NCBI RefSeq assembly: GCF_022811645.1
Contig: NZ_CP094534.1
Coordinates: 1,736,001-1,800,000, forward strand
Reading direction: 5' to 3'
From: Hymenobacter monticola
Lineage (GTDB): Bacteria > Bacteroidota > Bacteroidia > Cytophagales > Hymenobacteraceae
DNA length: 64,000 nucleotides
Shown here: positions 1-64,000 of the stretch, piece by piece
Layout of the letters: every line of letters begins with the position of its first letter
Position numbering within the stretch: position 1 is the first letter of the stretch
The notes under the pieces: model-generated
Seen by the model: only the letters and a program-made list of their open reading frames with translations
Database searches by the model: none
Told to the model about the DNA's origin: nothing
Made by a program: the position numbers and the translations under genes

Positions 1-1555
1 CCAGGAATACCGTGAACTGCGGAAAGCCCGTGCCCGAGTTGCCCCGGATGATGGTGTTGCGCACGTTGTTAAACGTGGCGCCGTCGCCGGCCGCCGCTGC
101 GGCCACCCACAGCACCGCATTGCCCGAACCCGTAGCGCTGGTGTTCTCAATGGTCAGGTTTTGGCTGGTGGTGCCGTTGTTCGAGCCGTCGATGGTCACG
201 TAGTCGGCCCCGTTCAGCATCAGCACCGCGCCCGTGGCCACACTGCCCGAGATGGACGTGGTTACGCCTGTATTGGGCTTGATGGTGAGCGTGTTGGTGG
301 CCGAAGCCGTGCTCACCGACCCAAAGCGGATGGGGAAGGTTTCGGCCGTGCCGTAGGAGTTGTCCAGCAGCACAAACGTGACCGCGCCCGCCAGCGTGGC
401 CGTGTTGTAGGCGGCTGCCGCAGCGGTTAGGGTGGCGTAGGTGCGCGTGGGTTGGGGCGACGTGCTGGTGCCCACGTAGTAGGTGCCGCTGAGCGTGGCC
501 CCAGCCTGCGTCGTGAACGTGCCCGTGCCGGCGGTGCTGCCCTGGCCCTGGCCCAGCGCCACCACCTGCACGGTGTAGCCGGTGTTGGCCGACAAATTGC
601 TGAAGTTGGCCGTGTAAATCGTGCCCGAGCCGGTGGTCGTCGTCGACGGCACAATGGTGGTGGTGGGCGTGCCGCCCGCCGTCGGCGTGATGGTCACGGC
701 AAATCCGTACTCGTTGGTCGAGTTGTCGGTGAACGTGACCGTGCCACCCGTAGTGGTAATGGCACTGAAGGTGAGGCCCGAAGGCGCCAGCACAGCTCCA
801 CCGGCCGGGGTAAAGGTGTACGTGAGGCCCGCCGTCGGCTTGGTGGTGATGGCAGTCGTTTCGGTAGTAGAGCTGGCCGTGGGGGTCGCCACCAAGTCAT
901 TCAGCGACAAAAAGTTGCCGGAGCCTGTGCCCACGCCGCTGATACCCACCGAGGCACCGCCCGTAGAGCCGGCGTTGTAGGTGCCGGCTTCCGGCCGGTA
1001 CACAAACTCGATGCGCCCGTCGGCCTCGTAGAGCTTGGCCTGAAACGAAACCACGGCCGCCGTGGCCTGGTAGTTCCACTTCTCGTTAATCCATTCCACG
1101 GTCAGCACCCGGCTGCCGGCCGTGCCGGTGGTGGCGTAGGAAATGTCGCTGGTGGTGGTCAGCTGCAAGTCGTCCCAGAGCGGGGCGATGAAGGGCCGCA
1201 CGCCGGTGCCAGTGCTTAGGTTGTTAGTGGCATTGCTGCTCACCGCGCCGCCCAAGCCCAAGAACCCGTTGGTGCTGGCCGAAAACGAGGTGTAAGCCAC
1301 ACCGTTGTAAATAAAGGTGAAGCCAATGGGCAACACAGCCGTCACGCCGTCATCGGTCGACGATGCCGTGGCCACCGTGCCCCCGCTCAACGGCGTGAAC
1401 GTGCCCGAACTGGCCGCAAACGTGTAATTGGCCACGCTCTGCGCCTGGGCGCCCAGCGTGCCCATCAGGGGCAACGCCAAAGCCAACACCGCGCGGGCCC
1501 AGTTGCGCCGGAACCCGGTCCGGCCAGCGCCGGAAGAATGTAAAAGTGTGTGCAT
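1..1555 (-). CDS. Giant secreted adhesin-like protein, partial (N-terminal 518 residues)
   Basis: The reading frame starts at an ATG at 1555 and stays open to the window edge, so the C-terminus is missing. It begins with a signal peptide (basic stretch, hydrophobic core, cleavage probably after AQA near residue 39). A fibronectin-III-like stretch lies around residues 260-345, and from about residue 350 there is a module beginning GTYYVGTSTSP that resembles a beta-helix or pectate-lyase-like fold (TNTLTIKP, YVTIDGSNNG). It is a paralogue of the next gene: start region, NGFLGLG-type N-terminal domain and the YVGTSTSP module match closely in order. Such proteins in Bacteroidota normally end in a type IX secretion sorting domain; that is expected here, not seen. 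Surface adhesin or matrix role is inference. Confidence 0.85.
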   Translation of the reverse strand, partial: MHTLLHSSGAGRTGFRRNWARAVLALALPLMGTLGAQAQSVANYTFAASSGTFTPLSGGTVATASSTDDGVTAVLPIGFTFIYNGVAYTSFSASTNGFLGLGGAVSSNATNNLSTGTGVRPFIAPLWDDLQLTTTSDISYATTGTAGSRVLTVEWINEKWNYQATAAVVSFQAKLYEADGRIEFVYRPEAGTYNAGSTGGASVGISGVGTGSGNFLSLNDLVATPTASSTTETTAITTKPTAGLTYTFTPAGGAVLAPSGLTFSAITTTGGTVTFTDNSTNEYGFAVTITPTAGGTPTTTIVPSTTTTGSGTIYTANFSNLSANTGYTVQVVALGQGQGSTAGTGTFTTQAGATLSGTYYVGTSTSPQPTRTYATLTAAAAAYNTATLAGAVTFVLLDNSYGTAETFPIRFGSVSTASATNTLTIKPNTGVTTSISGSVATGAVLMLNGADYVTIDGSNNGTTSQNLTIENTSATGSGNAVLWVAAAAAGDGATFNNVRNTIIRGNSGTGFPQFTVFL

Positions 1556-1908
1556 AAAAGAAAAAAGTGAGGTGAGAAAAGGGTACTGAAAGCGGTAGAA
1601 GTCAGCGCATGGGCTTGCGGGCCCGTATGGAGCGTAAATTATGAATTATTATGATACCATATAAATTATTTCTGTCTACATCAAAAAGTTAAGGCCTGAT
1701 TTTTTGCCCAAATGGTTCGGTTTGCAGCAAGCAGCGCCCGGCCAGGCACCATAACCCACTCCGTCTGGCTTTTATCGCCGGTGCGTTTTGAATTAATATT
1801 TAAAAATCAGCAGGTTGAATCGGGCGGCACCATTGCGTAGCGCGAAGGGAGCTTTGCCGGCTTGCTCCGGGCCCGCCAACGGCCTGGGTAGATGGAGCGC
1901 CAAAACGC
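1556..1908 (-). promoter_or_regulatory. Leader and upstream region of the partial adhesin gene
   Basis: No gene is seen here. The 3' end of the region holds a pyrimidine-rich leader (read on the minus strand) just before the ATG. At 1631-1649 lies the block gcgtaaattatgaattatt, which is nearly repeated at 10292-10310 upstream of the second adhesin gene. The surrounding 1630-1700 is AT-rich in a GC-rich genome, as expected for a promoter. The exact -7 and -33 boxes are not clear. Confidence 0.45.
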
Positions 1909-1943
1909 AAAAAGCCCCGCCGGCAGTGCCAGCGGGGCTTTTC
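1909..1943 (-). terminator. Rho-independent terminator of the 2745-residue adhesin gene
   Basis: Complementary arms AAAAGCCCCGC and GCGGGGCTTTT flank an 11-nt loop, with a T-run on the minus strand. It begins 20 bp past the stop codon of the large adhesin gene and separates it from the partial adhesin gene downstream. Confidence 0.85.
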
Positions 1944-1962
1944 ACTTTGCAAACCCAGGCGC

Positions 1963-4900
1963 TTATTCGCGCACCAGGCGGCGGGTTTCCACGCCGTCGG
2001 CATTGCTCAGGCGCAGCAGGTATACGCCCGTGGCCACACCCGTCAGGTCGAGGGCGTGGGTGGCGGTACCGGCGGCAGCCGGGAGCAGCTGCTGGCTCAC
2101 CACGCGGCCCAGCGCGTCCAGTACCGTAAGCTGGGTGGCCAGGCGGTAGCCGGTCAGCTCCAGGGTCACCTGGCCGTTAGGCGTGGGGTTGGGATAGAGG
2201 CGCAAGCTGGCCCCGGCAATGCCGTTCTTAGCCGAGGTCACCACCAGCGGGTTAGAGGGCAGCGACACGCAGCCGTTGGCGTTGGTGGTGGTCACGGTGT
2301 AGGAGCCCAGTTGCGCCGGCAGGCCGGTGAGCACCAGGGTCTGGCCGGTGGCACCGGTCACGGCCGTGCCGTTGAGGTAGAATTGGTTGCCCGTGGTCGC
2401 GCTCGAAGTGAGCGTGGTGGTCGAGCCGTTGTAAGCCACCGAGATGGTAGGCGTGGCCGGGCGCGGGTTCACCGTGAAGGTCGTGGTGGCCGTGGCCGCC
2501 GCACAGCCGCCCGAGGCAGCCACCGTGTTGGTCACGGTGTAAGTGCCCGCTGTCGAAGTAGCCAGGTTGATGGCACCGGTCGTGGCGTTAATCGTCAGGC
2601 CCGTGGCCGAGCTGAACGTGCCGGCCGAAGCGCCCGCGCCTAGCGTAGGCGTCACGGCGCTGGTGCTGCCCACGCAGCCGGTCGCAGTGGCGTAGCTGAA
2701 CGTGGCCAGCGGCGCAGCCGTGATGGTTACCTGCGAGGTAGCCGTGGCAGCGGCGCAGCCGTTGGCGGCCGCAATCGTGTTGGTTACCGTGTAGGTGCCC
2801 GGCGTCGAGCTGGCGAGCGTGATGGCGCCGGTCGTGGCGTTAATCGTCAGGCCGGTAGTCGAGCTGAACGTGCCGGCCGTGGCACCCGTGCCAAGGACAA
2901 CGGCCGGGGCCGTGGTACCGCTCACGCAGAAGGTGGTCGAGGTGCCGTAGCTGAAGCTAGCCACCGGAGCGGCCGTGATGGTCACCTGAGTCGTGGCCGT
3001 AGCCGCCGCACAGCCCCCATTGGCCGCGATGGTGTTGGTCACGGTGTAGGTGCCGGGCGTCGAAGCGCTCAGGTTGATGGCGCCCGTGGTGGCGTTCAGG
3101 CTCAGGCCCGTGGCCGAGCTAAACACGCCGCCGCTGGCACCTGCGCCGAAGCTGGGGGCCGGGTTGGTGGTGCCGCTCACGCAGTAGGTCGACGTGGTGC
3201 CGTAGCTGAACGTGGCCAGCGGCGCCGAGGTAATGGTCACCGACTGGGTGCTGCTGCTGCCACAGGCCCCGGCCACCGTGTAAGACACGGTGTAGGTGCC
3301 GGGCGTGGAGGCGCTCAGGCTGATGGCGCCGGTCGTGGCGTTCAGGCTCAGGCCCGTGGCCGAGCTGAACGTGCCGCCGGCCGTGCCCGTCACCGTCGCT
3401 ACGGGGTTGGTACCCGTCACGCAGAACGTCGTGCCCGAATAAGAGAACGCAGCCGACGTGGCCGGCGTGATGGTGACCGTGGCGGTGGCCGTAGCAGCGG
3501 CGCAAGCACCCGAAGCCGCGATGGTGTTCGTCACGGTGTAGGTGCCGGCCGTCGAGTTGGCCAGGCTGATAACACCGCTAACCGGGTCAATGCTCAGGCC
3601 CGCCGTGGAAGTGAACGTGCCAGCGGTAGCGCCCGTGGCCAGCGTGGGCGAAACGGTGCCGGTGCTGCCAGCGCAATAGGCCGTGGCCGTGGGGTAGCTG
3701 AAGCTGGCCACCGGAGCGGGGCTGATGCTCAGAACCAGCGAAGCCGTAGCGGCTGCGCAGGGGCCCGAAGCCGCCGACGTCAGCGTGATGGTCACCGAGC
3801 CGGCAGCCACGTCAGCGGCCGAAGGCGTGTAGGTGGCCCCTAGCGTAGTCGCGTTGGGCGAGAACGTGCCCGTGCCGCTGGTGGTGTAGGTGCCGGTGGT
3901 AACCGAACCGCCCACGGTGCCGCCCAGCGTGTAGGCCGAGGTGCCGCAGGTGTTGGCCGTGGCGGCCGGGAAGCTGGCCGTGGCCGGCTGCGTCACGTTC
4001 ACCTGAATGGCCGTACGAGCGGTGCTGCCCACGCATTCGCTGCCCAGCGTCCAGTCGTAGAAGTAGTAGTAGTAGTTCGGCCCCGAAGTGAAGGTGTTGC
4101 CGGTGATGCTCACCGCGCCGCTGGGCGAAGTGTACGGATACACGGCGCCGCCCGTGTTGCGGTAGAGGCTGGCCGTCGAAGTGGAGGCGTTGGCCAGTTG
4201 GAGGCCGGTACCCACCGGTAGCGGGAAGTTCAGCGGCACAAACGTCTTCACGTTGAGGTTGGCCGCCGTGAAGGTGGCCGCGTACGTTTGCAGCACCGTG
4301 CCGGTGCTGGTGAGCAGCTGGATGTTGGTGACGCCCGCTGCCGTCGGGTACACGTACACGCCGGTCAGGGTTGTGGGTGCCGTCACGTTGAACACCAACG
4401 CGTAGTTGTTGTTGGTGCCGCTGCCGGTGTTAAGGGTATTGTCGGCCGGACCAACCCGTTCCGTGCCGCCCGTGAAGGCCTCGGCGTAGTAGGTGGCATC
4501 GGCCGTGAGGGCCGGCGTGGTGTAGCTGCCCGCCGTGGTGCTGGCCAGGGGCGTGCCGCCGGTAGCGGTGCTGAAGAAGCGCACCGAAGCCCCGGCTGCA
4601 GCCGTGGCCGTGAGCGTGGCCGTGCTGCCCGCGCAAATGCTAACCGGCGTGTTGGTCGAAGCCAACGTCGGGTTGCTCACCGTGATGGTGCTCACGTTGG
4701 AAGTGGCCGTGCCGGTATTGCAGCGCACCTGGGCGCGGAAATACGTGGTGCTGGTGAGCACCGGCGTGGTGTACGCGGCGCTGGTAGCGCCGGCAATGTC
4801 CGTGAACGTCACGTTGTCCAGGCTGCTCTGGTACTGGATGGTGCCGTTGGCGGCCCCCGTCAGGGCAAGCGTAGCCGTGCCACTCACGCAGATGTTCGGG

Positions 4901-7900
4901 GAGGACGCCGTCAGCGTGCCAGCCACCGGAGCCGACACCGTGCGGGTGGGCGCCGGCGTCAGCACGTCGTTCGAGGTGTTGCCATCGCCGGCCACCGTGG
5001 CCGTAATGGCGAACGAGTAGGTGCCTACGGTGCTCATGTTGAGCGTGCCGGGCAGCGTCACGGTCTGGGTAGCGCCGGCAGCCAGTGTGCCGGTGTTAAC
5101 TGTGCCCGTCACCGTGGTGGTGCCGCCGCCGGGCAGCGTCACCACCACGGTGATGGTGGCCGGGCTGGTAGCGAAGTTCAGCGAGGCCGTGCCCGCGTTG
5201 CGAATGGTCACGCTCACCGGCTCGGCCGTGCCGTAGCAGGTGCTGGTCGTGGCCGGAGCCACCAGCGCCACCGGGGCCAGGTCGTTGGTGAGGGGCGTGA
5301 ATTCATAGGCGCCGATGTCGGGCGTGGTGCCGCGGGTGGCGCCGGTGTAGTCCACCGTGACGCCCGCGATGGGCGTGCCGGTGTTGTTGAGGGCCACGTT
5401 GGCGGGCGTCAGGTCGTAGGGAACCGCAGTGGTTTGCACAAACTGCGGGTCGAGGCTCAACGAGTTGGCTTCCTGGCCGGTGGCCGTGCGCCAGTCGGCC
5501 AGCGTGGTGGCATCGGCGCTGTTGATGCGGCCGATGCGCGCCACGCCCGTGGCGCCCACCGTCACGTACAGGTCGTTGTAGTTAAGAGTGCTGCCCGTGT
5601 AGTTGGCCAGCGTGGTATAGTGCGCGTAGAGGGGCGTGGCCGCCAGGCCCGTGCCGCCGATGATGCTGAAAATGTTGTTGCGCACATCGATGTTGGTCGC
5701 GGCCGTGCTGCTGATGCCGTTGCCGTTGCTGAAGGCCGCCGAGCCGGCCGAACCGTTGCTCAGCTGGCCGGTCAGGTACACCGTGTTGAAGTAGTACCGG
5801 TCGCCGTAGCCGCCGTTGTTGTTGATGCCGCTGGTGTTCCACGAGGCGCTGGTGGCCGTCGAGTTCAGGGCATACACCAGGTTGTTGTCGAAGCGGTTGG
5901 CCGAGGCGTTGGCCGCCGTGTTGAAGGTGCTGGTCGAGGTCTGCGTCGAAATGCCGTAGAGCTTGGCCGTGCTCGTGCCCGTGTAGCTCAGGTTGTGCAC
6001 CGAGTTGCGGGTCACACTAGCCGTTTGCACGTCCTGCAGCAGGATGCCGGTCATGTTCGAGGAGAACGTGGCCGTGGGGTTCACGATATTCTGCACCTCG
6101 TTGCGGCTCACCACCGGGCTCAGGGCGCTGGCCACCACAATGCCGTACTGGTTGATGTTGGTGGCGGCAGCGGCCGTGGCCGCCCCAATCACGTTGCCCG
6201 TGATGACGAGATTGTCCAAGCCGCCTACCGAGGTGTTGGCCGAGCCAAAGGCCTGAATGCCGGTCGTCACGCCCTGAATGCTGTTGTTCTGCAGCGTCGC
6301 GTTGTCGTTGTCGGCGCCGCCCAGCACGATGCCGGTAGTGGCATTGGCCGTGGCGCCGCCGCCCACCACGTTCACGTTGCGAACCGTGGCAAACAGGTTG
6401 GCCTGTGCCTGGCCGGTTTGCGAAAGCAGGCCCAGCCCGTAGGTGTTGGCCGTGAGCGTCGTGTTGGTCAGCGTCAGGTCGCGCGTGGTGCCGTTGGCCG
6501 TGTTCGAGCCGTCAATGGTCACGTAGCGGGTGCTGGCCAGGGCCAGCACGCTGCCCGCGGCCGTCACCACCGGGGTAGCCCCCGCGTTGGGCTTGATGAG
6601 CAGCGTGTTGGTGGCGCTGGCGTCGGGGTTGTTGAAGAAAATGACGGGGAAAGTTTCACCCGTCGTTGCCGAGTACGCGTTGTCGAGCAGCAGGAAGGTT
6701 ACGGCGCCGCTCATGCCGCTGCTGCTATACGCATTGGCCGCCGCCGTGAGGGTGGCGAAGGTGCGGGCGGGGTTGGGCGAGGTGCTCGTGCCCACGTAAT
6801 ACACGCCACTCAGCGCGCTCAGGATGGTGAATTGGTTCACCGTGGCGGGGTTGGTGGTGAAGCTGCCGCCCAGCGGGCTGGTAGAAACGTTGCCGGGCAC
6901 GTCCTGCGCGGCCACGTAGTACTGAATCACGTCGCCGGCGGCCACCCCGCCCAGGGCGGCGTAGTCGAAGGTGAACGTGTAGGTGCTGCCGCTCACGCTC
7001 GTGGCCAGGGCCGACGTGAACGCGCCGGTGGTGCCTTTGCGGTAGAGCAGGCGCGGCGGCGTGGTGGTCGAAACGCCGCTGAAATCGGTGATGGTCACGG
7101 CCAGGGTCCGGTTGGCGGTGCTGGCGGTGCTGGTGAGGGCCGCAAACGTGATGGTCGGGCCGGTCAGGTCAAGCGGGGTGAAGGTGCCTTCGTCGGCGCC
7201 GATATCGGGCGTGCTGGCGTTGCGCGCGTCGCCGTCAAAATCGACGGTGATGCCGCTCACGGCCTGCCCGCTGCTTTCCACCTGGGTGGGCGTGGTTGGG
7301 TTGATGTGCAGGAAGGTAGCGGCCGTGCCCGTCGTGCTCAGGAAGGGCACATCTTCGGTCACTGAGTTGCTTTCGCGGGGAGCAACCAGGGCCTTGTAAG
7401 CCACCAGGGTCTGGGTGGCGTTGGTGGCCGTGGTGGTGCCTTCCACGTACAGCAGGTTCGTGGCCGAAGGCGTGCCGGCGTAGTAGAGGTTGTTGTTGGT
7501 GGCGGCAGCCAGGTTGGCCGGAGCCGTGCCCGCCGTGCCGCTCACGCGGCGCAGGGCCGCGGTGTAGCCGCCCGTGCCCACGGCCGTGCTTTTGTTCACC
7601 ACAATGTTGTTGCGCAGGTCCAGCACGGCACTGGTCGAGTTCAGGTAAATGCCCGAGGTGCCAAACGTGGCGCCCGTGCTTGTGGCAGCCAGGTTGATGG
7701 TGTTGTAATAGGCGTTGACGGTGGTACCGCCGCTCACCAGCAGGCCGGTGACGCCCACCAGGCTGGTCGACGTGGCCGCGCGCAGGTCGCCAATCAGGTT
7801 GTTGGCGACGGTGGTGGTCGTGCCGCCCGTCAGCCAGATGCCCGTGCTGAGGGTGGCCACGGTGCCCGCCGCAGCGCTGCCGCCGGCCAGGTTGTAGATT

Positions 7901-10200
7901 TTGTTGCGGCTGATGGTGGGCGAGCCCGTCGACGACAGAATGCCGGCCACGTTCACGGCCACCGCTGCAGCGCCCGCGCCGCTGATGTTGCTGATGGTGT
8001 TGCCGGAAATGTTGATGGCGCCCGACGAAGCCGACGAGAAGCCGAAGGCGTAGCCGCCGGTAGTGCTGCTGGTCACCGTAATGGGAGCCGTGGCCCCGCC
8101 GATGGTGTTGCCCGCGGTGGTGCCAATGTTCACGTCGCCGGTGCTCACGTAAATGCCCGACACGATGCCGTAGGTGGTGCTGGCGCCGCTGCTGCTCGCC
8201 CAGGTGATGTTGCCCACGCTATTACCCTGCACGTTAGTAGCGGTGCCGGTGGTGGTAACCAGGTAGATGCCCGCGTAGCGGTAAGCCGACGTGCCGGTAG
8301 TGGTGAGCGGCGTGCCGCCCAGGCTCGGAGCCGAGCCGCCCACGAAATTGCCCGACACCGTGTGGCCGTTGTTGGCATTGATGAAAATGCCGTACATCGT
8401 GCCGCTCACGCTGGCGCGGCTGGCCGTTTGGTAGAAGCTGTTGCCGCTGATAACCCAGCCTGCGCCGGTTTGGTTGAGGTAGACGCCGTAGGTGCTGCCC
8501 GTGCCGTAGTTGTTGAACAGGTTGTTGTTCAGAATGCTGTTGCGGGCATTCAGCGCGTTGCCGCCGTAAATCAGCGTCACCGGCGTGGTGGCGCCGTCGC
8601 CGATGTTGCAGTACTGCACCGTGTTGTCGCTGTTGCCGGTGGTGGTCACCGTACCGGTGAAGTTCACGTCGGGCGAGCCCGAGTCGCTGGTGCCCACGCC
8701 CTTGATTTGCACGTGCTGCACCGTGTTGAAGGTGGCGTCGCTGGTGAACTGCAGCGGAATGCCGCTGGTGCTCGTGCTGCTGATGGTCAGGTCGGTGGCC
8801 GCGGCCGGGCCGCTCACCGTGGCGCCCGAGCCGCCGGGGCGGCCGTCGATAATCAGGTACTTGCCCCCTGCGATGCTCATCACCGCTGTAGCGCCCGTGC
8901 CCGTAATGCTCAGGCCATTAGCGCCGGCTGCTGGCCGCACCGTCACGGTGTTGGTGGCCGTGGCGCCGGCGTAGTTGTACACCAGCGGGAAGGTTTCGGC
9001 CGTGCTCAGGTAGCCGCTCTGCAGCTCCAGCACCACCGGGCCGCATAGGCCATTGTTGAAGATGGCCGAGAAAGCGGCCGTCAGCGTAGCGTAGTCGGCG
9101 CCCGCGCCGGGTCCCACGGCCTTGGTGCCGCAGATGGGAACGGCCACCAGCGTGGTGGCCGTGGCCGTGGCCGTAAAGGACTGGTAGCCCTCGCCGTTGG
9201 CGGCCACCTTGTAGTAGTAGGTGGTGTTGGCGGTCAGGCCGGCTTGCGCCAGCGTCACGGTGCTGCCGGTGCCGGAAGAAGAAGACGTGGCCACCGTGCC
9301 CACCGAAGTGAAGGTGACGTTGTCGGTGGAGCGCAGCACCGAAAAGCTGTACTCGTTCGTGGAGTTGTCGGTGATGCTCACCGTCAGGCTGGTTTGCGTC
9401 ACAGCCGTCAGGGCCACCGTGGGAACGGCCGGCACCACGGTGGGCGTGAACGTAAACACCGTGCGCGAGCCGTCGGCCGTCGAGTTCAATACCGCGATGG
9501 CGGTGTTGTCGGCCAGCGAAGTGGTCGTGGCCGTAGTCACCGTGGCGTCGTAGGTCGGCGTCGTGTTGAAGGTTTTCACCACGCCAATCTGGCCGGCGCT
9601 GGTGCCCGACGAAATGAAGATGGCGCGCGTAACGCCGGTGCCGTTGTTGTAGGCCGCGCCGTAGCGGTACTCAATCTTGCCGGTGTTTTCTTCGAGCACC
9701 ACCTGCACCTGCGTGGGCGTGCCCGCGGCCGGGTCGCCCGCGTAGGGAATGCGCAAGCCCGTCCATTCCACCACCAGGGTGCGGTTGGTGCCCGGCACTA
9801 CCTTGTAGGCCACGCGGCCCGTGGACTGCGTGGCATTGTCGCCCCCGAATGCGCCCAGAATGGCCGCGCCCGAAGCCGGCGATGCGTTGGTGCCCGAAAT
9901 GACGGTGGCCCCCAGCCGCAGCTGCCCGTTGGAGTTCACGCTGAACTGGGTGTAGGGTGTGCCCATGAACACAAACGTGAAGCCAATGGGCTGCACGGTC
10001 GAAGCATCGTCGTCGCGGTAGGCGCCGGTGGCCAATGCGTTGGTCGTGCCCGTCGACATGTCCACCAGCGAGCCCGTGCTGCTCGTGGTGAAGGCATAGT
10101 TGGCCGTGCTTTGCGCCCAGGCCGCCGAAGTACTCAGCAGCGCCAGAAGCATCACGACCAGCCACCGGCTCAGCCGGTTAGCAAGTAAGGGTATGTGCAT
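1963..10200 (-). CDS. Giant T9SS-secreted repeat protein, 2745 residues
   Basis: Signal peptide at residues 1-29 (ending SAAWAQ). In order: an N-terminal domain shared with the neighbouring partial gene; a fibronectin-III-like domain (about 255-350); two beta-helix-like regions starting near 355 and 1132, the second opening with GVYYVGTSTSP; a CARDB-like domain near 1638-1760; two Ig-like modules with Cys pairs (about 1763-1920); a cysteine-containing linker; five tandem repeats of about 84 residues (2158-2580), each with FSY, a Cys near the start, GTYTVTNT and a second Cys near the end; and a C-terminal type A sorting domain (about 2663-2745; LRLYPNP, GVYLLRL). The last domain directs export by the type IX secretion system and cell-surface attachment in Bacteroidota. 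Adhesion is inferred from architecture. The gene is followed by a terminator. Confidence 0.92.
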   Translation of the reverse strand: MHIPLLANRLSRWLVVMLLALLSTSAAWAQSTANYAFTTSSTGSLVDMSTGTTNALATGAYRDDDASTVQPIGFTFVFMGTPYTQFSVNSNGQLRLGATVISGTNASPASGAAILGAFGGDNATQSTGRVAYKVVPGTNRTLVVEWTGLRIPYAGDPAAGTPTQVQVVLEENTGKIEYRYGAAYNNGTGVTRAIFISSGTSAGQIGVVKTFNTTPTYDATVTTATTTSLADNTAIAVLNSTADGSRTVFTFTPTVVPAVPTVALTAVTQTSLTVSITDNSTNEYSFSVLRSTDNVTFTSVGTVATSSSSGTGSTVTLAQAGLTANTTYYYKVAANGEGYQSFTATATATTLVAVPICGTKAVGPGAGADYATLTAAFSAIFNNGLCGPVVLELQSGYLSTAETFPLVYNYAGATATNTVTVRPAAGANGLSITGTGATAVMSIAGGKYLIIDGRPGGSGATVSGPAAATDLTISSTSTSGIPLQFTSDATFNTVQHVQIKGVGTSDSGSPDVNFTGTVTTTGNSDNTVQYCNIGDGATTPVTLIYGGNALNARNSILNNNLFNNYGTGSTYGVYLNQTGAGWVISGNSFYQTASRASVSGTMYGIFINANNGHTVSGNFVGGSAPSLGGTPLTTTGTSAYRYAGIYLVTTTGTATNVQGNSVGNITWASSSGASTTYGIVSGIYVSTGDVNIGTTAGNTIGGATAPITVTSSTTGGYAFGFSSASSGAINISGNTISNISGAGAAAVAVNVAGILSSTGSPTISRNKIYNLAGGSAAAGTVATLSTGIWLTGGTTTTVANNLIGDLRAATSTSLVGVTGLLVSGGTTVNAYYNTINLAATSTGATFGTSGIYLNSTSAVLDLRNNIVVNKSTAVGTGGYTAALRRVSGTAGTAPANLAAATNNNLYYAGTPSATNLLYVEGTTTATNATQTLVAYKALVAPRESNSVTEDVPFLSTTGTAATFLHINPTTPTQVESSGQAVSGITVDFDGDARNASTPDIGADEGTFTPLDLTGPTITFAALTSTASTANRTLAVTITDFSGVSTTTPPRLLYRKGTTGAFTSALATSVSGSTYTFTFDYAALGGVAAGDVIQYYVAAQDVPGNVSTSPLGGSFTTNPATVNQFTILSALSGVYYVGTSTSPNPARTFATLTAAANAYSSSGMSGAVTFLLLDNAYSATTGETFPVIFFNNPDASATNTLLIKPNAGATPVVTAAGSVLALASTRYVTIDGSNTANGTTRDLTLTNTTLTANTYGLGLLSQTGQAQANLFATVRNVNVVGGGATANATTGIVLGGADNDNATLQNNSIQGVTTGIQAFGSANTSVGGLDNLVITGNVIGAATAAAATNINQYGIVVASALSPVVSRNEVQNIVNPTATFSSNMTGILLQDVQTASVTRNSVHNLSYTGTSTAKLYGISTQTSTSTFNTAANASANRFDNNLVYALNSTATSASWNTSGINNNGGYGDRYYFNTVYLTGQLSNGSAGSAAFSNGNGISSTAATNIDVRNNIFSIIGGTGLAATPLYAHYTTLANYTGSTLNYNDLYVTVGATGVARIGRINSADATTLADWRTATGQEANSLSLDPQFVQTTAVPYDLTPANVALNNTGTPIAGVTVDYTGATRGTTPDIGAYEFTPLTNDLAPVALVAPATTSTCYGTAEPVSVTIRNAGTASLNFATSPATITVVVTLPGGGTTTVTGTVNTGTLAAGATQTVTLPGTLNMSTVGTYSFAITATVAGDGNTSNDVLTPAPTRTVSAPVAGTLTASSPNICVSGTATLALTGAANGTIQYQSSLDNVTFTDIAGATSAAYTTPVLTSTTYFRAQVRCNTGTATSNVSTITVSNPTLASTNTPVSICAGSTATLTATAAAGASVRFFSTATGGTPLASTTAGSYTTPALTADATYYAEAFTGGTERVGPADNTLNTGSGTNNNYALVFNVTAPTTLTGVYVYPTAAGVTNIQLLTSTGTVLQTYAATFTAANLNVKTFVPLNFPLPVGTGLQLANASTSTASLYRNTGGAVYPYTSPSGAVSITGNTFTSGPNYYYYFYDWTLGSECVGSTARTAIQVNVTQPATASFPAATANTCGTSAYTLGGTVGGSVTTGTYTTSGTGTFSPNATTLGATYTPSAADVAAGSVTITLTSAASGPCAAATASLVLSISPAPVASFSYPTATAYCAGSTGTVSPTLATGATAGTFTSTAGLSIDPVSGVISLANSTAGTYTVTNTIAASGACAAATATATVTITPATSAAFSYSGTTFCVTGTNPVATVTGTAGGTFSSATGLSLNATTGAISLSASTPGTYTVSYTVAGACGSSSTQSVTITSAPLATFSYGTTSTYCVSGTTNPAPSFGAGASGGVFSSATGLSLNATTGAINLSASTPGTYTVTNTIAANGGCAAATATTQVTITAAPVASFSYGTSTTFCVSGTTAPAVVLGTGATAGTFSSTTGLTINATTGAITLASSTPGTYTVTNTIAAANGCAAATATSQVTITAAPLATFSYATATGCVGSTSAVTPTLGAGASAGTFSSATGLTINATTGAINLATSTAGTYTVTNTVAASGGCAAATATTTFTVNPRPATPTISVAYNGSTTTLTSSATTGNQFYLNGTAVTGATGQTLVLTGLPAQLGSYTVTTTNANGCVSLPSNPLVVTSAKNGIAGASLRLYPNPTPNGQVTLELTGYRLATQLTVLDALGRVVSQQLLPAAAGTATHALDLTGVATGVYLLRLSNADGVETRRLVRE
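2465..3725 (-). repeat. Five tandem repeats of about 252 bp inside the adhesin gene
   Basis: The stretch encodes five consecutive copies of an 84-residue module. Copies differ by substitutions and small indels (the second is shorter), but phrases such as GLSLNATTGAI, STPGTYTV and CAAATAT recur at a constant spacing. Each copy keeps two cysteines, suggesting one disulphide per module. The high DNA identity makes copy-number change by recombination plausible. Confidence 0.85.
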
Positions 10201-10291
10201 AAAAGTTGGAAAAGGGTGAGAGTGAGTGTGAATTGGAAAAAAAGTGAGCTTAAAAAATGGGTGATTGCGAATTTACAAAAGCCGATAGCGG

Positions 10292-10310
10292 CGTAAATTA
10301 GTCATTATTT
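10292..10310 (-). promoter_or_regulatory. Conserved upstream block of the adhesin gene
   Basis: The sequence gcgtaaattagtcattatt lies about 92-110 bp before the ATG at 10200 and is almost the same as 1631-1649 before the other adhesin gene. It is either a shared regulatory or promoter element, or a relic of the duplication that produced the two genes. Confidence 0.4.
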
Positions 10311-10352
10311 CAAGGTGTTCCTGTTTTAATTAAAGCAACGCCCGGCCTGCCC

Positions 10353-10388
10353 AAAAAAGAAGCCCCCGCGCTAACACCCAGGGGCTTC
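10353..10388 (-). terminator. Rho-independent terminator after the small T9SS cargo gene
   Basis: Arms GAAGCCCC and GGGGCTTC with a 14-nt loop, followed on the minus strand by six T residues. It lies about 24 bp beyond the stop codon at 10412. Confidence 0.85.
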
Positions 10389-10411
10389 AAGCAACGAAGA
10401 GGGCTCCTGGC

Positions 10412-11506
10412 TTACTGCTTGACGAGCCGCAGCCGCAGCGGCTGCCCGGCCAGCGCCACCTGCAGCACGTACAGGCCCGCCGGGACGGCGTCCAAATCAC
10501 TAAGCACCAAATGATTGATGCCGACAGTCAGGTCGAGCGACCGGGCCAGCACCCGGCGGCCGGCGGCATCGGTGAGCAACAGCAGCGCGCCCGTTTGCGC
10601 CTGCGTCGCGCGCAAGGTGATGGCGAGTTCCGTGGCAAAGGGCTGCGGCGCGGCACTCAAGGTCGCCGCTTCGCCGAATGCCACCGTGCGCACGGGCGAG
10701 TAGGTGGCCGTGCCGTCGGCGTCCTGCTGGCGCAGGCGGTAGTAGCGCCGGCCGGCTTTGCCTTTTTCAGCGTCGAGGAAAAAATAGCGGTGGGCGGCCA
10801 CGCTGCTGCCCGCACCGGCCACAAAACCCAGCGAACGGAAGTCCTGCCCGTTGGTGCTCACTTGCACATCGAAGCCCTGGTTGTTCTTTTCCGAGGCCGT
10901 GGCCCACTTCAGGGCCGCATCGGCGCTCTGGCGCGCGGCTTCAAAACTGGCCAGCTCCACGGGAAGGGGGCCGGGCGCTACCGTGAAGCTGCCTTTGTAG
11001 TTGTTGTTATTGTTGGAGTAGTACTCGGTGCCAAAACCGCACTGGTTGTAGTCCGAATCGCCATACACTTCCAGGGTATAGGTGCCCGGGGCCAGGCCGG
11101 CGGCCACGTCGGCCGCGTTGTTGAACTGGCTCCATTGCTGGTCGCCGGGGTTGGTCAGTTCCCGGTCGTAGGGCAGGTTCACTTGCGTGAAAGCACCGGG
11201 GGTGCCGCCGCTGGTCAGGTACACGCGGTAGTAAAGGTGGGCATTGAGCACGTTGCAGCCCCCGTTTTTAAACGTTTTGAGCTGCCCGCCCACAAACACC
11301 AGCGGCCGGCCCTGCACCACCGTGCCCAGGCTGGGGCCCACGAAATCGTAAGAAGTAGTTTGGGTAGAAGGGTTGAGGTCGTAGGTATTGGTGCCGGCGT
11401 TGTTGATGTTGAGAAACACGTAGCCTTCAAAAACACCGGTATTGGCCTGCACCCGGGCGCTCAGCAGCAAGAACAGCAGGCCGAGAAGGGTGCACCGGGT
11501 GCGCAT
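10412..11506 (-). CDS. Secreted T9SS cargo protein, about 364 residues
   Basis: The chosen start (ATG at 11506) gives a clean signal peptide, MRTRCTLLGLLFLLL followed by SARVQA. An in-frame ATG at 11545 would add 13 residues; both lie downstream of the promoter proposed at 11578-11607, so the choice is open. The middle domain is unassigned and rich in Asn and Tyr (EYYSNNNNNY). After it comes the fibronectin-like module that often precedes T9SS sorting domains (LPVELASFEA, LKWATASEKNNQGFDVQ), then a C-terminal sorting domain ending GLYVLQVAL and a basic tail. It is exported and probably surface-bound or released; no catalytic motif is visible. Confidence 0.85.
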   Translation of the reverse strand: MRTRCTLLGLLFLLLSARVQANTGVFEGYVFLNINNAGTNTYDLNPSTQTTSYDFVGPSLGTVVQGRPLVFVGGQLKTFKNGGCNVLNAHLYYRVYLTSGGTPGAFTQVNLPYDRELTNPGDQQWSQFNNAADVAAGLAPGTYTLEVYGDSDYNQCGFGTEYYSNNNNNYKGSFTVAPGPLPVELASFEAARQSADAALKWATASEKNNQGFDVQVSTNGQDFRSLGFVAGAGSSVAAHRYFFLDAEKGKAGRRYYRLRQQDADGTATYSPVRTVAFGEAATLSAAPQPFATELAITLRATQAQTGALLLLTDAAGRRVLARSLDLTVGINHLVLSDLDAVPAGLYVLQVALAGQPLRLRLVKQ

Positions 11507-11852
11507 TGGGTGGGCAGCAAAGCAAACGGGTAAAGAAAACGGCATAAGAGCGAGGTGGGAATTGGGGTTGGAAAAAGCAAAGAGAAAGGCATCGACTGAG
11601 CCCAAACGGACGCAGCACACCGGCCCAAAGGCCAATTGCAGTCTGGAAAGGAGGGAGGTACGGGGCTTATTTGCCGCTTCGGCCGCTTCGGCCGCGCGGA
11701 AGCGACGCAGCCAAAACGACCTCTCCTGAATTGCCCGGGGTAGAGGCAGAGAGATAACAAAGTTCATACATATGGCGAACTTTAACAATGCCCCTGCGCC
11801 CACTATTTCAGCATTGCCGAGGGCCTTAGCCGCACCCCGCTGCCTGCTCCGG
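11507..11852 (-). other. Intergenic region with no gene
   Basis: It separates two minus-strand genes. It contains the proposed promoter at 11578-11607 and a short tandem run of ttcggccgc units near 11678-11697. I see no terminator for the gene ending at 11853 and no credible coding frame, although frames in both directions are open because of the high GC content. Confidence 0.5.
11578..11607 (-). promoter_or_regulatory. Bacteroidota-type promoter for the small T9SS cargo gene
   Basis: On the minus strand, TTTG (11607-11604), an 18-nt spacer and TCTCTTTG (11585-11578) match the TTTG/TAnnTTTG pattern with one mismatch in the -7 box. Transcription would start near 11572, upstream of both candidate start codons. 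Confidence 0.55.
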
Positions 11853-12911
11853 TCAAACCGTCATTTGACGGGCCGGGGCCATGGTGATGCGGCGCAGAAA
11901 TTCCAGCGCCGGCTGGTAGCGGCTGCGCAGCTCGCGGTAGTGCGCCCAAGCCGCGGCGCGGTCTTCGCGCAGGCGCAGGCCGTTGTCGGCCAGCAGCCGG
12001 CAGGCTTCGTCGAAGTCGGCGCGTTGGGGCGCTTCGTCGTCATCGGCGGGCAGCAGGCCGGAAGGTTCGGCGCCGGCTTTTTTGTCGAAGAAGCGGTACA
12101 CCCGGTTCAGGGCCAGGCAGCCGGCCTTGAAAGTGGTTTCGACCTGGCGGGGACGGGGGCCTTCCACGGCGGCGAAGAGCAACGCCGCGGCGTCCAGAAT
12201 CAACCCGCCGGCCGCCACCCAGGAGCGCCCCGGCTGCGGCGAGCGGAAAAACGACAGGATGGGCAGCGAGGTGTGGCTTTCCTCAATCTCGACAAACCAT
12301 TGCTCCCAGGCGGCCCACTGCTGGTCGTCGTTCTGCACCGAGCCGTCGTGGTTGAGCCAGCCCAGCAGGCAGGCGGCGGTGGGCGGCGTGCCCGCCCGCA
12401 GTTCCAGCAGGGCCACCGTGGTTTCGCGCCGGGCAAAGGCCTGGTAAATGGTGGGCAGGTAGGAGAGCAACAGCGTGAGCAGCAGCAGCCCCAGCGTGGC
12501 TTCGGAGTAGGTGAGCACCCCGCCCACGAAACTGAACTCGTCGATGGTGCCCAGCGTGAGCAACGAGCTGCCGCTTAGCTGGTAGCAGTGCACGATGTCG
12601 CCTTCGCCCACCGCCCAGTACATGCCGGTATAGCCCAGGCTAACCAAGGCCTCCCACACCACGGGTAGCGCCACCAAGGCCACCGGCGCGTAGTGGGCCA
12701 TGATTTTGTCGCGCCGCTCGTAGGAATTGGCCAGCTTGGCGGCCAGGTCGAACACCACCCGGATGCTCATGAACACCCACACGTTCAGCCGTACTACCTC
12801 GTTGCGCGGCAGCACAAACGAGCGGATAGCCGCCGATAACGTGGTGATAACGAGCATCACGCCGCCCAGCGCCGCCATCACGCGCAAAGCCCCAAACAGG
12901 AAGTCCGACAT
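11853..12911 (-). CDS. Membrane protein of unknown function, ion-channel-like N-terminal half
   Basis: 352 residues. There are hydrophobic segments near residues 10-30, 75-95 and 145-170, with a re-entrant-looking stretch between the last two that reads SGSSLLTLGT. This arrangement, two helices around a TLGT-type loop, resembles the pore region of tetrameric cation channels, but the canonical TVGYG filter is absent. The C-terminal half (about 170-352) is soluble and probably cytoplasmic, rich in Glu, Arg and Trp. The protein may be a channel-related or an unrelated membrane protein; I do not assign a function. It stands alone between a T9SS cargo gene and lutB. Confidence 0.7.
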   Translation of the reverse strand: MSDFLFGALRVMAALGGVMLVITTLSAAIRSFVLPRNEVVRLNVWVFMSIRVVFDLAAKLANSYERRDKIMAHYAPVALVALPVVWEALVSLGYTGMYWAVGEGDIVHCYQLSGSSLLTLGTIDEFSFVGGVLTYSEATLGLLLLTLLLSYLPTIYQAFARRETTVALLELRAGTPPTAACLLGWLNHDGSVQNDDQQWAAWEQWFVEIEESHTSLPILSFFRSPQPGRSWVAAGGLILDAAALLFAAVEGPRPRQVETTFKAGCLALNRVYRFFDKKAGAEPSGLLPADDDEAPQRADFDEACRLLADNGLRLREDRAAAWAHYRELRSRYQPALEFLRRITMAPARQMTV

Positions 12912-12977
12912 ACCGAAGCAAAAACCCTGATACGGGCATCTGCCACAAACCGCCGACCGTTCAGCCCATTAACCGGG

Positions 12978-14363
<1,386 letters not shown>

Positions 14364-14420
14364 GCGGTGGGGCGGGTGAAATGCGGTTCACCCGGATAGT
14401 TCAGTACTTGAAATTAACAG

Positions 14421-14476
14421 AGAACGTCATGCTGAACGCAGTCGAAGCATTTCGGCCGCGCTCAGCATGACGTTCT
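14421..14476. repeat. Intergenic inverted repeat, GTCAT/GAGCGC family
   Basis: Arms agaacgtcatgctgaacgc (14421-14439) and its complement (14458-14476) match at 18 of 19 positions. It lies between the M28 peptidase gene and lutB. The head GTCATGCTGAACGCAG resembles elements at 42233, 47143 and 56453. Confidence 0.8.
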
Positions 14477-14502
14477 AAACGGTCACACTAATGATGTGCT
14501 AA

Positions 14503-16188
14503 CTACGGCTTGTTCGAGTCAACCACAATGCGGCCGTCGCGGTTGGCCAACTCCCAGGCCAGGTGAAACACCAGCTTGGCGCGCTTCTCCATCTTCGAAA
14601 ACTCGATTTTGCTGATTTCGTCGGTTTCCTTGTGGTAGTCGGCATGCACGCCGTTGAAGAAAAAGGCCACCGGCACCTTGTTCACCGCGAAGTTGTAGTG
14701 GTCGGAGCGGTAGTAGAAGCGGTTCGGGTCGGCCGGGTCATCGAAGCGGTAATCCAGGTCGAGGTTGCTGTACTGCTTGTTTTCGGCTTCCAGAATCACT
14801 TTCAACTCCGAGGCCAGCTTGTCGGAACCGATGACGTACACGTAGTCCGGCTTGCCCTCGTGCTCCACGTCGGTGCGTCCTATCATATCCACGTTCAGGT
14901 CGGCTTCCGTCTGGGCCAGCGGGAAAATGGGGTGCTTCGAGTAGTATTCCGAGCCAAACAGGCCCTTTTCCTCGCCCGTCACGCTCAGGAAGAGCAGGCT
15001 GCGGCGCGGGCCGTGCCCGTCGGCCTTGGCCTTAGCGAAAGCCTCGGCCATCGACACAATGGCCGAGGTGCCCGAGCCATCGTCGTCGGCCCCGTTGAAC
15101 ACCACGCCGTTCTGAATGCCCAGGTGGTCGTGGTGGGCCGAAATCACAATGATGTCGTCCTTCTTATCAGTGCCTTCGATGAAGCCCAGCGCGTTTTCCG
15201 TGCCCAGCGGCGTGCGCTTGCGCTCGGCCCGAATCTGCATCGGCTTCACCTTAAAGGTCGATTTCACCGGCTGCTTGGTGCTGTTGGTTTTGGCCAGGTA
15301 GGCCTGCATGGCCGCATCCTTGGTGCCCAGCAACGCCAGCCCCACGGCCGGCGACACATTGAACGTCGGTACGCGGCTCGGCTTTTGGCCTTCGCTGGGC
15401 ATCACCACCGAAGGACGGCTGATGTAAGGCGCCAGGCGGGCCGTCTGCTTAGCGAAGTTGCTGGCGGGATTAAAGTTCACGAAGAACACCGAGCGGGCGC
15501 CTTTCTGAGTGGCTAGCTGCACCTTGGCGCGGTCGGTGCCCCACTGCGAGGGCGCCCCGTCGGGGCTCAGCAGGGCTTTGCCGCCGTCGCCGGTGGGCTC
15601 ACCTTGCAAGATGAGCAGGTCTTTGCCCGCCACGTCGAGGCCGGCGTAGTCGGAGTAGCCGGCCTGCTCGATGCCGTAGCCCACAAACACCGGCGTCACG
15701 GTGGTTTCGGTAGCAAAAGGCGAGTCGCCGGTGCCATAGAAGTCGGTCAGCCAGGCGTAGCTGGTTTTGCCCACTTTCAGGGTGGCGCCGTCGGCCCAAC
15801 TCACCTGCTCCACGTTGAATTGTTGCAGGTAAGGGTCGGTGCCGGTGGTCACGGGGCCGGTCAGGCCGGCGTTTTTAAACTGGGCGGCCACGTAGGCGGC
15901 GGCCATGTGCTGGCCCTTCATGCCCGTTTCGCGACCTTCGTACTCGTCGGAGGCCAGCACCGCCAGGTGCGTGCGCAGCCGCTCGGCCGATACCAGGTCG
16001 GCGTATTTTACGCTAAAGTCTTCCGGAGCCACGGGCTGGGTGGCGGCAACAGCTTTGTCGTCCTTGATTTTGGTTTTGGCGGGCGCCGTCACGCCCCCTT
16101 TGGTCTTCACTTTGACCTTGCCCTGCGCATGGGCCGGGGCAGCGCTGGCCAGGGCCAGAAAGGCCAGCAGGAGAGGGGTTTGTTTCAT
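14503..16188 (-). CDS. Secreted M28-family zinc aminopeptidase
   Basis: 561 residues from the ATG at 16188, which begins a clear signal peptide (MKQTPLLLAFLALASAAP, AHAQ); the longer open frame upstream only runs into a repeat. A PA-type insert (about 170-330) precedes the C-terminal M28 catalytic domain. Metal and catalytic motifs are visible in order: SAHHDHLG, NGADDDGSGTSA, SVTGEEKGLFGSEYY, VDMIGR and YRSDHYNF, giving the H/D/E/D/H set of a two-zinc site with the EE pair. It should cleave N-terminal residues from peptides in the periplasm or outside the cell. It stands alone, with inverted repeats on both sides. Confidence 0.92.
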   Translation of the reverse strand: MKQTPLLLAFLALASAAPAHAQGKVKVKTKGGVTAPAKTKIKDDKAVAATQPVAPEDFSVKYADLVSAERLRTHLAVLASDEYEGRETGMKGQHMAAAYVAAQFKNAGLTGPVTTGTDPYLQQFNVEQVSWADGATLKVGKTSYAWLTDFYGTGDSPFATETTVTPVFVGYGIEQAGYSDYAGLDVAGKDLLILQGEPTGDGGKALLSPDGAPSQWGTDRAKVQLATQKGARSVFFVNFNPASNFAKQTARLAPYISRPSVVMPSEGQKPSRVPTFNVSPAVGLALLGTKDAAMQAYLAKTNSTKQPVKSTFKVKPMQIRAERKRTPLGTENALGFIEGTDKKDDIIVISAHHDHLGIQNGVVFNGADDDGSGTSAIVSMAEAFAKAKADGHGPRRSLLFLSVTGEEKGLFGSEYYSKHPIFPLAQTEADLNVDMIGRTDVEHEGKPDYVYVIGSDKLASELKVILEAENKQYSNLDLDYRFDDPADPNRFYYRSDHYNFAVNKVPVAFFFNGVHADYHKETDEISKIEFSKMEKRAKLVFHLAWELANRDGRIVVDSNKP

Positions 16189-16220
16189 TGCTTTTGGTTG
16201 GTGGGAAATTTCTGGGACGG

Positions 16221-16317
16221 TGTAGAGACGCATAATTGCGTCTCGTCGTTGAACGTCTTGCGGCACGTCCTTTGGACGATTTCGTTCAACGGCGAGACGC
16301 AATTATCCGTCTCTACA
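16221..16317. repeat. Intergenic inverted repeat with 35-bp arms
   Basis: Arms at 16221-16255 and 16283-16317 are complementary at 33 of 35 positions and enclose a 27-nt loop. They carry a TGTAGAGACG end and a CGTTGAACG core; the same core recurs in the composite element at 51579-51780. It lies between ispF and the M28 peptidase gene. Confidence 0.85.
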
Positions 16318-16335
16318 TCATTCAAAGCTTGATAA

Positions 16336-16815
16336 TTACGATTTCACAATCAGCACGCTGGCGTAGGCGGCCACGCCTTCCTGCCGGCCCACAAAACCCA
16401 GTTTTTCGGTCGTGGTTGCTTTAATGGAAATATCTTCTTCGGCCACGCCCATCACGGCGGCCAGCACGCGCTGCATTTCCGGGATGTGGGGGTTGATTTT
16501 GGGGCGCTCCAGGCAGATGGTCGAGTCCACGTTACCCACCTCGTAGCCACGTTCGCGCAGCAGGCGCATCACGCCGGCCAGCAGCTTTTTCGAGTCGATG
16601 CCTTTGTACTGCGGGTCGGTGTCGGGGAAATGAAAGCCGATATCGCGCAGGTTGGCGGCGCCCAGTAGCGCGTCGCAAATAACGTGAATGAGCACGTCGG
16701 CGTCGGAGTGGCCGAGGGCGCCGTGGGTGTGCGGCACCTCAATGCCGCCGAGCCAGAAGGGCAGTCCTTCCTTCAATTGGTGAACGTCGTAGCCGAAGCC
16801 GGTCCGGATTTTCAT
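16336..16815 (-). CDS. ispF: 2-C-methyl-D-erythritol 2,4-cyclodiphosphate synthase
   Basis: 159 residues, the usual length. It cyclises CDP-methylerythritol phosphate to MEcPP in the non-mevalonate isoprenoid pathway. The signature GFGYDVHQL supplies metal ligands D10 and H12; HSDADVLIHVICDALLGAAN supplies H44 and the active-site Ser/Asp. The family tail TTEKLGFVGRQEGVAAYA is intact. A -7 box TACTTTTG lies 38 bp before the start codon. No other isoprenoid gene is nearby. Confidence 0.97.
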   Translation of the reverse strand: MKIRTGFGYDVHQLKEGLPFWLGGIEVPHTHGALGHSDADVLIHVICDALLGAANLRDIGFHFPDTDPQYKGIDSKKLLAGVMRLLRERGYEVGNVDSTICLERPKINPHIPEMQRVLAAVMGVAEEDISIKATTTEKLGFVGRQEGVAAYASVLIVKS

Positions 16816-16852
16816 AGAAGCGCGAATGCAAGCGGGCCACCGCGGCCCGGCG

Positions 16853-16860
16853 CAAAAGTA
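16853..16860 (-). promoter_or_regulatory. -7 box for ispF
   Basis: TACTTTTG on the minus strand matches TAnnTTTG exactly and lies 38 bp upstream of the ispF ATG. A matching -33 element is not obvious. Confidence 0.5.
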
Positions 16861-17094
16861 CCGGCCGGCGCGGCTTCCGCCGAGGCACCTGCTACGGTCG
16901 TGTTTACAAATAAATAATATGATTCCGCAATGCTATTAAGCTAAATTTATTAGTTTTGTGTTGCCAACAAAATTAGTTGTCGATGCGTGCGGCCGCCTAC
17001 TTTTTTTCGGTTCAAGCTAAAGTAAACGCGGGGCAGTTGCGTCTTGTCACGCGCGAAAAGGCCTTGCGCTGGTTGCAGACCGTAAAAACGCGAT

Positions 17095-17122
17095 GGAAAC
17101 TTTGGGTACATTGAAAGTTTCC
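17095..17122 (+). promoter_or_regulatory. Candidate TetR operator (28-bp palindrome)
   Basis: Perfect arms GGAAACTTT (17095-17103) and AAAGTTTCC (17114-17122) are separated by 10 nt. The palindrome covers the -33 element and ends 4 bp before the -7 box of the tetR-efflux operon, the position expected for autorepression. Binding by the adjacent TetR protein is inference. Confidence 0.7.
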
Positions 17123-17134
17123 GTTGTATCTTTG
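17101..17134 (+). promoter_or_regulatory. Promoter of the TetR-efflux operon
   Basis: TTTG (17101-17104), a 22-nt spacer and a perfect -7 box TATCTTTG (17127-17134). Transcription should begin near 17140, only a few bases before the ATG at 17146, so the message would be almost leaderless. This argues against a GTG start at 17134. Confidence 0.75.
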
Positions 17135-17145
17135 TGGCGTTAGTT

Positions 17146-17760
17146 ATGGAAATCAAAGACCGAATCCTGAACCACGCCCAGCGGCTCTTCATGCGCAACG
17201 GCATCAAAAGCGTGAGCATGGACGACATCGCCGCCGACATGGCCATGTCGAAAAAGACCCTTTACAAATGGTTCGAAAACAAGGACCAGATTGTGATGGC
17301 CGGCATCACCAACCACCTCAACGGTGTGCAGGGCGAGTGCGCGGGGGTGGCCAGCAAAGCGGCCAACGCCGTGGAGGAAATGCTGATGCTGGCGAAGTGG
17401 GCCGACGAGCAGTTTGCCGACGTGCACCCCAGCATCTTCAACGACATGAAGAAGTACCATCCGGCGGCCTGGGAGCTATTTCGGGCCCATAAAAACACCT
17501 TCATTCTGGCCCAGATAGCGCAGAACCTGCGCCGGGGCATGGCCGAGGGCCTGTTCCGGCCCGACCTCGACGTGGAGGTGCTGGCCCGCCTCAACCTGGC
17601 CCAGATTGAGCTGGCGTTCGACTCGGAGCTGTACCCGTCCGCGCAGTTCAGCCCGGTGCGCGTCAACCGGGTGTTCGACGAGCATTTTCTGCTTGGTGTG
17701 GCTACCCTCAAGGGCCACAAGCTCATCAACGAGTACCGGCACATCACCGAGGCCGAATAA
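17146..17760 (+). CDS. TetR-family transcriptional regulator of the efflux operon
   Basis: 204 residues. The N-terminal domain is a TetR helix-turn-helix (RNGIKSVSMDDIAADMAMS, KKTLYKWFENKDQIV, about residues 17-52); the rest is a helical ligand-binding domain. It is the first gene of a run with the TolC-like, fusion and RND genes, spaced by 36, 52 and 54 bp, so it probably represses its own operon through the palindrome at 17095-17122. The ATG at 17146 is preferred because the -7 box ends at 17134. The inducer is unknown. Confidence 0.92.
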   Translation: MEIKDRILNHAQRLFMRNGIKSVSMDDIAADMAMSKKTLYKWFENKDQIVMAGITNHLNGVQGECAGVASKAANAVEEMLMLAKWADEQFADVHPSIFNDMKKYHPAAWELFRAHKNTFILAQIAQNLRRGMAEGLFRPDLDVEVLARLNLAQIELAFDSELYPSAQFSPVRVNRVFDEHFLLGVATLKGHKLINEYRHITEAE

Positions 17761-17796
17761 TTTTCCCCCGCATACCCGTTTCTCTTTTAGCTGTTT

Positions 17797-19482
17797 ATGA
17801 ACATGCTGTTTCGAACCAGATTCCTGCTGGCGGCTGCCCTTGGTGTGGCCGTGCCGCAGGCGCTGCTTGCCCAAACCTCGCCAAGTGCCATGCCGGCGGC
17901 CCCGCCCACCACGGGCACCATGCCCCTGAGCCTGCAACAGGCCGTGGACTACGCCATTAAGAACAAGTCGAGCCTGCTGGCTACCCGCCTGGGCGAGGCC
18001 ACGGCGGCCGCCCGCGTGGGCGAAATCAAGAGTGCCGGCCTGCCACAGGTGAACGTGGCCGCCACGCTCTCCGATAACTTCAAGCTGCAGAAAAGCCTGG
18101 TGGACGTGGGCGCCTTCGGAGGTGGTACCGCTCCGGCCCTCACCGCCGCCGACATTGCCAAGGCGCAGAGCGGCCAGACCGCCACCCTCTCCCAGGTAAA
18201 TGTGGAGCGGGTGGCGCTGCCGCCCCAGGCCATTGCCTTTGGCCTGCAGTATGCCGGTAACTCCAGCGTGTCGGTGTCGCAGCTGCTGTTCGACGGCTCG
18301 TACCTGATTGGTTTGAAGGCCGCTAAGGTGTACACCGAGCTGGCCAAGAAGCAGACCCAGCAGGCCGAAATCGATGTGGCCGAGCAGGTGAGCAAGGCGT
18401 ACTACAGCACGCTGGTGGCGCGTTCGCGCCTCTCGCTGCTGGCCCGCAACGTGCAGCGCCTCGATACGGTGCTCTACCAAACGGACAAGACCTTCAAGGC
18501 CGGTTTTGCCGAGAAGCTGGACGTGGACCGGCTGCGCGTGCAGCGCAACAACCTGGTGGTGGAGCAGCAGAAAGCCCAGCGCCTCACCGAGCTGAGCGTG
18601 GGGCTGCTGAAGTTCCAGATGGGCCTGCCGCAAAGCCAGAACATCAGCTTGACCGACTCGCTGGGCGCGGCCGTGGTGGATGCCGGCAGTTTGCGCCGGG
18701 CCTTGGGCGTGGCCAGCTTAAATACGGGCGGTGGCGCCCTGGGCCAGGCCCCGGTGCCCACCGCGCCGGCCACGCCGGGCGCCGATAATACGGCCGCCCA
18801 GAACCGCCTCGACCAGCAAAACGCCCTCTCCGGCGGGTTGGGCTCGCAGGCCCGCGGCGCCATCAACTACAACAACCGCATCGAATTCTCGACCCTGGAA
18901 ACGCAGCAGGCCCTGGCCGGCCTCGACCTGCGCAACCGCCAGGCCGGTGCCTACCCGCGCCTCGTGCTCACGGGCGCCTATGGTTTCCTGGGCTCCTCGA
19001 ACCAGCTGGGCGAGTTGTTCGCCTTCCGCGGGCCGGACTCGCGCAACAGCAACGGCTTCCCCAACCAGAACTGGTTTGGCTTCGGCAACGTGGGCCTGAG
19101 CCTGCAGGTGCCGGTGTTCGACGGTTTCCGCCGCAAGTACCTGGTGCAGCAGAGCCGCCTACAACAGCAGACCATTGAAAAGGGCTTCGAAACGCTGAAG
19201 CAGAGCATCGACCTGCAGGACGCCCAGAGCCGCACCACGCTCATCAACGCGCTGGACGTGCTCGACAACCAGAAAGCCAACCTCGACTTGGCCACCGACG
19301 TGGCCCGCGTGACGCGCATCAAGTTCAACGCCGGCGTGGGCTCCAACCTGGAGGTGATTACGGCGGAAACGGATTTGCGCTCGGCCCAAACCAACTACTA
19401 CAGCGCCATTTACGACGTGCTGGTGGCCAAAGTGGACCGCGACAAGGCCACCGGCGAGCTGTATAACCAAGTGAAAAAATAA
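17797..19482 (+). CDS. TolC-family outer membrane efflux protein
   Basis: 561 residues with a signal peptide (residues 1-25, ending ALLAQ). Two outer membrane efflux repeats are recognisable: the first opens with LSLQQAVDYAIKNKSSLLA, and long amphipathic helices follow (LVARSRLSLLARNVQRLDTV; TRIKFNAGVGSNLEVITAE near the C-terminus). It forms the trimeric outer membrane channel for the RND pump encoded two genes downstream. A Pro/Ala/Gly-rich insert near residues 310-350 makes it somewhat longer than E. coli TolC. Second gene of the operon. Confidence 0.92.
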   Translation: MNMLFRTRFLLAAALGVAVPQALLAQTSPSAMPAAPPTTGTMPLSLQQAVDYAIKNKSSLLATRLGEATAAARVGEIKSAGLPQVNVAATLSDNFKLQKSLVDVGAFGGGTAPALTAADIAKAQSGQTATLSQVNVERVALPPQAIAFGLQYAGNSSVSVSQLLFDGSYLIGLKAAKVYTELAKKQTQQAEIDVAEQVSKAYYSTLVARSRLSLLARNVQRLDTVLYQTDKTFKAGFAEKLDVDRLRVQRNNLVVEQQKAQRLTELSVGLLKFQMGLPQSQNISLTDSLGAAVVDAGSLRRALGVASLNTGGGALGQAPVPTAPATPGADNTAAQNRLDQQNALSGGLGSQARGAINYNNRIEFSTLETQQALAGLDLRNRQAGAYPRLVLTGAYGFLGSSNQLGELFAFRGPDSRNSNGFPNQNWFGFGNVGLSLQVPVFDGFRRKYLVQQSRLQQQTIEKGFETLKQSIDLQDAQSRTTLINALDVLDNQKANLDLATDVARVTRIKFNAGVGSNLEVITAETDLRSAQTNYYSAIYDVLVAKVDRDKATGELYNQVKK

Positions 19483-19534
19483 CGCTGGGCCTGGCCCGCT
19501 TCCCTTTTAAAACACCGAAATACCCCGCTTACCC

Positions 19535-20680
19535 ATGCGTTTCAACCCAACCCAACCCGCCGCGCTGTTCCTCGCCGGCACCCTGCTGCTGGCCTCCTGC
19601 GGCGGCGAGAGCAAAGACCCCAAAGCCGAGCTGGCCAAGCTGAAAAAAGAGCAGGCCGCCACGCAGGCCAAAATTGCCGAGCTGGAAACCAAAACCGGCG
19701 CCAGCGCCGAAGCGGCCGCTGCCAACATCACGCCGGTATCGGTGCTGAGCGTGCAGCCCGAGAGCTTCAAGAGCTACCTCGAAGTGCAGGGCCGCGTCGA
19801 TTTCGACCAGAACGCCACCGTAGGCGCCCGCGCTGCCGGCTCGCTCACCAGCATCCGCGTGCAGCGCGGCGACCGGGTGAGCAAGGGCCAGGTGCTGGCC
19901 ACCATCGACGCCAGCGTCCTCGACGCCAACATTGCCGAGCTGCGCACCCGCATGGAGCTGGCCAAGACGGTGTACGAGAAGCAGTCCGGCCTGTGGAAGC
20001 AGCAGATTGGCACTGAAATCCAGTACCTGCAAGCCAAGAACAACTACGAGGCCCTGCAGCGCAACCTGGCCACCCTTAACCAGCAACGCTCCCTGTATAA
20101 TGTGGTGGCGCCCTTCAGCGGCACCGTGGATGAGGTGCTGCCCAAGTTGGGCGAAATTGCCGCCCCCGGCTCGCCGGTGGTGCGTCTGACCAGCGGCTCG
20201 GGCGGTAAAATCCTGGCCGACGTGTCGGAAGCCTACGGCAACAGCATTAAGGCCGGCGACGACGCCATTGTGACCATTCCGGACCTGGGCGGCGAGGAAA
20301 TTCCCGCCACGGTGCGCGTGGTAAGCCGCAGCATCAACGCCACCAGCCGCACCTTCACGGTGGAGCTGCGCCTAAAGGGCAGCAAAGCCGCCGACCTGCG
20401 CCCCAACATGGTGGCTACGGTCCGCATCCAGAACTACGACCGCCAGAACGCCACCGTCATCCCCGTGGACCTGGTGCAGAAGGACGAGCAGAACAGCTAC
20501 GTGTACGTGGTGGGCCAGGAAGCCGGCAAGGCCGTGGCCAAGAAGCGCGTCATCAAGACGGGCAACGCCTACAACGGCAAGATTGAAGTGACCAGTGGCC
20601 TGCAAAACGGCGACCAGGTGATTTCGGCCGGCTACCAGAATTTGAATGACGGCCAGGTGGTGAGTGTCGCCAAGGCCTAA
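19535..20680 (+). CDS. RND efflux membrane fusion protein (lipoprotein)
   Basis: 381 residues. The N-terminus has a lipobox (LLLASC, Cys near 21), so it is anchored to the inner membrane by lipid. A short coiled coil follows ([20 protein letters not shown]). The core has the split lipoyl/barrel-sandwich halves ([40 protein letters not shown]) around a helical hairpin, then beta-barrel and membrane-proximal domains ([12 protein letters not shown]). It links the RND pump to the TolC-like channel. Third gene of the operon. A small hairpin (20681-20698) follows the stop codon. Confidence 0.93.
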
Positions 20681-20698
20681 CACAGCCTTTGGGCTGTG
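20681..20698 (+). other. Small intercistronic hairpin
   Basis: Arms cacagcc and ggctgtg with a 4-nt loop begin one base after the fusion-protein stop codon. There is no T-tract, so it is more likely an RNA-stability or partial attenuation structure than a terminator. Confidence 0.4.
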
Positions 20699-20734
20699 AT
20701 TTCTCACGCTTTTTACTAGAACGCTAGAAAAGCT

Positions 20735-23700
20735 ATGCAAGACTTAGAGAAAGAGTTTGGGCCGACCAGTTGGTCCATCAACAACAAAACCAGCATCTAC
20801 ATCATCACGGTGATACTGTGCGTGGCGGGGATTTTTGCCTACATCAAGCTGGGCAAGGAGAAATTCCCCGACATCGTGATTCCGCGCATCATCGTGGCCA
20901 CGGTGTACCCCGGCACCTCGCCGGCCGACATCGAGAACCTGGTGACGCGCCAGCTCGAAAAGGAGATTAAAAGCGTGAACGGGGTGAAGAAAATCAGCTC
21001 CACCTCGAACCAGGACTATTGCATCGTGGACGTGGAGTTCAACTCCGGCGTGGACGTGCAGTACGCCAAGCAGCTCATCAAGGACGCCGTGGACAAGGCC
21101 GCCACCGAGCTGCCCAACGACCTGCCCACCGCCCCCACGGTGAAGGAAATTAACATCTCGGAGCAGCCCATCATGTACGTCAACCTGAGCGGCAACCTGC
21201 CCGCCGCCCAGCTCAAAAAGTACGCCGACGACTTCCAGGACAAGATTGAGGCCCTGCCCGAAATCACCCGCGTCGACATTATCGGTGCCTTGGACCAGCA
21301 GGTGAACGTGGACGTGGACCTGAACAAGCTGCGCGCCTCGCGCCTGGGCTTCTCGGACATCACCCGCGCCATTGGCGGCGAAAACCTGACCGTGTCGGGC
21401 GGCTCCATTGATGTGGGCAATCAGAAGCGCGCCGTGCGCGTGGCCGGCCAGTATGCCCGGGCCGAGGACATTGCCGATATCCAGGTGAAGAACCTCAACG
21501 GCGCGGCCGTGCGCCTCGGCGACATTGCCACCGTGGTGGACGGCTTCAAGGACCGCGAAAGCTTCGCCCGCCTCGACGGCAAGCCTGCCATCACCCTGAA
21601 CGTGGTGAAGCGCCAGGGCGAAAACCTGATTGACGCTTCGGACAAAATCAAGGCCATTGTGAAGGACGCCGAGCTGACGCTGCCCAAGGAGCTGAAAGTG
21701 ACCATCACCGGCGACTCTTCGAACGACACCCGCGTGACGCTGCACGACCTCATCAACACCATCATCATCGGCTTCCTGTTGGTGACGGCCATCCTCATGT
21801 TCTTCATGGGCACCACCAACGCCATGTTCGTGGGCCTCTCGGTGCCGATTTCGATGTTCCTGGCCTTCCTCATCATCCCGGGCTTCGATTTTTCGCTGAA
21901 CATGATTGTGCTCTTCGCCTTCCTGCTGGCGCTGGGCATTGTGGTGGACGATGCCATTGTGGTCATCGAAAACACCCACCGCCTGCTGCACGAGCACCCC
22001 AATCTGAGCACCGAAAAAGCCGCCAAATTCGCCGCCGGCGAGGTATTCGTGCCCGTGCTGGCCGGCACGCTCACCACGGTGGCGCCGTTTGTGCCGCTCA
22101 TGTTCTGGCCCGGCATCGTGGGCTCGTTCATGTACTACCTGCCGGTCACGCTCATCATCACGCTCATGTCGTCGCTGGTGGTGGCTTTCATCATGAACCC
22201 GGTGTTTGCCGTGAGCTTCATGGCCCGCGAGGAGCATTTTGAAGAAGACCTGCACAGCAAGCCCAAAGCCACGCGCGGCTTCCTCATCGCCATCGGCGTG
22301 CTGGTGGCGCTGGGCATCCTGTTCAACGTGCTGGCCCTGGGCAAGACGCCCGAAGTCGGCCCCGACGGCGAAACGTCCGGCCTGCTGGGCCACTTCCTCG
22401 GCAACCTTTGCCTGGCCCTGGCCGGCTTCATCATCCTCGACAAATACGTGCTGGTGAAGATGATTGCCTGGTTCCAGACCCGCGCCCTGCCCAAGTTCCA
22501 GAACGGCTACGCCAGCCTGGTGCGCTGGGCCATCAGCCACCCGGTCATTGTCATGGTGGGCGTGGTCATCGTCTTCATCGGCTCGTTCGTGGCCGTGGGC
22601 ATCCGCGGGCCCAAGGTGGACTTCTTCCCCAAAGGCGACCCCAAGTTCATCTACACCTACCTGCGCATGCCCGTCGGCACCCGCGTGGAAGTGACGGACT
22701 CGGTGACCAAAGTGCTCGAAAACCGCATCTACGGCGTCATCGGCCGCAACAACCCCGACGTGGAATCGGTGATTACCAACGTGGCCATCGGCGCCGGCGA
22801 CCCCAGCGAGGCCACGGCTTCGGGCGTGTCGCAGTCGCACATGGGCAAGGTGGGCGTGGCCTTCAAGGAGCTGAGCGACCGCAAAGGCCCCGCCACCAGC
22901 ACCTACATGGATAAAATCCGCGAGGTGGTGAAAGGCATCCCCGGCGCCGAGGTATCGGTGGACCAGGAAGCCAGCGGCCCGCCCCAGCAGAAGCCCATCG
23001 CCATCGAAGTGAGCGGCGACGACTACCCGGCCCTGGCCAAGCTCTCCAAGAAAGTGGAGCGCTACGTGGATTCCCTGCACATCAGCGGTATCGAGGACCT
23101 GCGCTCCAACCTGGAAGACCGCAACCCCGAAATCGCCGTCAACATCGACCGCACCCGCGCCAACCGCGAGGGCATCAGCACCGGCCAGATTGGCCTGGAA
23201 GTCCGCACCGCCATCTACGGCTCGGAAGCCAGCAAATTCAAGACGCCGGATGATGAATACCCCATCCAGGTGCGCTACGCCAAGCCCTACCGCAACGACG
23301 TGGACGCCGTGGTGAACGCCCCGCTCACCTTCCGCGACGCCACCGGCGCCGTGCGCCAGGTGCCCATCTCGTCCATCGCCACCGTCAGCTACGGCAGCAC
23401 CTACGGCGGCATCAAGCGCAAAGACACCAAGCGCGTCATCACCATCAGCTCCAACGTGCTCAACGGCTTCACCGGCCCCGACGTGGCCGCCCAGGTGAAG
23501 CAGGCCCTCAAAGCCTTCCCCGTGCCCAACGGCTACAACGTGCGGATGGGCGGCGCCGAGGAAGACCAGAAGGAAACCACCGACTTCCTGCCCATGGCCG
23601 GCATCGGCGCGCTGGGCCTCATCTTCCTCATCCTCGTCACGCAGTTCAACTCGTTCAGTAAGCCGATTATCATCCTCTCTGAAGTGCTGTTCTCGATTGC

Positions 23701-24223
23701 GGGCGTGTTCTGGGGCCTGGCCATCACGGGCCAGAACGTGAGCATCGTGATGACGGGCGTGGGCATCATCGCCCTGGCCGGCATCGTGGTGAAAAACGGG
23801 ATTCTGCTGGTCGAATTCACCGACATCCTGCGCGCCCAGGGCATGCCGCTGCGCGAGGCCATCGTGCTGGCCGGCCGCACCCGCCTCAACCCCGTGATTC
23901 TGACGGCCACGGCCGCCACGCTGGGCCTCATCCCGCTGGCCATCGGCCTGAACATCGACTTCTACGAGCTGTTCGCCTCCGGCAACGCCCACTTCTTCAT
24001 CGGTGGCGAATCGGTGACGTTCTGGGGCCCGCTGGCCTGGACCATCATCTTCGGCCTGGTGTTCGCTACGGCCATCACCCTGCTGGTGGTGCCGGTGATG
24101 TATCTGCTGAGCGAAACGCTCAAAGGAAAAATTTCGGGAAAAAATCCCGACCACGTTGCAACCATTTCCAAAGAGGTGGACTCTGAAGAAATACAGGCGG
24201 TACGGCCGCCTGTACTAGCCTAG
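20735..24223 (+). CDS. RND-family efflux pump, inner membrane transporter
   Basis: 1162 residues, AcrB/MexB superfamily. It starts with a cytoplasmic stretch and TM1, a large periplasmic pore domain (YPGTSPADIENLVTRQLEKE), and the conserved TM4 acidic pair in GIVVDDAIVVIENTHR, which carries protons. The second half repeats the pattern (GIIALAGIVVKNGILLVEF). It is longer than the usual 1030-1050 residues: residues about 502-585 form an insert with two further hydrophobic segments between the two halves. It expels drugs or other amphiphiles using the proton gradient. Last gene of the TetR operon; GC-rich hairpins follow at the stop codon. Confidence 0.93.
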   Translation: MQDLEKEFGPTSWSINNKTSIYIITVILCVAGIFAYIKLGKEKFPDIVIPRIIVATVYPGTSPADIENLVTRQLEKEIKSVNGVKKISSTSNQDYCIVDVEFNSGVDVQYAKQLIKDAVDKAATELPNDLPTAPTVKEINISEQPIMYVNLSGNLPAAQLKKYADDFQDKIEALPEITRVDIIGALDQQVNVDVDLNKLRASRLGFSDITRAIGGENLTVSGGSIDVGNQKRAVRVAGQYARAEDIADIQVKNLNGAAVRLGDIATVVDGFKDRESFARLDGKPAITLNVVKRQGENLIDASDKIKAIVKDAELTLPKELKVTITGDSSNDTRVTLHDLINTIIIGFLLVTAILMFFMGTTNAMFVGLSVPISMFLAFLIIPGFDFSLNMIVLFAFLLALGIVVDDAIVVIENTHRLLHEHPNLSTEKAAKFAAGEVFVPVLAGTLTTVAPFVPLMFWPGIVGSFMYYLPVTLIITLMSSLVVAFIMNPVFAVSFMAREEHFEEDLHSKPKATRGFLIAIGVLVALGILFNVLALGKTPEVGPDGETSGLLGHFLGNLCLALAGFIILDKYVLVKMIAWFQTRALPKFQNGYASLVRWAISHPVIVMVGVVIVFIGSFVAVGIRGPKVDFFPKGDPKFIYTYLRMPVGTRVEVTDSVTKVLENRIYGVIGRNNPDVESVITNVAIGAGDPSEATASGVSQSHMGKVGVAFKELSDRKGPATSTYMDKIREVVKGIPGAEVSVDQEASGPPQQKPIAIEVSGDDYPALAKLSKKVERYVDSLHISGIEDLRSNLEDRNPEIAVNIDRTRANREGISTGQIGLEVRTAIYGSEASKFKTPDDEYPIQVRYAKPYRNDVDAVVNAPLTFRDATGAVRQVPISSIATVSYGSTYGGIKRKDTKRVITISSNVLNGFTGPDVAAQVKQALKAFPVPNGYNVRMGGAEEDQKETTDFLPMAGIGALGLIFLILVTQFNSFSKPIIILSEVLFSIAGVFWGLAITGQNVSIVMTGVGIIALAGIVVKNGILLVEFTDILRAQGMPLREAIVLAGRTRLNPVILTATAATLGLIPLAIGLNIDFYELFASGNAHFFIGGESVTFWGPLAWTIIFGLVFATAITLLVVPVMYLLSETLKGKISGKNPDHVATISKEVDSEEIQAVRPPVLA

Positions 24224-24300
24224 CATTTTCCGCGTTTTGGCGCCCGTCGGCCGGTTTTTGTTGCAGCACTAACCGCTTTTATCCCACCCCGACGGGCGCC
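24192..24300 (+). terminator. Two hairpins at the end of the efflux operon
   Basis: The first (24192-24214, arms tacaggcgg/ccgcctgta, 5-nt loop) lies within the last RND codons. The second has 12-bp perfect arms (24239-24250 and 24289-24300, ggcgcccgtcgg) around a 38-nt loop. Neither has a T-run after it, so termination is likely but not certain. Confidence 0.45.
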
Positions 24301-24351
24301 TCACCGCAGGGTGCCCACTTCAGTAGCCTCACCGTTTTTTTCGCAACTATT

Positions 24352-24618
24352 ATGTACGTATCCACTAGCACCGCTCACCACACGCCCACCATCGAGCAGC
24401 AGGTTTTCCGCATCATCAGCAAGCGCAAGGCCATCCGGGCCAGCCGCGTGCGCAAAACCGCCAGCCTCGCCCGCGACCTGCGCTTCGACACCGTCGACGT
24501 GGTCGACATCATCCTCGAGCTGGAGCGCAACTTCAGCATCACCATCCCCGACGAAGTGCCCCTCACCACCGTGGGCGATTTCGTGCGCTACGTGCGCGAG
24601 CACGCCGCCGCCGCTTAA
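24352..24618 (+). CDS. Acyl-carrier-like protein lacking the phosphopantetheine serine
   Basis: 88 residues. The second half follows the acyl carrier protein pattern closely (VVDIILELERNFSITIPDEV, then TTVGDFVRYV), but the DSLD motif that carries the 4'-phosphopantetheine arm reads DTVD: Thr47 in place of Ser, codon ACC at 24490-24492. The N-terminal half is basic (ISKRKAIRASRVRK) and unlike a normal ACP. It may be an ACP-derived scaffold or regulator rather than an acyl carrier; if Thr can be modified the role could be retained. It stands alone, 129 bp after the RND gene and before a bidirectional terminator. Confidence 0.8.
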   Translation: MYVSTSTAHHTPTIEQQVFRIISKRKAIRASRVRKTASLARDLRFDTVDVVDIILELERNFSITIPDEVPLTTVGDFVRYVREHAAAA

Positions 24619-24667
24619 TAAGGAAGGCTGCCCGCTACCAGGCTATTGCTTATTAGTTGCTATCATT

Positions 24668-24706
24668 GAAAAAGGCCCCGGAACTAGGTTCCAGGGCCTT
24701 TTTTGC
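24668..24706. terminator. Bidirectional terminator between convergent genes
   Basis: Arms aaggccc/gggcctt with an inner ggaa/ttcc extension, flanked by A-run and T-run, so it works on both strands. It serves the ACP-like gene (plus) and the DUF1232 gene (minus). Confidence 0.85.
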
Positions 24707-24722
24707 ATTTGATAAAATCGGT

Positions 24723-25604
24723 TTAGCGCACGTTGCCACCCGAGTCGAGGCGGCCGGCGTCACTTTCGTTGCGGCTGCCTTCCCAGGTGCGCACCGTGGC
24801 GCCGCTGGTGTCGCCGGTAGGCTTCATATCATCGCCTTGCGTGTGCACCGGGGCCGGGCTGCTACTCTCGGGCGAGCCCAAGCCGGAGTCGGTGTTCGAC
24901 TGTTGGCTGGAAGAATTAGTGTGCGACTCGGGGTGGGTGCCGTGCTGCTTGGCTGACTCAGCGGCGGGCTGGGGCGTGGAAGGATGCTGGTTATCAGGGT
25001 TCGAGTCAGTGCCGGAGGCTTTATTTGCAGTGGCTGGGTTGTCACTGGTGCCGGCATTTTTAGCCGACTCGCGGGCGGGCTGGGCGCGGTCCTCGTCGTA
25101 GTTGATGGGCGTCAGGCCGCCCATCGACGCGGCGGCGTTTTCGGCAGCAGCTTTATCGGTATTGCCAGCTACCACCGGGCGCGTCAGCTCCCACTCGTTA
25201 AACCTGTCCATCTCGTGCTTGAGGGTAGTTGAGAACCAGGCCACCAGGGCCACGTCGTCGAGCAGGCCCAGCACCGGAATGAAGTCCGGAATCAAGTCAA
25301 TTGGGCTCAGGAAATAGATGAGCACGGCCACCGCAGCCGCCACCGTAGTGCCGGGCACGCCGGTGTACTCACCCGAAATCGACGCCTTGATGAGCCGGAA
25401 CATGGTCTGGAGCGTTTCCCAGGCTTCGTGGGCCAGCGTGCCTACTTCGTTCTTCTGGCTAGCTTTCTGGTAGGCGTCCGTCAGCAGCTTTTTCATGCGC
25501 GTGGGCTGCTTGATGTAGCCCTCGGCGGTGCTGAGAAATTTCTTAAAAAAGGCCGAGCCGGCCACGTCGTTGCCGGAAGGCGGGGTTTGTTGATTTTGAG
25601 CCAC
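24723..25604 (-). CDS. DUF1232 (YkvA-like) membrane protein with disordered tail
   Basis: 293 residues. Residues about 85-135 are a DUF1232 domain with the typical YFLSPIDLIPDFIPVLGLLD and DDVALVAWF; the hydrophobic stretch before it could span the membrane. The family has no settled function. The C-terminal 130 residues are low-complexity (Ser, Asn, Gln, Ala, Thr, Pro rich; SNTDSGLGSPESSSPAP), likely disordered and much longer than in usual family members. Single gene ending at a bidirectional terminator. Confidence 0.85.
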   Translation of the reverse strand: MAQNQQTPPSGNDVAGSAFFKKFLSTAEGYIKQPTRMKKLLTDAYQKASQKNEVGTLAHEAWETLQTMFRLIKASISGEYTGVPGTTVAAAVAVLIYFLSPIDLIPDFIPVLGLLDDVALVAWFSTTLKHEMDRFNEWELTRPVVAGNTDKAAAENAAASMGGLTPINYDEDRAQPARESAKNAGTSDNPATANKASGTDSNPDNQHPSTPQPAAESAKQHGTHPESHTNSSSQQSNTDSGLGSPESSSPAPVHTQGDDMKPTGDTSGATVRTWEGSRNESDAGRLDSGGNVR

Positions 25605-25791
25605 GGAGTGCAGGATTTAAGAGTGCAGAAAATGAGAAGGACGGGCTGGCCCCTTTGTAAGGCCTGAATACTACAGTAGATGGGCTAAGGTTGTGAAGAG
25701 TACGGTAACACGCCTCTTAAGCAGTAAAAAAGTCAACTCAATCGGCGGGCGGCGGAGCATAATCGCAGCAAGCCAAATGTCGTTACAGCAC

Positions 25792-25823
25792 AACGGCCCG
25801 CTTCTGGAAAGAAACGGGCCGTT
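25792..25823 (-). terminator. Hairpin after the protease/anti-sigma gene
   Basis: Arms aacggcccg (25792-25800) and cgggccgtt (25815-25823), 14-nt loop, about 30 bp past the stop at 25853. It lacks a strong T-run. The rest of 25605-25852 shows no gene. Confidence 0.55.
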
Positions 25824-25852
25824 GCAGCGGTCAGAAAGCGTTGGGAATTGAA

Positions 25853-27028
25853 TTAGTTTTCAAATACCTTCACCACGAACACGTAGTCCTGCAGCTTCTT
25901 CAGCTGCTGCGGACGGGCGGCACCGGTCAGCTGGTTCGATTTGGGCAGGCGGTAGGGCGTTGCGGGCTGGGTGTTGCGCAGCGAATCCACGAGCCGCACC
26001 AGGTACGACGACTTGGTGGCGAAGGAAGTGCCTTCCAAGTCATTCTGCCGGGCATTGATAACCCCAATCAGATTGCCCTGCGCGTCGAGCAGCGGCCCGC
26101 CCGAGTTGCCGGGGTTCACCGGAATGCTGATTTGGTAAGCCGCCGTGTCGCCTTCGAAGCCCGAGCGCGCGCTCAGGGAGCCTTCGCCGTACACCACGTC
26201 TTCACGCGGGTAGCCCAGCGTAAACACCCGCTCGCCCAGGTCGGCCTGGCCAGCTTTGAAGGTGTAGGGCAGGCGGCCGAAGCCGGTGAAGCGCTTGTCG
26301 GTGATGCGCAGAATGGCCAGGTCGTGGGCTTTGTCAGAATACACCGGCTCGACGCGGTAGCGCTGCCGGTCGCGTCCCTCCACCTGCAGTGAATCGGCTC
26401 CTTTGATAACGTGGTAGCTCGTTACTAGATAGCCTTCCGCCGTCAGAGCGAAGCCCGTGCCGCCAAACTTGCCGTCCTTAAAAGGCGGCGGCAACACCGT
26501 TTTGCCGTCGATGCGCTCAATGGTGCGGTTGAGGGCCCGCTGGTTTTGTTTAAGGTTGTTGATTTCGCGGCGCATCCACTGAATGGAAGCCGGCGCCTGC
26601 ACCTTCGAACTGCGCCAGATGTCCAGGCCCAGGAGCGTGGCAAACACGGCCATCACGGCCACCGAGGCGGCCACGCCCACCGTGGCGCGGTGCCCGCTCC
26701 AAAACTCGCGCAGCTTGCGCTCGGTGCGCGAGATGCGCAGCATCGGGTTCACGGTGTGGGTGAAGGGGCTGGCTTTTTCGGCCACGGGCGCTTCGGTCGG
26801 GGCCTCGGCGGTCAGCATGGCGGCGTGAATGCCGCGCAGCTGCTCACGCGTCTGCTGGCGCTGGCGGTAGCCGCGCAGCGTGCCGGTCAGCTCCTTGAAG
26901 TCGGCGTAGCGCAGGGCAAAGTCCGGGTCGGCCGCCAGGCGCGCTTCGAGGCTGGTGCGGGCGGGCCCGGCCAGCTCGCCGTGCGAGTAAGCTTCAAATA
27001 AGGCGTAATAGTCTGCTTCAGTCATCAT
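25853..27028 (-). CDS. Membrane protein: anti-sigma-like head fused to trypsin-like (HtrA-type) serine protease
   Basis: 391 residues in three parts. Residues 1-75 resemble the short N-terminal region of Bacteroidota anti-sigma factors (helical, DYYALFEAYSHGELAGPAR, then RLAADPDFALRYADF). Residues 116-138 are a single membrane segment. From about 185 there is a trypsin-like domain with the complete triad: His206 in TSYHVIKG, Asp236 in AHDLAIL, Ser309 in NPGNSGGPL. No PDZ domain is present. The predicted topology puts the head in the cytoplasm and the protease in the periplasm. It lies directly downstream of an ECF sigma factor gene, so it may sense envelope state and control that sigma factor. 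The anti-sigma assignment is inference from context and composition; the protease is clear. Confidence 0.85.
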   Translation of the reverse strand: MMTEADYYALFEAYSHGELAGPARTSLEARLAADPDFALRYADFKELTGTLRGYRQRQQTREQLRGIHAAMLTAEAPTEAPVAEKASPFTHTVNPMLRISRTERKLREFWSGHRATVGVAASVAVMAVFATLLGLDIWRSSKVQAPASIQWMRREINNLKQNQRALNRTIERIDGKTVLPPPFKDGKFGGTGFALTAEGYLVTSYHVIKGADSLQVEGRDRQRYRVEPVYSDKAHDLAILRITDKRFTGFGRLPYTFKAGQADLGERVFTLGYPREDVVYGEGSLSARSGFEGDTAAYQISIPVNPGNSGGPLLDAQGNLIGVINARQNDLEGTSFATKSSYLVRLVDSLRNTQPATPYRLPKSNQLTGAARPQQLKKLQDYVFVVKVFEN

Positions 27029-27072
27029 GGGGTAAGCCTGCCGGTGGGAGCGGCAGCGGTAAGCGGAGGAGT

Positions 27073-27167
27073 AGTTAGTGATAAGTATTAAGTAGTGAGA
27101 CGCATGACGAGTTGGGAGTGCTAATCAGTCCTAACAACATCTCACTACTCAATACTTATTACTAACT
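27073..27167. repeat. Inverted repeat between sigma factor and protease genes
   Basis: 28-bp arms (27073-27100 and 27140-27167) match at 26 positions around a 39-nt loop. The arm begins 2 bp after the sigma factor stop codon, so the hairpin fills the junction of the two cistrons. It is AT-rich and unlike the other repeat families in the window. Confidence 0.85.
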
Positions 27168-27168
27168 G

Positions 27169-27777
27169 CTAAATAGGCTCTTCTTTATAATGGGCAAAGA
27201 ATAGTTTTTTGAGGCGCACGAGGCACTTGTATTTCTGGTTTTTGGCATTGTCGGCGTTGGTGTAGCCGAATTCTGCCGTGAGGTCCTGCATCGACTTGTC
27301 GTGCAGGTAGAAGCCTTCCAAAAGCGAACGACAAGGCTCCCCCAGGTGGTTCAGGGCCTCGCTCATGGTGGTGAAGCGGCGGTCCTGTTCCTCGGCGGCC
27401 AGCACGTCTTCCTCGGCCCCCGTGTTGAGGTAGGGGCCGTGCTCCTCGTCGTCGAGCAGGCGCACGCCAAAGCGGCTTTTGCTCGTGAGGCGCTTCAGCC
27501 ACAGGCGGCGGCACACGGCGTAGAGGTAGGTTTTAATCTGGCAGCTCAGCTCCAGGGAGTTGTCGCGCACCTTTTCATAAAACACCATCACGCCCTCCTG
27601 GTACACGTCCTGGGCGTCGTCTTCGGAGCCGCTGTTTTGCAGCACGAAGTGCGACACCATGGGCCAGTGCAGCCGGTAGAGGTGGGCCAGCGCCCGCTCA
27701 TCGCCGGAGCGAATGGCGGCAATCAGCGCATCGTCGGTAGGAGTCAAAGAAGAGGAAGTTGGATTGCCCCTGCTCAT
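27169..27777 (-). CDS. ECF-type RNA polymerase sigma factor
   Basis: 202 residues. Region 2 covers about residues 15-90 (ALAHLYRLHWPMVSHFVLQ, DDAQDVYQEGVMVFYEKV, QIKTYLYAVCRRLWLKRL); region 4 lies near 140-195 (LGEPCRSLLEGFYLHDKSMQ, DLTAEFGYTNADNAKNQKYK). It directs RNA polymerase to an envelope or stress regulon. The gene is followed by the membrane protease with an anti-sigma-like head, a usual arrangement for a sigma factor and its controller, but with a 95-bp inverted repeat between them. Confidence 0.92.
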   Translation of the reverse strand: MSRGNPTSSSLTPTDDALIAAIRSGDERALAHLYRLHWPMVSHFVLQNSGSEDDAQDVYQEGVMVFYEKVRDNSLELSCQIKTYLYAVCRRLWLKRLTSKSRFGVRLLDDEEHGPYLNTGAEEDVLAAEEQDRRFTTMSEALNHLGEPCRSLLEGFYLHDKSMQDLTAEFGYTNADNAKNQKYKCLVRLKKLFFAHYKEEPI

Positions 27778-27912
27778 TCACTTTGGGAGTTAATACGAAT
27801 GTGGGCGCCAAGTAACCCGCCGAAAAAATATTTTTCTGGGCCGGGTTACCTTTTCAAAAGGGCCGAATAAAGGGCGTTTTTAAGTTAACCCATTTTCAAA
27901 ATTACCCCCAAA

Positions 27913-28203
27913 ATGAACAACCTGTTCAAAGTTGCTGCCCTGGGCCTCGCCCTGACCGCTGGTCTGACCTCGTGCGAGTCGAAGAAGACCGAAGAGACCA
28001 CCATCGAGACCCCGGCTGCTGGCACCGAGACGACCACCACCACCACCACCGACAGCACCGCTATGGCTGCTCCGGCTGCTGACGCTACGGCTGCTCCGGC
28101 TACCACCGAAGGTGCTGCTGCTCCCGCTGCTGGCGCTACCACCGAAGGCGCTACCACCGCTGGTACTACCACCACCACCACGACCACCGAAGCTCCTAAG
28201 TAG
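27913..28203 (+). CDS. Small Thr/Ala-rich lipoprotein
   Basis: 96 residues. The signal sequence ends in a lipobox (GLTSC, Cys near 21). The mature part is almost wholly Thr, Ala, Pro, Glu and Gly, with runs of threonine coded largely by ACC. No domain is visible; such low-complexity lipoproteins may be surface spacers and possibly O-glycosylated. It is transcribed away from the ECF sigma factor gene 135 bp upstream, and ends before a terminator. Confidence 0.75.
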   Translation: MNNLFKVAALGLALTAGLTSCESKKTEETTIETPAAGTETTTTTTTDSTAMAAPAADATAAPATTEGAAAPAAGATTEGATTAGTTTTTTTTEAPK

Positions 28204-28250
28204 TTGTCGGCCGGTTTTGGCCGGCGCAATGCTTAAGCATCTGTAGTTAA

Positions 28251-28292
28251 GAAAAGCCCAGATTTTCCAGCAGGAAAGTCCGGGCTTTTTTG
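28251..28292 (+). terminator. Terminator after the Thr/Ala-rich lipoprotein gene
   Basis: Arms aaaagccc/gggctttt with an interrupted inner stem and a T-run on the plus strand, about 50 bp past the stop codon. It may also serve the minus-strand mcrC gene ending at 28334. Confidence 0.8.
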
Positions 28293-28333
28293 CGTTTGGC
28301 GACATCTACGAAGCTGGTTGTAATGTCCGCTTC

Positions 28334-29374
28334 TTAAGCAATTAAGGCCAATAAATCGGCCGCTATGCCAGCCCAGGGCTGCTGCAGGTTGAGGGTGATG
28401 ACGCGCACCGGGTGGCCGCCCAGGGTGTAGCGCACGTCCACGGCTTGGGTGGCGGTGGGGTAAAGCAGAATGCCTTCGAGGGCCTGACCGGAGGCGGGGC
28501 GCTGGTTTTGGAGGTAGGCGTAGAGCTGGTAGAGGTGCGGCGAGATGAGGCGCTGCCGGTCGTAGCGCGGGCGCAGAGCTGCGGCGTAATACTTGGTGTC
28601 GAGGATGATTTTGCGGTCGGACGCCTCCAGGGTTGTGTCGGTGAGCATGGTGGGCAGCAGGGCCAGGTCGTCGGGCTGCGGGGCATCGGCCTGCCAGGCA
28701 ATGGTTTCGGCGTACACACGGTAGTGGCGCTGCTCGCGGCGGAAAAAATTGCGCGTGAATTGCTCAAACAACCGCGCCATCAGTACCTCGTCGCGCCGGA
28801 AGTCGGCGAAGCGGCGCCGGCCGTTCGCAGCCGGCTCGGGCAGGGCCGTGAGCCACACCAGTTCGCATACGTGCAGCAAAAAGGCATCCTGGCTGCTCGG
28901 ACGCTGCCGCCGCAGTTCGCGGAACGTAGCGGCGGTGGCAGCGGGTAGGGGGGTATTAGTGGAGGCTACGGGCAGGCGGCGGCGCACGTGGCCCAGCTCG
29001 CGTCGCAATGCCACCGGCAGGTCCGGGGCGCGCGCCAGCGCGTCCAGCGTTTGCGCCAGCAGCCGGTGCAGCGGCGAATCCGCCGTCAATTCATCGAACG
29101 AGCACACGGCGCGGCCCTGCGCCAGCAGGCCCCGCCCGAGGCTGGGCGCCAGCTCCACGCGCCCGCGCAGGCTGGTAAGCTCAGCGGTGTGGGGGGCGAA
29201 CGTGCGCGGCAGGCCGGCGCGCAGCAGGCGGCGCGTGGCGTGCAGCAGCACCTGCGCCAGCAGCCCCAGTGGCCGGTGAAACGGCGTGGCCTCGCTGGCT
29301 TGGAGCACGGCCGGCTCGGGCAGCCGGTTCCAGGCGTAGCACAGGAAGTAGTAGAGCGTGGCGAGCGGAATCAT
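28334..29374 (-). CDS. mcrC: McrC-type nuclease of a McrBC modification-dependent restriction system
   Basis: 346 residues. The N-terminal and central parts follow the McrC family (YFLCYAWNRLPE at the start; FRRDEVLMARLFEQFTRNFF before the nuclease core). The C-terminal PD-(D/E)xK nuclease has Asp246 in LPTMLTDTTLE and Asp259/Lys261 in KIILDTKYY, followed by LYQLYAYLQN. In known systems McrC joins McrB hexamers and cuts methylated foreign DNA. The partner mcrB is about 0.9 kb upstream on the same strand, with two small genes between them. All visible catalytic residues are intact. Confidence 0.9.
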   Translation of the reverse strand: MIPLATLYYFLCYAWNRLPEPAVLQASEATPFHRPLGLLAQVLLHATRRLLRAGLPRTFAPHTAELTSLRGRVELAPSLGRGLLAQGRAVCSFDELTADSPLHRLLAQTLDALARAPDLPVALRRELGHVRRRLPVASTNTPLPAATAATFRELRRQRPSSQDAFLLHVCELVWLTALPEPAANGRRRFADFRRDEVLMARLFEQFTRNFFRREQRHYRVYAETIAWQADAPQPDDLALLPTMLTDTTLEASDRKIILDTKYYAAALRPRYDRQRLISPHLYQLYAYLQNQRPASGQALEGILLYPTATQAVDVRYTLGGHPVRVITLNLQQPWAGIAADLLALIA

Positions 29375-29462
29375 GGAAATGGAAGCTGCGATGCAAAACA
29401 GGCTGAGCCTTTAGGTGCCGGACGCTTCGCAGTGCAGCGGAGGAGGATGTCTGCAAATACGA

Positions 29463-29831
29463 CTAAGCCGGCCGGTTGAGCCAGCGGCGAAACGCCAGCG
29501 TGCCTGCCGCATACGCCAGCGCATCGAGCGGGTCGGCCACGGCCTGGGCATCGAAAAGCGGCAGGATGCCCTCAAACCACATCGAAACCGCCACCCAGCT
29601 CCACCCCAGCCAGGCATCCGGCAGCACGAAGGCCTGCGACCGAGCCACCATGCGCCGATAAGCGGCCACGGCCAGCGTGAGCATGACCGGCATGGCGGCC
29701 AGGTCGCTCAGATACGAGGTAAGCAGCGGCGGCAGCGGCCCCTGCAGCCAATGGCGGTTGGCTTGGCGCAAGCCGTACAGCAGCAGCGCGCCCACAAACA
29801 GCGGCCGGGTGAATTCAGGCCAGCGCTTCAT
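29463..29831 (-). CDS. Small integral membrane protein inside the mcrBC locus
   Basis: 122 residues from the ATG at 29831. Three or four hydrophobic segments span most of the protein (LFVGALLLYGLRQ; YLSDLAAMPVMLTLAVAAY; WLGWSWVAVSMWFEGILP; PLDALAYAAGTLAF). The pattern resembles small Bacteroidota membrane proteins with a conserved DxxAxP and a C-terminal DPLDALAY motif, whose function is unknown. The ATG follows the upstream stop codon by one base (TAG-C-ATG), so translation is probably coupled to that gene; a longer frame from 29885 would overlap it. Its position between mcrB and mcrC is unusual. Confidence 0.75.
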   Translation of the reverse strand: MKRWPEFTRPLFVGALLLYGLRQANRHWLQGPLPPLLTSYLSDLAAMPVMLTLAVAAYRRMVARSQAFVLPDAWLGWSWVAVSMWFEGILPLFDAQAVADPLDALAYAAGTLAFRRWLNRPA

Positions 29832-29832
29832 G

Positions 29833-30138
29833 CTACCCGGCGGCCAGCGTGACAAACCAAACGATAAAAGCCAGAATGGCCGCAAACGCCAACTGCCCCC
29901 CGCGAATCATGCGTTTGATAAACCGGGTGAAAGCGCCATCGTCCGGATGAATTTCGATGAGCTGCAGCCCGGGCGCGGCCGGTTGGTTTTCCACTTCTTC
30001 GCGCTGCCAGGCGTTTTGCGCCGCCTGGGGGTCGAGCAGTTCGCCGCAATGCTCGCACCGGTCGTCGGGGTTTTGCTGCCACACCGACCATTGTTGGCAG
30101 GCAGCACATTTCTTGGAGGAAAGCAGCGGCGCGGACAT
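29833..30138 (-). CDS. Zinc-ribbon protein with C-terminal membrane anchor
   Basis: 101 residues from the ATG at 30138 (an upstream in-frame start at 30198 is possible but would lie at the -7 box). Two CxxC pairs, CAAC and CEHC about 16 residues apart, form a likely zinc ribbon near residues 10-35. The C-terminal 25 residues are one hydrophobic helix (LAFAAILAFIVWFVTLA), preceded by Arg and Lys. It is translationally linked to the membrane protein gene that follows. A perfect -7 box TACTTTTG at 30203-30196 suggests that the pair has its own promoter. Function unknown. Confidence 0.75.
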   Translation of the reverse strand: MSAPLLSSKKCAACQQWSVWQQNPDDRCEHCGELLDPQAAQNAWQREEVENQPAAPGLQLIEIHPDDGAFTRFIKRMIRGGQLAFAAILAFIVWFVTLAAG

Positions 30139-30195
30139 AGGGACGGAGGAGGCTGGGCCGAAGCCGTCGCCGGCCGGCGATGAAATAATATGCCC

Positions 30196-30203
30196 CAAAA
30201 GTA
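30196..30203 (-). promoter_or_regulatory. -7 box for the zinc-ribbon/membrane protein pair
   Basis: TACTTTTG on the minus strand matches TAnnTTTG exactly, 58 bp before the ATG at 30138 and within the gap after mcrB. No good -33 element is seen. Confidence 0.45.
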
Positions 30204-30242
30204 CTGCTTTTGCAACTACTACTTTACCCGTTCGGTGCGCTC

Positions 30243-31541
30243 TTACGCCAGCAGCTTACGTAGCTGCGCCGCGGCCGTGGCGGGCTGTTCGCGCCAGTAG
30301 TCGGCCAGCAGCGGGCCGATTTCCTGCTCAATAATCAGCCGCAGCCACGCGGTGGCCTGGGCCGGCTCCGCGGGCGGCTGGCAGAAGTAGCTGTGGCCGA
30401 TTTCGAAGTCAGGGCCCAGCTCGGGGTCGTCGGCAATAGCCTGATTGAGCGCGGCCATGCGGGTGCACAGCTGTTCAATTACGGCCTCGGGCACCTGGCG
30501 CGCCGTCAGGTACTGCCGGAGCGGCGCACCAAACTGCGGTGCCAGCGCCACGAAGGCGAAGCGGCGGCGCAGCGCATAGTCGAGCGGGCTGAGCGACCGG
30601 TCGGCCAGGTTGAGCGTGCCGATGACGTACAAATTCTCGGGCACGAAAAACCGGGGCGCATCGGGCGGAGCGTAGGGCAGGCGCAGGGCGTGGGCCGGGC
30701 CGCGCTTGTCGGCTTCGAGCAGCAGCAGCAGCTCACCGAATATGCGGGGCACGTTGCCGCGGTTCACTTCGTCAATCAGCAGAAAATAGGGCCGGCCGGG
30801 GTCGGCCGCGGCGCGCTGGCACAGCAGCGGCAGCACGCCCGGTACCAGGTGGAACTGCCCCTCCGCATCGGGCCGGAAGCCCAGCATGAAGTCCTCGTAG
30901 CCGTAGCTGGGGTGAAACTGGACCAGCTCCACGCGGCGCTCGTCCTGGGCACCGAGCAGCAGCCAAGCCAGGCGCCGGGCCAGAAAGGTCTTGCCCGTGC
31001 CGGGCGGGCCTTGCAGCAGCAGGTTGCGGCGGCGCTGCAGGCCGGCCAGGGCCGCATCGAGGGCAGTTTCGTCAATAAATAATTCGGCCAGTGCCTGGGT
31101 GCGGGAATAAGCCGGGGGCGCGTAGGGGGCGCCCGGCTCGGCGGCAGCGCTGGGCAGCGGGGCTTCGGGCGTGTCTTTGGGCAGGCCGGTGTACAAGTCC
31201 TCGGCCTGCTGGCGGGCCACTTCTTCGCCGTCGGGGCCTGAGCCGGAGGTGAGCACCGGCCGCTTGGTGCTGATGGTGAAGTCGAGGCCTTCGAGCAGGG
31301 CATTGGTGGGCGCGCCGGCGGCGCGGGGCCAGTGGGCGGCGGGGTTGCCGGTGGCCAGGCGGTAGGCCAGCTCGGCCACGGCGCGGGGCGGGTATCGGCG
31401 GCCCCGGTACACCAGTTCGTACACGGTGCTGGGCGGCAGCGGCCGGCCTTCGCGCGCTATCTGGCGCAGGGCGCGCAGCACGTGCTCGCGGGTGAGCAGG
31501 GAGGCGAGCGTGCTGGCAGCGTTGAGCGAATCGGACGGCAT
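30243..31541 (-). CDS. mcrB: McrB-type AAA+ GTPase of a McrBC restriction system
   Basis: 432 residues. A small N-terminal domain (about 15-70) holds the motif RRYPPRAVAELAYRLATG, of a type found in front of many restriction-associated ATPases and nucleases. The AAA+ module has Walker A GPPGTGKT (about 178-185), Walker B YFLLIDEVNRGN, sensor GTLNLADRSLSPLDYALRRR, and a helical lid. In McrBC this motor binds GTP, recognises modified DNA and moves it to McrC. There is no long N-terminal 5-methylcytosine-binding domain like that of E. coli McrB, so the recognised modification is unknown. The ATG at 31541 is chosen because a -7-like box occupies 31554-31547. Confidence 0.88.
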   Translation of the reverse strand: MPSDSLNAASTLASLLTREHVLRALRQIAREGRPLPPSTVYELVYRGRRYPPRAVAELAYRLATGNPAAHWPRAAGAPTNALLEGLDFTISTKRPVLTSGSGPDGEEVARQQAEDLYTGLPKDTPEAPLPSAAAEPGAPYAPPAYSRTQALAELFIDETALDAALAGLQRRRNLLLQGPPGTGKTFLARRLAWLLLGAQDERRVELVQFHPSYGYEDFMLGFRPDAEGQFHLVPGVLPLLCQRAAADPGRPYFLLIDEVNRGNVPRIFGELLLLLEADKRGPAHALRLPYAPPDAPRFFVPENLYVIGTLNLADRSLSPLDYALRRRFAFVALAPQFGAPLRQYLTARQVPEAVIEQLCTRMAALNQAIADDPELGPDFEIGHSYFCQPPAEPAQATAWLRLIIEQEIGPLLADYWREQPATAAAQLRKLLA

Positions 31542-31546
31542 GGCGG

Positions 31547-31554
31547 GCAAGGTA
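31547..31554 (-). promoter_or_regulatory. -7-like box immediately upstream of mcrB
   Basis: TACCTTGC on the minus strand (one mismatch from TAnnTTTG, plus C at the last position) ends 5 bp before the ATG at 31541. It would give an almost leaderless mRNA. Confidence 0.4.
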
Positions 31555-31577
31555 GAACCGGAATACGAAACGGCAGG

Positions 31578-31620
31578 AATTGAAAAAGTCTCCCGGCCGA
31601 GCCAAGAGACTTTTTCAATT
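31578..31620. terminator. Terminator between the 280-residue lipoprotein gene and mcrB
   Basis: Perfect 15-bp arms (aattgaaaaagtctc, 31578-31592; complement 31606-31620) with a 13-nt loop. The T-tract lies within the stem, as is common in this phylum. It follows the lipoprotein stop at 31649. Confidence 0.8.
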
Positions 31621-31648
31621 CAATAACAAAAAAATAACGGGTTGCTGC

Positions 31649-32491
31649 TTACGGAGCCACCGTAAACTTCCGCGTCACGGAGTTGTACGGGCCGGGGATG
31701 AGCGTGCCGCTGCTGTCCACCAGTTCCAATTTCACGGTGTTTTCGCCGGCGGGCAGGCCTTCCATCATGTAAGGCATCCAGCGGTCGAGCATGAACTCGG
31801 TGCCGTTGATGGTGGCGCGCACGCGGTTTCCGCCGGCCTCCAGGGTGGTGTTTACGAGGTAAAAGTCCAGCATGATGCGCTTGGCATCGGCGCCGGAGTA
31901 GGTGTCTTTGGGGCGGCTGTAGAACAGGTTGGGGCCGTTCACGTTGATGATGGGCGTGGCGGGCGGCGTGCCGTTGCCCACGTTGATAACGCGCAGGTCG
32001 TAGGCGCCGCGGTGTTTGAGGCTCTCGTGGTAGGAGCGCGACAGGAAGGACAGCACCACGTGCTGGCCATCGGGAATGGCCTTGGTGAAGGTGGTTTCGT
32101 AGTGGGCGGTGTAGGGCTCGTTGTCCACGATGTTGTGGATGTGCTGGCCTTTCATCGAGTTGGCCATCTCGCCCATATGCGGGCCGCCGCTCATTTTCGT
32201 GAGCTGGAAATTGGTAATCTGGTAGTTAAACGAGACCTCGCCGCTGGGCACAGTGGAATTGCCAATGGGCTGCCGCAGCTGCATCTGCGCTTCCGGGAAT
32301 TTGGGCGAGTCGTTGAAGGGCGTCAGGCGGATGCCGTTCGACTCCATGCTTTCTCCCGAGGTGCTGGTGCGGTTGGGGGTACCGGCCGTGCCAGCGGAGG
32401 CGCTCACGTCGGTGGCCGGCTTGCTCGTCTCGCAACCGGCAAGGGCGGCCAGCGTCAGGGTGCTGCACAGCAGCCAATGGGAAGTTTTCAT
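31649..32491 (-). CDS. Lipoprotein of unknown function
   Basis: 280 residues from the ATG at 32491. Lipobox ALAGC with Cys near residue 20, then a Ser/Thr-rich linker (about 25-55) and two likely beta-sandwich regions: one with HIHNIVDNEPYTAHYET and PDGQHVVLSFLSRSYHESL, another with RIMLDFYLVNTTLEAGGNRV and GENTVKLELVDSSG. The repeated His residues (HMGEMANSMKGQHIHNIVDN) could bind metal, but no family is recognised. Single gene with its own terminator, transcribed away from the oxygenase gene. Confidence 0.85.
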   Translation of the reverse strand: MKTSHWLLCSTLTLAALAGCETSKPATDVSASAGTAGTPNRTSTSGESMESNGIRLTPFNDSPKFPEAQMQLRQPIGNSTVPSGEVSFNYQITNFQLTKMSGGPHMGEMANSMKGQHIHNIVDNEPYTAHYETTFTKAIPDGQHVVLSFLSRSYHESLKHRGAYDLRVINVGNGTPPATPIINVNGPNLFYSRPKDTYSGADAKRIMLDFYLVNTTLEAGGNRVRATINGTEFMLDRWMPYMMEGLPAGENTVKLELVDSSGTLIPGPYNSVTRKFTVAP

Positions 32492-32653
32492 GGTGTAAAA
32501 GAAGCTCAAAAAAAGTTTGGCAGTAATTTTAGGGGGTAGACCCGAAGCCGCACCCGCTTACGCAGGGCAGCCGGTTCAGGGTTTTTCTTATCTTGCGGCC
32601 TTGCCTCCCGGCCTCTGGAAGGCTTGACGGCTCAAAGTAAACCTAAATTTCCC

Positions 32654-33628
32654 ATGCAAGACCAACTTCTTGACCAAATTCCCTCGCTCGACCTCGCCGA
32701 TTTCCGCTCCGGCGACCCCGAGCGCAAGGCCCGCTTCGTGCAGCAGCTCGGCGAGGCCTACCAAAACATTGGTTTCGTGGCCCTGAAAAACCACGGCCTC
32801 AACGACGAACAAACCAAACAATTGTACGCCGACGTGCAGGCATTTTTCCAACTGCCCGACGCCGCCAAGCAGCGCTACGAAAACCCCGAGCTGGCCGGCC
32901 AGCGCGGCTACATCAGCAAGGGCAAGGAGCACGCCAAGGGCCGCAACACCGGCGACCTGAAGGAGTTCTACCACGTGGGCCAGGAAGTAGAAACCGAGGA
33001 CCCCATCAAGAACGAGTACCCGGCCAACATCTGGCCCGAGGAAGTGCCCTCCTTTAAGGAAAGCACTTTCCGCGCCTACCGCACGCTCGAAAGCGCCGGC
33101 CAGGACGTGCTGCGCGCCATTGCGCTGTACCTGCACCTGCCCGAAAACTACTTCGACGACAAGGTGAAGCACGGCAACAGCATCCTGCGCCCCATTCACT
33201 ACTTCCCCATCGAAGACCCGGACGCGGTGCCAGCCGACGCTGTGCGCGCCGCCGAACACGGCGACATCAACCTGATTACTTTGCTAATGGGCGCCAGCGC
33301 CGATGGGCTGCAGGTGAAGCGCCGCGACGACAAGTGGATTCCCATCACGGCCCTGCCCGACCAGATTGTGGTGAACGTGGGCGACATGCTCCAGCGCCTC
33401 ACCAACGGCGTGCTGAAGTCCACCATCCACCGCGTGGTGAACCCCGCCCGCGAGAAAATGAACACCTCACGCTACAGCATTCCGTTCTTCATGCACCCGC
33501 GCTCCGAAATGAGCCTGGCCGCCCTCGACCACTGCGTGACGCCCGACAACCCCAAGAAGGAAGCCGACATCACGGCCGGCGAGTTCCTGAACGAGCGCCT
33601 GATTGAGCTGGGCCTGAAGAAGAAATAA
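32654..33628 (+). CDS. 2-oxoglutarate/Fe(II)-dependent oxygenase, isopenicillin N synthase-like family
   Basis: 324 residues. The N-terminal DIOX_N-like domain (IPSLDLADF, GFVALKNHGL, YADVQAFFQLP) precedes the double-stranded beta-helix core. Iron ligands are His202 and Asp204 in EHGDINL and His259 in STIHRVV; the RxS co-substrate motif is Arg273 in SRYSIPFF. The enzyme should hydroxylate or oxidise an unknown small molecule in the cytosol; despite the family name there is no sign of a beta-lactam pathway. The ATG at 32654 starts MQDQLLDQIPSLDL; the open frame upstream lacks an ATG. A weak -7 box (TATCTTGC) lies near 32589. A terminator follows. Confidence 0.9.
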   Translation: MQDQLLDQIPSLDLADFRSGDPERKARFVQQLGEAYQNIGFVALKNHGLNDEQTKQLYADVQAFFQLPDAAKQRYENPELAGQRGYISKGKEHAKGRNTGDLKEFYHVGQEVETEDPIKNEYPANIWPEEVPSFKESTFRAYRTLESAGQDVLRAIALYLHLPENYFDDKVKHGNSILRPIHYFPIEDPDAVPADAVRAAEHGDINLITLLMGASADGLQVKRRDDKWIPITALPDQIVVNVGDMLQRLTNGVLKSTIHRVVNPAREKMNTSRYSIPFFMHPRSEMSLAALDHCVTPDNPKKEADITAGEFLNERLIELGLKKK

Positions 33629-33653
33629 GCTGCTTTTTGAATACATCCTCGAC

Positions 33654-33693
33654 ATTCCCCGTTGGCCCGCTGGCCGGCGGGGAATTGTTTTTT
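33654..33693 (+). terminator. Terminator of the 2OG-Fe(II) oxygenase gene
   Basis: Arms attccccg (33654-33661) and cggggaat (33678-33685), an inner ggcc hairpin, then a run of T. Confidence 0.85.
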
Positions 33694-33736
33694 CCGGCCG
33701 GGCCCGGCATTGACCCGCGCTTAAAAACCGAAGCCC

Positions 33737-34762
33737 ATGCGATTCTTCTATTGGTTGCCGCGGGGGCGTGCCCTGCTCGGTACCTTGTCAGTACTTTGCC
33801 TGTTGGCCGTGCCGGCGCGGGCGCAAGTTTCGCGCAGCCAGCCCAATGCCGGTTTTTGCGAGCAGATTGTCATCAGCAGCTTGGACGGTACGGGTGGGTT
33901 TGAGTACCCGGCGTGGGGCGCTGCGCGCTTCAACCCCGCCGATGATAACCAGGTGGCCGCGTTGCGCAGCGAAATAGACAGTACCGGCGTGGTGCGGCGC
34001 CACCTCTACCTGCTGAACCTGAAGACGCATACGCAGAAGCGGCTGGTGCGCGACGTGGGCTGCCAGCTGGCCTGGGGCCGCACCGGCTGGCTGGTGCTGG
34101 AGCGTGGCAGCCAGTTGTGGCGGGTGAAGGCCAACGGCGACAGCCTGGCCCGCCTGGCGCCTGCCGCCAGCGGCGCCCTGTACCCAGCCTGGAGCCCCGA
34201 TGGCCGCCTGCTGGCCTGCTGGCAACCTGACAGCCTCGACACCGGTACCTGGGCGCTCACGCTGCTCTCGCCGGCCGGCCGCCGGGTGCGGGTGCTGCCA
34301 ACGCCAGGAATAGGCTTGTTCGGGCCGCCTACGTGGTCGCCCGATGGCCGCAAGCTGGCCTTTCTCGGCCGGCCCGAAAAAGAGCATCAGTACTACATGC
34401 CCAGCATTTACGAACTGGAGCTGGCCACCGGCAAAATCCGGACGGTGCGCCAAGCCTCGGAGCGACACTACCCAAAAGCTGCCAGTGTGCATTGGCTCAA
34501 AAATGGCAAGCAACTGTTGTGGCGCGATTCTGAACGGAACTTGGCCGTGCTCAACGTGGCCACTGGCCGGCCGCGGGGCAAGGCCGAATCCGGGCCGCCA
34601 CGCGTGCGCATCCTGTCGCTGGACGTAGCCGCCGGTAGCCAACGGCTGGTGATGGTGGTGTGGGAAGCATTCCGGGCGCCTGGTCCGGGGGCGGGCACAC
34701 TATTTTACCGGAGCCGGCTGGCCACGGCCGCGCTGCCTGGCAAGAAACTGCGGTACTGGTAA
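33737..34762 (+). CDS. Secreted TolB/PD40-type beta-propeller protein
   Basis: 341 residues with a signal peptide (residues about 1-31, ending PARAQ). Propeller blades are marked by repeats such as GALYPAWSPDGRLLACWQP and GPPTWSPDGRKLAFLGR, with further weaker ones (VHWLKNGKQLLWRD). This WD40-like PD40 pattern is found in TolB and in many Bacteroidota periplasmic proteins; no enzyme domain is attached. Role in protein-protein binding in the periplasm is inferred. It lies 92 bp upstream of chrA on the same strand. Confidence 0.85.
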   Translation: MRFFYWLPRGRALLGTLSVLCLLAVPARAQVSRSQPNAGFCEQIVISSLDGTGGFEYPAWGAARFNPADDNQVAALRSEIDSTGVVRRHLYLLNLKTHTQKRLVRDVGCQLAWGRTGWLVLERGSQLWRVKANGDSLARLAPAASGALYPAWSPDGRLLACWQPDSLDTGTWALTLLSPAGRRVRVLPTPGIGLFGPPTWSPDGRKLAFLGRPEKEHQYYMPSIYELELATGKIRTVRQASERHYPKAASVHWLKNGKQLLWRDSERNLAVLNVATGRPRGKAESGPPRVRILSLDVAAGSQRLVMVVWEAFRAPGPGAGTLFYRSRLATAALPGKKLRYW

Positions 34763-34824
34763 TGAAAGAGCCGGGCAAGGCCGGAATGCCTGCCGGGCCT
34801 TGTCGGCCTTGCGCGTGCGGTTCC

Positions 34825-34832
34825 TATCTTCG
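34825..34832 (+). promoter_or_regulatory. -7-like box for chrA
   Basis: TATCTTCG, one mismatch from TAnnTTTG, 22 bp before the ATG at 34855. The same octamer lies just before gpmI, which supports its use in this genome. Confidence 0.45.
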
Positions 34833-34854
34833 GGCAAGTCAATTGCCCACTGCC

Positions 34855-36147
34855 ATGCAGCCTGCCAGCCCTGCGCCCCCCGCCGAAGTCTCGCTCACGC
34901 CGCCCCCGCGGCGCTCGGGCCAGCGCACGCGCCGGGTGCGGGGCATTATTTTTCTGAAGGACGTGGCCCTGCTGGCCTGCACGGCCTTTGGGGGGCCGCA
35001 GGCACACCTGGCCATGTTTTTCCGGCTGCTGGTGGAAAAGCGGCGCTACATAAATGCCGCCGAGCTGCTGGAGCTGCAGGCCCTGTGCGCGCTGCTACCA
35101 GGGCCTACTTCTACGCAAACCATTACTGTCATCGGCTTCCGGCTGGGCGGGCCCAACTTAGCGTATCTCACGCTGGTGGTGTGGGCCACGCCCGCCGTGG
35201 TGCTCATGACGCTGGCGGCCCTCACCCTCAGCTACCTCGACCCCGCCCGGGTGGCGGCGCTGGTGCAGTTTGTGCAGCCGGTGGCTGTGGGCTTCGTGGC
35301 GTTTTCGGCCTACAAGATTTCCGAGAAAGTCATCCATACCAAAACCGCGGTGGGCCTGATGGTGGCCGCCGCCATGCTGGCTTACTTTTTCCAGTTGCCC
35401 TGGATGCTGCCGCTGCTGCTGCTGGCCGGCGGTGCAGTGACGACGGTGCGATACCGCAAACATGCCATTGAGCAGGAGAAAAAGCCGCTGCGCATTGAGT
35501 GGGCCAACTTTTTTCTGTGGTTCGGCACGTTGGCGGGGGCGGCCTTGCTGGGGCACTACACGCGCCTGCTGCCGGTGCGCCTGTTCGAGAACTTCTACCG
35601 CAACGGCTCATTGGTGTTTGGCGGCGGGCAGGTGCTGGCCCCGCTGCTCTACGCTGAATTTGTGGAGTTTAAGCACTACCTCACGGGGCCGGAGTTCCTG
35701 TCGGGCCTGGGACTGGTGCAGGCCATGCCGGGGCCCAACTTTTCAATTGCGGCCTATATCGGGGCGCTGGCCATGCGGCCCACCGGCGGCACGCACATGC
35801 AACTACTCGGGGCCTTGGTGGGCGTGACGGGCATTTTTCTGCCGGGTACCTTCCTCATCTTTTTCGTCATCCGCTTCTGGGACCGGCTGCGGCAGTACCG
35901 CGTGGTGAAAGCTTCGCTCGAAGGCATCAACGCCGTGAGTGCCGGGCTGGTGTGCGCGGCCACTTTCCTGCTCTACCACCCGCTGCCCTACCGGCTGCTG
36001 GATTTGCCCTTCCACCTCGGGCCGATTGACTCGCTGCCTCTGAACCCGCTGCTGGTGGGCACCACGTTTCTGCTGCTGCTGTGGGAGAAGGTGCCGAGTG
36101 TGGCCATCGTGGCCGTGGCATTGCTGGCGGGCGCGGTGCTGGGGTAA
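34855..36147 (+). CDS. chrA: Chromate/anion transporter, CHR family (two-domain)
   Basis: 430 residues from the ATG at 34855; the longer open frame upstream overlaps the preceding gene and is not coding. Two homologous halves of about 190 residues carry the family motifs: ACTAFGGPQAHLAMF and LCALLPGPTSTQT in the first, LVFGGGQVLAPLL and LVQAMPGPNFSIAAYIG in the second, each followed by hydrophobic segments. ChrA proteins expel chromate or related sulfate-like anions. The substrate here is not proven. Ends before a terminator nested in an inverted repeat. Confidence 0.92.
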   Translation: MQPASPAPPAEVSLTPPPRRSGQRTRRVRGIIFLKDVALLACTAFGGPQAHLAMFFRLLVEKRRYINAAELLELQALCALLPGPTSTQTITVIGFRLGGPNLAYLTLVVWATPAVVLMTLAALTLSYLDPARVAALVQFVQPVAVGFVAFSAYKISEKVIHTKTAVGLMVAAAMLAYFFQLPWMLPLLLLAGGAVTTVRYRKHAIEQEKKPLRIEWANFFLWFGTLAGAALLGHYTRLLPVRLFENFYRNGSLVFGGGQVLAPLLYAEFVEFKHYLTGPEFLSGLGLVQAMPGPNFSIAAYIGALAMRPTGGTHMQLLGALVGVTGIFLPGTFLIFFVIRFWDRLRQYRVVKASLEGINAVSAGLVCAATFLLYHPLPYRLLDLPFHLGPIDSLPLNPLLVGTTFLLLLWEKVPSVAIVAVALLAGAVLG

Positions 36148-36170
36148 GAGGGGAGGCCGAGTGGGGCGCC

Positions 36171-36350
36171 TGTCATTGCGAGGCGAAGCCGAAGCAATCC
36201 GTCCTATTCTCAGCGACCAGCCTGCTAACGTGATACGCCCAATTAAAAAGCCCCGGTGCCATTGTGGTACCGGGGCTTTCTGATAAAAGAAAGTGTTTGG
36301 TGTTGACAGAACGGATTGCCGCGTTTCGCTACGCTTCACTCGCAATGACA
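36171..36350. repeat. Long inverted repeat of the TGTCATTGCGAG family enclosing a terminator
   Basis: The left end TGTCATTGCGAG-GCGAAGCC (36171-36190) and right end (complement of TGTCATTGCGAGTGAAGC, to 36350) are 12-bp perfect, then diverge but share GAAGC and CAATCCGT elements. Such ends occur as dispersed repeats in many bacterial genomes. Here the terminator of chrA lies in the loop. Confidence 0.75.
36245..36279. terminator. Terminator between chrA and the acyltransferase gene
   Basis: Arms aaagccccggt and accggggcttt with a bulged inner stem and flanking A/T runs; it can act on both strands, as suits convergent genes. Confidence 0.85.
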
Positions 36351-36354
36351 AGTC

Positions 36355-37722
36355 TTATCCCTTCGTCCGCCCCGTCAGATACTCTCTGCGGGCCTCCTCC
36401 AACTGCCGCACCAGGGCCGCGCGCCGTTGCAGCAACTCCTCGCCCAGCGTAGGCGTGGCGCGGAAGAAACGCAGTACCCGCAGCCGCTCCAAGCGGGCAC
36501 TAAGGGTGGTCCAGTAGCTAAGGGCGTAGAAGCCGGTGAGGGGCAGGCTGAGCACGTAAAGGGCCGTGAGGCGCCAGTCGTGCGTGAGCCAGTGGTGCAC
36601 GGCAGCCGCCTGCAGGGTGTAGGCTAGCGGAAAGGTAAGCATGCCCACCACCAGCATGATGGGCGCCACAAATTCCACTTCCTTGGTGGCCCGCTTGGCT
36701 ATTACGGAGGGCAGGATGTAGGGCAAATAGTTGTTCAACACGCCGTAAATCCACACCGGTACCCCCAGAAACAGGTTGAGCAAGCCGGCGAAGGTGCCGC
36801 GGCGCTGGCCTTCCACGGCCTCGTCGGTGAGGCGGTGACGACGCAGGTCTTCCAGATAGGTTTGGAACTGCAGGCGCATGGCCACCAGGCGGGTGGGGGC
36901 GTGCTGCTCGAACCAGGCCAGGGCCTGCAGCAGCGTCTGGCTGAGCTGGAAGTTGTCGTAGAGCGTGTTGGGGTCGTCGTCGGGGTTGAGGTGGCTGCCG
37001 AAGGTGCGCTCCACCTGCTGCACAAAGGCGTCCTCGGCCGCGTCGCGCGTGATGACGAGACGCCGCTCCAGCGCCTCCCGAATGGCGTCGGTGAGCTGGT
37101 CGGCGGCGGCTTCGGGGTCCCGGGCGTAGGCATCGGCGTAGTTGGCCACCACAATGGGCGGGGCCACATTCAGCAGCACGTCGGACCGAAAGCGGCTGGG
37201 GTCGAAGTAATTGGTGGCAATGGGCACCACCTTCAGGCCCAGCTTGAAATTGTGCCGGGCCTCGGCGCCCAGCGCAATGCGGGCGGCGCCGGTTTTGAGC
37301 GGACGCAGGCGGCGCTCGCTCACGCTGGTGCCTTCGGGGAAAATCATGATGGTGCCGCCCTTGTCTAAGTAGTCATAGCAGCGGCCGAAAACGGCCTCGT
37401 TCTGGGCCGCTACCTGCTCGGGCGTAGCGGGCGCGCCGCCCACTTCGGCGTCTTGCCGCCGGTAGATGGGAATGGAATTGCCCGACTGCATGATGGCCCG
37501 CACAATGGGATTGACGAAAAACGTGCTTTTGGCCAGAAACGCTACCGGCTGCCGGGTATGGATGGCCGTGAGCAGCGGGTCCATGAGGGTGTTGGGGTGG
37601 TTGCCGGCGAAGAGCAGCGGACCGGGCAGGTTCAGCCGCTCGCGGTGCCGCACTTCCATGCGCCGGAAAAACACGCGCAGCGCCACCTGCACCAGTGGCT
37701 TCATTACGGTATAGAAAAGCAT
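36355..37722 (-). CDS. 1-acyl-sn-glycerol-3-phosphate acyltransferase-like protein (PlsC domain)
   Basis: 455 residues. The N-terminal 230 residues are a PlsC domain: block I GNHPNTLMDPLL (HxxxxD), a middle NSIPIYRRQD, block III FPEGTSVSERRLRPLKTGAA. The C-terminal part has two hydrophobic regions (about 305-325 and 345-400) that anchor it in the inner membrane, and a charged tail. It should acylate a glycerol-phosphate backbone in phospholipid synthesis; the length, about twice that of PlsC, matches larger Bacteroidota members. An alternative ATG at 37704 (MKPLVQV) would shorten it by 6 residues. Confidence 0.87.
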   Translation of the reverse strand: MLFYTVMKPLVQVALRVFFRRMEVRHRERLNLPGPLLFAGNHPNTLMDPLLTAIHTRQPVAFLAKSTFFVNPIVRAIMQSGNSIPIYRRQDAEVGGAPATPEQVAAQNEAVFGRCYDYLDKGGTIMIFPEGTSVSERRLRPLKTGAARIALGAEARHNFKLGLKVVPIATNYFDPSRFRSDVLLNVAPPIVVANYADAYARDPEAAADQLTDAIREALERRLVITRDAAEDAFVQQVERTFGSHLNPDDDPNTLYDNFQLSQTLLQALAWFEQHAPTRLVAMRLQFQTYLEDLRRHRLTDEAVEGQRRGTFAGLLNLFLGVPVWIYGVLNNYLPYILPSVIAKRATKEVEFVAPIMLVVGMLTFPLAYTLQAAAVHHWLTHDWRLTALYVLSLPLTGFYALSYWTTLSARLERLRVLRFFRATPTLGEELLQRRAALVRQLEEARREYLTGRTKG

Positions 37723-37791
37723 GAGCGGGAATACGTAAGGCCTGCGAAGGTAGCCGTAAGCTCCGCATTCCCTTTGCCGCTGCCCGGCGCC

Positions 37792-38712
37792 CTACTGCGC
37801 CGAAAACCGGAAGGCCGCCGGCGTCAGCCCGGTCTTGCTCTTGAAGAGCCGCGTAAAATACTGCGGGTACTCAAACCCCAGCCGAAACGCCGCCTCGTTC
37901 ACCGTGAGTGAGGTGCTGAGCAAGAGGTGCTTGGCTTGCTCGATGAGGGCGTGGTGCAGGTGCTGCTGGGTGGTTTGGCCGGTGAGGGTGCGGAGCATGT
38001 CGCTGAGGTAGGCCGGCGACACGTGCAGGGCATCGGCGAAGTGCTGCACGGTGGGCAACGGCTGCGGGCCCTCCTGGGCAAAGTAGCTGGTCAGCAAGGC
38101 TTCGAAGCGACTGAGCAGGTCGTGTTCGGGCGTGCGCCGCGTCAGGAACTGGCGGTGGTAGAAGCGGTTGGCGTAGCTGAGCAGCACTTCGAGCTGCGAA
38201 ATGAGCACGTCCTGGCTAAAGGCGTCGATGGGCTGTTCGTACTCGGCCTTCATGTTGCGCAGCAGGCCGTCGAGCACCGCTTCTTCCTTGGCCGAGAGGT
38301 GCAGCGCCTCGTGCACGTCGTAGGAGAAGAAGCTGTAGCTCAGAATCTTCTTGGCCAGCGGGTACTTGGTCAGCAAGTCGGGGTGGAACACCAGCATCCA
38401 GCCGCTGATTTCCGACAAGTCCAGCGTTTCATCAATGGCAAACACCTGTCCCGGCGCCTGAAACCCGAGCACTCCCTCGCCGAAATCGTAGGACTGCCGG
38501 CCGTAGTGGATGTTGCCCTTCAGCCCCTTTTTCAGCCAAATGCTGTAGAGCTGCGGCACCACTGGCGTGAGGCCTTTGGGCGGGGCCTGCCCGCGCGACT
38601 CCTCCAGGTCGATGATGGTGAGCAGGGGGTGCGCCGGGGCCGGCTTCCCGCAAAATCGGGTGTAGTCCGTCACGGTATGAAGCACGCGAAAGTCTTTGAT
38701 AACCTGTTTCAT
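37792..38712 (-). CDS. AraC-family transcriptional regulator
   Basis: 306 residues. The C-terminal third holds two helix-turn-helix motifs of the AraC type (ADALHVSPAYLSDMLRTLTG and VNEAAFRLGFEYPQYFTRLF, ending KSKTGLTPAAFR). The N-terminal part (about 1-180) looks like a cupin-like sensor. It lies 129 bp downstream of an aldo/keto reductase gene on the same strand, a frequent pairing in which the regulator controls the reductase, often in response to electrophiles; this is inference. No operator could be picked out. Confidence 0.9.
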   Translation of the reverse strand: MKQVIKDFRVLHTVTDYTRFCGKPAPAHPLLTIIDLEESRGQAPPKGLTPVVPQLYSIWLKKGLKGNIHYGRQSYDFGEGVLGFQAPGQVFAIDETLDLSEISGWMLVFHPDLLTKYPLAKKILSYSFFSYDVHEALHLSAKEEAVLDGLLRNMKAEYEQPIDAFSQDVLISQLEVLLSYANRFYHRQFLTRRTPEHDLLSRFEALLTSYFAQEGPQPLPTVQHFADALHVSPAYLSDMLRTLTGQTTQQHLHHALIEQAKHLLLSTSLTVNEAAFRLGFEYPQYFTRLFKSKTGLTPAAFRFSAQ

Positions 38713-38841
38713 AAGAATTTGGCTTACAGCCGGATAAGATGGAAGGCCATGCCTGGAGGAGCATGACCTTCCTTAATAACGACAACTTTCGGGGTGGTGC
38801 GCCAGCAAGTTCGCCACGCCGTTGCGTTGTGCAACTCCGCC

Positions 38842-39837
38842 CTAAAACCCTTCCGGGTAGGCCGCGCCCGATTGGCTCCCGATGGGCATAACGGCTTCCA
38901 ACTCGGCCAGCTCGGCCGGGCTGAGCACGAGGCTGGCAGCGGCTACGTTGGCCTCCAGGTACTTGCGCCGCTTGGTGCCCGGAATGGCCACCACACCCTG
39001 CGCCAGCACCCAGGCCAGCGCCAGCTGCGCGGCCGTCACGTCCTTGGCCTGCGCCAGTGCCTGCAGCTTCTCTACCAACGCCAGGTTCTTGTAGAAATTC
39101 TCGCCCTGGTAGCGCGGGAAAAACCGGCGCGAGTCGTTGGGCTCGAAGTCGTCCGGCGTCTTGATTTCGCCCGATAAAAAGCCCCGGCCCAGCGGCGAAT
39201 AGCCCACGAAGCCAATGCCCAACTCGCGCGTGGCTTGCAGCACACCGTCGGCCTCCACGCCCCGGTCGAAGAGCGAATACTCGGTTTGCAGGGCCGTGAT
39301 GGGGTGTACGGCGTGCCCCCTGCGCAACTCGTCGGCCGTCACTTCGCTCAAGCCCAGGAAGCGTACCTTGCCTTCTTCCACCAGCCGGCTCATGGCGCCC
39401 ACGGTGTCTTCCAGCGGCGTGGCCGGGTCGATGCGGTGCAGGTAGTAGAGGTCCACGTAGTCGGTGCCCAGGTTGCGCAACGAGCGTTCAATGCTCTTGC
39501 GCACGTACTCCGGGCGGCCGTTGTAGCCGCCGGTCCAGGTTTCGGCGTCATCGACTTCGAAACCAAATTTGGTGGCCAGAATTACCTCCTGACGACGCCC
39601 GGCAATGGCCCGGCCCACCAGCCGCTCGTTCAGCATGGGGCCGTAGAGGTCGGCCGTGTCGAGCAGGTTCACGCCCAGCTCCAGGGCGCGGTGAATGGTG
39701 GCGACGCTTTCCGTTTCGTCGGCCTCGCCGTACACGCTCATGCCGTTCACGCCGGCGGTCATGCCCATGCAGCCCAGGCCTTCTACCGGTACTTTCAGGC
39801 CCTGGCTGCCCAGGGCCACTCGTTTGATGTCGCTCAT
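38842..39837 (-). CDS. Aldo/keto reductase
   Basis: 331 residues, usual length. TIM-barrel NADPH-dependent oxidoreductase. The catalytic tetrad is visible: Asp and Tyr in [10 protein letters not shown], Lys in ILATKFGF, His in LYYLHRIDP. The C-terminal NADPH-binding loop [18 protein letters not shown] is present. It is close to the AKR family that includes YajO/IolS-type enzymes ([14 protein letters not shown] start). It reduces aldehydes or ketones in the cytosol. The AraC regulator follows on the same strand. Confidence 0.93.
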
Positions 39838-40009
39838 GTTGTTGAGGTTGTAAGTGAATGCCTTTCAGCATCACAAAGCTCCGGCCGGCGCTTAAGATGC
39901 GAGCTACACAAAACCATGCATCTGCAACACAAAACGTGGCGGGGCCCAAACACAAGCGCCGCCCCACCCAAAGGCGAGGCGGCGCGAAGCCGACCTATAA
40001 GGTCAGGAT

Positions 40010-40534
40010 TTATTTTTTGCGGCGAGCGGCCCGTTCAGCGACCTTCTCCTTGTTTTTGATGCGCTGCTCGGCCAGTTTGGCTTTGGCCTCTTCCTTTTTC
40101 TTGCGCTCTTTTTCCATCTTTTCGCGCTTGCCCGGGTGCAGAGCGTCGAAGGACTTGATTCTCGCTAAGCTGTCGGCCACTACGATTTCCCGACGGGTGG
40201 TCACGCGCCCGCTCAGCGACACGTGGTCGCCCTCGTTGATTTGGGTGGTGGTGCCGTTGGTGGCCGTCACCAGGCCCGTGGTGCTGATGGTCGTGCCGTT
40301 AATTAGTTTCTTCTCAGCCGTGAGCGGGTTCGATACGCCCAGTTCGGTGAGGATGACGCGGCCGCTGGCCATGGTCAGGCCGTCTTTGCGGCCTTCGCCG
40401 TTAGCGGCCAGCTTGGCGCGGGCCGGTACGGCGCCTCCCGGGCGACGGGGCGGCAGCTTGGTTTGTGCTTGAGCTACCGAGCCCGTAAAAAACAGCAGGG
40501 TAATAATGCTCCAGAAAATGGGTGGGTATTTCAT
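40010..40534 (-). CDS. Secreted basic protein with DUF6799-like repeats
   Basis: 174 residues. Signal peptide (1-23, ending GSVAQAQ). The middle (about 50-115) holds two short repeats of the type RKDGLTMASGRV and NGTTISTTGLVTATNG with GDHVSLSG, which resembles domains annotated DUF6799 in Bacteroidota. From about 125 the C-terminus is a highly charged Lys/Glu/Arg/Ala helix, likely a coiled coil. Function unknown. The region 40535-40930 separates it from cbpA. Confidence 0.75.
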   Translation of the reverse strand: MKYPPIFWSIITLLFFTGSVAQAQTKLPPRRPGGAVPARAKLAANGEGRKDGLTMASGRVILTELGVSNPLTAEKKLINGTTISTTGLVTATNGTTTQINEGDHVSLSGRVTTRREIVVADSLARIKSFDALHPGKREKMEKERKKKEEAKAKLAEQRIKNKEKVAERAARRKK

Positions 40535-40930
40535 GGAAAAGTTAAAAATAGAATAAGTTAAGCATCGAGTGAACCGTTAACAGAACGCAAGTTATGCATT
40601 TTATTGCATTCGAATTCATCTTGCCTTAATGTACGAATGCAAAACGAGAAAAGGTTTACGAGCTAAGCGCTAACTGGATTTTGTCCAATAAATACTCGCT
40701 CAGCAGGAGACCATTCAATTTTGATGCCTATTTGCCGCCGTCTAGTCGTACGGCGTTTGGCGCGACTGGGATTTAGGGCCGCTTTTGAACATTCGACCCA
40801 AATAATGAAGCCGTTTAAACGGTGCGGCGGCGTGCGCTGGCGCCCTGTTGCAACCAGATGCCCCGAATGCACGAATACCGAATAACTTGCTGCCCGGCCG
40901 CGTCCCGGCCATCTTCAACTTTCTCCGGCA
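40535..40930. other. Intergenic region between divergent genes
   Basis: About 400 bp. It contains AT-rich parts near 40540-40680 that should hold the promoter of the minus-strand gene, and CATCTTCA at about 40910-40917, a weak -7 candidate 14 bp before cbpA. A 69-residue minus-strand frame (40663-40872) has no features of a real gene. Confidence 0.4.
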
Positions 40931-41863
40931 ATGGATTACAAAGACTATTACAAGACGCTGGGCCTCGACAAAACGGCCACCGCCGAGCAAATCAAGAAGG
41001 CCTACCGCAAGCTCGCCCGCCAGCATCACCCCGATGTGAACCCCAACGACAAAAGCGCCGAGCAGAAATTCAAGGAAATCAACGAAGCCAACGAAGTCCT
41101 CAGCGACCCCGAGAAGCGCAAGAAGTACGACCAGTTTGGGGCCGACTGGCAGCGCTACCAGCAGCAACCCGGCGGCGGGGCCGGCCGCGGCGGCCAGCCC
41201 GGCGGCGGCTTCGACTGGAGCCAGTACACCCAAGGCGGCGGGGGCGGCTTTGGCGGTGGGTTTGGCGAGGGCGAAGACTTTTCCGACTTCTTCGGCTCGC
41301 TCTTCGGCAACATGGGCGGTGGGGGCGGCCGGAGCAGCCGCCCCGGCGCCGGCCAGGACTACCAGGCCGAACTGGAGCTGAGCCTGGAAGAAGCCTATCA
41401 CGGCGGCCCGCGCACCATCACGGTGAACGGCAAAAACCTGCGCCTCACCATTCAGCCCGGCTTGGCCGACGGCCAAACCATCCGGCTGCGCGACCAGGGT
41501 GGCCCCGGCCGCAACGGCGGGCCCAACGGCTCCTTGCTCATCACCTTCCGCATCCAGCCCGATGCCCGCTACGCCCGCACCGGCGACGACCTCACCCAGG
41601 ACGTGCCCGTGAGCATCTACAAGGCCCTGCTCGGCGGCGAGCAAACCGTCGACACGCTCAGCGGCCCCGTCAAAATCAAGCTCAAGCCCGAAACCCCGAA
41701 CGGCACCCGCCTGCGCCTGCGCGGCAAAGGCTTCCCCGTGTACCGCAAAGAAGGCCAGTTCGGCGACTTGTACCTGCGCCTGAACCTGACGCTGCCGCAG
41801 CAGCTCACCGACCAGGAAAAAGAATTGTTTCAGCAGCTGGCCGCCCTGCGGCCGGAGGCTTAA
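40931..41863 (+). CDS. cbpA: J-domain co-chaperone, CbpA/DnaJ class II
   Basis: 310 residues. J-domain at 1-70 with the HPD motif (RQHHPDVNPND), then a Gly/Phe-rich linker (about 78-140, with GGGGFGGGFGEGEDFSDFFG) and two C-terminal substrate-binding domains (LEEAYHGGPRTITVNGK; TPNGTRLRLRGKGFPVYRKE). The zinc-finger region of DnaJ is absent, as in CbpA. It stimulates Hsp70 ATPase and delivers substrates. The next gene encodes the modulator CbpM, 18 bp downstream, so the two form an operon. Confidence 0.94.
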   Translation: MDYKDYYKTLGLDKTATAEQIKKAYRKLARQHHPDVNPNDKSAEQKFKEINEANEVLSDPEKRKKYDQFGADWQRYQQQPGGGAGRGGQPGGGFDWSQYTQGGGGGFGGGFGEGEDFSDFFGSLFGNMGGGGGRSSRPGAGQDYQAELELSLEEAYHGGPRTITVNGKNLRLTIQPGLADGQTIRLRDQGGPGRNGGPNGSLLITFRIQPDARYARTGDDLTQDVPVSIYKALLGGEQTVDTLSGPVKIKLKPETPNGTRLRLRGKGFPVYRKEGQFGDLYLRLNLTLPQQLTDQEKELFQQLAALRPEA

Positions 41864-41881
41864 CCCGTAGTTCCGCGCCCC

Positions 41882-42208
41882 ATGGAAATGCACGTTCTCA
41901 CCCTCACGTTTCAGGAATGCTCGGCCCGCTATGGGCTGGATGCTTTGGCCTTGCAGGACTTTTTGCGGGCCGGCCTGCTCCGCTCGGCCCCCACGCCCGA
42001 TACCGTCATCGTCGACGAGCCCGATGACCTGCCGCGCTTGGCCCGCCTCCACCACGAGTTGGGCTTGGCCCCCGAGGCCCTCGATGTCATTCTGGCCATG
42101 CGCCAGCGGCTGGTACACCTCCAGGCCTTACTGGCCAACGAAACGGCCCGCGCCCGCCAATTAGAAAACTTCCTGCGCGGCAGCGGCGCGGTGGAGGATT
42201 TTGGGTAA
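41882..42208 (+). CDS. cbpM: Chaperone modulator CbpM
   Basis: 108 residues, MerR-like small helical protein. The pattern TFQECSARYGLDALALQDFL, then DDLPRLARLHHELGLAPEAL and a C-terminal helix (ILAMRQRLVHLQALL) fits the CbpM family. In E. coli CbpM binds the J-domain of CbpA and inhibits it. The gene begins 18 bp after cbpA. The start may also be the ATG two codons later. Confidence 0.88.
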   Translation: MEMHVLTLTFQECSARYGLDALALQDFLRAGLLRSAPTPDTVIVDEPDDLPRLARLHHELGLAPEALDVILAMRQRLVHLQALLANETARARQLENFLRGSGAVEDFG

Positions 42209-42232
42209 GTATTGGCTAAAAATCACCAGAAA

Positions 42233-42316
42233 GTCATGACGAGCGCAGCCGAGGCATCTCGCGTGCAGCAATAACCCAGTCGTCGGGATATTTAGCTACT
42301 GCGCTCGGCATGGCGG
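42233..42316. repeat. Intergenic inverted repeat, GTCAT/GAGCGCAG family (degenerate)
   Basis: Left side GTCATGACGAGCGCAG with gcatctcgcgtgc; right side ctgcgctcggcatggc. The inner gcatctcgcgtgc is identical to a motif in the repeat between thrB and thrC. It lies between the convergent cbpM and ankyrin genes. Confidence 0.65.
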
Positions 42317-42341
42317 CTTAGGCCTTAGTTGTGGTCAGGCA

Positions 42342-44105
42342 TCAACGAGTGTATGGCCGTTCGCGGCCGATGAGGTAGCTGCCGCCGCGCTTATTGACAA
42401 TGGCCTTGTCGGCGCCGTGGCGTAGCAGGAATTTCTCCACCGGCACGTTCTGGTTCCACTGCTTAGCGTAAATGAGCGCCGTGTTGCCGTAGCTATCTAC
42501 CGAGTTGATGGACACGCCGCGCTTCATCAGCGCCTGCATCATCACGGTGTCCTGCAGCACGGCGAAGGTGGGGTTATTGGGCGTGGTTAGCTTCATCCCC
42601 AGGCGCTTCTCAGCATAGCTCAAAAAAGGCAGGCTTTCGAAGCGCAGCACGTAGGCTTCCGGGTCGAGGGGCATGTGGAACGGGTTGTCGAGCCGGGCCC
42701 CGTGGCGGAGCAGGAACATGGCCATGCTCACGCGGCCGGCTGCCTGGTAAAGCGGCGGGCGTTGGTCGGCATCGTCGAAAGGGGGCTTCAGGCCCACTCG
42801 CAACGGCTTCACCAGGCTGGCCCCGCGGTCGAGCAGCTTTTGGATGCCCACCGTGTCGCCTTCCCAGATGTAGCGGTACAGCATGGTGTCATAGAAATCG
42901 AACTGCTTAAACAGCGAATCAGGCGCGTGGCGCAGCAAAATCGGCCGCAGCTCGGCCTTGTCGCCAAGATACTCCGTCGGGTACCGCCGCCGCTTGTAGT
43001 AGTCGACGTACTTAAGGAGCTGCAGGTTGGCGCCGTGCGCAAGCAACAGTTCCAGCGCGGCCGGCGACTTGGCGAAGCAGATGGGCGGGCGCCGGTCAAT
43101 GTCGTAGCGGTTCACCCTGGCAGCCGAGGCACCCTTTTTCAGCAGCAGCTCCATCAGCGGCAGGTTGTCGAGGCGCACGGCGTGGCTGAGCGGCGTCAGC
43201 TTCGTGCCCTTGATGTACACGGCCGAATCAATTTTGAAGCCCCGCTTCAGCAGCGAGTCAACCCGGCTGATTTTGCCTGCTTCCAGGGCATTGCCCATCA
43301 CCACATCCGCGCTGGGCTTGTAATTGCGCCGCAGGCTGTCGAGGATGTGCTGGTGGGCCTGGGGCGACGACATCATGCGCGCCAGGAGGCGTTCTTCCGC
43401 ACTCATTTTCGCGGCGGGCGTGGGCTTGTCGGGCACCGGCTGCCCCTGCCGCGTAAACCGGAACCGCCCGCCCATCAGGTCGCCGTGGCATTCGAGCTGG
43501 TCGGTGGCGAAGTCGATTTCGGCCCCCTCGTAGCGCCCGCCCGACCGCCAGGTAACGCGCAGGGTGGGCACATGGAGGACGAAGTCGTTGTCAAACCCGT
43601 TGCGAATCAACACATAGTTCGTGTCGTTGAAAGGCGTAATCTGCACGTAGCCGTATTCGGGGCCCAGCTGCAAGCCGGTTTCGGAGCTGCGCAGGCGCTG
43701 CTGGGTCAGCAGGGTGCGGTACTGGGCCTTTAGCGGCGCGGGCACGGGCACGGCCGCCCGCAGCCAGCCCGCTTCACCGTTCACCAGCGCATACAGGTAT
43801 TCCTGGCCATTGGTGAGCAGGTAAGCGCCGTAGCGCACGGCACCGGCTTTCAGCTTCACTGGCTTGGCTTTCTGGTCGAAGTACGCATCGGGCTGGAATG
43901 CCTCCGGCTTTATCTGTGTTTCGGACGGCTGCGGAAACCAGAACAGCCCCGTCGGCTCAAACGAATACGTTCCCGCCGCCAGCGGCTGGCCAAACCGGAA
44001 TATAGCAGCCTCCGAAGAACCCTTCCGGCGGTTTTGAGCCATGGCCCGGGGGGCCAGCGAAGAGCACCAGCTCAACGCCAGCAGATAAATAACCAGCTGT
44101 TTCAT
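42342..44105 (-). CDS. Secreted ankyrin-repeat protein
   Basis: 587 residues from the ATG at 44105, which begins a signal peptide (residues 1-23, ending RAMAQ). Residues about 24-225 form an unassigned beta-rich domain. The C-terminal 330 residues carry irregular ankyrin repeats (LTPLSHAVRLDNLPLMELLL, KKGASAARVN; SPAALELLLAHGANLQLL; SYGNTALIYAKQW, FLLRHGADKAIVN). Likely a periplasmic protein-binding scaffold. The longer open frame upstream of 44105 is antisense/out-of-frame with the ZIP gene and is not coding. Confidence 0.85.
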   Translation of the reverse strand: MKQLVIYLLALSWCSSLAPRAMAQNRRKGSSEAAIFRFGQPLAAGTYSFEPTGLFWFPQPSETQIKPEAFQPDAYFDQKAKPVKLKAGAVRYGAYLLTNGQEYLYALVNGEAGWLRAAVPVPAPLKAQYRTLLTQQRLRSSETGLQLGPEYGYVQITPFNDTNYVLIRNGFDNDFVLHVPTLRVTWRSGGRYEGAEIDFATDQLECHGDLMGGRFRFTRQGQPVPDKPTPAAKMSAEERLLARMMSSPQAHQHILDSLRRNYKPSADVVMGNALEAGKISRVDSLLKRGFKIDSAVYIKGTKLTPLSHAVRLDNLPLMELLLKKGASAARVNRYDIDRRPPICFAKSPAALELLLAHGANLQLLKYVDYYKRRRYPTEYLGDKAELRPILLRHAPDSLFKQFDFYDTMLYRYIWEGDTVGIQKLLDRGASLVKPLRVGLKPPFDDADQRPPLYQAAGRVSMAMFLLRHGARLDNPFHMPLDPEAYVLRFESLPFLSYAEKRLGMKLTTPNNPTFAVLQDTVMMQALMKRGVSINSVDSYGNTALIYAKQWNQNVPVEKFLLRHGADKAIVNKRGGSYLIGRERPYTR

Positions 44106-44137
44106 AGCACAATGATAAGGTCGCTTCATCTGCGGGC

Positions 44138-44884
44138 CTACGCCACGGCCAACGCCAGCAACAGCCCCGCCAGCGTAGCCGCCAGCTTGGGCCAGTTGAG
44201 CCGGTGCTCGGGGCTGGTTTCGAAGAGAATGGTGGTGGACACGTGCAGGAAATTGCCGGCCACCAGGCCCAGCAGGCCCGCATAGAGCCCGCTGCTCAGC
44301 AGCTTGCTCAGCACCACGTAGTTGCTGAAAATGATGCCCACCGGCGAAGCCAATGCGAAAATGAGCAGGCCCGGCCACACCCGCCGGAAGCTGCCCAGCC
44401 GCAGGCGCAGCAGCGTGGCCAGCGCAAAGGCCGCCGGCATGTGGTGCAGCGCCACGCCCACCACAATGGCGTAGAAATTCTGGCTGATGTCGCCCACCGC
44501 CGGCTCTTTCACCAGGATGCTGCCCTCCAGAAACGAGTGCACCACCAGCGCCCCCAGCAGCAGAAATGGCACCCGGCCCGGCGCGTCGTGTCCGTGCGCG
44601 GCCTCGTGGTGCACGTGCCCGTGCTCCACGCCCTGCGACAGCACCTCCAGCAGCAACTGCCCAAAGAAGCCCGCCAGCACCCAATAGCCCACCCGCTCCG
44701 AATGTTCAGGCAGCAGCTGCAGCGCCTCGGGCAGAATGTGCGTGACCGTGAGCGTAAATAAATAGGCGCCGCTAAAAGCCAGAAGCGGCTTCAGCCAGCG
44801 GTTGCCATACTTGCCCGGTACCCACGCGGCCGCTGCCCCGGCCCCCAACACCGTGAGCAGCAACAAGAAAATAGCAAACCCCAT
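44138..44884 (-). CDS. ZIP-family metal transporter
   Basis: 248 residues from the ATG at 44884. Eight or so hydrophobic segments. The family features are visible: a His-rich loop between TM3 and TM4 (GVEHGHVHHEAAHGHD), TM4 with VVHSFLEGSIL (HxxxEG) and TM5 with VGVALHHMPAAFAL (HHxP). It should import zinc or other divalent metal. The downstream gene on the same strand starts 32 bp later; co-transcription is possible. Confidence 0.9.
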   Translation of the reverse strand: MGFAIFLLLLTVLGAGAAAAWVPGKYGNRWLKPLLAFSGAYLFTLTVTHILPEALQLLPEHSERVGYWVLAGFFGQLLLEVLSQGVEHGHVHHEAAHGHDAPGRVPFLLLGALVVHSFLEGSILVKEPAVGDISQNFYAIVVGVALHHMPAAFALATLLRLRLGSFRRVWPGLLIFALASPVGIIFSNYVVLSKLLSSGLYAGLLGLVAGNFLHVSTTILFETSPEHRLNWPKLAATLAGLLLALAVA

Positions 44885-44897
44885 ACAGAAAGAATGA

Positions 44898-44980
44898 GGA
44901 ATAAAAAATAAGGAACGAAGAATAAGAAAGCACCGACGCACGCATCAGTTTCTCATTCTTCATTCCTCATTCTTCATTCC
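44898..44980. repeat. Inverted repeat upstream of the ZIP transporter gene
   Basis: 32-nt arms (44898-44929 and 44949-44980) match at 27 positions; the sequence is a purine-rich run of (G)GAAT(G)A units opposite its pyrimidine complement. It covers the region where the ZIP leader and promoter should be. Confidence 0.75.
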
Positions 44981-45069
44981 AATAATGACGCAAAGCGGCA
45001 GCCTTGCTACCGCCAGCCGGCGGGCAAAGCTGCCACCCAAACGATAATAACCGAACGACGCCGCGAAGG

Positions 45070-45441
45070 TTAACGCTGCATTTGGTGACCATTCTCGGCC
45101 GTATCGGCCTGGGTCGATTTGCCGGCGTCGTGCATTTGGCCGCGCTTAATCATGCCTTCCTCGGCATTGGCCGAGGTGGCCGACTGCGGCGTCACCTGCG
45201 TGGTGGCCGTGGCGGGGTCTTGGTTGCCGCCTTGGGCCGCCTCCATCAGGGGCGAGTGCGTGTTCTCGATGGAGCCATTAGGCACCGAGTGGTCGAAGTT
45301 CTCGCTGTTGCGGGTGCCGGGGGCCACCTGGTCCAGCGACACTTTCTCATCCGGGCGCCAGTCGGAGGGTTCGCTGCTGCAGGAAGTCAGGGCCAGCGTA
45401 GCAGTGGCAACGGCCAGCAACAGGGTGGAGGTCAATTTCAT
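45070..45441 (-). CDS. Small lipoprotein
   Basis: 123 residues. Lipobox ALTSC (Cys near 21). The mature part is Ser, Thr, Gln, Asn, Glu-rich without a recognisable domain (ENTHSPLMEAAQGGNQDP), probably disordered. It is 27 bp downstream of a YcxB-like membrane protein gene on the same strand; the two may share a transcript. Confidence 0.75.
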   Translation of the reverse strand: MKLTSTLLLAVATATLALTSCSSEPSDWRPDEKVSLDQVAPGTRNSENFDHSVPNGSIENTHSPLMEAAQGGNQDPATATTQVTPQSATSANAEEGMIKRGQMHDAGKSTQADTAENGHQMQR

Positions 45442-45468
45442 CGAAGTAAAATAAGCAGAGGTTGAAAT

Positions 45469-46101
45469 TTAAACGGTAGCCGCACCGGCCTCGGCCGGCA
45501 GCAGGTTTTTGCGGCGCAACAGCGCCTCAAACAGCTTGCGGTCGTTGTCGGCGTTGAAGATTTTGAAAGGCAAATGTAAAAACACCGGCACATCAAACGT
45601 GCGCGCCAGCCACAGGCGCCACGCCGCCAGCCCGGCCGGCGGGGTGCCGGGCTTCAGGTACAGCAGGTAGGCGTCCGGGTCGCGGCGGGCCCGGTCTATC
45701 AGGTCCCAGGTCAGCTGCATGGCCTTGCCTTCCTTCTCGGGGCCTACGCGCAGCAGGAGTTGCTTGTTATCCATTTCGAACGCCATGCGCTCAAACAGCG
45801 GCTTGCTCTGCTCCATTTGCGTGATGCCCGTTACCTGCGCCGAGCGAAACAGCACAAACAGAATGGTGAGCACCACGGCCAGCGCTATCCACCACCACGA
45901 GGGCAGGAACAGGGCCGGCAGCAGCCCCAGCACAAACGGAATCAGGGCGTAGGGCCAGTCTTTTTTCCACACCTCGCCCATCACCATCTTGGTGTAGGCG
46001 TCGGTGGTCAGCTGCGTTTTCTTGGTGCGAATGGCCAGCGGCGAAGCCTGCTGCGCCTGGCGGAAACCGCCGCTTCCGCCCCGTTGGTTGGGTTGGTTCA
46101 T
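45469..46101 (-). CDS. YcxB-like membrane protein
   Basis: 210 residues. After a polar N-terminus of about 50 residues there are two hydrophobic segments (about 52-95: WPYALIPFVLGLLPALFLPS, then WWWIALAVVLTILFVLF), then a soluble C-terminal domain with a PH-like pattern (FEMDNKQLLLRVGPEK; WDLIDRARRDPDAYLLYLKPG), which recalls YcxB-family proteins. Function unknown. Confidence 0.7.
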   Translation of the reverse strand: MNQPNQRGGSGGFRQAQQASPLAIRTKKTQLTTDAYTKMVMGEVWKKDWPYALIPFVLGLLPALFLPSWWWIALAVVLTILFVLFRSAQVTGITQMEQSKPLFERMAFEMDNKQLLLRVGPEKEGKAMQLTWDLIDRARRDPDAYLLYLKPGTPPAGLAAWRLWLARTFDVPVFLHLPFKIFNADNDRKLFEALLRRKNLLPAEAGAATV

Positions 46102-46112
46102 TTACTTATTGG

Positions 46113-46205
46113 TGCTTGGATGTTGGTGCTCGGTGCTTGGCAATTGGGGGCAAGTCCAGAAGGGCAAACAGCCCGTTGTCTTCGCCAAGCACCAACATCC
46201 AAGCA
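46113..46205. repeat. Inverted repeat between nadC and the YcxB-like gene
   Basis: Perfect 18-bp arms (46113-46130 and 46188-46205, tgcttggatgttggtgct) around a 57-nt loop. The left arm is also partly repeated in tandem (ggtgcttgg). Confidence 0.8.
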
Positions 46206-46210
46206 CTGAA

Positions 46211-47077
46211 TTAATATGCTTTCAGGCTTAAATCGAGGCTTTTAATGGAGTGCGTGAGCGCCCCAACGGAAATATAGTCCACGCCCGTTTGGGCCACCTC
46301 GGCAATGGTTTGCTCCGTGATGCCGCCGCTGGCCTCGGTGGGGAAGCGGCCGGCCACCAGGGCCACGGCCTCGCGCAGCTGGTCCGGCTTCATGTTGTCG
46401 AGCATGATGCGCGTGATGCCGCCGGCGTCCAGCGCCTGCTGCACCTCGTCCAGCGAGCGGGTTTCAATTTCAATGGGCAGCTGCAGGCCTTTCTCCTTCA
46501 GGTAGGCATGCGTGGCGGCAATGGCCGCGCCAATGCTGCCGGCGTAGTCCACGTGGTTGTCCTTTAGAATAATCATGTCGAACAGCCCGTAGCGGTGGTT
46601 CACCCCGCCGCCAATGAGCACGGCCCACTTCTCGCAGAGGCGGAAGTTGGGCGTGGTTTTGCGCGTGTCGAGCAGCTTGGCGTTGGTGCTGGCAATCAGG
46701 CTGTTGAGGTGCGCGGTGTGGGTAGCAATGCCGCTCATGCGCTGCATGCAGTTGAGCACCAGCCGCTCGGCCGTGAGAATGCTGCCCGCCGGGCCTTCCA
46801 CCGTGAAGGCGATGTCGCCGTGCTTCACGCGAGTGCCGTCGGCCAGCAAGGGCGTCATCTTCAGCCTAGCGTCGACTTCCTGGAAGATGAGTGGCGCCAG
46901 CGCCATGCCGGCCAGAACGCCTTCGCCCTTCACAAGCAGGTGGGCCCGGTTGCGGGCATCGGCCGGAATGGCGGCCAGGGCCGAATGGTCGCCGTCGCCC
47001 ACATCCTCGGCCAGGGCCGTGCGGATGAAGGTGGTAAGAGCTTCGGGCGTGAGGTAAGGGGCGGGAGGAGTTTGCAC
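46211..47077 (-). CDS. nadC: Nicotinate-nucleotide pyrophosphorylase (carboxylating)
   Basis: 288 residues. It makes nicotinate mononucleotide from quinolinate and PRPP in de novo NAD synthesis. Motifs: ALAEDVGDGDHSALAAIP, AERLVLNCMQRMSGIATHT, LDTRKTTPNFRLCEKWAVLIGG (product-binding), DNHVDYAGSIGAA, EIETRSLDEVQQALDAGG, MLDNMKPDQLREAV, and SGGITEQTIAEVAQTGVDYI. I take a GTG start at 47077 (MQTPPAPYL), because a -7 box TACCTTTG occupies 47089-47082, inside a longer frame from 47128. The DUF4783 gene lies upstream on the same strand, a common neighbour in Bacteroidota. Confidence 0.94.
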   Translation of the reverse strand: MQTPPAPYLTPEALTTFIRTALAEDVGDGDHSALAAIPADARNRAHLLVKGEGVLAGMALAPLIFQEVDARLKMTPLLADGTRVKHGDIAFTVEGPAGSILTAERLVLNCMQRMSGIATHTAHLNSLIASTNAKLLDTRKTTPNFRLCEKWAVLIGGGVNHRYGLFDMIILKDNHVDYAGSIGAAIAATHAYLKEKGLQLPIEIETRSLDEVQQALDAGGITRIMLDNMKPDQLREAVALVAGRFPTEASGGITEQTIAEVAQTGVDYISVGALTHSIKSLDLSLKAY

Positions 47078-47081
47078 AGGG

Positions 47082-47089
47082 CAAAGGTA
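47082..47089 (-). promoter_or_regulatory. -7 box for nadC
   Basis: TACCTTTG on the minus strand matches TAnnTTTG exactly and ends 4 bp before the proposed GTG start; a TTTTC tract lies 19 bp upstream. The nadC message would be leaderless or nearly so. Confidence 0.6.
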
Positions 47090-47142
47090 CGGCCCTTGCG
47101 GCGGCTGGGAAAACCAGACGGAAACCAACTGGCTTCCTGAAC

Positions 47143-47236
47143 GCCGTCTGTCATCCTGAGCGCAGCGAAGGACCTTCTCACGCTAAAAGATTCTGACGTG
47201 AGAAGGTCCTTCGCTGCGCTCAGGATGACAGACGGC
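47143..47236. repeat. Perfect 40-bp inverted repeat, TCATCCTGAGCGCAGCGAAG family
   Basis: Arms 47143-47182 and 47197-47236 are perfectly complementary over 40 bp with a 14-nt loop, the strongest palindrome in the window. It lies between the DUF4783 gene terminator and nadC. Confidence 0.95.
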
Positions 47237-47260
47237 GCATAGATAACGGCCATCGGCCAC

Positions 47261-47292
47261 AAAAAAGCCCCGGCCTGATTAGGACGGGGCTT
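47261..47292 (-). terminator. Terminator of the DUF4783 gene
   Basis: Arms aagccccg and cggggctt, 12-nt loop, with a six-T run on the minus strand. Confidence 0.88.
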
Positions 47293-47295
47293 CGG

Positions 47296-47697
47296 TCATT
47301 CTTTGGTAAATTCCAGCGTATCAATCAGCGGAGTGCCACGTGAGGGCTTGAGCTTCACATAGATGCGGTAGGTGCCGCTGCGGCCCGTGTAGCGCCCGAT
47401 GGCGTATTGAATGCCGCCCTGGCTCTGGCCTTGGTGGATGAACTCGAACGTGCTGGGCGCATTCTTGGCGAAGATGTCTTTCATTACAATCTCGGCCTGC
47501 GTGGCGTTGTAGTTCTGCTTGTCACCGTCGAAGCCAATTTCCACGGTGGGGGCAAAGTACTGCGACAACTCGCGGGAAGAGCCGTTGCGCAGGGCGGCGC
47601 GAACGGCGCCGAGAACATCGGTCTGCGCATGCGCCGCGCTCGCAACGAGTAGAAAGAGCCATCCTAAAAATAGCGTCCTAACGAAATAGCGTTTCAT
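47296..47697 (-). CDS. DUF4783 domain protein, secreted
   Basis: 133 residues. Signal peptide (1-24, ending SAAHAQ), then a compact alpha+beta domain of the NTF2-like kind (LGAVRAALRNGSSRELSQYF; VEIGFDGDKQNYNATQAEIV, MKDIFAKNAPSTFEFIHQG). This matches DUF4783, a short Bacteroidota family of unknown function that often sits beside nadC. Probably periplasmic. Confidence 0.85.
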   Translation of the reverse strand: MKRYFVRTLFLGWLFLLVASAAHAQTDVLGAVRAALRNGSSRELSQYFAPTVEIGFDGDKQNYNATQAEIVMKDIFAKNAPSTFEFIHQGQSQGGIQYAIGRYTGRSGTYRIYVKLKPSRGTPLIDTLEFTKE

Positions 47698-47868
47698 TAT
47701 AAGGGTAGTAAGTGCGTCATACGCAGAAAAGTCGGAGCGAAAATGGTGCCAAGAAGTGAAGCAGACGGCAAACTAATGCAAAAAAGGCAGCACTAAACTT
47801 AATGATAAGAAAGAGAAGGCCAAGCGGCCGCAAAGTTAGATAGTTTCAACCCATAGGCGGGCTGGCCG
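47698..47868. other. Intergenic region between divergent genes
   Basis: It separates the minus-strand DUF4783 gene from gpmI. AT-rich in the centre (47755-47820); no gene seen. The gpmI promoter is at the right end. Confidence 0.4.
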
Positions 47869-47876
47869 TATCTTCG
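47844..47876 (+). promoter_or_regulatory. Promoter of gpmI
   Basis: TTTC (47844-47847), a 21-nt spacer, and -7 box TATCTTCG (47869-47876), 4 bp before the ATG at 47881. The mRNA would be nearly leaderless. Confidence 0.6.
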
Positions 47877-47880
47877 CGGC

Positions 47881-49422
47881 ATGAATAAGCAGGTTTTGTT
47901 GGTGATTTTGGATGGGTGGGGCATTGCCCCCAATACGGCCGTGTCGGCGGTGGACGCCGCTAATACGCCGTTCTATCACGAGCTGTTGCAGCGCTACCCG
48001 CACAGCAAATTGCAGGCCTCAGGCGAGGCCGTGGGCCTGCCCGAAGGCCAGATGGGCAACTCCGAAGTGGGCCACATGAACATCGGGGCCGGCCGCGTGG
48101 TCGACCAGGAGCTGGTGCGCATTGGCAAGAGCATTCGCGAGCGCAAGCTGGGCCAGATGCCCGCGCTGACGAAGGCATTTGAGTACGCCGTGGCCAACGA
48201 CAAGCCCCTGCATCTCATTGGCTTGCTGAGCGATGGCGGCGTGCACTCGCACATCGACCATGTGAAAGCCCTCTGCACCATTGCCCATGAGGCCGGCGTG
48301 CGCCGCGTGTTTGTGCACGCCTTTACGGACGGGCGCGACACCGACCCCAAGAGCGGCGTGCGCTTCATCAACGACCTGGAGCAGCACAACGAGCGCAACG
48401 GCGCCAAAATCGCTTCGGTGGTGGGCCGCTACTACGCCATGGACCGCGACCGCCGCTGGGAACGGGTGAAGGTGGCCTATGACCTGCTGGTGAACGGCGT
48501 GGGCACGCCCTCGCAAAACCTGATTCAGAGCGTGCAGGAACAGTACAAGGACGGCGTGACCGACGAGTTCCTGAAGCCCATCGTGAAAACGGGCGCCGAT
48601 GGGCAGCCGCTGGCCACCATTCAGGAGGGCGACGTGGTGCTGTGCTTCAACTTCCGCACCGACCGCGGCCGCGAAATCACGGAGGTGCTCACGCAGCAGG
48701 ACATGAACGCCTTCCAGATGCACCGCCTCAACCTGCACTACCTCACGCTGACCAACTACGACGACACGTTCGTGGGCGTGACGCCGATTTTTGAGAAGGA
48801 CAACCTGAATAATACGCTGGGCGAAGTGCTGGCCGCCAATGGCAAAACCCAGATTCGCATTGCCGAAACCGAGAAGTACCCGCACGTGACGTTCTTCTTC
48901 TCGGGCGGCCGCGAAAACGAATTTGCGGGCGAAAAGCGCATCCTGCGCCCCTCGCCCAAAGTGGCTACCTACGACCTGCAGCCCGAAATGAGCGCTGCCG
49001 ACCTGCGCGACGCCTTGGTGCCGGAGCTGCAGGCCCGCTCGGCCGACTTCGTGGTCCTCAACTTTGCCAACCCCGACATGGTGGGCCACACCGGCGTGTT
49101 TGAAGCCGTGGTGAAAGCCGTGGAAACCACCGACGCCTGCGCCCGCGCTGTGGTAGAAACCGCCCGCGCCGCCGGCTACGCCAGCATCATCATTGCCGAC
49201 CACGGCAACGCCGAGTTCATGCGCAACGCCGACGGCTCGCCCAACACGGCCCACACCACCAACCTGGTGCCCTGCATTCTGGTGGATGACAACTACCTCG
49301 GCACACTGGCCGACGGCAAGCTCGGTGACCTCGCGCCCACTATTTTGGAGCTGATGGGCGTGCCCCGGCCGCTGGAAATGACGGGCCAGAGCATCCTCCG
49401 TCCGGCCCTGCCGAATGCGTAA
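47881..49422 (+). CDS. gpmI: 2,3-bisphosphoglycerate-independent phosphoglycerate mutase
   Basis: 513 residues, usual length. It interconverts 3- and 2-phosphoglycerate in glycolysis, with two manganese ions. Metal ligand Asp11 in ILDGWGIAPN and catalytic Ser61 in GQMGNSEVGHMNIGAGR; the C-terminal metal site appears in NFANPDMVGHTG and IADHGNAEFM. The insert domain (about 80-310) has VHAFTDGRDTDP and FRTDRGREI. The next gene overlaps the last 8 bases. Confidence 0.97.
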   Translation: MNKQVLLVILDGWGIAPNTAVSAVDAANTPFYHELLQRYPHSKLQASGEAVGLPEGQMGNSEVGHMNIGAGRVVDQELVRIGKSIRERKLGQMPALTKAFEYAVANDKPLHLIGLLSDGGVHSHIDHVKALCTIAHEAGVRRVFVHAFTDGRDTDPKSGVRFINDLEQHNERNGAKIASVVGRYYAMDRDRRWERVKVAYDLLVNGVGTPSQNLIQSVQEQYKDGVTDEFLKPIVKTGADGQPLATIQEGDVVLCFNFRTDRGREITEVLTQQDMNAFQMHRLNLHYLTLTNYDDTFVGVTPIFEKDNLNNTLGEVLAANGKTQIRIAETEKYPHVTFFFSGGRENEFAGEKRILRPSPKVATYDLQPEMSAADLRDALVPELQARSADFVVLNFANPDMVGHTGVFEAVVKAVETTDACARAVVETARAAGYASIIIADHGNAEFMRNADGSPNTAHTTNLVPCILVDDNYLGTLADGKLGDLAPTILELMGVPRPLEMTGQSILRPALPNA

Positions 49423-49999
49423 GCGGGTGGTTGCCCGGCTGGCCGTGGTGCTGACCGGGCTGGGCTGGCTTTCGGCCTGCGGCGACGCGGGTCCCAGTGC
49501 GCCGGCCGCGCGCCGGCCTCTGTACTTTGATGTGAAAGGCCTGCTCGATAAGCAGGTAGCGCAGCTAACTCAGCGGAAAGCGGCCGTGACCAAGCGGGTA
49601 AGCCTGCGCGACGAAGCCACCGAAATTGCGCGGGTGCCGGGCGTGAAGTGGGCCGATGAACTGCAGATTTTCTTTCAGGCCGACATCAACAAAGCCGCCC
49701 TGCGCGGGGCCTACGTCGTCGATTCGGTGGCGCTGCCGGGCGGGCTGCTGCGCCGCACCTACACGCGCCGGCCCGGCCAGCCCAATGCCCCGGTGGCCCG
49801 CCTCGCGGTGGTGCAGCAAAACGGCGCGGCCGTAGACGTGGCCGCTACCATCGACCAGGACAACCCCTTGTTCTCAACCCGGAAACAGTTGCAGCTGCAG
49901 CTGAGCAGCGGGCAGCTACGGGCCTACAAAGTGGAGGGCACCCAGAAGCTGGTGCTGTTTGATACGCTGCGCTACGCGGCGGCGGCGCGGGTCGAGTAA
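49415..49999 (+). CDS. Lipoprotein of unknown function, overlapping gpmI
   Basis: 194 residues. Lipobox WLSAC (Cys near 22), then an unassigned alpha/beta domain (YFDVKGLLDKQVAQLTQRKA; WADELQIFFQADINKAALRG; QLQLSSGQLRAYKVEGTQ). The start codon overlaps the gpmI stop by a few bases, so it is translated from the gpmI transcript. It ends 12 bp from the convergent beta-helix gene with no clear terminator between. Confidence 0.8.
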   Translation: MRKRVVARLAVVLTGLGWLSACGDAGPSAPAARRPLYFDVKGLLDKQVAQLTQRKAAVTKRVSLRDEATEIARVPGVKWADELQIFFQADINKAALRGAYVVDSVALPGGLLRRTYTRRPGQPNAPVARLAVVQQNGAAVDVAATIDQDNPLFSTRKQLQLQLSSGQLRAYKVEGTQKLVLFDTLRYAAAARVE

Positions 50000-50011
50000 G
50001 CCAGCGAGCGG

Positions 50012-51562
50012 CTATTCGTAGGCCCCTAAATTGGGATTGGCAGCGGGAGGAGTGGGGCGCCGCGCGTTTCGCAAATCATTGAGAGGGTTGGGCACAGTTG
50101 TGCCTGCGGGCGAGGGTACGGGCGGGCGCCCTTTAGCGGGCGAAGTGTCCTGCAGCCGGTAATCGGGGCGGCTGCTGGTGAGCGTGGTGCGGACAAACAA
50201 CGGGTCCGTCACCGTTACCAGGTTAGCCAAGCCCGCGGCGCCGAGGCCCGGCTTCTTGGGGGCGTTGGTAGTGGCCTGGAAATCCTTGGTGCGCAGCAGC
50301 GTGTTGCGGATGTTGAGCGTGGCGAGGTAATCGTCGCTATTCACGAGTTCGAGCTCATTTTCGTAATTGCCCCAGATGATGCTGTTGGTCAGGTTAACGA
50401 CCAAGGGGAAATACAACGGTTTGCCTTTGTCGTCGCTCAATTCATTGGAGAAAGAAACCGACGAGGTCTGCCGCTGGAACGCAGGCGTGTAGTTGGCAAT
50501 GGTGCAAAAGTTCAGGTTGAACGTGCCGCCAAACCCACGCACAGCGTACTCGCCGCAGTTGGTGAGTAAGCAGTTAGTGGCTGTGATGGTGCTGCGCACG
50601 CCAATGATGCCGCCGGGCGGCAGGCCGGTGCCCACGTAGCTGGGATTGGAACCTGAGATGTTGCGGATAACTACATTGTCCAGCCGCAAGTCAGGCGTGT
50701 TGGCGCCCCCAACGACGGTGTTGAGCAAAGAAACGCCGAAGTTGGCGTTCTTGATTTCGGTGTAGCGGATGTCGTTGTTGCGGCTGGTAGCGGTGAAGAA
50801 AATGCCGCCCCACTGGCCGGGAATCTCATTGTAGAACGACTCCAGCCGGTCACCCCGAAAAAGCACCATGGCGCGTTTGGCCGCTGTGGTATCGCCAGTG
50901 ACGGGAGGCGTGTCGTTGATTTTTAGCGTGCCATCCACTTGGATGGTGGCCCCGGCATGGCAGTAGATGCGTGCACCCGGCTCAATTCGCAGCGTTGAAC
51001 CTGGCCCTACATACATACCGACGTCGATACCTCTATAAGGCGCATTGATGACGACGTGCGGTTTGTCGTTGCGCCAAACCCGGGTTGTATTACCTGTAAC
51101 ATCATCGCCTCGATGGAAGTAGGCATTTTGCCCGTAGGCCAACAGCTTCACGCTCTGCTCATTGCCGTTGGTGCGGAAGTTAATCAGGTCTTCCAGCAGA
51201 AACGGTTTCGTCGTGCTGTTGTCGCCGAGCACGGCGCGCACCAGCACCAGCAGGCTGTCGTTGCCCCGGATGGTGACGCCGCTGGCAGAGCTACCGGCAT
51301 CGCCATTAATAATTAGCGAATACGTCGTGCCCTGTTGGCCCGCCAGGCTCACGTCGGTTTTCACCGCGCCGCTGTTGCGGTTGTACACCCACAGCCGCTT
51401 CGTCACCGTGCGGATGGTGGTGAATACCGTGTCAAATTTCACAGAGTCGCGGTCGAACTCCAGCTTGCCCGATGTTTGCACCAGGTCTTCCTTCGGCTCG
51501 CAACCGGGCAGGAAGGTGAGGCAGCAGCTGAAGAGCAGGAACAGCGGGAAGAGGTAGCGCAT
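50012..51562 (-). CDS. Lipoprotein with right-handed beta-helix
   Basis: 516 residues from the ATG at 51562; lipobox FLPGC with Cys near residue 20. The longer frame upstream runs into a repeat element. Residues about 150-460 show the regular turns of a right-handed beta-helix (GGIFFTATSRNNDIRYTEIK, NANFGVSLLNTV; NGLLTNCGEYAVRGFGG-like turns; VNLTNSIIWGNYENELELVN). No catalytic motif of a polysaccharide lyase is recognisable. Likely exposed at the outer membrane; substrate unknown. Confidence 0.85.
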   Translation of the reverse strand: MRYLFPLFLLFSCCLTFLPGCEPKEDLVQTSGKLEFDRDSVKFDTVFTTIRTVTKRLWVYNRNSGAVKTDVSLAGQQGTTYSLIINGDAGSSASGVTIRGNDSLLVLVRAVLGDNSTTKPFLLEDLINFRTNGNEQSVKLLAYGQNAYFHRGDDVTGNTTRVWRNDKPHVVINAPYRGIDVGMYVGPGSTLRIEPGARIYCHAGATIQVDGTLKINDTPPVTGDTTAAKRAMVLFRGDRLESFYNEIPGQWGGIFFTATSRNNDIRYTEIKNANFGVSLLNTVVGGANTPDLRLDNVVIRNISGSNPSYVGTGLPPGGIIGVRSTITATNCLLTNCGEYAVRGFGGTFNLNFCTIANYTPAFQRQTSSVSFSNELSDDKGKPLYFPLVVNLTNSIIWGNYENELELVNSDDYLATLNIRNTLLRTKDFQATTNAPKKPGLGAAGLANLVTVTDPLFVRTTLTSSRPDYRLQDTSPAKGRPPVPSPAGTTVPNPLNDLRNARRPTPPAANPNLGAYE

Positions 51563-51578
51563 AGAGGCACGTGAGGCG

Positions 51579-51780
51579 GACAACTCCCCTCCTTTTTTAA
51601 GGAGGGGATGCTTGCGCGAAGCGCGAGCTGGGGTGGTAAAGTCGTTGAACGACCGTAGGCAGCAAATAGTGTGGACGCTGGCAAAGGCAGCAGAAGTCGT
51701 TCGAATATCGTTCAACGACGCGGCCACCCCCGTTTTTGCTTCGCAAAAACTCCCCTCCTCGACTGAGGAGGGGAGTTGTC
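51579..51780. repeat. Composite intergenic inverted repeat
   Basis: Outer arms gacaactcccctcc (51579-51592) and ggaggggagttgtc (51767-51780). Inside are smaller hairpins and a second inverted pair, gtcgttgaacga (51641-51652) with tcgttcaacgac (51708-51719). The inner core is shared with the repeat at 16221-16317. It separates prfA from the beta-helix lipoprotein gene. Confidence 0.8.
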
Positions 51781-51787
51781 GTTCTGC

Positions 51788-52861
51788 TTACTTCGTCACG
51801 CCCTCCTGCAGGCGCTCGGCGCTGTCGGCGATGCGGAGCTGCTCCACGAAGTCGTCCACGTTGCCTTCCATCACGCTGGCCAGGTTGTACACCGTATAGC
51901 CGATGCGGTGGTCGGTCACGCGGCCCTGCGGGTAGTTGTAGGTGCGGATTTTGTCCGAGCGGTCGCCGCCGCCAATCATGCTTTTGCGCACGGCGCCGTC
52001 GGCCTCATTTTTCTTGGCCAGCTCCATCTCGTACACGCGCGAGCGCAGCACGGCCAGGGCTTTGTCAAAGTTTTTGAGCTGCGACTTCTGGTCCTGGCAC
52101 TGGGCCACGAGGCCGGTGGGCAAGTGGGTAAGACGCACGGCCGAATAGGTGGTGTTCACAGACTGGCCACCGGGGCCGCTGGAGCAGAAGTAGTCCTTGC
52201 GGATGTCGCCCATGTTGAGCTCGATGTCGAATTCCTCGGCTTCGGGAATCACCACCACCGAGGCCACGCTGGTGTGGATGCGGCCCTGGGTTTCGGTGGC
52301 CGGCACGCGTTGCACGCGGTGCACGCCGCTCTCAAACTTGAGCTTGCCGTACACGTCCTCGCCGCGCACGGCCACGATGATTTCCTTGTAACCGCCGGCG
52401 GTGCCTTCCATGGCGTCAATCAACTCCATTTTCCAGCCCTGCTTTTCGGCGAAGCGCATGTACATGCGCTGCAGGTCGCCGGCAAAAATGGCGGCTTCGT
52501 CGCCGCCCGCGCCGGCCCGGATTTCCACGATGACGTCCTTGGAGTCGTTGGGGTCTTTGGGCAGCAGCAGGTCCTTGATGACTTCTTCGAGGCGCTCCTG
52601 CTCGGGCAGCAGCTCGTCGAGCTCGGCCTTGGCCATCTCGCGGAAGTCCTGGTCTTTCTCGGTGGCGATGACTTCGCGGGCGTTGTCGATGTTGCTGAGC
52701 ACGCCCTGGTAGTTGCGGTACTCGGCCACAATCTTGCCCAGTTCCTTGTATTCTTTGTTTAGTGCCTTATAGCGCTTTAAGTCCGACATCACGTCGGGCT
52801 GCATCAGCTCCTCGTTTACGTTCTCGTAACGTTGGTTGATGGCTTCTAATTTATCAAGCAT
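51788..52861 (-). CDS. prfA: Peptide chain release factor 1
   Basis: 357 residues, usual length. It releases peptides at UAA and UAG stops. The codon-reading motif PAT lies in [16 protein letters not shown], and the catalytic GGQ in [16 protein letters not shown]. The N-terminal coiled coil and domain 1 are normal ([20 protein letters not shown]). It is transcribed from a -7 box TATCTTTG (52897-52890), divergent from thrA. Confidence 0.97.
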
Positions 52862-52889
52862 CGGTGTTCGGGAATTAGTCAGTAGTTTG

Positions 52890-52897
52890 CAAAGATA
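52890..52897 (-). promoter_or_regulatory. -7 box for prfA
   Basis: TATCTTTG on the minus strand, a perfect match, 28 bp before the prfA ATG. No clear -33 element. Confidence 0.6.
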
Positions 52898-52974
52898 CTG
52901 AATCTAAACACCGCTATGTAGGCGAGGGGTTCATTCAGCATCTTCACCCAACAGCGGCCCCGCGGCCGGAGTTT

Positions 52975-55425
52975 ATGCAAGTGTTGAAATTCGGAGGCAC
53001 CTCGGTGGCCTCCGCCGAAAATATCCGCAAGTCGCTGGCCATCGTGGCCCAAGCGGCGGCGCAAGGTCCGGTGGTTATGGTGGTGTCGGCGTTAGGTGGT
53101 ACGACGGATGCGTTGATTGGCGTCGGACGCGCCGCGGCTAAAGGCGATGCTTCCTACCGCGAAACACTAAGTCAGCTTGCCGAGCGCCACCGCGTGGCGT
53201 TACAGGAGCTAGAACCAGCTAGCGAATTCCATGCTGAGGTGCATCAGGCTGAACTCGCTATGCAGTTCGATAACGCCGCTGCTTTATGCGACGGCGTTTT
53301 TGCACTGAGGGAGTTGTCTACCCGCACGCTGGATAAGCTTATGAGCTGCGGTGAACTGGCTTCGTCGCTGATAGTAGCTACAGTGGCTGGGTATTATGAG
53401 ATGGAAGCCATATGGGTTGATGCTAGAAAATTGATTTGCACTAATTCCCGCTTTGGTGCCGCCGAGGTGGACATCGCCACGACTAAGAAGAAGACAACCA
53501 TATTTAAGGAACACCACCCGCAAAAGGTCTGGGTCGTGCCCGGCTTCATCGCCGCCGATGCCCACGGCGCTACCACCACCCTCGGCCGCGGCGGCTCCGA
53601 CTATACTGCCGCCCTGCTGGCCGCCGCGCTAGATGCGGAGAAGCTGGAAATCTGGACCGACGTGAGCGGCATGATGACGGCCGACCCGCGCCTCGTGCGC
53701 AGTGCTCGGCCCATTGCCCGCATCAGCTACCAGGAAGCCATGGAGCTGTCGCACTTCGGCGCCAAGGTGCTGTACCCGCCCACCATTCAGCCGGTGATGC
53801 AGCGCGGCATTCCGCTCTGGATAAAAAATACCTTCGCGCCCGATGACTATGGCACCCTGGTGGAAGTGGCGCCGCCGCGCGCCGCCACGGTGGTGCAGGG
53901 CATCTCCAGCATCGGCAACCTCACGCTGCTCAACCTGGAAGGCAGCGGCATGGTGGGCATCCCCGGCTTCTCGAAGCGGCTGTTTGAGGCCTTGGCCCGC
54001 GAGCGCATCAACGTGATTCTCATCACGCAAAGCTCATCCGAACATTCCATCTGCGTGGGGGTGAACGCGCAGGACGCCGCGCCCGCCCAGGTAGCCGTGG
54101 ACGAGGAGTTTGCCACGGAAATTGCCGCCGGTCGCATCGAGCCGCTGCGGCCGGAGAAGGATTTGGCCATTGTGGCGCTGGTGGGTGAGAATATGAAGGA
54201 CCACCCCGGCATCAGTGGCAAGCTGTTTGGCGCGCTGGGGCAAAACGGGGTTAATATCCGGGCCATTGCGCAGGGCGCATCGGAGAAAAACATCTCGACC
54301 GTCATTCGGGCGCAGGACGTGCGCAAGGCCATCAACGTGCTGCACGAGGCCTTTTTCGAGGCCACTAAGAAGCAGGTGAACTTGTTCATCCTCGGCCCCG
54401 GCAATGTGGGCAGCAAGCTGCTAGAACAGTTGGCGCGGCAGCAGCCGCATTTGCTCGAAAAGCTGGGTTTGCAGGTGCGCGTGGTGGCCATTGCCAACAG
54501 CCGCCACTGCCTGGTGGACGAAAATGGCCTCGACCTCACCGCCTGGCCGGAAGAGCTGGCGCAGGCTCCGGCCCAAACCCTGGAGGAGTTTAAGGAGCTA
54601 ATTATCAGTCGCAACCTGCGTAACTCCATCTTTGTGGATGTGACGGCCAACCCGGCCGCGGCGGGCATCTACGCCGATTTGCTGGCCAAAAGCGTGGCCA
54701 TCGTGGCCTGCAACAAAGTGGCGGCCTCATCGGACTACGCGCACTATGCCCAACTCAAAAGCTTGTCGAAAGAGTTTAACGCCAGTTACTTGTTTGAAAC
54801 CAACGTGGGGGCGGCCCTGCCCGTCATCGGCACGCTCAACGACCTCACGCGCAGCGGCGACGTGGTGCGGCGCATGGAAGCCGTGCTTTCGGGCACGCTC
54901 AACTTCGTGTTCAACCACTACGACGGCTCCCGCCCCTTTGCCGAGATAGTGCGCCAGGCCCAGGCCGAAGGCTACACCGAGCCCGACCCGCGCCTCGACC
55001 TGAGCGGCACCGACGTGGCCCGCAAAATCCTCATCCTCGCCCGCGAAGCCGGCCAAGTGATGGAAATGAGTGATATCGAAATCGAAAGTTTTCTGCCTCC
55101 AGCCTGTCTGGAGGGCAACGTGGAAGCCTTCTACACGCAGATGGCCGCGCACGAATCCCATTTCAAGGCCCTGTATGAGGATGCCACTGTGGCGGGAAAG
55201 CGCCTGAAATTCGTGGCTCGCTACGCCGAGGGGCGCGCCGCCGTGGGGCTGCAGCAAGTGGCGCCCGGCCACGACCTCTACGACCTGCGCGGCAAAGACA
55301 ACGTGGTGCTCTTCTACACCGACCGCTACGTAGACCAGCCGTTGGTGGTGAAGGGTGCCGGGGCCGGGGCGGAGGTCACGGCTTCGGGTGTATTTGCCGA
55401 TATTATCCGGGCCGCGAGGTTGTAG
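52975..55425 (+). CDS. thrA: Bifunctional aspartate kinase/homoserine dehydrogenase
   Basis: 816 residues. The N-terminal aspartokinase (about 1-290) opens with KFGGTSVASAENI and has GRGGSDYTAALLAAAL; an ACT pair (about 305-450; IPGFSKRLFEALARERINVI and ISGKLFGALGQNGVNIRAIA) gives allosteric control; the C-terminal homoserine dehydrogenase (about 460-816) starts FILGPGNVGSKLLEQL and has GTLNFVFNHYDG and EGYTEPDPRLDLSGTDVARK. It performs the first and third steps from aspartate to threonine, and also supplies methionine. It heads thrA-thrB-thrC. Its TAG stop lies within a perfect 29-bp inverted-repeat arm. Confidence 0.97.
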   Translation: MQVLKFGGTSVASAENIRKSLAIVAQAAAQGPVVMVVSALGGTTDALIGVGRAAAKGDASYRETLSQLAERHRVALQELEPASEFHAEVHQAELAMQFDNAAALCDGVFALRELSTRTLDKLMSCGELASSLIVATVAGYYEMEAIWVDARKLICTNSRFGAAEVDIATTKKKTTIFKEHHPQKVWVVPGFIAADAHGATTTLGRGGSDYTAALLAAALDAEKLEIWTDVSGMMTADPRLVRSARPIARISYQEAMELSHFGAKVLYPPTIQPVMQRGIPLWIKNTFAPDDYGTLVEVAPPRAATVVQGISSIGNLTLLNLEGSGMVGIPGFSKRLFEALARERINVILITQSSSEHSICVGVNAQDAAPAQVAVDEEFATEIAAGRIEPLRPEKDLAIVALVGENMKDHPGISGKLFGALGQNGVNIRAIAQGASEKNISTVIRAQDVRKAINVLHEAFFEATKKQVNLFILGPGNVGSKLLEQLARQQPHLLEKLGLQVRVVAIANSRHCLVDENGLDLTAWPEELAQAPAQTLEEFKELIISRNLRNSIFVDVTANPAAAGIYADLLAKSVAIVACNKVAASSDYAHYAQLKSLSKEFNASYLFETNVGAALPVIGTLNDLTRSGDVVRRMEAVLSGTLNFVFNHYDGSRPFAEIVRQAQAEGYTEPDPRLDLSGTDVARKILILAREAGQVMEMSDIEIESFLPPACLEGNVEAFYTQMAAHESHFKALYEDATVAGKRLKFVARYAEGRAAVGLQQVAPGHDLYDLRGKDNVVLFYTDRYVDQPLVVKGAGAGAEVTASGVFADIIRAARL

Positions 55426-55508
55426 CGTGGACTCTGCGAGTCCGCGCATACCCTGGCTTATAATCATTCTTCACCATCCATGCGCGGACTCGCAGAGTCC
55501 ACGCTACA
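55421..55508. repeat. Perfect 29-bp inverted repeat between thrA and thrB
   Basis: Arms 55421-55449 and 55480-55508 are perfectly complementary (tgtagcgtgg / complement ends) with a 30-nt loop. The left arm includes the thrA stop codon (55423-55425); the right arm ends 4 bp before the thrB ATG. Confidence 0.95.
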
Positions 55509-55512
55509 GTTC

Positions 55513-56448
55513 ATGCCTGATTCTGTTCTCGTTCATTCTCCCGCCACGCTTTCCAACCTCGGTTGCGGCTTCGATGTATTCGGCCTCGCCCTCGCCGCGC
55601 CTTACGACACCGTGCGCATCACGCGCAGCAGCACGCCGGGCATCCGCATTCAGCACCTCGACCCCTATAACCTGCCCACCGACCCGCAGCAAAACGTAGC
55701 GGGCGTGGCCCTGCAAGCCCTGCTGAAAGAGGTGCCCGAAACCATTGGCTTCGACGTGGAAATCACCAAAGGCATCAAGCCCGGCAGCGGCGTGGGCAGC
55801 AGCGCCGCCAGTGCGGCCGGAGCCGTGGTGGCCGCTAATGCCTTATTGGGCAACCGCTTCAGCAAGATGCAGCTGGTGGATTTTGCCATGGAAGGGGAAG
55901 CAGTCGCCTCGGGCGCGCGCCATGCCGACAACATCGCGCCGGCCATCTACGGTGGCTTCACGGTGGTTCGCGCTTTGCAGCCGGCCATTGATATAATTGC
56001 CCTTCCGGCCCCGCCGCTGTGGGTGGCCGTGGCGCACCCACAGATTGAGCTGAAAACCAGCGACTCGCGCAAGGTGCTGCCTAAAGAGGTGGCTTTGGGC
56101 TTGGCCGTGCGGCAATGGGCCAACGTGGCGGGCCTGGTTTCCGGTTTCCTCACGGCTGATTACGAGTTGATTGGCCGCTCGCTCGACGATTACATCGTGG
56201 AGCCGGCGCGGCTGCCGCTCATTCCCGGCCTGGCGGAGGCGAAGGCGCGGGCAATGGCGGCGGGCGCCATCGGTGGGGGAATTTCCGGCTCGGGCCCGTC
56301 TATTTTCATGCTGAACCGCGACGAGGCGACGGCACAGTCCGTGGGCGCGGCGCTGGGCGGCGTGTTTGCTGAGTTGGGCATTGCGTTCAACGTGTACGTC
56401 GGGCCGGTGGGAACGCAGGGGGCGTATGTGGTTTCGGAAGAGCAATAA
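55513..56448 (+). CDS. thrB: Homoserine kinase
   Basis: 311 residues from the ATG at 55513 (MPDSVLVHSPATLSNLGCGF); an earlier ATG at 55480 lies inside the repeat and would add residues encoded by it. GHMP kinase fold: the glycine-rich ATP loop is PGSGVGSSAASAAGAVVAAN, and the C-terminal motif is GGGISGSGPSIFML. It phosphorylates homoserine to O-phosphohomoserine, the fourth step of threonine synthesis. Second gene of the operon. Confidence 0.95.
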   Translation: MPDSVLVHSPATLSNLGCGFDVFGLALAAPYDTVRITRSSTPGIRIQHLDPYNLPTDPQQNVAGVALQALLKEVPETIGFDVEITKGIKPGSGVGSSAASAAGAVVAANALLGNRFSKMQLVDFAMEGEAVASGARHADNIAPAIYGGFTVVRALQPAIDIIALPAPPLWVAVAHPQIELKTSDSRKVLPKEVALGLAVRQWANVAGLVSGFLTADYELIGRSLDDYIVEPARLPLIPGLAEAKARAMAAGAIGGGISGSGPSIFMLNRDEATAQSVGAALGGVFAELGIAFNVYVGPVGTQGAYVVSEEQ

Positions 56449-56452
56449 GAAT

Positions 56453-56531
56453 GTCATGGCATCTCGCGTGCACAACGCAATTCAAAGGATTAGTGAAAGC
56501 ACGCGAGATGCTCCGCTGCGCTCTGCATGAC
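56453..56531. repeat. Inverted repeat between thrB and thrC, GTCAT family
   Basis: 13-bp perfect inner arms gcatctcgcgtgc (56459-56471) and gcacgcgagatgc (56499-56511); outer ends gtcat (56453-56457) and atgac (56527-56531). The right side retains ccgctgcgctctgc, which is missing on the left, so the left arm seems to have lost part of the element. It begins a few bases after the thrB stop codon. Confidence 0.85.
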
Positions 56532-56553
56532 GGGCCAAAAAGACCAGAATCGA

Positions 56554-57849
56554 ATGAAATACTACAGCCTTCGCCATCAGTCGCCCTTGGTTGATTTTCG
56601 CACGGCCACCATCACCGGACAGGCGCCGGACGGTGGCCTGTATTTTCCTGAAACCATTCCGAAATTCCTGCCGGGCTTTCTGCGCGAGCTGCGCGGCCTG
56701 AGCAAGGCCACGGTGGCGTTCAACGTGATGCGGCCTTACGTGGGCACAACCATCGGCGAAGATGATTTGCGGCGCATCTGTGCCGAGGCGGTGGATTTTG
56801 CCTTTCCGCTAGTGCCGGTGGGGGAGAAGGTGGCTTCGCTGGAACTGTTCCACGGGCCTACGCTGGCGTTCAAGGACGTGGGCGCGCGGTTTATGAGCCG
56901 CTGCCTGGGCTACTTCGCGCAGCGCGGCGACACGCCGCCCGTGACCGTGCTGGTGGCTACCTCCGGCGATACCGGCGGGGCCGTGGCCAGCGGCTTTCTG
57001 GGCGTGCCGGGCGTGGAGGTGGTCCTTCTCTACCCCTCCGGCAAGGTGAGCCCGGTGCAGGAGCAGCAGCTTACCACGCTGGGCCAGAATATCACCGCGC
57101 TGGAAGTGCAGGGCACCTTCGACGACTGCCAGGCGCTGGTGAAGCAGGCGTTTCAGGACCAGGAGCTGGCGGAGAAGCGCTTCCTCACGTCGGCCAACAG
57201 TATCAACGTGGCGCGCTGGCTGCCGCAGCAACTGTACTACTGCTTTGCCCTGCAACAGTGGCCGGAGGGGGCCACGCCGCCGGTGGTGTCGGTGCCGAGC
57301 GGCAACTTCGGCAACATCTGCGCCGGGCTGCTGGCGCGGGCCTCGGGGCTGCCGTTGGGGCACTTCATTGCGGCTTGCAACGCCAACGAGCCCGTGCCGG
57401 CTTACCTGCGCACGGGCACCTTCACGCCCCGACCGGCGGTGCCCACTTTCTCCAACGCCATGGACGTGGGCAACCCCAGCAACTTCGCGCGCATTCTGGA
57501 GCTGTTCGACAACGACCTGGCCAAGATGCGCGCCGCTCTCGGTGCCGATACGGTGAGCGACGCCGATACCGTGGCCACCATCCAGCGGGTGTGGAACGAG
57601 CACGGCTACCTGCTCGACCCGCACGGCGCAGTGGCCTACGCCGCGCTGCGGCGCTACCAGGCCCAGCACCCCGAGGCGGCCGGCATGATACTGGCCACGG
57701 CCCACCCGGTGAAATTTCCCAACGTGGTGGAGCCCGTGCTGGGCCGGGCCATTGAATTGCCTGAAGTGGTGCAGGCCCTGCAGGGGCGCGCTAAACGAAG
57801 TGTGCCGCTGGCGGTTGATTACGAAGCGCTGAAGGCCTGTCTGCTCTAG
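56554..57849 (+). CDS. thrC: Threonine synthase
   Basis: 431 residues from the ATG at 56554 (MKYYSLRHQSPLVDF); an in-frame ATG at 56527 belongs to the repeat. PLP enzyme: the Schiff-base lysine is in GPTLAFKDVGARFM, and phosphate-binding residues in VATSGDTGGAVASGFLGVPG. It turns O-phosphohomoserine into threonine. The C-terminal part (VSVPSGNFGNICAGLLA; SNAMDVGNPSNFARILEL) matches the long, type I threonine synthases. Third gene of the operon. Confidence 0.96.
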   Translation: MKYYSLRHQSPLVDFRTATITGQAPDGGLYFPETIPKFLPGFLRELRGLSKATVAFNVMRPYVGTTIGEDDLRRICAEAVDFAFPLVPVGEKVASLELFHGPTLAFKDVGARFMSRCLGYFAQRGDTPPVTVLVATSGDTGGAVASGFLGVPGVEVVLLYPSGKVSPVQEQQLTTLGQNITALEVQGTFDDCQALVKQAFQDQELAEKRFLTSANSINVARWLPQQLYYCFALQQWPEGATPPVVSVPSGNFGNICAGLLARASGLPLGHFIAACNANEPVPAYLRTGTFTPRPAVPTFSNAMDVGNPSNFARILELFDNDLAKMRAALGADTVSDADTVATIQRVWNEHGYLLDPHGAVAYAALRRYQAQHPEAAGMILATAHPVKFPNVVEPVLGRAIELPEVVQALQGRAKRSVPLAVDYEALKACLL

Positions 57850-57911
57850 CCTGACGCCCCGCTTGGGCCGTTGGGGCGAGCAGGCTGACCTTTGCTCAGA
57901 ATTTCACCCTC

Positions 57912-58613
57912 ATGCCCGCTTTTGTGAAAAGCCTGTTCTATAAAATTGCGTTGTCCGCTCTGGTGTTTGGCTTTGCCGCCTGCCGGCCCGACCAAGTCGA
58001 ACACTTGAAGGACAGCAAGCGCATTGGCCAGGAAACGGCCAACTGGGAGGTGAAGCGCATCATGCCCAACGACTTGCTGCGCGCCACCCGCTGGGCCGGC
58101 GACTCGCTCACGGCCACGGCCGACACGCTGTTGCGCCGCACCCTGGCCCGCGAGCTGGCCGCGGGCGGCGTGGCCCGGGCCGCCGCCTTCTGCCGCCCCG
58201 AAACCTACGGCGCCGTCGATTCGCTGGCGCGCGTGCTCAAGGCTACGGCCCGGCGCGTGAGCGCGCGGCCGCGCAACCCGGCCAATAAAGGCACGCTGGC
58301 AGCGGCCGAAGTGGCCTCGGATACCCTGCGCATCGTGAAACGGGAGTCGCAGGAGGTGTTTTTCTACCAACGCCCCATTGTGCTCAACAACTCGCTGTGC
58401 CTGCGCTGCCACGGCGAAGTAGGCAAGGACATTGCCCCCGCCGACTACGCCCTTCTGCAAAAGCAATTCCCGCAGGGCCAGGCCACCGGCTTCCGCCTGG
58501 GCCAGCCCATGGCCGCCTGGCAGCTCAGCCTGCGGCGCGACGGCGTGGCCGAGTTCTGGACCATGAAAACGCGCAAGAAGTGGAAGGAGCACAAGATGCC
58601 CAAGCTATTCTGA
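57912..58613 (+). CDS. DUF3365 (Tll0287-like) haem-binding lipoprotein
   Basis: 233 residues. Signal sequence with lipobox GFAAC (Cys near 24). The helical body (about 30-150) and the C-terminal motif NNSLCLRCHGEVG, a CxxCH c-type haem site, match DUF3365/Tll0287-like sensor domains, which bind haem near a flexible helical bundle. The end reads LGQPMAAWQLSLRRD then EFWTM. It may carry electrons or sense redox state in the periplasm. It starts 62 bp after thrC; a -7-like GACCTTTG at 57887-57894 suggests its own promoter. Confidence 0.85.
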   Translation: MPAFVKSLFYKIALSALVFGFAACRPDQVEHLKDSKRIGQETANWEVKRIMPNDLLRATRWAGDSLTATADTLLRRTLARELAAGGVARAAAFCRPETYGAVDSLARVLKATARRVSARPRNPANKGTLAAAEVASDTLRIVKRESQEVFFYQRPIVLNNSLCLRCHGEVGKDIAPADYALLQKQFPQGQATGFRLGQPMAAWQLSLRRDGVAEFWTMKTRKKWKEHKMPKLF

Positions 58614-58725
58614 GGGAAGCGGTTCGGATGTCGGTGGCCCCCGACCGGTGGGGCATTAAGGGCACAGTTGCGTACAGGGGCGGCATCTACCTGTTTTTTC
58701 AACTGCTTTGTAGCTTCACACAAAA

Positions 58726-59940
58726 ATGCCTGCTTTGAAGAGTAAATGTTACGCTTGCCGGTGGGCTGCTGCGCTTAGTATTGCATTGGGCTGGCCCGGC
58801 CTGGCGGCCAGCGCCCAGGACCTAAAGCTGGCCGACTGCGTGAAACTGATGCGCGCCGACAGCGCACAGCTGTTTTTTGACGCCCGCTACGCGCTGGTAC
58901 CCCCGGCCTGCGCCACCATTCGCCGCGAAAGCCGGATGGATGCCGCAACCGGCAGCTTCCAGGGCGAAGTGCGGGATTACCTGGTGGCCGACAACAGTTT
59001 ATTAACCAAAGTGCGCTACGCGAACGGGGTGCGCGAGGGCGACTACGAGCAGCACTACGCCAACCACCAGCTGGCCACCACCGGCCGGTTTGTGAAAGGC
59101 CAGCCCACAGGCACCTGGAAATACTGGTACGCCAGCGGGCAGCCCTGGCAAACCCTGGAGCTGGGCAGCGGCGGCCCCATGCGCATCGTGGCGTATTGGG
59201 ACTCCACCGGGCGGCAGCGCGTGACCGACGGCGCCGGCACCTGGGAAGAAAACACCGACGGCACCATGCCCACCCACGTCAGCGGCCGGGTGGTGGCCGG
59301 CCTGATGGAGGGCACCTGGGAGCGCCGCAGCCGCCTCGACAAGCTGGTGCTGACGGCCGAAGACTACCGCGCGGGGCGTTTGCTGGAAGGCCGGCAGTAC
59401 ATGGCCACGGTGGGCAAGCCCAAAAAGTACCAGGACCGGTCGTTGCTCGGGCCCCAGGCCGTGGATGCGTCGGCCGTTATCGAGCCTTTTCACCTGGGCA
59501 AAAGCTGTGAGGAGCAGGCCGCCCTGGCGGCGTCGGAAGCGGCCAGCCGCCAGTTGATAGCCTCGACGGTACTCGTAAACCCTCGGCCGCCCCGCGACCC
59601 CGGCACTTACCAGCAACAGTTGTTGCAGCGCTTGCACGATTTTAACAACCTGACCCAATGGATGCCCCAGACCGACGGGCAGTCGACCCTGATTACCGCC
59701 GACATTGACGACAAAGGCCAAATCAGCCATGTCGTGTCGGAGTCGGGCACGCTGGCGTCGGCCTTCACCACCATTCTTGCCGATTTGGGCACTTGGCGTC
59801 CGGGGTCGGTGAATGGTCGGCCGGTGCCGGGCAAGTTGCGTATTACGTTGCGGATGTTCAGCACGCAGCTGCAAAGCAGCCTTGGCGCCAACGTGGCTTT
59901 CCCGCTGCCCCCGGATGCTTTGCGGCCTGCGTCCAAATAA
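58726..59940 (+). CDS. Secreted MORN-repeat-like protein with TonB C-terminal-like end
   Basis: 404 residues. Signal peptide (about 1-31, ending LAASAQ). Residues about 75-210 have irregular MORN or YwqK-like repeats (KVRYANGVREGDYEQHYANH, GRFVKGQPTGTWKYWYASGQ, RVVAGLMEGTWERRSRLDKL). Residues about 305-395 resemble the TonB C-terminal domain (ITADIDDKGQISHVVSESGT; LADLGTWRPGSVNGRPVPGK), though no upstream Pro-rich TonB region is seen. Likely a periplasmic or surface protein; function unknown. It lies 23 bp upstream of the amine-oxidase-like gene. Confidence 0.75.
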   Translation: MPALKSKCYACRWAAALSIALGWPGLAASAQDLKLADCVKLMRADSAQLFFDARYALVPPACATIRRESRMDAATGSFQGEVRDYLVADNSLLTKVRYANGVREGDYEQHYANHQLATTGRFVKGQPTGTWKYWYASGQPWQTLELGSGGPMRIVAYWDSTGRQRVTDGAGTWEENTDGTMPTHVSGRVVAGLMEGTWERRSRLDKLVLTAEDYRAGRLLEGRQYMATVGKPKKYQDRSLLGPQAVDASAVIEPFHLGKSCEEQAALAASEAASRQLIASTVLVNPRPPRDPGTYQQQLLQRLHDFNNLTQWMPQTDGQSTLITADIDDKGQISHVVSESGTLASAFTTILADLGTWRPGSVNGRPVPGKLRITLRMFSTQLQSSLGANVAFPLPPDALRPASK

Positions 59941-59963
59941 CCCTTTTTAACCAATTGCCCTTC

Positions 59964-61259
59964 ATGCAACCCGAGCTTCCCATCATCATCATCGGCGCGG
60001 GCATGGCCGGGCTGGCCTGCGCCACCTGGCTGCACCGCGCCGGCCGACCCGTGCTGCTGCTCGAAGCGGCCGACGCCGTGGGCGGCCGCGTGCGCACCGA
60101 CCTCACGCCCGAGGGCTTCCGGCTCGACCGTGGCTTTCAGGTGCTGCAAACCAACTACCCCGAGGCCCGGCGCATTTTCGACTACGGCGCCCTGAACCTG
60201 AAGGCTTTCCGCTCCGGCGCCGTCATCCGGCTGGCCGACGGGCGCGAAACCACGCTCGAAAATCCGTTGCAGCGCCCGTTGGCGGCGGTTTCGGCCCTCA
60301 CCTCGCCCATCGGCACGGCGGCCGACAAACTGCGCATCCTCAGCCTGGTGCGGCACGTGCTCAAATACACGCCGGAAGAATTGCTGAACCGCCCGGCCAC
60401 CGACACCCGAAGCTTCCTGCGTCGCTACGGCTACAGTGAGCAAATCATCAGCACGTTTTTCGAGCCGTTTTTCGGGGGCGTCTATCTGGACCGCGACCTG
60501 ACCACGGCCAGCAACTTCTTCGAGTTCGTCTTTCAGCAATTCGTGACCGGCGACGCCGCCATTCCCGCCCTCGGTATTCAGCAGCTGCCCGAGCAGCTCG
60601 CGGCCCGCCTGCCCACGGGTACCGTGCAGCTGAATGCGCCCGTCGCCGCCATCGTCGACGGCTCGCAGGTGCGGCTCACGACGGGTAAAGTGCTCGAAGC
60701 CCAGGCCATTGTGCTGGCCACCGACGGCCTGACGGCTGCGCGCCTGCTGGCCGGCCGCAGCGGCAAGCCCGACGACGCCGTAAACCTCGAAGCCGCCAGC
60801 TACCCCACCGCGGCTCGCCTCACCACCTGCACCTACTTCGCCACCGGCGGCCACTCGCCCGGCCGCAACGATAAATTGCTCCGCCTAAACGCTGCCACCA
60901 ATGCCCTCGTGCACAATGTAGCCTTTCCGGCCGATGTGAGTGGGGCCTATGCGCCGGCCGGTCGGGCGCTTATTTCAGTGAGCACGCACGGCGAGCGGGG
61001 CCTGAGCGAAGAGGAAATTGCCGTCGGCGTGCGCGAAGAGCTGGCCGCGTGGTTTGGGCCCGCGGCGCGGCAGTGGGAGTACCTGCGCAGCTACCGCATC
61101 ACCAAGGCGCTACCGGTGTACCTGGCCGGCCAGCCGCCCCGGCAGCCCCTGAAGCTGGCGCCCAATCTGTACCGCTGCGGCGATTGGACGGCCTACCCGT
61201 CGCTGAACGCGGCGCTGGCCACCGGGCGGGAGGTGGCAGAGGCCCTTATCAAAGGCTAG
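59964..61259 (+). CDS. FAD-dependent amine oxidase/phytoene desaturase-like flavoenzyme
   Basis: 431 residues from the ATG at 59964; a longer frame from 59793 overlaps the previous gene. The N-terminal FAD-binding Rossmann motif is IIIIGAGMAGLACATWLHRA with EAADAVGGRVRTD, and the C-terminal FAD motif is CGDWTAYPSLNAALATGREV. It belongs to the amine oxidase superfamily, which includes carotenoid desaturases and monoamine oxidases. No carotenoid genes are visible nearby, so the substrate is unknown. Cytosolic or membrane-associated. Confidence 0.88.
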   Translation: MQPELPIIIIGAGMAGLACATWLHRAGRPVLLLEAADAVGGRVRTDLTPEGFRLDRGFQVLQTNYPEARRIFDYGALNLKAFRSGAVIRLADGRETTLENPLQRPLAAVSALTSPIGTAADKLRILSLVRHVLKYTPEELLNRPATDTRSFLRRYGYSEQIISTFFEPFFGGVYLDRDLTTASNFFEFVFQQFVTGDAAIPALGIQQLPEQLAARLPTGTVQLNAPVAAIVDGSQVRLTTGKVLEAQAIVLATDGLTAARLLAGRSGKPDDAVNLEAASYPTAARLTTCTYFATGGHSPGRNDKLLRLNAATNALVHNVAFPADVSGAYAPAGRALISVSTHGERGLSEEEIAVGVREELAAWFGPAARQWEYLRSYRITKALPVYLAGQPPRQPLKLAPNLYRCGDWTAYPSLNAALATGREVAEALIKG

Positions 61260-61271
61260 AAATTACTCAAT

Positions 61272-61304
61272 AAAAAAGGCTGCCCGTCACAGGCAGCCTT
61301 TTTT
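61272..61304. terminator. Bidirectional terminator between FAD enzyme and sugar transporter genes
   Basis: Arms AAAAAAGGCTGCC and GGCAGCCTTTTTT with a 7-nt loop; flanking A and T runs serve both strands. Confidence 0.93.
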
Positions 61305-61321
61305 ATGCATTGACCCGAAGG

Positions 61322-62734
61322 CTATACGGCGGGGTTGGGCGTGGCCGGACTTTCGTAGGCGGGGGCAAGGCCCTGCTCGCCTTCGATGGGCATGCGAATT
61401 TTCTCGTCGTCGGAAACGCGCAGCGTGAGCAGGCCGCCGATAATCATGAGCACACCGCCCAGCACCACCACGTTCAGCGGGTCGAGCGAGGGAAACTGCT
61501 TCATGATGAAGGGCAGGCCCAGCGAGGCGCATACCTGAGGCGTGACGATGAAGGCATTGAACACACCCATGTAGTGGCCCATCTTGTTGGCCGGAATGGC
61601 GCCCGCCAGCATGGCGTAGGGCACCGACAGGATGCTGGTCCAGGCAATGCCCACGCCTATCATCGAGACGTACAGCATCCACGGCTCGGTGATGAAGGCA
61701 ATCGACAACAGGCCCAGGCCACCGGCCGTGAGGCAAAGCATGTGGGTGAGCTTGCGGCTAAACTTGCGGGCAATGACGGGCAGCAGCAGGCTGAAAGCGG
61801 CCGAAACGCCGTTGTAGACCGCAAAAGCTTCGCCCACAAAGTTGGCGCCCTCGTTGAAGGCCGCCGATTTATTGTCGGTGGTGTGGTACAGGTGCTTGGT
61901 AACAGCCAGCGTGGTGAAAATCCACATGCAAAACAGGCCGAACCAGGTAAAAAACTGCACCGAGGCCAATTGCTTCATCACCTTGGGCATGTGCGCCACC
62001 CCAGTGAACGTTTCCTTGATGCCCTGCGCCAGCGTCGTGCTGTTTTTCTCGCGCTCGAAGGCTTCTATGTCCTCCGGCGGGTATTCGGTGGTGGTGAGGA
62101 CGGTGTAGAGCACGCACAGGAAAAACGCCGCCGCCCCGATGTAGTAGGAAAACTTCACCGAGTTGGGTACAATGCCGTTGGCGGCTTCATTGGCCACGCC
62201 AAAACGCGTGAGAATGCTAGGCAGCAACGACGCCACCACGGCTCCGATGCCGATGAAAAACGACTGCGTGGCAAATCCGGTGGTGTGCTGTTCGCCCGGC
62301 AGCTTGTCGCCCACAAAAGCCCGGAACGGCTCCATGCTGATGTTGATGCTGGCGTCCATAATCCAGAGCATGCCGCCGGCAATCCACAGCGTGGGCGAGT
62401 TGGGCATGATGAGCATGGCGATAGACGCCAGGATGGCCCCAACCAGAAAAAACGGCCGTCGCCGGCCCCAGCGCGGGCTCCAGGTGCGGTCGGAGAGGTA
62501 GCCGATGATGGGCTGCACGATGAGGCCTGTGAGGGGCGCGGCCACCCACAGAATCGGAATGTCGTCGGCGTTGGCGCCCAGGTTGGAGAAAATGCGGCTG
62601 GTGTTGGCATTCTGCAGCGCGAAGCCGAACTGAATGCCCATGAAGCCAAAGCTCATGTTCCAGATTTGCCAGAAGCTCAGGCGGGGCTTCTTGCGGGTGC
62701 TTGCGGAGGCCGGAGGCGCAGCGGCTGATGCCAT
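61322..62734 (-). CDS. Major facilitator sugar transporter (SLC45/GPH-like)
   Basis: 470 residues from the ATG at 62734 (MASAAAPPAS), which gives the usual length; the frame from 62809 adds a basic leader without support. Twelve hydrophobic segments are expected. The motif SDRTWSPRWGRRRPFFLVG matches the SLC45/GPH pattern RxGRRRP, and SMEPFRAFVGDKLPGEQHTT follows, as in maltose or sucrose transporters. Its neighbour is a GH13 amylase on the same strand, so it likely imports maltose-type sugars. Confidence 0.9.
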   Translation of the reverse strand: MASAAAPPASASTRKKPRLSFWQIWNMSFGFMGIQFGFALQNANTSRIFSNLGANADDIPILWVAAPLTGLIVQPIIGYLSDRTWSPRWGRRRPFFLVGAILASIAMLIMPNSPTLWIAGGMLWIMDASINISMEPFRAFVGDKLPGEQHTTGFATQSFFIGIGAVVASLLPSILTRFGVANEAANGIVPNSVKFSYYIGAAAFFLCVLYTVLTTTEYPPEDIEAFEREKNSTTLAQGIKETFTGVAHMPKVMKQLASVQFFTWFGLFCMWIFTTLAVTKHLYHTTDNKSAAFNEGANFVGEAFAVYNGVSAAFSLLLPVIARKFSRKLTHMLCLTAGGLGLLSIAFITEPWMLYVSMIGVGIAWTSILSVPYAMLAGAIPANKMGHYMGVFNAFIVTPQVCASLGLPFIMKQFPSLDPLNVVVLGGVLMIIGGLLTLRVSDDEKIRMPIEGEQGLAPAYESPATPNPAV

Positions 62735-62840
62735 AGGACGGGGTGGGATGCGTCGGTGGAAAGGATAAAGGCTGCGACGCGCCCGAATCCGGGGCACCAC
62801 AGCCTTCAAATTTAAGAATTTACGCTACTATGCGCAAACG

Positions 62841-64000
62841 TTAGCGCGGCTTTATCTCGAAAATATAAGCCGACAGCGGGGCCAGCGTGAGACTGAGGCC
62901 GTTGCGGGGCTCGTCGGTGTCGAGCAGGTCGGTGTAGGTGTAGAATTTGCTGGTGCTAAGGCCCATGGCTTTCATGGCCTCGGCCGGAATGGTGATGGTG
63001 GGCCGGTAGGTTTTGTCGGCCGAGAAGTTGACTACCACCAATACCTGCTGCTTGTCGGTGTAGCGCAGGTAGGAATAGATGCGGCGCTGGTCATACTCCT
63101 TGCCCAGGTTGTTGGCGTCCTGCAGCTCGTAAAAGCGGCCCTTGCGCAGGGCCTCGTTCTGGCTGGTCACCGTGAGCAGGCGGCCGTAGAACTCGCGCAG
63201 GCTTTTCTGCTCGGGGCTGAGCTTGGCGCCGTCAAACTTGCCTTGGTTCATCCACTTTTGGTGTTCGGGCACGCCCCAGTAGTCGAAGATGCTGGTGCGG
63301 CCGTCTTCGCTGCTGAAGCCTTCGGCGCCGTGCGCCGGCTCGCCCACTTCCTGCCCGAAGTAGAGCATCACCGGGCCGCTGGCCAGGGTGGCCGTCACGG
63401 TCATGGCCGGAATGGCGCGCTTGGGGTCGGTGGCAAAGTCCTTGGAAGCAATGCGTTGCTCGTCGTGGTTTTCCAGAAAGCGTAGCATGCGCGACGAGAA
63501 GCCGTTGCTTTCCTCTTTCCACACCTTGGTGATGTCCTCGGTGGTGCCGCCGCCCGTCATCAGGCGGCGTAGGCCGTCGTAGAGGCCCACCTTGTCGTAC
63601 AGATAGTCAAATTTGCCCTTGTCGAGGTAGGTCTTGTACTCCTTGGCGTTGTAGGCTTCGCCCATGAAAATGATGCCGGGCTTCGCCTTCTTCACCTCCG
63701 GAATCACCCAGGCCCAGAACTCCACGGGTACCATCTCGGCCATGTCGCAGCGGAAGCCGTCCACGTTTTTGCCGGCCCAGAACAGGAGGATGTCGCGCAT
63801 CTTCTTCCAGGTGTCGGGCACGGGCGTGAAGTACCCTTTGCGCCCGTTCTGGTAGTCCACGCCGTAGTTCAGTTTCACGGTTTCGAACCAGTCGTTCACA
63901 CTGGGAGCTTCCGAGAAAACGTCGTTGCCGGTGGCCTTGGCGGGCATTTCGGAGTACTTGCCGTCCTCGCGCGGGCCTTTCAGCGGGCCGAGCGGGTTGT
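62841..64000 (-). CDS. Alpha-amylase family glycosyl hydrolase (GH13), partial
   Basis: The frame is open to the window edge, so the N-terminus is missing; 385 residues are visible. GH13 catalytic motifs are present: nucleophile Asp in VDGFRCDMAEMV, acid/base Glu in IIFMGEAYNA, and transition-state Asp in LENHDEQRIA. A C-terminal beta domain follows (QQVLVVVNFSADKTY; GLSLTLAPLSAYIFEI). It should hydrolyse or transfer alpha-glucans, perhaps in the periplasm, though no signal peptide can be seen because of the cut. The sugar transporter gene lies downstream, 106 bp away. Confidence 0.92.
   Translation of the reverse strand, partial: NPLGPLKGPREDGKYSEMPAKATGNDVFSEAPSVNDWFETVKLNYGVDYQNGRKGYFTPVPDTWKKMRDILLFWAGKNVDGFRCDMAEMVPVEFWAWVIPEVKKAKPGIIFMGEAYNAKEYKTYLDKGKFDYLYDKVGLYDGLRRLMTGGGTTEDITKVWKEESNGFSSRMLRFLENHDEQRIASKDFATDPKRAIPAMTVTATLASGPVMLYFGQEVGEPAHGAEGFSSEDGRTSIFDYWGVPEHQKWMNQGKFDGAKLSPEQKSLREFYGRLLTVTSQNEALRKGRFYELQDANNLGKEYDQRRIYSYLRYTDKQQVLVVVNFSADKTYRPTITIPAEAMKAMGLSTSKFYTYTDLLDTDEPRNGLSLTLAPLSAYIFEIKPR

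Follow-up and report, generated by a model that had tools for sequence, protein, structure and literature searches.

The window, the whole stretch of 64,000 nucleotides of Hymenobacter monticola DNA that was analysed, carries a gene pair that is read here as an envelope-stress module, in which an anti-sigma factor would have a protease as its own ectodomain and would make the first cut itself (probability about 0.5). Signals in the DNA suggest that this sigma/anti-sigma pair controls small surface lipoproteins. The two genes and the parts of the second protein are as follows.

27169..27777, minus strand: ECF sigma factor gene, 202 aa
25853..27028, minus strand: predicted anti-sigma/HtrA-type protease fusion gene, 391 aa (domain matches, conservation)
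26729..27028, minus strand: anti-sigma-type head of the fusion, residues 1-100, predicted to be helical and cytoplasmic (profiles)
26621..26689, minus strand: membrane helix, residues ~114-136 (hydropathy, column composition)
26510..26584, minus strand: probable heptad stalk, residues 149-173, with positions 149, 152, 156, 159, 163 (polar), 166, 170 and 173 (column composition)
25979..26470, minus strand: trypsin-like HtrA-type protease domain, residues ~187-350 (Pfam, PDB, alignments)
26411-26413, 26321-26323 and 26102-26104, minus strand: catalytic triad His206, Asp236 and Ser309 (alignments)
25856..25978, minus strand: short conserved C-terminal tail where a PDZ domain would be, residues 351-391 (Pfam, alignment)

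The sigma factor gene and its conserved partner

Both genes lie where the first-pass annotation had placed them, with the fusion gene 140 bp downstream of the sigma gene on the same strand. The 202-aa protein is an ECF sigma factor, matching Pfam Sigma70_r2 (34.1 bits, cut-off 24) and, over residues 29-191, NCBIfam TIGR02937 for sigma70-ECF proteins (59.6 bits, cut-off 42.9). A Pfam search at E<=1 gave no separate region-4 match, and the score against TIGR02985, the Sig70_bacteroi1 subfamily, lay below the cut-off of that model (34.1 bits vs 126.4).

The fusion gene was found as a single copy in 119 of 120 genomes of the genus Hymenobacter, at 61-100% identity; in one of these (G079) the head and the membrane-plus-protease part are encoded by two separate ORFs. 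At the level of the order, 109 of 291 genomes had a match (E<=1e-20). Across the class, the scores of a profile search in 345 genomes fell into two humps: at least 50 genomes reached 295 bits or more with matches spanning the model, one of them (G147) matching only from model position 35, and in a lower hump of at most 215 bits the protease part was matched. For the 80 best-scoring of 558 relatives, the named hosts were Hymenobacter, Solirubrum, Adhaeribacter, Rufibacter, Botryobacter and Pontibacter. At phylum level (395 genomes), a single match at E<=1e-60 carries a label from outside the class, and this protein (L317) has neither a head nor an upstream sigma ORF. L317 and three other related proteases lacking a head (L067, L086 and L091) were rejected as members of the family: each opens with a hydrophobic stretch resembling a signal peptide, and none has a sigma ORF upstream, within the 67 bases before the contig end in the case of L086.

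Deduplication on the last 330 residues left 181 distinct proteins at 295 bits or more, the split gene L162 and three with truncated heads included. An orthologous sigma ORF was present just upstream of 178 of them, defined as a same-strand sigma-profile ORF whose end falls no more than 600 bases ahead of the fusion frame and no more than 200 bases into it; the observed distances ran from -65 to 248 bases. The remaining three (L078, L088 and L189) lie at contig ends, with 1, 153 and 1 bases of room, respectively. At 73 of the 178 loci the sigma and fusion open frames overlap, and in L093 the stop and start codons themselves overlap. This pairing is far above chance, and it runs against one of the two grounds on which the first-pass annotation would have had its reading refuted, a pairing not conserved in relatives. 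The union of the two halves is equally constant: in 177 of the 181 proteins the profile match begins at position 20 or earlier, the exceptions being the split gene and the three truncated heads, and the protease is joined to a head in 180, three of those heads being truncated and the split gene again being the exception.

Architecture of the fusion protein

The fusion consists, in order, of a predicted helical head, one membrane helix, a probable heptad stalk and an HtrA-type serine protease lacking a PDZ domain. The head is taken to be an anti-sigma domain by homology. NCBIfam model NF052375, 'anti-sigma factor', matched 18 of 26 diverse heads at E<=0.1 (best 2.6e-6); the putative anti-sigmaE model matched nine and zf-HC2 four. 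A profile of the head, run over the H. monticola genome, matched six places besides the fusion itself (E up to 1.6), and each of the six directly follows an ECF sigma ORF of the same orientation. One is a head-membrane-TPR-like protein about 200 bases after its sigma ORF (L213), and another is a head-only protein of 89 aa adjoining the nearest paralogue of the sigma factor (L215). The others are an RskA-like protein (L214), a protein of 82 aa (L216), a CxxC zinc-finger-like protein with repeats (L217) and a weak sixth match at E 1.6, seen in one of two genome analyses (L218); the labels RskA-like and zinc-finger-like are our own, from sequence. The resemblance to Bacteroidota anti-sigma N-termini put forward in the first-pass annotation is supported for the family, through its profile, the six other genomic matches and the library matches of 18 of 26 heads; library searches with the window's own sequence are weaker, its head alone matching no family in NCBIfam or Pfam (E<=0.1). 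The whole window protein fell short in the profile search for anti-sigma domains that had been proposed, with 18.8 bits against the NCBIfam 'anti-sigma factor' cut-off of 100. No anti-sigma structure in the PDB was matched by the head profile better than E 1 (3hug_B, which we take to be mycobacterial RslA).

In one family of the order (L068, L093 and L303) the head lacks its first ~40 residues and keeps the membrane helix and the head helix at ~45-75, the part that is retained even in these truncated forms. The 89-aa head-only paralogue covers profile positions 29-70, the same part. Either the remaining helix is sufficient in the truncated heads or the head has another role there.

Two known types of anti-sigma head were rejected. 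A zinc-binding anti-sigma (ZAS) domain, for which the available text of PMC7406223 gives the motif Hx3Cx2C, does not fit the window protein, which is one of 23 cysteine-free sequences among the 42 aligned; just four of the 42 contain two cysteines. No RsgI family was among the Pfam and NCBIfam matches to the fusion at E<=1, which set aside an RsgI N-terminal domain. The 42-row alignment held seven genus representatives and other loci, and omitted L054 (split gene), L059 (double), L067, L086 and L091 (no head) and L078 (contig edge).

The fusion has a single strong hydrophobic segment (mean hydropathy 2.31 over the 19 residues from 117), in agreement with the one membrane segment noted earlier between head and protease. 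Within it A120 and A121 are present in all 181 distinct proteins, and position 122 is S, A, T, G or C in 180. The counts of K+R on the two sides of the helix are equal (3.8 vs 3.9), so the inside-positive rule does not settle the topology; the orientation with the head inside follows from the reading of the head as an anti-sigma domain. Beyond the helix, residues 149-173 probably form a coiled-coil stalk, to judge from column composition: hydrophobic residues make up 90% or more of columns 149, 152, 156, 159, 166 and 170 and 63% of column 173, column 163 is polar, and the spacing is 3-4. HtrA proteases are trimers, and the stalk is for this reason read as trimeric. The linker between membrane helix and protease varies from 35 to 55 residues among the 181 distinct proteins, and no conserved cleavage site stands out in its column composition.

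The protease half is an HtrA-like domain and is not DegS or DegP. Pfam Trypsin_2 matched residues 190-323 (E 2.6e-25, 90.3 bits, cut-off 27.6), and the closest PDB structures were HtrA proteases (up to E 3e-17). The triad His206/Asp236/Ser309, reported as intact in the first-pass annotation, is indeed invariant in the 42 aligned proteins and in all 181 distinct ones. No PDZ domain was matched in the fusion by Pfam (E<=1), and only ~40 residues follow the protease; the NCBIfam models for DegP and DegS matched below their equivalog cut-offs, and orthology with either was rejected on these two grounds. MarP is a redox-controlled protease, and a MarP-like enzyme was also rejected, since the NCBIfam match was below cut-off and the window protein has no cysteine. 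Elsewhere in the same genome, two proteins (L002 and L003) have a related protease domain, two genes encode homologues of site-2 proteases (M50), and there is no second copy of the whole fusion.

Promoter motif and predicted regulon

A promoter motif and a divergent lipoprotein gene, which go beyond the first-pass annotation, were found upstream of the sigma gene.

27790..27818, minus strand: predicted sigma-type promoter GGGTTAC-N15-GTATTAA, 12 nt before the sigma ATG (conserved upstream blocks)
27843..27871, plus strand: predicted divergent promoter copy GGGTTAC-N15-GAATAAA (copies in relatives)
27913..28203, plus strand: divergent small lipoprotein gene, 96 aa, lipobox LTSC, Cys21, predicted sigma target (a small lipoprotein is encoded here in relatives)

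The conserved upstream blocks of 88 distinct aligned regions from the genus resolve into GGGTTAC-N15-GTATTAA. The motif ends 12 bases before the sigma ATG at 13 of 14 Hymenobacter sites and 13 bases before it at the other. The exact motif occurs once in the window (0.02 expected); the divergent copy there has two mismatches in its -10 box. Within 200 bases before the start, GTAACC or GGTTAC was present at 75 of 75 loci, all but three from other genera, against 4.7 expected from shuffles that preserve base composition only. A forward copy was found under the rule used in 73 of 91 loci and a reverse copy in 59; this set keeps duplicates (L068 and L194 represent one stretch), and all but three (L158, L162 and L171, from Hymenobacter) belong to other genera. 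A conserved inverted repeat before the sigma gene, GGTAACCC...GGGTTAC, had also been considered as the operator of a dimeric regulator. That reading was dropped because each half has its own -10-like box at a fixed 15 bases and its own gene start.

All 59 reverse copies lead into a lipoprotein of 58-113 residues when any start within 300 bases is accepted. The window's 96-aa lipoprotein itself matched no Pfam family (E<=1) and no NCBIfam family (E<=0.01). In the H. monticola genome the strict motif has only two sites, the second of which precedes an 83-aa lipoprotein gene. A search allowing one mismatch returned 67 sites in 24 genomes. The motif outnumbered its reversed form by 47 sites to 8 in the 16 genus genomes; outside the genus it was no commoner than the reversed control (20 vs 23 sites), so the value of a site there lies solely in the gene behind it. 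When the 67 sites were sorted according to the nearest gene start within 250 bases, 18 proved to precede a sigma gene, 33 a gene with a lipoprotein signal, eight no gene and eight some other gene; the corresponding figures for the 47 genus sites are 16, 28, 1 and 2. In fusion-bearing genomes, sigma and lipoprotein genes account for 51 of 60 sites, the other nine having no gene or one of another kind, and the seven sites from genomes in which the order-wide search found no fusion (G121, G124, G125 and G126) precede neither a sigma nor a lipoprotein gene. In the reversed-motif control, a lipoprotein followed at none of 29 sites read forward and at one of 29 read backward, that is, in one of 58 directions; these 29 were classified out of 31 sites, one being without a locus and one identical to another. 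In relatives, other predicted targets are a vWF-A lipoprotein and lipoproteins with DUF4349, the latter both in Hymenobacter and in a bacterium from a different family of the order. On the strength of the motif, it is very likely that the sigma factor uses GGGTTAC-N15-GTATTAA to express small lipoprotein genes as well as the operon to which it belongs, and these genes constitute its predicted regulon.

Proposed mechanism and known systems

In the proposed mechanism the ECF sigma factor would be tethered at the inner membrane by the head. Homology and gene pairing together indicate that the head in all likelihood holds this sigma factor. The membrane helix and coiled-coil stalk would place the protease domains in the periplasm, probably as a trimer like other HtrA proteases. 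An envelope signal, plausibly a mislocalised lipoprotein or a misfolded protein, would then engage the protease, whose invariant triad gives good reason to expect that it is catalytically active. The protease would itself make the first cut, in its own or a neighbouring chain beside the membrane; an M50 site-2 cut would follow, and the freed sigma factor would transcribe its own operon and the small lipoprotein genes. The odds that the protease serves in this manner as a built-in site-1 protease are put slightly short of even.

The fusion might instead be an anti-sigma factor whose protease is an effector acting on other envelope substrates, the sigma factor being freed by a separate site-1 protease or by protein-protein release; the fusion and the shared operon would then tie the level of the enzyme to the response. 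Such an arrangement is consistent with the invariant triad and with a linker that has no conserved cut site, and L002 or L003, with their related protease domain, could serve as the site-1 protease. It offers no reason, however, why the protease has stayed joined to the head in 180 of 181 relatives, and we consider it somewhat unlikely. Quite unlikely is a protease domain that acts as a binding sensor only and signals by conformation, with catalysis unimportant for signalling, as has been proposed for the anti-sigma factor RsgI9, whose S1C-type ectodomain binds cellulose according to the accessible part of its literature. A pure binder would be expected to have lost catalytic residues in some lineage, but none of the 181 proteins has.

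The truncated heads of one family, together with the want of a library match for the window's head alone, might be taken to mean that the head does not inhibit the adjoining sigma factor but acts, for instance, as an activator or a mere membrane tether, the pairing reflecting co-regulation. This is most improbable, given that the six other genomic matches to the head profile all follow ECF sigma ORFs and that the NCBIfam anti-sigma model matches 18 of 26 heads (E<=0.1).

The preferred reading, an anti-sigma factor that makes the first cut with its own ectodomain, can be extended to a lipoprotein-surveillance circuit, in which the sigma factor, the anti-sigma protease and the divergent lipoprotein would form one module and the lipoprotein would be both product and probe. 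A mis-sorted small lipoprotein would engage the HtrA ectodomain, the trimer would be cut by itself near the membrane, and the sigma factor would be released. This extension is tentative and, on balance, doubtful. If true, the circuit would join site-1 protease and anti-sigma factor in one polypeptide with its own reporter substrate. The control of Bacteroidota ECF sigma factors is largely open, and the fusion pair makes direct tests possible; answers on mechanism and regulon would also tell whether the fusion serves these bacteria as a monitor of lipoprotein sorting.

The sigma-E system of E. coli comprises RseA, a membrane anti-sigma factor, RseP, a site-2 protease, and an envelope signal. 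The proposed module resembles RseA/DegS/RseP in its ECF sigma factor, membrane anti-sigma factor, HtrA-family protease, site-2 protease and presumed envelope signal, but RseA and DegS are separate proteins, whereas here there is one chain with no PDZ domain. DegS is described, in the text available from PMC8103513, as an HtrA-family protease across the inner membrane with a PDZ domain.

Dma1/Das1, Dma2/Das2 and EcfO/Reo of Bacteroidales also combine a Bacteroidota ECF sigma factor with an unusual anti-sigma factor, according to excerpts of PMC13088901, PMC13114119 and PMC9308784. The same excerpts place NigD proteins under the control of Das1 or EcfO, liken those of EcfO to surface lipoproteins and term the Das sigma factors ECF21. 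The ectodomain of Dma and Reo is said there to end in an outer-membrane beta-barrel, in Dma after a long tether, whereas that of the fusion is a protease; the 391 aa end in the protease domain and a 40-residue tail, with no C-terminal outer-membrane beta-barrel. As far as these excerpts go, a link between NigD-type proteins and anti-sigma factors with unusual ectodomains has already been published for Bacteroidota. Other ECF sigma/anti-sigma pairs of the H. monticola genome (L206 and L217, RskA-like or zf-HC2-like) share with the fusion pair a head-profile match downstream of the sigma ORF, but judged by sequence they have other ectodomains and no such protease.

In the survey of PMC7406223, as excerpted, class I anti-sigma domains adjoin only 6% of Bacteroidota ECF sigma factors. 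Among the open-licence papers that the searches listed, judged by titles, the openings of abstracts and the passages available, none describes an anti-sigma/HtrA-type protease fusion with an ECF sigma factor, and the available portions of PMC9723704 and PMC12045153 contain nothing on this pair; the ECF reclassification may already list the group.

The closest precedent is RsgI9, an anti-sigma-I factor of Clostridium thermocellum whose structure (PDB 7sjy) matched the protease half at E 1.4e-9. Like the predicted anti-sigma fusion, RsgI9 combines a membrane helix with an S1C/trypsin-like ectodomain, and autocleavage of its outer domain is reported in the accessible sections of PMC12203970. Unlike the fusion, it is presented in those sections as having an RsgI-type N-terminus, with SigI in place of an ECF pair, and an NTF2 domain; they also call it an orphan without a sigma gene of its own and propose that its S1C domain binds. 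To the extent that this source was available, RsgI9 is a precedent for joining a protease-like ectodomain to an anti-sigma factor, although it belongs to another class of anti-sigma factors.

Promoter spacing and the intergenic hairpin

In the window, only 12 bases separate the end of the -10 box of the promoter at 27790-27818 from the ATG of the sigma gene, and the same 12-base gap was present in 13 of 14 Hymenobacter sites. Because of this short distance, the sigma transcript is predicted to be probably nearly leaderless.

The sigma and fusion genes are separated by the following element.

27073-27167, (-): hairpin between the sigma gene and the fusion gene

This hairpin, whose 30-bp stem contains a single mismatch, was predicted to fold with an energy of -53.4 kcal/mol (z -8.0). 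Its DNA is single copy in the genome, except for one 24-base match. A hairpin was also predicted at the equivalent position in the close relative L004 (z -3.6), with arms that differ from those of the window, and no marked hairpin was found at this position in locus L005 (z -1.5). The hairpin at 27073-27167 might set the ratio of sigma to anti-sigma factor.

Neighboring genes and other sigma/head pairs

Downstream of the fusion gene lie two neighbors, the first identified by domain match and the second judged by look only.

24723-25604: DUF1232 protein
24352-24618: acyl-carrier-protein-like ORF

Among the other sigma-linked pairs in the genome that carry a match to the head are the following two.

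G000:C1:1516064-1516819 (L205, L215): nearest paralogue of the sigma factor and a head-only protein
G000:C1:1305120-1305747 (L208, L213): ECF sigma factor and a protein in which a head and a membrane helix are joined to a TPR-like region

The head-only protein (L215) directly follows the paralogue, is 89 aa long without an evident membrane helix, and is possibly a soluble mini anti-sigma factor. The L213 protein, in which the TPR match is weak, is predicted to represent a further anti-sigma ectodomain type.

Altered fusion genes and related proteases

In Hymenobacter sp. CCM 8763 (L054/L162), the fusion gene occupies two ORFs, head and membrane-plus-protease, broken at the membrane helix and with a four-base overlap of their matches, indicating either a natural split or a sequencing error. 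At three loci from one family of the order (L068, L093, L303), approximately 40 residues are missing from the head; despite this, the sigma gene and the divergent lipoprotein gene are retained.

A class profile search recovered protease-domain proteins in genomes such as G506, G683 and G170 (open frames of about 340-920 residues), whose protease domains scored about 135-215 bits against the fusion family. Many other class matches were lower, near 95 bits, and were taken as ordinary HtrA proteins.
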